A stretch of DNA of 24,096 nucleotides, taken from positions 1-24,096 of the IMG/VR virus record IMGVR_UViG_3300034061_000766, one strand, 5' to 3'. The notes beneath the pieces were generated by a model. The model saw only the letters and a program-made list of their open reading frames with translations, had not been told where the DNA came from and did not search any database. Position 1 is the first letter of the stretch. Each line of letters begins with the position of its first letter. The DNA is from a virus. Shown piece after piece: positions 1 to 24,096 of this stretch. Both the position numbers and the translations under genes were made by a program.

Positions 1-2
1 TG

Positions 3-86
3 ATACACTCTGTTATGGCTAGAAATATCATCTATAGGGATTTTGAGCCGTCAATGTACGTGATCTCGCAGTCCGATCTACAATAG
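3..86 (+). CDS. possible 3' end of an upstream gene (partial, uncertain)
   Basis: The frame beginning at position 3 is open from the left edge to a TAG at 84-86, 27 sense codons, ending in the residues SDLQ. It lies just upstream of the small terminase gene, on the same strand, with a 29-base gap holding a GGAG ribosome site. A frame of this length is often open by chance, and the codons used (AGA, AGG, CTA, ATA) are uncommon in the rest of the window, so it may not be coding. An ATG at 15 would make it a 23-residue peptide if it is not the end of a longer gene. I do not recognise it. Confidence 0.25.
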   Translation: MHSVMARNIIYRDFEPSMYVISQSDLQ

Positions 87-115
87 AAAAAACGTAGAAA
101 CCACGGAGCACTGCA

Positions 116-442
116 ATGCCATTCCAAAAAGGCGTGAAGCCAGCTGGTTCCGGCCGCAAGGCTGGCACTCCCAACAAGCGTGACGTTAAGCGTCAAGAGA
201 TCTTCGACCGTATCGTCGAGAAGCACGGAGACCCACTGGAGGCTCTGGCTGAGATGGCCTTTGACCCGAACCACCCACTTGACATCAGGAAGGATTGCCT
301 GAAGGAAGTGGTCCAGTATGGTCACGCCAAGAAGAAGTCTGTCGAGATCACGGGTCCTGATGGCGGGCCGATTGAGGCAAGGCTCGAGCTGGTTGGTCAG
401 ATCACCGACCTGATCAGCAAGCTGAACGCTGGCGGCAAATGA
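116..442 (+). CDS. putative small terminase subunit
   Basis: 108 residues. The N-terminus is basic, with a GRKAGTPNKRD stretch around residues 13-23, a pattern seen at the start of many phage small-terminase or terminase-adjacent DNA-binding proteins. The middle is helical and charged. A small terminase recognises the phage DNA and delivers it to the large subunit. The assignment rests mainly on position: its stop overlaps the start of the large terminase gene in an ATGA (439-442), a typical translationally coupled TerS-TerL pair. The start ATG at 116 has a GGAG 8 bases upstream. No helix-turn-helix can be proven by eye, so it could be another small DNA-binding protein encoded ahead of TerL. 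Confidence 0.6.
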   Translation: MPFQKGVKPAGSGRKAGTPNKRDVKRQEIFDRIVEKHGDPLEALAEMAFDPNHPLDIRKDCLKEVVQYGHAKKKSVEITGPDGGPIEARLELVGQITDLISKLNAGGK

Positions 443-1914
443 TCCTCTCCAAGGCCGAGTTGACCACCATCCAGTCGAACCTGTCGTCGCTGGAGTTGGA
501 GGACCTTGCTCACATAGCCTGGAAACTGAAGTGGAAGGCCACGGCTCGTGAGCAGCAGATCACGCCGCCGGGCGACTGGGGCATCTGGCTGATCTTGGCT
601 GGACGCGGCTTTGGCAAGACAAGGACAGGGGCTGAGGACATAGCAAACTACGCGGCTGACAACCCAGGCGTCCGCTGCGGTGTCATTGCCCCAACGTCTG
701 GTGACATCCGGGGCGTGTGCTTCGAGGGCGAATCAGGCATCATGGGTGTTGTCCCCCATTACCTGATCGACAACTACAACAGGTCCATCGGCGAGATCAC
801 CCTGAAGAACGGGTCATCGATCCGCGGCTTCTCGGCTGAAGAACCATCCCGACTGCGCGGTCCCCAGTTCCACCGAGTCTGGTGCGATGAGCTGGCAGCC
901 TGGCAATACTGCGAAGAGACATGGGACATGATGCGGTTCGGTCTGCGCCTGGGCGAAGATCCGCGGGTTGTCATCACCACGACTCCTAAGCCCATCGAGC
1001 TGGTCCGTAAGCTGCTCAAGGATGCGGCCAAGAAGAACAGCCGGATTCACGTCACCAGAGGATCTACCTATGACAACTCAGCAAACCTCGCTAAGTCCTT
1101 CCTTGCTGAGATCACGCAGTACGAGGGAACCCAGCTCGGCCGCCAAGAGATCCATGCCGAGGTTATTGACCCCGAAGAGACCGGCATCATCAAGCGTAGC
1201 TGGTTCAAGCTCTGGCCAGCCGACAAGCCTCTGCCGCCTCTTGACTACATCGTCATGAGCCTTGACACGGCGTTCACGGAGAAGTCCATTGACCGCAAGA
1301 GCCATGATCCTGACCCAACGGCCTGCTCGGTCTGGGGCGTCTTCCGCCACGAGAAGAAGCCAGCTTTTTTGCTCCTCGACTGCTGGCAAGACCACCTCGG
1401 GCTGCCCGCTTTGATCGAGCGGGTCAAAAAAGAGTGGTCCGTGCGGTACGGCGATGAGGACTTCAGGCCGATGATCAAGCCTCTGGTCGGCCCCAAGCAG
1501 TCCATGTTCGGTGGCAAGTCGCCTGACCTGATGATCATCGAGGACAAGGGATCAGGCATCAGCCTGCGTCAGATGCTGGCCCGTGAGGACATCCTCGCGT
1601 ACCCCTACAATCCGGGCCGTGCGGATAAGCTACAGCGACTCCACGCGGTCTCACATTTATTTGCACACGGATTCGTTTGGGTTGTAGAATCTGACAAACG
1701 GCCTGGGAACCCACGTTCCTGGGCCGACCCTTTAATCTCGCAACTGTGCAGCTTCCACGGTGAAGGATCGATCAAGCATGACGACTTTGTGGACTCAACG
1801 ACCCAAGCGCTCAGGCTGCTTGCTGATCGCAACAGTCTCTCAGTCACCAGAAAAGCTGAAGACAGAGTTGAACGGGAAAGCAAGCCGAAGCTTGTGAACC
1901 CATACGCGATCTAA
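439..1914 (+). CDS. terL: terminase large subunit (ATPase and nuclease)
   Basis: 491 residues, full length for the family. It is the DNA-packaging motor: the N-terminal ATPase drives DNA into the prohead and the C-terminal RNase H-fold nuclease cuts the concatemer. Visible motifs: Walker A AGRGFGKT at 54-61; Walker B VWCDE at about 147-151, giving the Asp and catalytic Glu; the coupling motif TTTPKP at 180-185. Nuclease acidic residues are D275 in SLDTAF, E368 in MIIEDKGSG, and the D448/D449 and D452 group in KHDDFVDS. All catalytic positions look intact. The start codon overlaps the stop of the preceding small gene, and the portal gene follows after 12 bases, so terminase and portal are probably co-translated. 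Confidence 0.96.
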   Translation: MILSKAELTTIQSNLSSLELEDLAHIAWKLKWKATAREQQITPPGDWGIWLILAGRGFGKTRTGAEDIANYAADNPGVRCGVIAPTSGDIRGVCFEGESGIMGVVPHYLIDNYNRSIGEITLKNGSSIRGFSAEEPSRLRGPQFHRVWCDELAAWQYCEETWDMMRFGLRLGEDPRVVITTTPKPIELVRKLLKDAAKKNSRIHVTRGSTYDNSANLAKSFLAEITQYEGTQLGRQEIHAEVIDPEETGIIKRSWFKLWPADKPLPPLDYIVMSLDTAFTEKSIDRKSHDPDPTACSVWGVFRHEKKPAFLLLDCWQDHLGLPALIERVKKEWSVRYGDEDFRPMIKPLVGPKQSMFGGKSPDLMIIEDKGSGISLRQMLAREDILAYPYNPGRADKLQRLHAVSHLFAHGFVWVVESDKRPGNPRSWADPLISQLCSFHGEGSIKHDDFVDSTTQALRLLADRNSLSVTRKAEDRVERESKPKLVNPYAI

Positions 1915-1926
1915 CCGGAGCATTGA

Positions 1927-4458
1927 ATGGCTGACAACGAACAAGAATATGGCGAGATGTACGAGGTCGACGATGACTCCAAGGTTCGCGACACCGAAGA
2001 CGGTGGAGCCATGGTCACGCTGGATGACTCACCGACGCCCGCCGAATCAGAGTTCTATGCCAACTTGGCCGAGACCACGCCAAGCTGGGAGCTGGCAAAC
2101 CTTGGCTCTGAGCTGTGCGACATCCTAGAAAAAGACAAGGAAGCCCGCAAGAAGCGGGATGAGCAATACGAAGAAGGCTTGCGTCGTACAGGCCTTGGTG
2201 ATGATGCCCCAGGCGGCGCATCGTTCACTGGAGCCAGCAAGGTCGTGCACCCAATGCTGACTCAAGGATGCGTGGACTTCTCAGCCCGCGTCATGAAGGA
2301 ACTCTTCCCGCCTGATGGACCAGCTCGCGACAAGATCATCGGTGAAGTCACCCTTGAGAAGCAAGAAAAGGCCGATCGCCTAGTCAAGTTCATGAACTGG
2401 CAGATGACTCAGCAGATGCCTGAGTTCAGGTCCGAGCTCGAGCAGCTGTCCACTCAACTGCCTTTGGGCGGTGGCCAGTACCTCAAGATCACTTGGGACG
2501 GCAACAAGAAGCGCCCTGTCCCCCAGTTCGTGGCAATCGATGACGTCTACTTGCCTTTTGCTGCGACGAACTTCTATTCGTCCGAGCGCAAGACCCATGT
2601 GCAGTACATCACTCGCATCGAGTATCAGAAGCGTGTCGAGTCTGGCATGTACATGGACGTCGACCTCATGGCCAGTCCGCTGCCGCCTGATGAGTCCAAG
2701 GCCGAGACAGCCAACAACAAGATCGAAGGCCGTCAGAACGACAGCTACAACATCGATGGCTTGCGCACCATCTACGAGTGCTACATCATCCATGACTTCG
2801 ATGACGAGTACGGCTTGGCTCCGTACATCATCAGCTTGGACAAGGCCACTCAGTCCGTGTTGGCCATCTATCGCAACTGGGAAGAAGACGACGAGACCAA
2901 GCAGGAAATGCAGTGGATGGTCGAATTCCCCTTTGTGCCTTGGCGTGGCGCATATCCCATTGGCCTGACACACATGATTGGCGGCCTAAGTGCCGCTGCG
3001 ACAGGTGCTTTGCGGGCTTTGCTTGACTCTGCCCACATCAACAACTTCCCAGGCTTGCTGAAGCTCAAGTCTGGAACCGGCGGTCAAACAGACCGTGTTG
3101 ATCCGACCGAGGTCAAGGAGATCGAAGGTTCGTTTGGCCAGGATGACATCCGCAAGATGCTCATGCCAATGCCTTACAACCCGCCAAGTGCTGTCCTGTT
3201 CCAGCTGCTGGGCTTCTTGGTCGATGCTAGCCAGAACGTTGTCCGCACCACGTTTGAAGAACTGGCTGACAGCAACGCCAACACACCAGTCGGCACGACA
3301 CTGGCCCGCATCGAACAGGGCATGGTGGTGTTCTCAGCGATCCATGCGCGTCTGCATGACTCCATGGGCCGTGTGCTGAAGCTGCTGTTCCGCCTGAACA
3401 AGACCTACCTGACCGAAGAAGAAGTCTACGACGAGACCGGCGAGCTGTTGGTCAAGCGCAGCGACTTCGAAGGCCCGATGAACGTCGTGCCGGTCAGTGA
3501 CCCTAACATCTTCAGCGAAGCCCAACGGTTTGCTCAAGTGCAGGCCGTCATGCAGCGAGCCAAGGAGATGCCGCAGCTGTATGATCTCCGCAAGGTCGAG
3601 ATCATGTTCCTTGAGCGCCTGAAGGTTCCTCAAGGCAAGGACCTGTTGCTGCCTGCTCCTAAGCCAATGGAGCTGAATGCCGTCAACGAGAACATTGCTT
3701 CGACCATGCGCCGTCCGATCACGGCGTTCCCTGAGCAAGATCACTTGGCTCACTTGCAGGTCCACTTGGACTTCTTGACCAACCCGATGTTCGGCGGCAA
3801 CAAGGCCATTGGCCCTGCCTTCATTCCCATGATGCTTGACCACATCAAGGAGCACATGGTCCTCTGGTACGCAACCCAGATCTACCATGAGGCCTCAGAC
3901 GCTGCTCAAGTCGACATTGGCGAGATCCAAAAGGACGCAACGACCGAGGAGAAGCAATCGCTTGACAAGCTACTGGCTACGACAAGCCAGGTGGTGACCA
4001 AGCAGACGCAAGAAGCCTTTGGCCAGATCCCACAGATCATCGAGCAAGCCATTCAGGCCTTGCAGCAGATGCAACCGCCGCCACCCCAGGATCCTTCAGT
4101 CCAGATCGCACAGCAACAGTTGCAGGCGCAACAGGCAAGGGACCAAGCCACTGCGCAGACTCAGCAAGCCAAACTGGCTCAAGACGCCCAGCTCAAGCAA
4201 GCCGATATGCAGCAGCGTAGCATGGACAAACAAGCCGACATTCAGGCTCGTATCGAAACCTTGCAGATGCAGCTTCAGATCGAGCAGATGCGTCAACAAG
4301 CCGAAGACGAACGTACTCGTGCCCAGATTCAGGCTCGCTTGGAGATGAACGAGTCCGACAACCAAACAGCCAAGCAGCTTGCAGCCCTAGAGGTTGCAAC
4401 TGGCGAACGAATCGCGGTCTCAACAGGGACCGGGATAAACCCCAACCCACGCAGATAA
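1927..4458 (+). CDS. portal protein, P22-like, with long Gln-rich C-terminus
   Basis: 843 residues, large for a portal and comparable to the P22/N4-like class. The portal forms the twelve-subunit ring at one capsid vertex through which DNA enters and leaves. The N-terminus is acidic; the central part (roughly residues 90-640) has the mixed composition of a portal core. Residues about 700-825 are strongly Gln/Ala-rich and predicted helical, beginning with a PPPP run near 717-720. This matches the position of the helical barrel that extends into the capsid in P22-type portals. It follows TerL directly, and its ATG at 1927 has CGGAG 8 bases upstream. Function is secure from position, size and architecture; the exact family is inferred. 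Confidence 0.9.
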   Translation: MADNEQEYGEMYEVDDDSKVRDTEDGGAMVTLDDSPTPAESEFYANLAETTPSWELANLGSELCDILEKDKEARKKRDEQYEEGLRRTGLGDDAPGGASFTGASKVVHPMLTQGCVDFSARVMKELFPPDGPARDKIIGEVTLEKQEKADRLVKFMNWQMTQQMPEFRSELEQLSTQLPLGGGQYLKITWDGNKKRPVPQFVAIDDVYLPFAATNFYSSERKTHVQYITRIEYQKRVESGMYMDVDLMASPLPPDESKAETANNKIEGRQNDSYNIDGLRTIYECYIIHDFDDEYGLAPYIISLDKATQSVLAIYRNWEEDDETKQEMQWMVEFPFVPWRGAYPIGLTHMIGGLSAAATGALRALLDSAHINNFPGLLKLKSGTGGQTDRVDPTEVKEIEGSFGQDDIRKMLMPMPYNPPSAVLFQLLGFLVDASQNVVRTTFEELADSNANTPVGTTLARIEQGMVVFSAIHARLHDSMGRVLKLLFRLNKTYLTEEEVYDETGELLVKRSDFEGPMNVVPVSDPNIFSEAQRFAQVQAVMQRAKEMPQLYDLRKVEIMFLERLKVPQGKDLLLPAPKPMELNAVNENIASTMRRPITAFPEQDHLAHLQVHLDFLTNPMFGGNKAIGPAFIPMMLDHIKEHMVLWYATQIYHEASDAAQVDIGEIQKDATTEEKQSLDKLLATTSQVVTKQTQEAFGQIPQIIEQAIQALQQMQPPPPQDPSVQIAQQQLQAQQARDQATAQTQQAKLAQDAQLKQADMQQRSMDKQADIQARIETLQMQLQIEQMRQQAEDERTRAQIQARLEMNESDNQTAKQLAALEVATGERIAVSTGTGINPNPRR

Positions 4459-4467
4459 GGAGCAATC

Positions 4468-4695
4468 ATGGTAGCAATCAGCCTACACAAACAGATGGCC
4501 ATGGGTAAGGGCTACCCTAAAGCCAAGAAGGTGTCAAGCGACCCTTCGCCAACGCCCGGTTTGCCCAATGCAGACTACAAGACCATGCCCAAGATGAAGA
4601 CCGAAAAGGTTCAAGGCGAAGGCAATGGCGGTACAAACAGCCAACGCGGCAAAGGTCCTGACCAGATCTCTACCGTCATGGGCGGCCGCCGCTGA
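4468..4695 (+). CDS. small basic protein of unknown function
   Basis: 75 residues, rich in Lys, Gly, Pro and Met, with no hydrophobic core and probably little stable fold. It starts with a strong AAGGAG site (4458-4463) just after the portal stop and ends in a TGATG junction with the next gene. I do not recognise a family. Its composition resembles the Lys/Gly-rich small proteins encoded at 10619-11517, so it could be a minor virion or DNA-associated protein, but that is only a compositional similarity. Confidence 0.65.
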   Translation: MVAISLHKQMAMGKGYPKAKKVSSDPSPTPGLPNADYKTMPKMKTEKVQGEGNGGTNSQRGKGPDQISTVMGGRR

Positions 4696-4895
4696 TGCTT
4701 GCAAAAATCATCACGACGATACGAGCCGAGCAGCAGGCACTGGCCGTTGAGGCCATCAAAGTGCAGCCAGCAGAAGGCAAGGACATCAACTTCGAATACG
4801 GGAAACGTCAGGGCGTCTACGCAGGCCTTGATCGCGCCGTCCAGCTGATTGAGCGTATCTACCGTGATATTGAGAACGACCAACGAGATCTTTAA
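4695..4895 (+). CDS. small helical protein of unknown function
   Basis: 66 residues, predicted mostly alpha-helical, with a long amphipathic C-terminal helix (about residues 42-63). Its ATG shares one base with the stop of the preceding gene (TGATG), which indicates coupled translation and supports it as a real gene. No signal peptide, membrane segment or known motif is visible. Small helical proteins between portal and scaffold are common in phages of this layout; I cannot name the function. Confidence 0.65.
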   Translation: MLAKIITTIRAEQQALAVEAIKVQPAEGKDINFEYGKRQGVYAGLDRAVQLIERIYRDIENDQRDL

Positions 4896-4916
4896 CCCCA
4901 GCATACGGAGAAGCGA

Positions 4917-5336
4917 ATGCTACTTGAAACCCCCATGTCCTTCAACTTTGCCTCATTGGACGAGGCCTTCCCAGCAGTCGACTGCGGCCACAAACCTCTG
5001 GGCTCACGCGTGATCGTACAGGTCCGCAAAGCCAAGAGCCAGACAGCCGGTGGTATCTACATCCCTGAGGAAGCACGAAAGACAGAGGCCAGCAATACCC
5101 AGATCGCTAAGGTTGTGGCGATTGGCTGCTTGGCATACAAGAATCGGAACACCATGGAGCCGTGGCCTGAAGGCGCTTGGTGTGAAGTTGGTGCCTACGT
5201 CCGTGCACCTAAATACGGCGGTGATCGTTGGACTGTGAAGTCTGGCGACGAGGAGGTCGAATTTGTGATGTTCAACGACTTAGACATTCTTGCCGAAGTC
5301 ACTGGAGATCCGACAGCGATCCGTGCATTTATCTAA
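4917..5336 (+). CDS. phage GroES-like co-chaperonin (Cpn10)
   Basis: 139 residues against about 97 for bacterial GroES; the first 25 or so are an extra N-terminal extension. The Cpn10 hallmarks are in order: PLGSRVIVQV at 27-36, the mobile loop SQTAGGIYIPEEA at 41-53 whose GGI tripeptide docks into GroEL, AKVVAIG at 64-70, the VGAYV strand at 91-95, and the FNDLDILAEV ending at 119-128. The protein would cap a host GroEL ring and enlarge or retune the folding chamber, as T4 gp31 does for its capsid protein. It is encoded between portal and scaffold, upstream of the major capsid gene, which suggests capsid folding as its job. No GroEL gene is in the window. The start at 4917 is chosen because GGAG sits 6 bases before it; an ATG at 4935 is an alternative. 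Confidence 0.9.
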   Translation: MLLETPMSFNFASLDEAFPAVDCGHKPLGSRVIVQVRKAKSQTAGGIYIPEEARKTEASNTQIAKVVAIGCLAYKNRNTMEPWPEGAWCEVGAYVRAPKYGGDRWTVKSGDEEVEFVMFNDLDILAEVTGDPTAIRAFI

Positions 5337-5355
5337 CTGCTGAAAGGAGCAGGCA

Positions 5356-6345
5356 ATGGCTGGAGAAAACATGCTCATCGAAGATGATGAGGACCAAAAA
5401 GGCGGTAAGCCTCAGGAAGTCGAGTTTGTCCCTGTAACCACCAAGCAAGGTGATGACGCGGACGAAGACGACGACCCGCCAGAGGACTCACGGCTCTCGG
5501 AAGACAACGAGGACCGCGAGGAACTACGCCGCAAGCGTCGCGAAGAGAAAGCAGATCGCGCAGCGCGTAGAAAGCAGGCAATTGAGCGAGACAAGACCGA
5601 GCTCAACTTCCTGAGGCAACGGAACGAGGCGCTTGAGAAGCGCATGTTCAACGTTGAGAAGACAACGGTGGCCAATACGATCTCTGGCATTGATGCCCGA
5701 ATCGCTGACACCATTGCCGAGGTCAAGGCAGCCGAGCGCATCATGTCCCAGGCCATCGAGGCAGGGAACGGTGACGATGCAGCCAAGGCCATGCGTATCC
5801 GCGATGCGGCTATGCAGAAGGTCCAGCAGCTCCAAGTTCACAAGCACCAGCACACGCAGGCTGCCGAGAACTTGCAGCAGCAATCCCAGCAAACGCCAAA
5901 CCAGGCGCCCGGTCCTGACCCCGAAATCGCGGGCTTTGCCCAAGAGTGGGTGTCCAAGAACAGCTGGTACGACCCTAACGGCAAGGACGAGGCCTCGAAG
6001 ATCGTGCTGGCAATTGATCAGTCTCTGGTTGAATCTGGCTATAATCCAAAAACAGAGGCATATTGGCGCGAGCTGGACAAGCGAGTGGCCAAGCGATTGC
6101 CAGACATGAAAGGAGGCGGTAACTATGACGACAGTCAAGACGACGATCGCCGCGGACAGCGTAGAGGTCCGCCCATTGGTTCCAGCAGGGACCAGGCTCC
6201 GCAGTCTTCCCGCCGTGAAGTATACATCTCCCCAGAACGAAAGCAAGCCATGACTGATGCTGGAGTTTGGGAAGATCCTGTCCTGCGCCAACGCTACTTG
6301 AAACAGTACGCGAAGTGGGACCGTGAAAACAATTCATCTCGCTGA
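5356..6345 (+). CDS. putative scaffolding protein
   Basis: 329 residues, highly charged and with little hydrophobic core. Residues about 9-52 are very acidic (DDADEDDDPPED). About 53-125 are Arg/Lys/Glu-rich and predicted coiled coil. About 145-180 are Gln/His-rich, and the C-terminal 60 residues are basic with a conserved-looking helical end. This is the usual appearance of a phage capsid scaffold: helical, soluble, with a basic C-terminal capsid-binding segment. It sits between portal and major capsid genes, the standard place. AAGGAG precedes the ATG. I see no protease fusion and no obvious separate prohead protease, so the scaffold may leave intact as in P22. Function is inferred from order and composition. 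Confidence 0.75.
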   Translation: MAGENMLIEDDEDQKGGKPQEVEFVPVTTKQGDDADEDDDPPEDSRLSEDNEDREELRRKRREEKADRAARRKQAIERDKTELNFLRQRNEALEKRMFNVEKTTVANTISGIDARIADTIAEVKAAERIMSQAIEAGNGDDAAKAMRIRDAAMQKVQQLQVHKHQHTQAAENLQQQSQQTPNQAPGPDPEIAGFAQEWVSKNSWYDPNGKDEASKIVLAIDQSLVESGYNPKTEAYWRELDKRVAKRLPDMKGGGNYDDSQDDDRRGQRRGPPIGSSRDQAPQSSRREVYISPERKQAMTDAGVWEDPVLRQRYLKQYAKWDRENNSSR

Positions 6346-6359
6346 AAGGAGTGAGGAAA

Positions 6360-6893
6360 ATGACCGACGAACGATTGAAAAAATCCCCTGATCTTGTCCG
6401 CCAATCACGTGGAGCCACAGACCGCAATGTGACTGAAGACCGTGCCATTAGCGACGAAGATCGTGTTGAGATGTTTAGATCTCAATTTTTCCAAGACGCA
6501 TTGCCAGATTTACCGAAGCTACCTGGCTTCCATACATGCTGGTTGACCACCACTAACCCCCGCGACTCCATTCAGCAACGGATCCGGTTGGGTTATCAAC
6601 CTATTAAAGCCGAAGACGTGCCTGGCTGGGAATACGTAACCATCAAGACAGGCGAATGGCAAGGGTTCATTGGTGTCAACGAGATGCTCGCATTCAAGTT
6701 GCCGATGTCTCTCTACTCACGGTTCATGCAAGAAGCTCACCATGACGCTCCTGCACGTGAAGATGAGAAGCTCACATCCATCTTGGACAGCATCAAAGAG
6801 TCTGCGGCAGCCGCAGGCGGGCGTGTGGTTGAGGGTGACGGTATTGCAGCATTGCGTGAAAATCCTGGTCGAGCTAAATTTGAAGAGCTCTGA
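6360..6893 (+). CDS. head-region protein of unknown function
   Basis: 177 residues from the ATG at 6360; an in-frame GTG at 6351 would add three residues but overlaps the ribosome site AAAGGAG (6345-6351). It is a soluble, mostly helical protein with a central segment containing FHTCWLTTTNPRDSIQQRI (about 57-75) followed by PGWEY. It has no membrane segment or signal peptide. Its place between scaffold and decoration/capsid genes suggests a minor head protein or assembly factor. I do not recognise a characterised family. The gap to the next gene (6894-6930) holds only an ATTTGAGG ribosome site. Confidence 0.7.
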   Translation: MTDERLKKSPDLVRQSRGATDRNVTEDRAISDEDRVEMFRSQFFQDALPDLPKLPGFHTCWLTTTNPRDSIQQRIRLGYQPIKAEDVPGWEYVTIKTGEWQGFIGVNEMLAFKLPMSLYSRFMQEAHHDAPAREDEKLTSILDSIKESAAAAGGRVVEGDGIAALRENPGRAKFEEL

Positions 6894-6930
6894 TCAATCC
6901 ACCAATTCTCTCATTTGAGGAAAAGCAAAC

Positions 6931-7497
6931 ATGTCTACTACTAGCACACCGTTTGGCTTCCAGCCCGTTTACCACGCAAGTGGTTTCGTGCGCCCGGCAG
7001 CCTTTACGTTGGCGGACAACGCTGCAGTGACTCTGTTGCAATACCAACCCGTGGCGATTAACACGTCCACTGGTGTTGTGACTCCAGCCACTGTTGGCGA
7101 TGCGTTCGTCGGCACTTTCATGGGTGTTGAATTCACCGACGGCGATGGCCGCCGCCGTGTTTCCAACAAGTTCCTTGCGAACACCCCTGCAACTGAGGTG
7201 ACCGCGTACATCACGCGTGATCCCGCCATTGTTTATCAGATCCAAGCCAACGGCTCTGTGAACATCAGCAACATTGGCAACCAATACAACTTCGGTTCGA
7301 TCACCGCCGGTTCTACCGTCGTGGGTCTCAGCCAAGCCGTGTTGGACACAGCCTCCGTTGTGGCCTCCGGTGGCACCGCCCAGCTGCGCGTGATCGGTAT
7401 CACACCCGGTCCCGACAACGCTTGGGGCGACGCTTATACGATTGTCCAAGTTCAGATCTCTGAGCATCAGGACGTTGCAACCATCAACGCTTACTAA
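6931..7497 (+). CDS. putative capsid decoration or minor head protein
   Basis: 188 residues, rich in Thr, Val, Ala and Gly and predicted all-beta. The N-terminus (TPFGFQPVYHASG) resembles the opening GF-x-PV stretch of small structural proteins encoded just upstream of the capsid gene in other phages. The middle alternates short strands and turns (VGTFMGVEFTDGDGRRR), typical of a surface-exposed beta barrel. It is 11 bases from the major capsid gene and shares its ribosome-site style, so the two are probably made together in quantity. A decoration or cement role is inferred from position and fold type; no diagnostic motif proves it. Confidence 0.65.
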   Translation: MSTTSTPFGFQPVYHASGFVRPAAFTLADNAAVTLLQYQPVAINTSTGVVTPATVGDAFVGTFMGVEFTDGDGRRRVSNKFLANTPATEVTAYITRDPAIVYQIQANGSVNISNIGNQYNFGSITAGSTVVGLSQAVLDTASVVASGGTAQLRVIGITPGPDNAWGDAYTIVQVQISEHQDVATINAY

Positions 7498-7508
7498 GGA
7501 GCTAAAAC

Positions 7509-8423
7509 ATGGCTGTCCCAATGCGCAGTACGGACTTTCGGTCCATCGTTGAGCCCATCCTGAACGAAGAGTTCGATGGCTTGTATAACCAGCGCGCTGA
7601 CGAGTGGAAACAAGTTTTCACCGAGCGTCAAGGTATCCCACGTAACTACCACGAAGAACCCGTCTTGTACGGTTTCGGAGCGGCTCCTGAGTTGCCTGAC
7701 GGCATGCCAGTGACCTACCAATCTGGTGGCGTCCTGTTCAATGCTCGTTACGTCTACAAGGTCTACGGTTTGGCTTTTGCCTTGACCAAGGTCCTTGTGG
7801 AAGACGGCGACCACATCTCCATCGGTCAGACTTACGCCAAGCACTTGGCACAGTCCCTGATTGAGACAAAAGAAACTTTGTGTGCCAACATCCTGAACCG
7901 CGCCTTCAACGGCGCATATGCAGGCGGCGACGGTTCTTCTTTGGTGGCTAGCAACCACCCCATCGCGTCTGGCACCGCCAGCAACGTGTTGACCACTGCT
8001 GCCAACTTGTCTCAGACATCGCTCGAGCAGATGCTCATCCAGATCCGCAACGCCATTGACAACAATGGTAAGCGTATCCGTTTGACACCTACCAAGCTGG
8101 TGTTGAGCCCAAGCAACGTGTTCCAAGGTGAAGTGCTGTTGAAGTCCGTCCTGCGCGCAGGCACTGGCAACAACGACATCAACCCGATCAACTCGATGGG
8201 CATGATCAACGGCGGCCAAGCCAACTTGTCTCGTTTGACTTCAACTACCGCTTGGTGGGTGCAGACAGACGCCAAGGTCGGCCTGCAGCTGATGATGCGT
8301 CGCAAGCTGGAAAAGAGCATGGAAGGTGATTTCGAAACCGACTCCATGCGCTACAAGGCGACCGAGCGTTACATCCCAGGTTGGACTGACTGGCGTACCA
8401 TCTACGGTACACCTGGTCTGTAA
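7509..8423 (+). CDS. major capsid protein, HK97-fold
   Basis: 304 residues, within the usual size range for an HK97-fold capsid protein without a long N-terminal delta domain. Features that fit: an N-terminal helix region (residues about 8-40), a long central helix with many charged residues (about 105-130, AKHLAQSLIETKETLCANIL), an LVLSPSN segment typical of the P-domain, and a C-terminal part with DAKVGLQLMMRRKLEKS and TERYIPGWTDWR. It is followed by two stop codons (TAATAG) and by a strong terminator, as expected for a highly expressed gene at the end of a transcript. GGAG at 7498-7501 precedes the ATG. No cleavable pro-segment is evident. Confidence 0.9.
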   Translation: MAVPMRSTDFRSIVEPILNEEFDGLYNQRADEWKQVFTERQGIPRNYHEEPVLYGFGAAPELPDGMPVTYQSGGVLFNARYVYKVYGLAFALTKVLVEDGDHISIGQTYAKHLAQSLIETKETLCANILNRAFNGAYAGGDGSSLVASNHPIASGTASNVLTTAANLSQTSLEQMLIQIRNAIDNNGKRIRLTPTKLVLSPSNVFQGEVLLKSVLRAGTGNNDINPINSMGMINGGQANLSRLTSTTAWWVQTDAKVGLQLMMRRKLEKSMEGDFETDSMRYKATERYIPGWTDWRTIYGTPGL

Positions 8424-8436
8424 TAGCCGGAAACTG

Positions 8437-8467
8437 AAGGGGACTCCGGTCCCCTTCGCCCTTTTTT
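8437..8467 (+). terminator. rho-independent terminator after the major capsid gene
   Basis: An 8-bp perfect stem (8437-8444 with 8449-8456, AAGGGGAC/GTCCCCTT) with a 4-base loop is followed by CGCC and a run of six T at 8462-8467. It is the clearest intrinsic terminator in the window. It separates the terminase-to-capsid gene set from the downstream structural genes, so transcription there either restarts or is partial read-through. Confidence 0.88.
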
Positions 8468-8498
8468 AATTTGTCAAGCTTTTCAAGGAGAAGACAAC

Positions 8499-9242
8499 AT
8501 GCCTCAATTTTCAGATGACCTCTTTCTGGGTTCCGCCGTTACCGACATGGGTATGAACCTGGGCGATCCTTCGCCTATGTCTCAAGGCGTGGGCCCTCTT
8601 GGCCGCATTTACGTTTGGGACGTAGTGCCATTGACCAAGCAAACCAACAACGTCTCCGCCGCAGCAACCTACACGGGCGGCGGTACAGCAGTCTTGGCAG
8701 CCGGTACCGGCACGACCGTAGCCACTACGGCAGCTGGCACCCGAGTGATCCAATTGGATTGCCCACGTGCTGTGAGCATCACCATTGGCGCTGGTACCAT
8801 CACTGACCGCGCCGTTACCGTTACCGGCTTCGACGTGTACGCACAGCCTATGTCTGAAGTGATCCAGACCGGCACCACTCAGTCGACCACCATCAACGGC
8901 AAGAAGGCCTTCTTCCAAGTGGCCAGCGTGACCGTGGCAAACACTGTTGGCGGTACCTTGGCTGTTGGCACCAGCGACGTATTGGGTTCGCCCGTCCGCA
9001 TCAACGACGCTGGCTACGTTGCCCGGTCTGGTTGGGCTGGCGCTTTGGCTGATGATGCAGGCACCTTTGTTGCTGCCGTGACGACCACTGCCACCACGAC
9101 TTCTGGCGACGTTCGCGGCACCTACGTGCCTTCGTCTGCACCTAACGGCACCCGCCGCTTGGTGTTCGGTATCCTGCTGCCTGCATTGGCAGTTGGTCCT
9201 AACGCGACTCGTGCCGGTGCACTCGGCGTGACTCAGGCCTAA
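8499..9242 (+). CDS. beta-rich virion protein, possible decoration or head fibre
   Basis: 247 residues, very rich in Thr, Ala, Gly and Val, predicted as repeated beta strands. Low-complexity TTVATTAAGT-like and TTTATTTSGD-like segments lie near residues 67-80 and 195-205. The N-terminal 45 residues are less repetitive and could anchor it to the capsid. It is the first gene after the capsid terminator and has an AAGGAG site, so it is probably well expressed. The next gene is separated by a UUCG hairpin. It is likely a surface protein of the head; I cannot name the family. Confidence 0.65.
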   Translation: MPQFSDDLFLGSAVTDMGMNLGDPSPMSQGVGPLGRIYVWDVVPLTKQTNNVSAAATYTGGGTAVLAAGTGTTVATTAAGTRVIQLDCPRAVSITIGAGTITDRAVTVTGFDVYAQPMSEVIQTGTTQSTTINGKKAFFQVASVTVANTVGGTLAVGTSDVLGSPVRINDAGYVARSGWAGALADDAGTFVAAVTTTATTTSGDVRGTYVPSSAPNGTRRLVFGILLPALAVGPNATRAGALGVTQA

Positions 9243-9249
9243 TTAACCA

Positions 9250-9265
9250 GGGGGCTTCGGCCCCC
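9250..9265 (+). terminator. C(UUCG)G hairpin, weak terminator or mRNA-stabilising stem
   Basis: Six perfect G-C pairs (9250-9255 with 9260-9265) are closed by a UUCG tetraloop, a very stable combination. The T tract after it is poor (GCCTTTAGG), so termination would be inefficient. It lies between two structural genes, 8 bases after one stop and about 20 before the next start. It may tune read-through or protect the upstream message from 3' exonucleases. Confidence 0.65.
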
Positions 9266-9284
9266 GCCTTTAGGAGACTGAATC

Positions 9285-10061
9285 ATGGGAGTTTATTCCT
9301 CAGTAACGCGCCAAGGTCAATTTGAGCCTTTTGGGCTTCAGGTGTCTCGTGGACAAATTGACGGGCACAGCACCGTCATCGTGTTTGGCTACAACCCAGA
9401 CGTGGACACATCTGAAGAGACCGTGTGGCCAGATGGCGGCACCATTCCTCATCCCACCGTCGCGTCCGTTTTGAAAATCAGTTCGTCTAGCACAGACGAC
9501 GCTTCTGCTGGTACAGGGGCCCGCACGGTGTACGTTGAAGGTGTTGATGGTAGCTACAACATCGTCAGCGAAACGGTAGTCTTGAACGGACAGACCGCCG
9601 TCAACACAACTAACTCGTACTTGTACGTCAACAGCTTTTATGTTGCCACTGCCGGCTCAGGTGGAGCAAATGCCGGCAACATCAATGCAGGCACCGGAAC
9701 CGTGACATCTGGCGTTCCAGCCGTCTTGTACGACATCATTGCAACAGGCTACAACAACCGCACAACAGGCCATTATTGCGTTCCAGCTGGCTACACCGGC
9801 TACATGACCGAAGGCTCAATCTCAGCGGGTCAGGCTTCCGGCTCAACTGCTGTCACTGCCTACCTAAGACAGCACGGTCCGGATGGAATTCTGCGCGTTG
9901 GGGCAATCGCCACGGTGAACAACGGTGCGGCCTCGTTTCAATTTGATCAGCCGTACAGGATCCCCGAAAAGAACTGCGTTGGAGCCACTGCAATCGGAGC
10001 TGCTGCAAACAACGCCGTGAGTTCGTATTTCAACATCATCTTGATCAAGAATCCGGACTAA
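9285..10061 (+). CDS. beta-rich virion structural protein
   Basis: 258 residues. The opening FEPFGLQVSRGQIDGHSTV and the segment GYNPDVDTSEETVWP (about residues 35-49) look like the conserved start of a family of phage structural proteins often found after the capsid gene. The middle carries SETVVLNGQTAVNTTNSYL (about 95-113). The C-terminal half, from YCVPAGYTGY (about 162-171), has the alternating pattern of a jelly-roll or beta-sandwich. No enzyme motif is present. Its AGGAG site lies just after the UUCG hairpin. I infer a virion surface or vertex protein; the exact role in related phages is not known to me. Confidence 0.65.
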   Translation: MGVYSSVTRQGQFEPFGLQVSRGQIDGHSTVIVFGYNPDVDTSEETVWPDGGTIPHPTVASVLKISSSSTDDASAGTGARTVYVEGVDGSYNIVSETVVLNGQTAVNTTNSYLYVNSFYVATAGSGGANAGNINAGTGTVTSGVPAVLYDIIATGYNNRTTGHYCVPAGYTGYMTEGSISAGQASGSTAVTAYLRQHGPDGILRVGAIATVNNGAASFQFDQPYRIPEKNCVGATAIGAAANNAVSSYFNIILIKNPD

Positions 10062-10064
10062 GTC

Positions 10065-10625
10065 ATGGCCAACATCAAGATCACGGACTTACCATCAGGC
10101 ACTACGCTTGTTGGCACCGAGCTTTTTGAGTCGGTCCAATCGGCTACTTCGGTCAAGCTCAGTTCAGACCTGATCAAGGCCTTTGCCAATTCAGCCCCCA
10201 CGCTGCTGGTCGAGACTTCCAACACCAACACACCGGCTACTGCTGCGACTCTTTCGCATCAGACTTCTGGAACTCCAACTGCTGGAATTGGAACTCGCCT
10301 TGACTTTGTCTGCGAGACGGCTGCTAGCAACACGGAGATTGGTGCAAGGATTCAAGCCATCACCACCAACGTCGGTTCAGGCACTGAGGCCTTTGACCTC
10401 CAAGTCTTGCTGATGGCTGGAGGAGCAGCTGCAGCTTTGGTTGGAAAGTTCACAAGTGCTGGCAATTTTGGCATCACTGGCAACACCGTCAACGTTCCCA
10501 CAACCAGGACTCCTGCTTCGGCAACGGCTGCCGGCACTGCTGGAGACATTTGCTGGGACTCGAGCTACATCTATGTCTGCGTGGCGACCGATACGTGGAA
10601 GCGTACGGCGATCTCGACATGGTAA
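10065..10625 (+). CDS. short fibre-like or head-associated protein
   Basis: 186 residues. The N-terminus MANIKITDLPSGTTLVGTEL resembles the start of many phage fibre subunits. The central part is Thr/Ala/Gly-rich with predicted strands. The C-terminus, about residues 152-186, reads as an AAGTAGDICWDSSYIYVCVA segment followed by WKR and STW, a short beta motif recurring at the ends of phage fibres and spikes. It starts 3 bases after the previous stop and overlaps the next gene by seven bases. A trimeric short fibre or tip protein is plausible. There is no S74 chaperone here, so any folding help would have to come from elsewhere. Confidence 0.6.
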   Translation: MANIKITDLPSGTTLVGTELFESVQSATSVKLSSDLIKAFANSAPTLLVETSNTNTPATAATLSHQTSGTPTAGIGTRLDFVCETAASNTEIGARIQAITTNVGSGTEAFDLQVLLMAGGAAAALVGKFTSAGNFGITGNTVNVPTTRTPASATAAGTAGDICWDSSYIYVCVATDTWKRTAISTW

Positions 10626-10930
10626 GCGATCACAAGTTCGGCAAGACTGGCCAGACCGTATTCGTGGCCAAGGGTGGAGCTGTTTGGGCTCGCAAAGAGG
10701 GGCAAAACCCCAAAGGCGGCTTGAATCAAAAGGGCCGTGACGCCTACAACCGACAGACAGGAGGCGACCTAAAGCCTCCTGTCTCTGCCAAGCAGGCAGC
10801 AAAGAGCCCCAAAGCGGCCGGCCGACGCGACAGTTTCTGCGCGCGGATGTCTGGCATGCCGGGTCCGATGAAAGACGACAAGGGCAAACCGACCAGGAAA
10901 GCCCTTGCTCTCAACAAATGGGACTGCTGA
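10619..10930 (+). CDS. small basic KGG/Cys protein (possibly DUF6321-like)
   Basis: 103 residues from the ATG at 10619, which overlaps the end of the preceding gene; a TTG at 10550 would add a dubious leader. The protein is Lys/Arg/Gly-rich with KGG at 18-20 and 32-34. Its second half carries GRRDSFCARMSGM at 68-80 and ends KALALNKWDC. The FCARMSGM ... KW-x-C pattern, with Cys 74 and Cys 103, recalls a family of small phage proteins that I associate with DUF6321, whose function is not established; this name should be checked. The two cysteines could bind a metal or form a disulfide. It is the first of three consecutive small basic genes. Confidence 0.7.
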   Translation: MVSDHKFGKTGQTVFVAKGGAVWARKEGQNPKGGLNQKGRDAYNRQTGGDLKPPVSAKQAAKSPKAAGRRDSFCARMSGMPGPMKDDKGKPTRKALALNKWDC

Positions 10931-10931
10931 C

Positions 10932-11129
10932 ATGATGGGAAGCAAAATGGCCTTCAAAGCTGGGGGCAAAGTAAAAGCACCTTGGGACAAGCCACGGCCC
11001 GCTGACCTTCCGAAGCCCAAAAAGCTGTCGTCGTCAGCCAAGTCAAGCGCCAAAGCGGCCGCAAAAGCTGCAGGCCGGCCTTATCCCAACCTCGTAGACA
11101 ACATGCGGGCAGCCGCAAAAAGGAAATAA
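10932..11129 (+). CDS. small Lys/Ala-rich basic protein
   Basis: 65 residues from ATG 10932, one base after the previous stop; ATG 10935 is an equal alternative and a TTG at 10905 lies inside the upstream gene. It has KAGGKVKAPW at 9-18, then a Ser/Ala/Lys stretch (about 33-48) like the tails of histone-like proteins, and ends AAAKRK. It is strongly positive with almost no acidic residues, so nucleic-acid binding or a packaged DNA-compacting role is possible. No family is recognised, and no good ribosome site is visible, suggesting coupled translation. Confidence 0.6.
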   Translation: MMGSKMAFKAGGKVKAPWDKPRPADLPKPKKLSSSAKSSAKAAAKAAGRPYPNLVDNMRAAAKRK

Positions 11130-11130
11130 C

Positions 11131-11517
11131 ATGGGAAAAAACCTGAAATACGGCGAATTTGACTTTGGCCAGCCAAAAACAGCCATGAAAAAGGGCGGAA
11201 TGTGCAAGACCGACACCGGTTATGCTAAAGGCGGGCCAAAAATGCCTGCAAAACGCGAACCGGAGGCCATGGTCCGCAAGGAAGTGGCTCTTTTGCGCAA
11301 GGCCGGGGCCCCAAAGGCCGTGATTCGCCATGAAATGACTGAAATGGCGGAGCCAAAAGCCCTTAAAAAGGGCGGACCTGCCAAAATCGAAGCAAAACTT
11401 GAGAAACACGCCAACATGCCAGCCAGCAAGGCTCACGGTCCAGGGGCCGGAAACAAGCTGGCCAAGGGCGGTGTGCCCACGTTCTCAAAAACACCCAAAT
11501 TTGGCAAGACGAAGTAA
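11131..11517 (+). CDS. Lys/Gly-rich protein with four KGG motifs
   Basis: 128 residues. KGG occurs at residues 21-23, 33-35, 80-82 and 112-114, preceded by K or A. Between the second and third lies a predicted helical block (about 41-75, REPEAMVRKEVALLRKAGAP) that looks like a small folded domain. The ends are disordered-looking and basic. It starts one base after the preceding stop. I do not recognise a characterised family. Together with its two upstream neighbours it forms a block of small basic proteins between the head and tail genes. Confidence 0.65.
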   Translation: MGKNLKYGEFDFGQPKTAMKKGGMCKTDTGYAKGGPKMPAKREPEAMVRKEVALLRKAGAPKAVIRHEMTEMAEPKALKKGGPAKIEAKLEKHANMPASKAHGPGAGNKLAKGGVPTFSKTPKFGKTK

Positions 11518-11586
11518 AATTCAACCCAACACCCCCGGGTTTGCCCTTGACGGCACGCCGCAACTTAACAAATAGGAGCAAATCCG

Positions 11587-12579
11587 GTGGCAGTTTCAGG
11601 CACAGTCAGCACGACGGTTTTTAACACGCGCAAGGTCATTGACCACGCGTACCGTCGTTGCCGCATTCCTCCTGAAGGCATCTCGTCTGAGCAGATCGCA
11701 TTTGCTCTGGATTTGCTCTACCTCATCCTGAGTGCATTGGCCAATCGCGGCTTGCAGCTTTGGTGCATTGAGCGATACTTGATGCCTCTCTATCAAGCTC
11801 AGGGCTTGATGACTCTCCCAGATGGAGTTGTTGACATTCTCAACACCAACTTGCGCACAGTTGGTGTCATGAACCAAAACACCAACAACACTGTCACCTC
11901 AACAACCTACCAGACAATCTTCCCAGCTGACACTCAAGTCACTACGGTTGGCATTGAATGGTCAGGTGCTTCAACAGCCTATGCGTTAGAAACATCCTCG
12001 GATGGTGTCGTATGGGTCACCGTTGCAACCGAGGACAACCCAAATGCAGTAGCGAATGACGTTACATGGGTTGACATCCAAGGGTCCCTAGCGACCACCT
12101 ATTTCAGGGTACGAGCAATCACCGGCACGCTTAACCAAACTCAAGTGCTGTTGGCCAACATGCCCAACGAGATACCCATGGCTCGCTTGAACCGCGACGA
12201 CTACGTCAACCTGCCGAACAAGACGTTCGAAGGCCGGCCGCTGCAGTTCTGGTGCGATCGCCAACTCAACAACCCCGTGTTGTACTTGTGGCCCGTGCCA
12301 TCAGCCCAATTCATCACGGCTCAAGTCGTTGTCTGGGTCAAGCGATACATCATGGACGTTGGCACCATGACCCAAGAGATTGAAGTGCCGCAGCGCTGGT
12401 ATGACGCCATCGTGTACCTGTTGGCAGCGCGATTGGCTGAAGAGACCCCGACAGTGGATCCGCAGATGATTGCCATCTTGGATCAGAAGGCTCAACGTGC
12501 TCTGCTTGAAGTCGAGGGCGAAGAGCGCGACGATTCTCCGATCTACATGACTCCTAACATCGCGGTGTACACACGATGA
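11587..12579 (+). CDS. P22 gp4-like adaptor (head-tail connector) with inserted beta domain
   Basis: 330 residues from a GTG start at 11587, with AGGAG at 11574-11578. Residues about 14-65 are helical (VIDHAYRRCRIPPEGIS...EQIAFALDLLYLILSALANRG) like the N-terminus of P22 gp4-type adaptors that bind under the portal. Residues about 102-195 form a beta-rich insertion with IEWSGASTAYALETSSDG, resembling a discoidin/F5-8C or Ig-like module. The helical fold resumes after MARLNRDDYVNLP. The last 70 residues are helical with WYDAIVYLLAARLAEE. P22 gp4 also has cell-wall hydrolase activity; I see no evidence for that here. The 69-base gap before it (11518-11586) has no clear promoter. Confidence 0.75.
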   Translation: MAVSGTVSTTVFNTRKVIDHAYRRCRIPPEGISSEQIAFALDLLYLILSALANRGLQLWCIERYLMPLYQAQGLMTLPDGVVDILNTNLRTVGVMNQNTNNTVTSTTYQTIFPADTQVTTVGIEWSGASTAYALETSSDGVVWVTVATEDNPNAVANDVTWVDIQGSLATTYFRVRAITGTLNQTQVLLANMPNEIPMARLNRDDYVNLPNKTFEGRPLQFWCDRQLNNPVLYLWPVPSAQFITAQVVVWVKRYIMDVGTMTQEIEVPQRWYDAIVYLLAARLAEETPTVDPQMIAILDQKAQRALLEVEGEERDDSPIYMTPNIAVYTR

Positions 12580-12875
12580 GCATCTGGCTTGACACCCGAG
12601 GACGCAGTACGCTGGGCATTGGCCTCTGCGCTCGTTGCAGCCGCAAGATGAGCTTGGATGAACTGTTTTCAGATCCCAACTCTCCTGGGCTAAGGGTGTG
12701 CCGCGAAGACCTGGACGAGCTCGATCCTTATCGCTTGCCACCTCGTCAGCCCGATCAAATTACTTTGCCTTTCGTGAGGCCAGATTCGCCACTCAACACA
12801 GACCCAGCTGGACTGGTCACTGAGGACGATAACAGCTTCTTGATTGGCTCAAACGACGAGTACCTGATACCATGA
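12576..12875 (+). CDS. small Cys-containing protein, zinc-ribbon-like
   Basis: 99 residues overlapping its upstream neighbour by ATGA (12576-12579) and its downstream neighbour in the same way (12872-12875). Cys 18, Cys 21 and Cys 42 form CARC ... VC, the look of a zinc ribbon, but the fourth Cys is missing; Asp 45 or Glu 44 occupies the likely place. Then comes [20 protein letters not shown] (50-69), and the C-terminus is acidic. Similar small proteins occur between connector and fibre genes in other phages without a known role. It may be an assembly chaperone or a minor tail component. Confidence 0.65.
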
Positions 12876-15169
12876 CCGTACCATCAAACCTCGTACCAAC
12901 GTCGATCACCCAGCTGCCCGTCGCGCCAAACCCGACGTCGTCAGCTACGATGGTCTGCGTGATTGGCGGCATCACTTACCAGGTGCCATTCATCGCCCTG
13001 CAATCCACTGTCTCTGTCCCGGCATCACGCCGGATTGACACAGGCGGTGGCCTCCAGGGCGGTGGCGACCTGTCTGCTGATCGCACCTTGAGCATTGCAA
13101 CTGGCGGCGTGACTAGCGACAAGCTGGCCGATAGCGGCGTCGCGGCCAATACGTATGGCTCTGGGACCATGATTCCAGTTCTCACAGTAGATGCCAAGGG
13201 CCTGGTCACGAGCGCGACAGAGACAGCCCTAGTCATTTCTGGGTATGTTCCTGACACCCGCCAAATCATTGCTGGCAGCGGTTTGACTGGCGGTGGCAAC
13301 CTTCAGGCCAACCGGACGCTTTCCGTTGACTTTTCAACCAATGCCCCTTTAGCCTTAGGCACTGCTGCAGCCGGATCGGCCAACAACCCAGCACGAAACG
13401 ACCACGTCCACCCCGCCCTCAACTTTGCAAACCTGACCGAATACACTGGCCTGCTGCCATTGACACGCGGCGGAACCGGCATGCAGATCACAAACCTGAC
13501 ATCCGGAGCAGTCTGGTACTCCAACGGAAGCAACGGCTTCTTACAGACGGTTCAGGGGGCAAGCGGCCAGGTTCTGGTTTCAAACGGCGCTTCTGCCCCA
13601 AGCTGGGGATCAGCCCTGATCGTCTCCAACCAGCCGGCCAACTTCGTGTATGCTGGCCCAACATCCGGATCGGCTGCGCCCACCTCTTTTCGTTTGCTCG
13701 TCAATGACGACATCCCAAACATCCTGACTGGCAAGACGCTGAATGGTTCCCTGAACAGCTTCAGCAACATTCCAAATGCTGCTCTGGTCAATTCATCCGT
13801 GACTTACAACGGTGTCAACGTGGCTTTGGGCGGATCCGGTACCATCACGGCAACAGCAACAAATGCCTTGACCATTGGGACTGGCCTGTCTGGCACCAGC
13901 TACAACGGCTCAACGGCCGTGACGATCGCGATTGACAACACTGTTGCAACCCTGACGGGCAACCAGACGCTCACAACCAAGACAATGAGCGGGTCAAACA
14001 ACACGTTCACCAACATTGGCAACTCGTCTTTGGTGAACAGCCAGATCACGCTTGGCACGACCAACATTGCCTTGGGTGGTACGTCACTCGCGCCTGTCGG
14101 TTTGACAAGCGTCACGGTGACCCAAGACCCAACGACGAACTTCCAGTTGGCAACCAAGCAGTACGTCGACACGCTTGTTTCTTCTGGTGTTCACTTCCAT
14201 GAGCCTGTCCGGGTTGAGTCCCCAATCAACCTGAATGCAACGTACAACAACGGAGCTGCTGGTGTTGGAGCCACCTTGACTAACGCAGGGACCCAAGCGG
14301 CTCTGGTCGTTGATGGTGTTGCCGTGGCTGTAAATGACCGCGTCTTGGTTTACCAGCAGACTGATCAAACGCAGAACGGCGTGTACGTCGTGACAAGCAT
14401 CGGTTCGGGATCAACCAATTGGGTTTTGACGCGTTCTGCAGACGCAGACACCTACGGGCTGGTTGGGCCAGACACACTTGGCGAAGGCTCAACATTTTTT
14501 GTTCAGCAAGGCGCAACAGGGGCCGGTGAAACCTACACCTGCAACACGGCCGGCGTCATCGTGTTTGGCACGACCAACATCACGTTTGCCCAGATTTCAG
14601 CTGCTCAGATTTACTCTGCAGGCACTGGCCTAACGCTGACCGGCACGCAATTCAGCATTTCCAATACGGCGGTTGTTGCCGGGGCTTATGGATCGGCCAC
14701 CCAGGTCGGCACGTTTACCGTCAACGCTCAAGGCCAGCTGACGGCTGCTGCCAACACTACGGTCACTCCAGCCCTTGGATCAATCACAGGCTTGGGTACA
14801 GGAGTTGCTACATTCCTTGCAACCCCGTCGTCTGCAAACCTTGCTGCCGCCGTTACAGATGAAACAGGCTCCGGGGCATTGGTGTTTGCCACCTCGCCAA
14901 CGCTGGTCACTCCAGCCCTTGGAACTCCGGCTTCAGGCGTACTGACCAATGCAACTGGCCTGCCGTTGACGACGGGCGTGACGGGAACGCTTCCAATTGC
15001 AAACGGCGGTACAAACGCCACGACAACCCCAACAGCTGGAGCCGTGTCTTACGGGACAGGCACCGCTTATTCCTTCAGCCTTGCCGGTACAACCGGTGAT
15101 TTTTTAATCTCAGGGGGTACTGGTGCCCCTACATGGACTAGTACAATTTCCGGAGGAACTTACGCATGA
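12872..15169 (+). CDS. long tail fibre protein (first of an adjacent pair)
   Basis: 765 residues, Gly/Thr/Ser/Asn/Ala-rich, no Cys-rich or enzyme motif. Internal repeats are clear: [18 protein letters not shown] (58-75) against [18 protein letters not shown] (135-152); a [28 protein letters not shown] block pair (about 296-309 and 378-391); and [18 protein letters not shown]-type blocks near 91 and 602. A more compact beta module covers about 440-578 ([10 protein letters not shown] ... FAQIS), and the familiar fibre module [21 protein letters not shown] lies at 673-693. It ends DFLISGG ... ISGGTYA. No S74 chaperone domain is present. The next fibre gene overlaps its stop by ATGA, so the two are made together. 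Confidence 0.85.
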
Positions 15170-17280
15170 CCACGATCCTGATCAAGAAAAAGGACACTGC
15201 AGGGGTCCCTGCCCCCGGTGACCTGACCAACGCGGCTGGCGGCACTGAAATTGCCGTCAACACCGCGACCAAGCGCATATACACCAAGGACAGCGGCGGA
15301 ACAGTTGTTGAACTTGGCACGAATCCAAGTGCTATCACTGGCAACTTGCTATTCAATCCAGATAATTCGCTGGACATTGGAGCTTCAGGAACAAGCCGTC
15401 CCCGCAGCCTGTTCCTTGGCACCAACATCACCGTTGGCTCCTTGACTTCCACTCGCGTGCCATACGCCTCGACAGGTGGCTTGCTGGTTGACTCAGCCAA
15501 CATGACCTTCAACGGCACACGCCTGACGGTTGCTGACCTTGCTGACTCTGGCCTGACCTCTGGTCGCGTGGTGTACTCCACCACAGGTGGTGCGCTGACT
15601 GACTCCGCAAACCTGACGTTTGATGGCACCACACTGACCGCCAACGCCCTGACCACCACATCCACGGTCACAATCAACGGCGGCACAGCCAACGGTGTGG
15701 CCTATTTGAACGGCAGTAAAGTCTTGACCACTGGGTCTGCGCTGACGTTTAACGGAACAAATCTTGGTATTGGGACGAGTTCTCCAACAGCCCCGCTGCA
15801 AGTTCAAGCCTCCTCAGGTTCGCCTTGGTTTCTTTCAAAAAATGGCACGGACGAACTTTATGTTGGCGTAAACACCAGCTTTAACGTCCCTTCGCTTGAA
15901 AGCAATACCGCCATTAGGTTTGCTGTTGGTGCTGGTTTTAGCGAACAAATGCGCCTGACCAGCACAGGTCTGGGGATTGGGACGACCAACATCCTGTCCA
16001 AGCTTACGATCTCCGGCGACATCCAGCAGGACAACGCAAACTACCTCAAAGGCAAGTTGGCAGCCGGAACTGCGACGCGCTTATTTGGTTTAAATGCCAG
16101 CAACACGCTATACATCGGTAGCATTGATGCAGACCACACTGGCGGCACGTTGTTTGTCAAAAACGGCGCAGTGCAGATGAACCTCGACTCCTCCGGCAAC
16201 CTTGGCTTGGGGGTTACGCCAAGTGCTTGGGGGAGTGCTTGGAAAGCGCTTGATGAGAGCGCAGTTGGTTCATTGGCTGCGTCACCTTCAGGCTCTGGCG
16301 ATTTAAGTTTGACCTTCAACGCCTATAACGACAACACCAACTGGCGTTACAAGTACACAGGCGACCCCGCAACGCGATACCGTCAAACGGGCGGGGTGCA
16401 CGCTTGGTTCAACGCCCCCTCCGGCACAGCAGGTAACACCATCACCTTCACTCAGGCGATGACGCTGAATTCGATCGGGCGACTTGGGGTTGGTACAACA
16501 TCACCTGCTCGCACACTTGTTATCTCAAATGGCGGCGCAGAAGGTCTGGAGATTGGCCCCGGTAACTCATCGGGCGATGCAGCCGGGGCGGTAAGTTCAA
16601 TTTACTACAACAGATCAACGGCCTCGTATGTAGAAAATTTCCAAGATGCCTCGGCGCACGTATGGAGAATAAGCGGCCCAGAACGCGCCCGTATCAACGC
16701 CAGCGGGCAATTTCTTGTTGGACTTACAAGCAGCCTTGGAACGGCCGGGACGGGTCAATTTGTTCAGGCCGGCTCTGGTGGAGCGGGCTCGGCAATCTCG
16801 GCTGATGCCACCAGTGCAACTTTTGCATACTCTGTAGCTTGGTTTGCCGCAAACCGCGGTGCAGATTCAGCTTTTAATTTCATCAACTGCACATCCGATC
16901 AGTACCTTACGCCTCAATTTAGAGTTCAGGGTAACGGAACAATCCTTGCCACAAACACGACCGTTCAGTCCATATCTGATGCTCGAACTAAAGAAAACAT
17001 TCGCGATGCCACAGACGGTCTGGAAGTTATTCTTGGGTTGCAACCGCGCAGGTTTGACTTTAAGCAGGGTTTTGGAAACGGTCGAAAAAATGTTCTTGGA
17101 TTTGTCGCGCAGGAAATAGAAACCGTGTTTCCTGACGCTGTATCCGAAGCTCATCTAGACCCGGACAAAAAAGACATTGCTTATAAAACGGTCGGCCCCG
17201 GAGAGCTTATTCCTGTGCTGGTCAAAGCCATCCAAGAACTCAAAGCAGAGTTTGACGCGTACAAATCAATCCGCCCTTAA
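15166..17280 (+). CDS. tail fibre/spike with C-terminal S74 intramolecular chaperone
   Basis: 704 residues. Residues 1-60 carry an N-terminal attachment-type segment ([15 protein letters not shown] ... [18 protein letters not shown]). Three imperfect beta repeats follow at about 97-121, 134-158 and 175-200 (xSANxTFxGTxLT pattern), then longer beta modules with LGIGTTxP-like turns. The last 101 residues are a Peptidase_S74 domain: SDARTKENI starts at Ser 604 (codon 16975-16977), with Lys 609 five residues on, the spacing of the known Ser-Lys dyad. Cleavage would fall between Ser 604 and Asp 605 after trimerisation and release the chaperone. The domain ends in a helix ([14 protein letters not shown]). 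It is probably a receptor-binding fibre. Confidence 0.9.
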
Positions 17281-17289
17281 GGAAAAACC

Positions 17290-17595
17290 ATGACCACCTA
17301 CCTCTGGACAATCTCTCAAATGGATCGCTTGACTGCTGATGGCTTTGTCGTCACAGTGCATTACAACGTGTCTGCCACTGACGGCACATACAGCGCCAAC
17401 ACCTACGGAACCGTGGGCTACACCGAGCAGCCGGGCGAAGCCTTCACCCCCTATGATCAATTGACCGAAGCTCAGGTTGTTGGCTGGGTGCAGACAAGCC
17501 TTGGCAAAGACACCGTTGAAGCCAGTTTGCAAGGCCAGATCAATGCGCAGATCAACCCTGTGCAAGAGTCCGGCGTGCCTTGGGCCACGGCATAA
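17290..17595 (+). CDS. conserved-looking phage protein of unknown function
   Basis: 101 residues. The N-terminal two-thirds is a small beta domain (YLWTISQMDRLTADG, then VVTVHYNVSATDGTYSANTYG), and the C-terminal third is helical (LTEAQVVGWVQTSLGKDTVE ... LQGQINAQINP). It ends in ESGVPW. This beta-then-helix arrangement and the PW ending recur in small proteins next to phage fibre genes. It starts 9 bases after the S74 fibre, behind AAGGAAAA. A fibre assembly or minor tail role would fit the position, but nothing in the sequence proves it. Confidence 0.65.
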   Translation: MTTYLWTISQMDRLTADGFVVTVHYNVSATDGTYSANTYGTVGYTEQPGEAFTPYDQLTEAQVVGWVQTSLGKDTVEASLQGQINAQINPVQESGVPWATA

Positions 17596-17607
17596 TTTTT
17601 AGGGGAA

Positions 17608-17636
17608 GCCACCACCCTATTTTGGTGGCAACTTTT
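17608..17636 (+). terminator. stem-loop with short T run, possible weak terminator
   Basis: A 7-bp perfect stem GCCACCA/TGGTGGC (17608-17614 with 17623-17629) with an 8-base loop is followed by AACTTTT. The T run is short and ends at the GGAG of the next gene, so the structure may instead influence translation of that gene or cause only partial termination after the fibre block. Confidence 0.5.
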
Positions 17637-17647
17637 GGAGAAGAAAA

Positions 17648-17809
17648 TTGGAACTGACACTTAAACTGACAGTTGAGGAAGTCAACGGCATCTTGCAGGT
17701 CATGGGTGAATTGCCTACAAAGACCGGCGCCTTCCCGTTGGTCATGAAGATCAAACAGCAGGCTGATGCCCAAATGGAGCAAAAGCCTGAGGCCCCAGCA
17801 GCGGAGTAA
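17648..17809 (+). CDS. small protein with TTG start (53 residues)
   Basis: This 53-residue gene begins with TTG, preceded by GGAG at 17637-17640 with a 7-base spacer, and ends with TAA two bases before the lipoprotein gene. The sequence begins MELTLKLTVEEVNGILQVMG, then ELPTKTGAFPLVMKIKQQAD, and ends in an Ala/Pro/Glu tail. The TVEEVNxIL ... LP ... PLVxKIxxQA pattern is one I have seen in very small proteins beside phage fibre and lysis genes, with no known function. Without it, 17596-17811 would be the longest gap in the cassette. The codons resemble the neighbours. No ATG start in the same frame gives a sensible product, so TTG is the likely start. Confidence 0.72.
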   Translation: MELTLKLTVEEVNGILQVMGELPTKTGAFPLVMKIKQQADAQMEQKPEAPAAE

Positions 17810-17811
17810 GC

Positions 17812-18405
17812 ATGAAACTGATCGTCACCCTACTTTGCGCCCTGTCCTTGACGGGGTGTGCAACTGCCGAGTACCAAGCGTACGCTGAAGTGCACAAGGC
17901 TCATGCGCAGGCCCAAGCTGCTCGTTACCAAGCCCTTGCGGACATCGCACGGCAAGGCGACACCACAGCCAAGGTTGCAGCTGTCATGTCTTTGCAGATG
18001 GGTGGCGGTCAACAGAATCAGCAGGTTGCAGCCCCAAAGACTTGGGCAGACTACGCCATGCAGTGGACCGGTTTGCTCTTGCCAACCGTTGGCCAGATCT
18101 ACACAGTCAACAAGCAGACCAGCTTGGGCATGCGTCAGTCTGACAACGCAACGGCTTTGGGCGTCAGCACCAACGCAGCTTTTGTCGGCATTGCATCAAA
18201 GATCCAGGCACCAGCCGCCAACGTTACTTTGAGCGGAACCGGCGTGATTGGCGATGGCACCTACTCAATTGGAGCGAACAGTGGGCAAAACTCTGGCAAC
18301 TCTGGTCGCCTTGCTGGTGGCAATCTTACTGACAGTACGGCTACTCCAACTGTGGTGACAAGCACCAACACAACCACGACAACTACTACTCCCGCTGTCC
18401 CATGA
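17812..18405 (+). CDS. phage lipoprotein in the lysis cassette
   Basis: 197 residues. The N-terminus is a lipoprotein signal: Lys 2, a hydrophobic core, and the lipobox LTGC with Cys 16 as the lipidated residue. It should be anchored in a membrane facing the periplasm. A helical Ala/Gln-rich stretch (about 20-70) follows, then a moderately hydrophobic segment WADYAMQWTGLLLPTVGQ (about 77-95), a Gly/Ser/Asn-rich region, and a Thr-rich tail with seven Thr in a row. Position ahead of holin and endolysin genes suggests an outer-membrane disruption (spanin-like) role. It is much longer than a typical Rz1, so that is only a suggestion. ATGA overlaps the next gene. Confidence 0.75.
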   Translation: MKLIVTLLCALSLTGCATAEYQAYAEVHKAHAQAQAARYQALADIARQGDTTAKVAAVMSLQMGGGQQNQQVAAPKTWADYAMQWTGLLLPTVGQIYTVNKQTSLGMRQSDNATALGVSTNAAFVGIASKIQAPAANVTLSGTGVIGDGTYSIGANSGQNSGNSGRLAGGNLTDSTATPTVVTSTNTTTTTTTPAVP

Positions 18406-18581
18406 ACACGATTGACGCAACAGAGGCAAGACTTTCTACACATGAAGAAGTCTGCGCCATCCGCTACGACCAGATCAATGCTCGACTCAAGCGCATTGAG
18501 GGCATCATGCTCAAGACAGCTGGTATCATGATTCTGTCTATGGCGGGTACGATTTTTTCTGCTGTTTGGATACTGAAATGA
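18402..18581 (+). CDS. XhlA-like small membrane protein
   Basis: 59 residues, overlapping both neighbours by ATGA (18402-18405 and 18578-18581). The N-terminal 35 residues are charged and predicted coiled coil (THEEVCAIRYDQINARLKRI). The C-terminal 22 residues form one transmembrane segment (TAGIMILSMAGTIFSAVWIL) with a final Lys. This order, coiled coil then a C-terminal membrane anchor, is that of the XhlA haemolysin/holin-accessory family. It probably helps or controls the holin at the inner membrane. An i-spanin reading is less likely because those usually have the membrane segment first. Confidence 0.72.
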   Translation: MNTIDATEARLSTHEEVCAIRYDQINARLKRIEGIMLKTAGIMILSMAGTIFSAVWILK

Positions 18582-18997
18582 ATGAGCAACTACACCAAAT
18601 TGAACTGATCAAGGCGCAAGCCAAGGTTGAACTGAACAAGCTGGAAGCCAACTCTCCAGCCAAAGACGTGGCAGGCCGAGCCATTGGCAAGCACGGGCTG
18701 TTCTACATCACCCTGATCGTGACAATTGGTGTGGCCTCCAGCCTTGTCTTAGACAAAGACAAGATTGCAGCTGTCATGGGCTTGCTTGGTGCATCTCTCA
18801 CGGCCTTGATCTCCATGCTCAACGGAATTGCTGGAGCCAATCCTAAGCAAGAGAAGCCTGAGTTTGAAGTCATGCGTCAACTGATCGACAAGCTTGACAA
18901 GCTTGACCGCAAAGAGCAACCGATGAAAGTTACGGTTGAAGGCGAGAAAGTCACCGTCAGCAAGGGCGATGACACTGTAACCGCTTCGAAAGGATAA
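18578..18997 (+). CDS. two-TM membrane protein, putative holin or antiholin
   Basis: 139 residues from ATG 18578, which overlaps the preceding stop as ATGA; a TTG at 18566 would add four residues and is less likely. Residues 1-35 are charged and helical. Transmembrane segments lie at about 39-58 (HGLFYITLIVTIGVASSLVL) and 62-86. The C-terminal 50 residues are charged with LIDKLDKLDRKEQ and a VTVEGEKVTVSKGDD beta-like end. The protein is encoded directly ahead of a Holin_3TMs-type gene, so it could be a second holin, an antiholin, or a lysis regulator. No specific family is recognised. Confidence 0.65.
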   Translation: MNEQLHQIELIKAQAKVELNKLEANSPAKDVAGRAIGKHGLFYITLIVTIGVASSLVLDKDKIAAVMGLLGASLTALISMLNGIAGANPKQEKPEFEVMRQLIDKLDKLDRKEQPMKVTVEGEKVTVSKGDDTVTASKG

Positions 18998-19000
18998 GCC

Positions 19001-19420
19001 ATGTTTCCACTTGCGGCACTTCTTGATGTCGGTGGTAAGCTGATCGACAAGCTGATCCCAGACCCCGAGGCCAAAGCCAAGGCGCAACTTGATCTTGCCA
19101 AGATGGCCCAAGATGGCGAGCTGGCGCGTATGGCCAACGAAACGGAGTTGTACAAAGCCGAGCAAAGCAACCTGACAGACCGCCTTAAGGCCGACATGGG
19201 CAGCGACTCTTGGCTGTCCAAGAACATTCGCCCTATGACCTTGATCTTCATCTTGCTGGCTTACTCCACGTTCGCCATGATGAGCGCATTTGACTACGAC
19301 ACCAACCAAGCCTACGTTGAGCTGCTGGGTCAGTGGGGTATGCTGATCATGTCGTTCTACTTTGGCGGCAGGACCCTTGAGAAAATCATGGACATGAAGT
19401 CCAGGAAGGAACAGAAGTGA
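19001..19420 (+). CDS. holin, Holin_3TMs (gene-transfer-release) type
   Basis: 139 residues. The N-terminus GGKLIDKLIPDPEAKAKAQL (11-30) is the characteristic opening of the Holin_3TMs family, named from gene-transfer-agent release. A charged helix follows (to about 70), then KNIRPMTLIFILLAYSTF as the first clear membrane segment (about 78-97) and WGMLIMSFYFGGRTLEKIM as the second (about 112-130), with a basic end. Holins open the inner membrane so that the endolysin reaches the peptidoglycan. It is followed by the M15 endolysin gene in a GTGA overlap, the classical holin-endolysin pairing. Confidence 0.85.
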   Translation: MFPLAALLDVGGKLIDKLIPDPEAKAKAQLDLAKMAQDGELARMANETELYKAEQSNLTDRLKADMGSDSWLSKNIRPMTLIFILLAYSTFAMMSAFDYDTNQAYVELLGQWGMLIMSFYFGGRTLEKIMDMKSRKEQK

Positions 19421-19881
19421 ACCTGACCAAAAACTTCACACTGCACGAGATGACCAAGAGCGAGACAGCTCTTCGCCATGACCTTGACAACACGCCTAGC
19501 CAAGATGTGATCAGCAACCTTCAGGCCTTGGCAGTCAACGTCCTGCAGCCAATTCGAGATCACTACGGCAAGGGCGTGAAGGTCAGCTCTGGCTTCCGTC
19601 ACCCCGAAGTCAACGCAAGAGTCGGCGGCTCAAGGACCTCTGACCACTGCCGGGGAATGGCTGCAGACATTGAAATCCCTGGGGTTTCAAATGCAGAGCT
19701 GGCTGAGTGGATTAAGGCTAATTTGCCCTTCACGCAAGTCATCCTTGAGTTTTATACTCAAGGCATTCCTGATAGTGGCTGGGTGCATGTGTCGTACGAT
19801 CCTGCTAATCTAAAAAAACAAGCCTTGACTGCCGTTAAGCAAGATGGCAAGACGGTCTATCTCAGTGGCCTAATGGCCTGA
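19417..19881 (+). CDS. endolysin, M15-family peptidase
   Basis: 154 residues from a GTG start at 19417 (AGGAAGGA 6 bases upstream), overlapping the holin stop. It is a single catalytic domain with no cell-wall-binding module or signal peptide. The M15 zinc-site residues are visible: SSGFR at 57-61, His 77 and Asp 84 in SDHCRGMAADIE, and His 124 in GWVHVSY. M15A enzymes cut peptide bonds in peptidoglycan stem peptides or cross-links. All three metal ligands are present, so it should be active. With no export signal it must rely on the holin to reach its substrate. Confidence 0.92.
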   Translation: MNLTKNFTLHEMTKSETALRHDLDNTPSQDVISNLQALAVNVLQPIRDHYGKGVKVSSGFRHPEVNARVGGSRTSDHCRGMAADIEIPGVSNAELAEWIKANLPFTQVILEFYTQGIPDSGWVHVSYDPANLKKQALTAVKQDGKTVYLSGLMA

Positions 19882-19893
19882 AGGGACACATAA

Positions 19894-20547
19894 ATGCCAC
19901 AAGCAATGACCTTTGCGTCGCTGCAAAACGACGTCCGCAGCTACCTGGAACGTGGTGCCTCTTCGGTCACGGACCCATTGGTCTATGCGCAGATTCCAAG
20001 CCTGATCAACTTTGCCGAGCGCCGCATCAGTCGCGACCTCAAGATCCAAGGCTTTCAAACGGTTGTTGTCACGAATCTGCAGGCAGGCGTAGCCGTGCTG
20101 CCTAAGCCAGACCGTTGGCGTGAGACCATCTCGATGAACATCGGGACCAGCACAAACAACAACACGCGTGTCCAGATATTTTCCAGGGCCTACGAGTACA
20201 TCAGGAGCTACTGGCCCAATGATACTCAGGTTGCTCAGCCAGTGTTCTACGCTGACTACAACTACACCAACTGGATCATTGCTCCAACGCCTGATGCTGC
20301 TTACCCAATCGAGATCCTGTACTACGAGTTGCCGGTCTTGTTGGACGAGAACACTCAGACCAACTGGCTGACTCAATACGCCCCCAACTTGCTGCTGTAT
20401 GCAACCCTGTTGGAAGCAACACCCTTCCTGAAAAACGACGAACGCATCCCAGTCTGGCAAGCCATGTATCAATCAGCCGCGCAAGCTTTGCAAGGCGAAG
20501 ATATGAGCAAGATCTTGGACCGTGGTGCCGTGAGAAACGAGGCCTAA
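19894..20547 (+). CDS. SU10-type adaptor (head-tail connector) protein
   Basis: 217 residues. The N-terminal FASLQNDVRSYLERGASSV ... PSLINFAERRISRDLKIQGF region (about 7-55) is the signature I associate with the phage adaptor family that includes the SU10 adaptor. A beta-rich middle (about 55-150, with VLPKPDRWRETISM and IAPTPDAAYPIEILYYELP) and a helical C-terminus (APNLLLYATLLEATPFLK) complete it. It would form a ring below the portal, joining it to the nozzle. It is encoded after the lysis genes and before a fibre-like and the nozzle gene, so this second tail block may assemble the distal tail. This is a second adaptor besides the one at 11587. Confidence 0.8.
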   Translation: MPQAMTFASLQNDVRSYLERGASSVTDPLVYAQIPSLINFAERRISRDLKIQGFQTVVVTNLQAGVAVLPKPDRWRETISMNIGTSTNNNTRVQIFSRAYEYIRSYWPNDTQVAQPVFYADYNYTNWIIAPTPDAAYPIEILYYELPVLLDENTQTNWLTQYAPNLLLYATLLEATPFLKNDERIPVWQAMYQSAAQALQGEDMSKILDRGAVRNEA

Positions 20548-20548
20548 C

Positions 20549-21739
20549 ATGACCACCTTCACCAACATCTTTGGCGGCAGCAACATCTCTCCAGCAGAGA
20601 TCAGCTACGCCGAAGTCTCCCTGACAGCCGACACCACTTACGACTGGGCTCTTGAAACAGCGCCTTCAGCCAACCTGATTGCTGGCATCATGGATGTCAC
20701 GGCAACAGCAGGCCCTTGGAGCCTGACTTTGCCAAGCGCATTGGAGGCATCAACTGGCCAAGCCATCTTGTTCAACAACGTTGGCTCAGAGACGTTCATC
20801 ATCAGGAATGCTGCAGGCGTTCAGGTTGCAGCACCTGTCAGCGGTTCAGTTTGGCAGATCTACCTGACAGACAACACAACAACCGGCGGTACATGGGAAG
20901 CCTTCTTGTATGGCGCGCAAGTGTCGGCCGCAAACGCAGCTTCTCTTGCTGGGACTGGCTTGGTTGCCATTGGCACTCTTCTGTCGCTGTCAATGCCTGT
21001 TACTTTCTTTGGAACCAGCTACACAGCTGGCGTCGATGATCGAGCCAAGACCTACATCTGGAATGGAGGAGCCGGCGCCCTTACCATGTCGACCGCAGGA
21101 ACCCTTGGAAACAACTGGTTCTTCCAGCTGCGCAATGAGGGCACTGGCGCCTTGGTTGTTGATCCCCCAGGGTCTCAAACAATCAACGGCTCTGCAACCC
21201 TGACTTTCCAGCCAGGTGACTCGGCAATCATCTTCACGGATGGCAACAACTTCTACACCCTTGGTTACGGCCAGTCGCCTGTCTTTGCATTTGACTACAC
21301 CTCGATCAACGTTGCGGGTTCTGGCAACTATGTCTTGTCTGGAAGCGAACTCAACAGGATTGCTTACAACTTCACGGGCGTCTTGACCGGCAACCGTACG
21401 ATCATCGTGCCCCAAACCGTCCAGCAGTACTGGGCGGCCAACAACACGACAGGCCCCTACACCCTGACTGTCAAGACTTCGATTGCCGCCGGCTACACAG
21501 TCAACCAGGGCTCTCGGGCCATCCTGTACTGCGACAGCACCAACGTAGTGGCGGCTGATACCGGTGGCGTGGCTGTTCCCATCAGCGTCTCTGACGGCGG
21601 TACTGGAGCCACGACGGCTGGCAACGCCCTGATCAACTTGGGCGGAACAGCAACGGGTATTGCAGTGTTTACTGCCGTCTCCCAGGCAGCGGCTCAAGCT
21701 TCTTTGGGTCTTGATCCAATCCAAGGCGGAACCTACTGA
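20549..21739 (+). CDS. tail fibre/appendage-like structural protein
   Basis: 396 residues, Thr/Ser/Gly/Asn-rich, beta. The N-terminus MTTFTNIFGGSNISPAEISY is followed by strand-turn repeats, each with a hydrophobic-Asn-Gly pattern (NNVGSETFIIRNAAGVQV; LRNEGTGALVVDPPGSQTI), suggesting a trimeric beta prism. The final 55 residues have VSDGGTGATTAGNALINLGG (about 347-366) and end GLDPIQGGTY, close in style to the end of the long fibre at 12872-15169. No chaperone domain is present. It starts one base after the adaptor stop and its own stop shares a base with the nozzle start (TGATG), so it probably attaches around the adaptor or nozzle. Confidence 0.75.
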   Translation: MTTFTNIFGGSNISPAEISYAEVSLTADTTYDWALETAPSANLIAGIMDVTATAGPWSLTLPSALEASTGQAILFNNVGSETFIIRNAAGVQVAAPVSGSVWQIYLTDNTTTGGTWEAFLYGAQVSAANAASLAGTGLVAIGTLLSLSMPVTFFGTSYTAGVDDRAKTYIWNGGAGALTMSTAGTLGNNWFFQLRNEGTGALVVDPPGSQTINGSATLTFQPGDSAIIFTDGNNFYTLGYGQSPVFAFDYTSINVAGSGNYVLSGSELNRIAYNFTGVLTGNRTIIVPQTVQQYWAANNTTGPYTLTVKTSIAAGYTVNQGSRAILYCDSTNVVAADTGGVAVPISVSDGGTGATTAGNALINLGGTATGIAVFTAVSQAAAQASLGLDPIQGGTY

Positions 21740-23385
21740 TGGCCACAACTCCAATCGTCCTTAAGTCACTGCCCGGCATCAAGCGTGATGGCACCCGGTA
21801 CGAGGGCGACTACCACGTCGACGGACAATGGGTCCGTTGGCAGCGGGGCCTTCCCAGAAAGGTTGGAGGCTACTCGGTAGTCAACCGCTACCTGACTGAA
21901 ATCAGTCGCGGGGTCAAGACGTTTACGCAAGACAGCCAGACCTACTTTCACTCTGGCAGTGCCGACTTCCTTCAGCGCTTCACTCTGGACCCAAGCGGCA
22001 ACTCGAGCCTGATAACTGACCGGACCCCGATTACGTACAACGTGAGCGACGAAAACCTCTGGCAGTTTGACGTGATCTACGACAGCCAGTCGATTCCAGC
22101 CGCCAACATGATCGTCGCCCAAGTGGCTCCCAACTCAAGCTGCCTCTGCAACACGAGCGGCGGCCAGTTGTTCATTGGCTCGATGACAGGGACTGATCCG
22201 CTGACTGAAATCACCACCTTCCCAGCTGGCGTCAGCGTGACGGGTGGCGTGGTCTCCTTGCACCCATACCTGATGTATTTTGGCAACGATGGCACTGTCG
22301 GATGGTCCGTGGCCGGAGCCCCAACTGATTTGACAGGCGTAGGCTCAGGGAGTGCGCGCGTAGCAGGCCAAAAGATCGTCCGTGGCCTTGCCCTTAGGGG
22401 TGGCCCAGGAAACGCGCCAGCGGGCCTCTTTTGGAGCGCAGACGCTGTTATCCGGGCTTCCTTTGTCGGCGGCCAAGAGATCTTCCAATTTGACACAATC
22501 AGCCCATTTTCAAGTATCCTGTCCGCCAACTCCGTTATCGAGTACGACGGCCAGTACTTCTGGTTGGGAACTGACCGCATGCTGATGTTCAACGGTGTGG
22601 TCCGCGAGATCCCCAACAACTTGAACATCAACTACTTCTATGATGGTTTGAACCGGGCAGAGGCCCAAAAGGTCTGGGCTTTCAAGGTTCCAAGGTACGG
22701 CGAGATTTGGTGGTGCTACCCAAGGGGCAATGCTACCGAATGCACGCACGCCATCATCTACAACGTCCGTGAGAACACTTGGTATGACACCGAGCTGCCT
22801 AATGGTGGACGGACGGCTGGGGAGTGGTCTCCTTTGTACGCTGCGCCCCTCTTGTGCGGCCTGCAAACGTCCACTTTTGTCCCGAACAACCGCATCACCG
22901 AGTCCGGCGACCTTCGGGTCACCGAAGATGAAGACCAGCGGATCTTGGTCCCGCAAGAAGGCTATAAGGTCTGGCAGCACGAGCATGACGTCAACGAGGT
23001 TGATGGCCAGTTCATCACGGCTGTTCCGTCGTTCTTCGAGACAGCTGACATGAGCCTGCTGACCCCTTCTGGCGGGTCAAAAAACAAGTGGATTCGGGTC
23101 GAGTCCATTGAGCCTGACTTCATCCAGTCTGAAAACATGACCGTCCAGTTGACCGGACGGGCCAATGCCAAGGCTCTTGAAGTCCCTGGTCCTGAGCGCA
23201 CCATCTTCGCCAAACCGTCAACTCCTTACGAGCAGGTGGTTTGGTTCAAAGAAGAGCGCCGCGAGCTTCGGTTTAAGTTCACCTCCAACACCATCAACGG
23301 TGACTACCAGATGGGCCAGGTCATTGCCCACGTTGGTGAAGCCGACGGAAACGTACTCGGTGGCGTGGCAGGGGGTTCCACGTGA
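21739..23385 (+). CDS. tail nozzle / DNA-stabilisation protein, P22 gp10-like
   Basis: 548 residues. The opening LKSLPGIKRDGTRYEGDYHVDGQWVR (from residue 8) and LPRKVGGYSVV are typical of P22 gp10-type packaged-DNA stabilisation proteins, which form the tail nozzle. The next 300 residues contain repeated blade-like strands (LMYFGNDGTVGWSVAG; GLFWSADAVIRAS; YFWLGTDRMLMFNGVVREI), consistent with a beta-propeller. A C-terminal beta domain has WIRVESIEPDF (about 450-460) and WFKEERRELRFKF (about 510-522). It seals the DNA channel and contributes the lower tail. It couples to both neighbours by overlap. This is the strongest evidence for a short-tailed virion. Confidence 0.88.
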   Translation: MATTPIVLKSLPGIKRDGTRYEGDYHVDGQWVRWQRGLPRKVGGYSVVNRYLTEISRGVKTFTQDSQTYFHSGSADFLQRFTLDPSGNSSLITDRTPITYNVSDENLWQFDVIYDSQSIPAANMIVAQVAPNSSCLCNTSGGQLFIGSMTGTDPLTEITTFPAGVSVTGGVVSLHPYLMYFGNDGTVGWSVAGAPTDLTGVGSGSARVAGQKIVRGLALRGGPGNAPAGLFWSADAVIRASFVGGQEIFQFDTISPFSSILSANSVIEYDGQYFWLGTDRMLMFNGVVREIPNNLNINYFYDGLNRAEAQKVWAFKVPRYGEIWWCYPRGNATECTHAIIYNVRENTWYDTELPNGGRTAGEWSPLYAAPLLCGLQTSTFVPNNRITESGDLRVTEDEDQRILVPQEGYKVWQHEHDVNEVDGQFITAVPSFFETADMSLLTPSGGSKNKWIRVESIEPDFIQSENMTVQLTGRANAKALEVPGPERTIFAKPSTPYEQVVWFKEERRELRFKFTSNTINGDYQMGQVIAHVGEADGNVLGGVAGGST

Positions 23386-23609
23386 TCACGCAGCCTGTTA
23401 TAATCGGGTTGCGCGATTGGGCCGATCAGATCGTTATGGACCTGTCCACCTATGGCGTACTTGCAAGGCTAGACGATGAAGACAAGTGGCAGGAGTGGGC
23501 TCTACAGTTCTGCGCAATATCAGGACTCAGCCAAAAGAACATTCCAAATCCATTTGACTTTGCCGACTGGCGTACCTGGGCACAACGCTTTGTACAAATG
23601 GTGGACTAA
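23382..23609 (+). CDS. small Trp-rich protein of unknown function
   Basis: 75 residues from a GTG at 23382 overlapping the nozzle stop (GTGA). It is helical and Trp-rich, with DKWQEWALQFCAISGL (34-49) and DWRTWAQRFVQMV at the end. No signal peptide or membrane segment. Its stop shares a base with the following acyl carrier protein start (TAATG). Such small proteins next to P22-type nozzle genes are usually minor virion or assembly proteins, but I recognise no family. Confidence 0.65.
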   Translation: MITQPVIIGLRDWADQIVMDLSTYGVLARLDDEDKWQEWALQFCAISGLSQKNIPNPFDFADWRTWAQRFVQMVD

Positions 23610-23899
23610 TGACCGATCAAGAATTCATCCAGCTGCTGAATGATGTAGCTAAAAAGGCCAAACCGTTCAATAGTGAGCTGGCTCCTATTGACTCAATGGA
23701 CATGGTTCTCAAGGAAACTGGCCTGGATAGCCTCGACATGTTGATGTGCACTGTGTATCTGTGCGAGATCTACGACGTAGAGGATGAAAAAAGCAAGGAG
23801 ATGCTGGGAGAAAGCCCACAAGACCTGCTCAACTTCTTGAAGGAATGGGGACGACGTCAGCCTGCTGACTTGGCACAAGCCAAGGAGTGGTTTGTATGA
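23609..23899 (+). CDS. phage-encoded acyl carrier protein homologue
   Basis: 96 residues. The core KETGLDSLDMLMCTVYLCEIYDV is spread over residues 35-57 and matches the acyl carrier signature (x-D-S-L-D-x), with Ser 41 (codon 23729-23731) as the phosphopantetheine attachment site. Helix 3/4 follows with ESPQDLLNFLKEW (68-80). The four-helix length (about 80 residues) plus a 16-residue tail fits an AcpP-like fold. The holo-protein would carry an acyl or aminoacyl group on the thiol arm added by a host transferase. It overlaps the upstream gene (TAATG) and the downstream gene (ATGA), so it belongs to the phage operon. Its usual acidic helix II is less acidic than in E. coli AcpP, which may narrow its partners. 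Confidence 0.85.
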   Translation: MTDQEFIQLLNDVAKKAKPFNSELAPIDSMDMVLKETGLDSLDMLMCTVYLCEIYDVEDEKSKEMLGESPQDLLNFLKEWGRRQPADLAQAKEWFV

Positions 23900-24096
23900 G
23901 AATCTTCCTCACAGAAAGCCGCACCGCGTGCACTGAGGAAACTACCCTCTTCCAAGACCATACTTTCCCCCAAAAAGTCCACCTGTTCCCAGAATCTTAC
24001 GCTCGGATCAAGACGGGCCTGGTCTATCCGGCACACAAGGTAGCCGAAAAGGTCCTGGATGCCGAGCTCCTGAAGCGCCTCAGGGAGACACAGACT
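23896..24096 (+). CDS. 5' part of an unrecognised gene, cut by the window edge
   Basis: The ATG at 23896 overlaps the carrier protein stop (ATGA) and has GGAG at 23884-23887. The frame stays open to the last base, 67 codons. The product begins MRIFLTESRTACTEETTLFQ and continues with HLFPESYARIKTGLVYP and EKVLDAELLKRL. No membrane segment or known motif appears in this part. Being coupled to an acyl carrier protein, it could be an enzyme or target that uses the carrier, but nothing visible identifies it. Confidence 0.7.
   Translation, partial: MRIFLTESRTACTEETTLFQDHTFPQKVHLFPESYARIKTGLVYPAHKVAEKVLDAELLKRLRETQT

Follow-up and report, generated by a model that had tools for sequence, protein, structure and literature searches.

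The occurrence of a putative acyl carrier protein (ACP) gene next to the virion genes of an uncultured virus raises the question of whether the encoded protein is truly a carrier and, if so, what use a phage could have for acyl-group chemistry at this position in its genome. The window (the whole stretch of DNA that was analysed, 24,096 bases) is the entire virus record, and the ACP gene therefore lies approximately 200 bases short of the record end (Table 1). The original prediction described a 96-residue ORF with a DSLDML carrier motif at Ser41, and this ORF is present as claimed, with the motif lying within TGLDSLDML. Its coupling to both neighbours by overlaps was also confirmed, as it shares 1 nt (TAATG) with the end of the upstream 75-aa gene and 4 nt (ATGA) with the start of the downstream gene. 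The identities given to these neighbours need revision: nothing marks the product of the upstream gene, which had been called a minor virion gene, as a virion protein, and the downstream gene, which had been listed as unknown, can be assigned to the beta-ketoacyl-ACP synthases from matches of its close relatives to PF00109 and PF02801. The first scan recovered 38 full-length viral homologues of the ACP, and omega was ~0.03-0.09, a signal that vanished in shifted frames. Together with the invariance of Ser41, these results indicate that the ORF is a real gene.

Table 1. Features of the window, with positions, strand and the basis of each assignment (KS, beta-ketoacyl-ACP synthase; RLK, Caulobacter phage RLK).
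Feature	Position	Strand	Basis
GroES-type co-chaperonin, among head genes, with portal and capsid genes on either side	4917..5336		PF00166, E 7e-12
126-aa protein with DUF6321	10550..10930		E 1.6e-27
704-aa protein with C-terminal Peptidase_S74 intramolecular chaperone domain of the type seen in phage tail fibres/spikes	15166..17280		
Probable endolysin, peptidase M15 family	19417..19881		PF08291
217-aa virion structural protein, PHROG 2941, RLK gp070 homologue (63% identity)	19894..20547	+	PHROG, homology
396-aa protein, matches N-terminal half of RLK gp069	20549..21739	+	homology
548-aa virion structural protein, PHROG 3287, RLK gp068 homologue	21739..23385	+	PHROG, homology
75-aa gene, left cassette boundary, RLK gp067 homologue (35% identity)	23382..23609	+	homology
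ACP homologue, 96 aa, gene 1 of ACP-KS-X cassette	23609..23899	+	AlphaFold2 fold, Foldseek/VIA-align, profile matches
Ser41 codon AGC, predicted 4'-phosphopantetheine attachment site, N-terminus of helix II	23729..23731	+	DS[LM]D motif, conservation, model
FabF-like KS, 5' end, 67 codons, truncated by window end	23896..24096	+	full-length relatives L002, L035; L001

The predicted fold, profile matches to solved ACPs and the conservation of Ser41 all support the identification of the protein as an ACP homologue. AlphaFold2, supplied with an alignment of 24 viral sequences, returned a model with a pLDDT of 92.9 and a pTM of 0.85, in which AlphaFold2 and VIA-align recover the four-helix ACP fold and Ser41 stands at the start of helix II (residues 41-54). 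Carrier proteins were the best rows for this model in both Foldseek and VIA-align (VIA-align Z up to 8.4, covering 77 of the 96 residues), and the best 50 of the re-aligned PDB chains all appear to be carrier proteins. Profile searches of the PDB agreed: when built from 24 close viral sequences and MW202545, the profile returned almost exclusively ACP chains, and with 28 diverse relatives the best ACP chain had an E value of 2.8e-4 and nearly all of the matches listed were ACPs. Asp40, Ser41 and Asp43 were invariant in all 99 distinct homologues, with Leu or Met following the Ser. The AcpP-type carrier identity that had been proposed is thus borne out by the structure prediction, the profile matches and the conservation of Ser41; neither a non-ACP fold accompanied by a missing PF00550 match nor a variable Ser41, which had been named as grounds for rejecting it, was encountered.

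The suggested search against PF00550 was negative for the window ACP, which had no match when searched against Pfam as a single sequence. Eight of 28 homologues matched PF00550 at E values up to 1 (best 0.0012), and among the ten homologues scored in bits the best reached 18.2, below the gathering cut-off of 20.8; the PHROG match of the window protein was to an unnamed family and weak. Because even the scored homologues fall below the threshold, the family appears to be a divergent one that the standard model misses, and it is on fold and active site, not on membership of PF00550, that the protein is classified as a divergent carrier. These same PF00550 results are what might favour a DSL motif arising by chance in a small helical phage protein that is not a carrier at all. 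Such an origin is rejected for the motif, and the non-carrier explanation as a whole nearly excluded, by the ACP fold, the profile matches, the Ser invariance and the adjoining ketoacyl-ACP synthase. Compared to AcpP-type ACPs (PF00550), the window protein has the same helical fold, a DSLD motif opening helix II and the invariant Ser, but it shows only ~15-20% identity to solved ACPs in structural alignments, falls below the Pfam cut-off, has a longer C-terminal tail with a conserved Pro, and belongs to a phage-only family linked to two further genes, KS and X. Two other matches were set aside: iodotyrosine deiodinase, the top PDB match of the single ACP sequence (E 0.28), is considered noise and is replaced by ACP chains when a profile is used, and matches to colicin-immunity family PF01320 are weak and cover ~20 residues.

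The downstream gene could be followed past the window end in related sequences. Contig L001 is 97% identical to the window across 6,015 bases, and in it the KS frame runs on through the active-site Cys, while the full-length relatives L002 and L035 match PF00109 with 33.0-33.2 bits and PF02801 with 60.8-61.0 bits (cut-off 20.8). FabF (beta-ketoacyl-ACP synthase II, TIGR03150) was the best NCBIfam model, with scores of 111-123 bits that lie below the equivalog cut-off of 493.75, and the best PDB matches were solved FabF structures. The catalytic residues Cys130, His273, Lys301 and His306 align with those of the FabF structures and were invariant in 98 of 98 distinct sequences. Taken together, these features identify the gene, from its sequence, as encoding a FabF-type beta-ketoacyl-ACP synthase. 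However, the protein (373 aa) has a shorter and divergent N-terminal part, and Met360 occupies the position of the FabF gating Phe (GMGN in place of the GFGG gating loop); therefore, its predicted chemistry may differ from that of FabF. KS matches in phage records from Listeria, Enterococcus, Staphylococcus and Pseudomonas (24-29%) were set aside; they carry no annotation and resemble host FabF on short contigs. The original suggestion that the phage may divert acyl groups is strengthened by the presence of a ketoacyl synthase directly downstream of the ACP.

Comparison of genome neighbourhoods in related phages, which had been proposed as a further check, showed the ACP to be the opening gene of a conserved three-gene cassette, ACP-KS-X. 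The ACP lies directly upstream in 97 of the 98 distinct KS genes, and at the sole exception (L129) the contig edge falls inside the ACP, whose C-terminus is still readable. Gene X follows KS at 92 of these 98 loci; X was not recognised at L005, L019, L033 and L128, where the contig ends at or just past KS, nor at L185 and L213. The ACP is upstream of X in 125 of 130 distinct X sequences, the other five of which are near a contig start, and in all 124 distinct X genes for which the upstream region is present (away from contig starts). X is thus the constant partner of the ACP. Many of these X loci were retrieved with X as the sole query, and the linkage therefore does not arise from ACP-based searching. 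It could partly come from operon inertia. Computation also showed purifying selection on all three genes.

The third protein itself (~143-154 aa) had no recognisable family in a Pfam search. Its model is of low confidence (mean pLDDT 47.8), with a GNAT-like order of elements; the first four Foldseek matches were GNATs, at E 7e-3 and weaker, and the VIA Z reached 6.5, a level typical of common arrangements. These results hint that X may be a GNAT-fold acyltransferase. GNAT-fold enzymes that use acyl-ACP as donor include the LuxI-type AHL synthases and FeeM. X possibly shares the fold and the donor with these enzymes, and TofI was among the structural matches of its low-confidence model; no sequence similarity of X to acyl-ACP-dependent GNAT-fold acyltransferases was found. 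An internal virion protein like T7 gp13 was also considered for X and rejected (hhalign probability of 0.2% against the single gp13 sequence).

The genomic setting of the cassette is most clearly seen by comparison to Caulobacter phage RLK, in which gp070, gp069, gp068 and gp067 are followed directly by gp066 and gp065, and ACP, KS and X are absent. Homologues of gp066 and gp065 are the genes that come after X, which places the cassette between the gp067 and gp066 homologues; the gene directly after X encodes a large putative ejection protein. KS is represented by at least 557 matching stretches in IMG/VR. A pattern-based scan of the genomes of 84,980 species, which diverged cellular relatives may escape, yielded one KS locus, on a phage-like contig, and scanning the contigs of species' genomes with an alignment of close KS sequences yielded none. 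The contig with this one locus is assigned to a Balneolaceae MAG (L151, JAGYJQ010000016.1) and contains ACP, KS, X and the phage-type gene that follows them. It looks phage-derived because its ACP, X and following gene are the same, and it probably represents phage DNA that was either binned with a Balneolaceae genome or is integrated there, making it a possible lead to a host.

Phage ACPs have been reported before as auxiliary metabolic genes, in Erythrobacter phage vB_EliS-R6L (PMC5463345) and Alteromonas phage R22Y (PMC11705849), and roseobacter prophages carry fabG-acpP-fabF in the order of the bacterial fab operon (PMC8224337). The present locus resembles these in having an ACP gene in a phage, and the roseobacter prophages also pair fabF with acpP. 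It is possible that ACP and KS work with host FabD, FabG, FabZ and FabI to boost or retune fatty acid elongation in the host, with effects on membrane supply or fluidity, X being unrelated. An ACP and a FabF-type KS both belong to the core of type II fatty acid synthesis, the published phage ACPs have been interpreted in this way (PMC8224337, PMC11705849, PMC5463345), and the absent fab genes could come from the host. However, auxiliary genes are usually recent copies of host genes, whereas this ACP and KS are each highly diverged and phage-specific as families, the one locus in the species' genomes being on a phage-like contig. In addition, the two genes sit inside the virion module, X always has the ACP upstream where that region is present, and ACP and X outlast KS (see below), all of which make an auxiliary metabolic role unlikely. 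Unlike the roseobacter prophage set, the cassette lies in a virion module, lacks fabG and includes X. None of the reported phage ACPs (vB_EliS-R6L, R22Y, roseobacter prophages) was matched when the window ACP was searched by tblastn against the phage collection.

One clade (L024-L027, L059, L061, L064, L075; support 94/90 in the ACP tree) has lost KS by deletion, with a short remnant left behind. Within it Ser41 is kept, omega is 0.04-0.10 for ACP and 0.04-0.09 for X, and synonymous sites between the two sub-clades are near or at saturation. The survival of ACP and X shows that KS is not essential to them, and the purifying selection acting on both indicates that the ACP has a use independent of a phage KS. 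In these genomes a stretch of ~72 nt upstream of X, which stems from the part of KS around KTHG, is 82% identical between the sub-clades even though ACP synonymous sites are near saturation; this conserved remnant is found at L025:4683-4815, L027:4680-4775, L064:8277-8330 and in relatives. It may be a leader for X or a micro-peptide.

The KS-less clade also bears on two further explanations of the cassette. In the first, the ACP and X (perhaps with KS) take part in the assembly of virion or ejection proteins, the ACP acting as a docking subunit as it does in MukBEF, respiratory complex I and cysteine desulfurase complexes. The location in the virion module beside putative ejection genes (PHROG 4287 match), the persistence of ACP and X after KS loss, and the occurrence of known moonlighting ACPs among the structural matches to the ACP model would all fit such a co-option. 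The invariance of the KS catalytic residues across diverse sequences argues instead for catalysis wherever KS is present, and the retention of Ser41 in the KS-less clade is neutral, as docking can still need holo-ACP; overall, a structural role is regarded as distinctly improbable. In the second, the cassette acts as a decoy: by drawing off malonyl or acyl groups, or FabD, it would block host fatty acid synthesis late in infection. In E. coli, fatty acid synthesis or growth is inhibited when FabF or ACP is overproduced, which is consistent with such a shut-off, as is the finding of no downstream fab enzymes in 18 phage records. Yet a decoy would not need strict conservation of all the catalytic residues, which the whole KS set retains, and the loss of KS with retention of the ACP would require that the ACP alone suffice, making this explanation very unlikely.

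The preferred reading, judged probable if only modestly so, is a phage-specific acyl cassette that runs in line with the virion genes. In this reading a host enzyme activates the ACP, acyl chains are condensed or sorted by KS, and the acyl-ACP is used by X. Searches for AcpS (PF01648) in 13 phage records, some of them possibly fragments, gave no match, and neither did searches for FabG, FabD and FabA/FabZ in 18 phage records, some of which may likewise be fragments; the host would therefore have to activate the carrier and provide for any full elongation cycle. A host AcpS or Sfp-type enzyme would attach phosphopantetheine to Ser41, a step proposed from established ACP biochemistry and from the lack of PF01648 matches in the phage records searched. 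The position of the genes suggests that the cassette is used late in infection, when KS would load an acyl group and condense it with, or transfer it to, the carrier, and the resulting chain would either have to be finished by host enzymes or be used directly. More tentatively, X, perhaps through a GNAT fold, might pass the acyl group from acyl-ACP to a virion or ejection protein or to a small amine. After KS loss, host KS enzymes could still feed the carrier, which would explain the persistence of ACP and X in the KS-less clade. The acyl group may be destined for virion or ejection proteins, for the membrane or for a small molecule. It is also conceivable, though doubtful at present, that a widespread phage lineage has an acyl-transfer system of its own, consisting of a carrier, a ketosynthase and a GNAT-like transferase that depends on the ACP. 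As part of particle maturation or genome delivery, this system would acylate virion or ejection proteins or produce a small acylated molecule.

While ACPs are already known in phages, no paper describing ACP, KS and X as a cassette within a virion module was found in the open-licence literature, and the arrangement is apparently unreported there. A partly annotated example is the uncultured phage MW202545.1 (Manatee Spring), which carries all three cassette genes at the corresponding location (ACP 37.5%, KS ~55% and X 35% identity); one gene is annotated as 3-oxoacyl-ACP synthase, and ACP and X bear only the label hypothetical. Phage ACPs have so far been listed singly, as auxiliary genes of unclear function. 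In contrast, the cassette is a conserved block in the virion module of a large group of uncultured phages, combining a carrier, a condensing enzyme whose catalytic residues are intact and a tightly linked third protein, and its retention beside particle-building genes in hundreds of related phage sequences suggests that these phages possess a dedicated acyl-group chemistry of their own. What had been a vague suggestion thereby becomes a concrete biochemical system of three expressible small proteins, for which the KS-less clade provides a built-in natural control. If the product is indeed an acylated virion protein or a small molecule, the cassette would represent a new viral use of fatty-acid chemistry.
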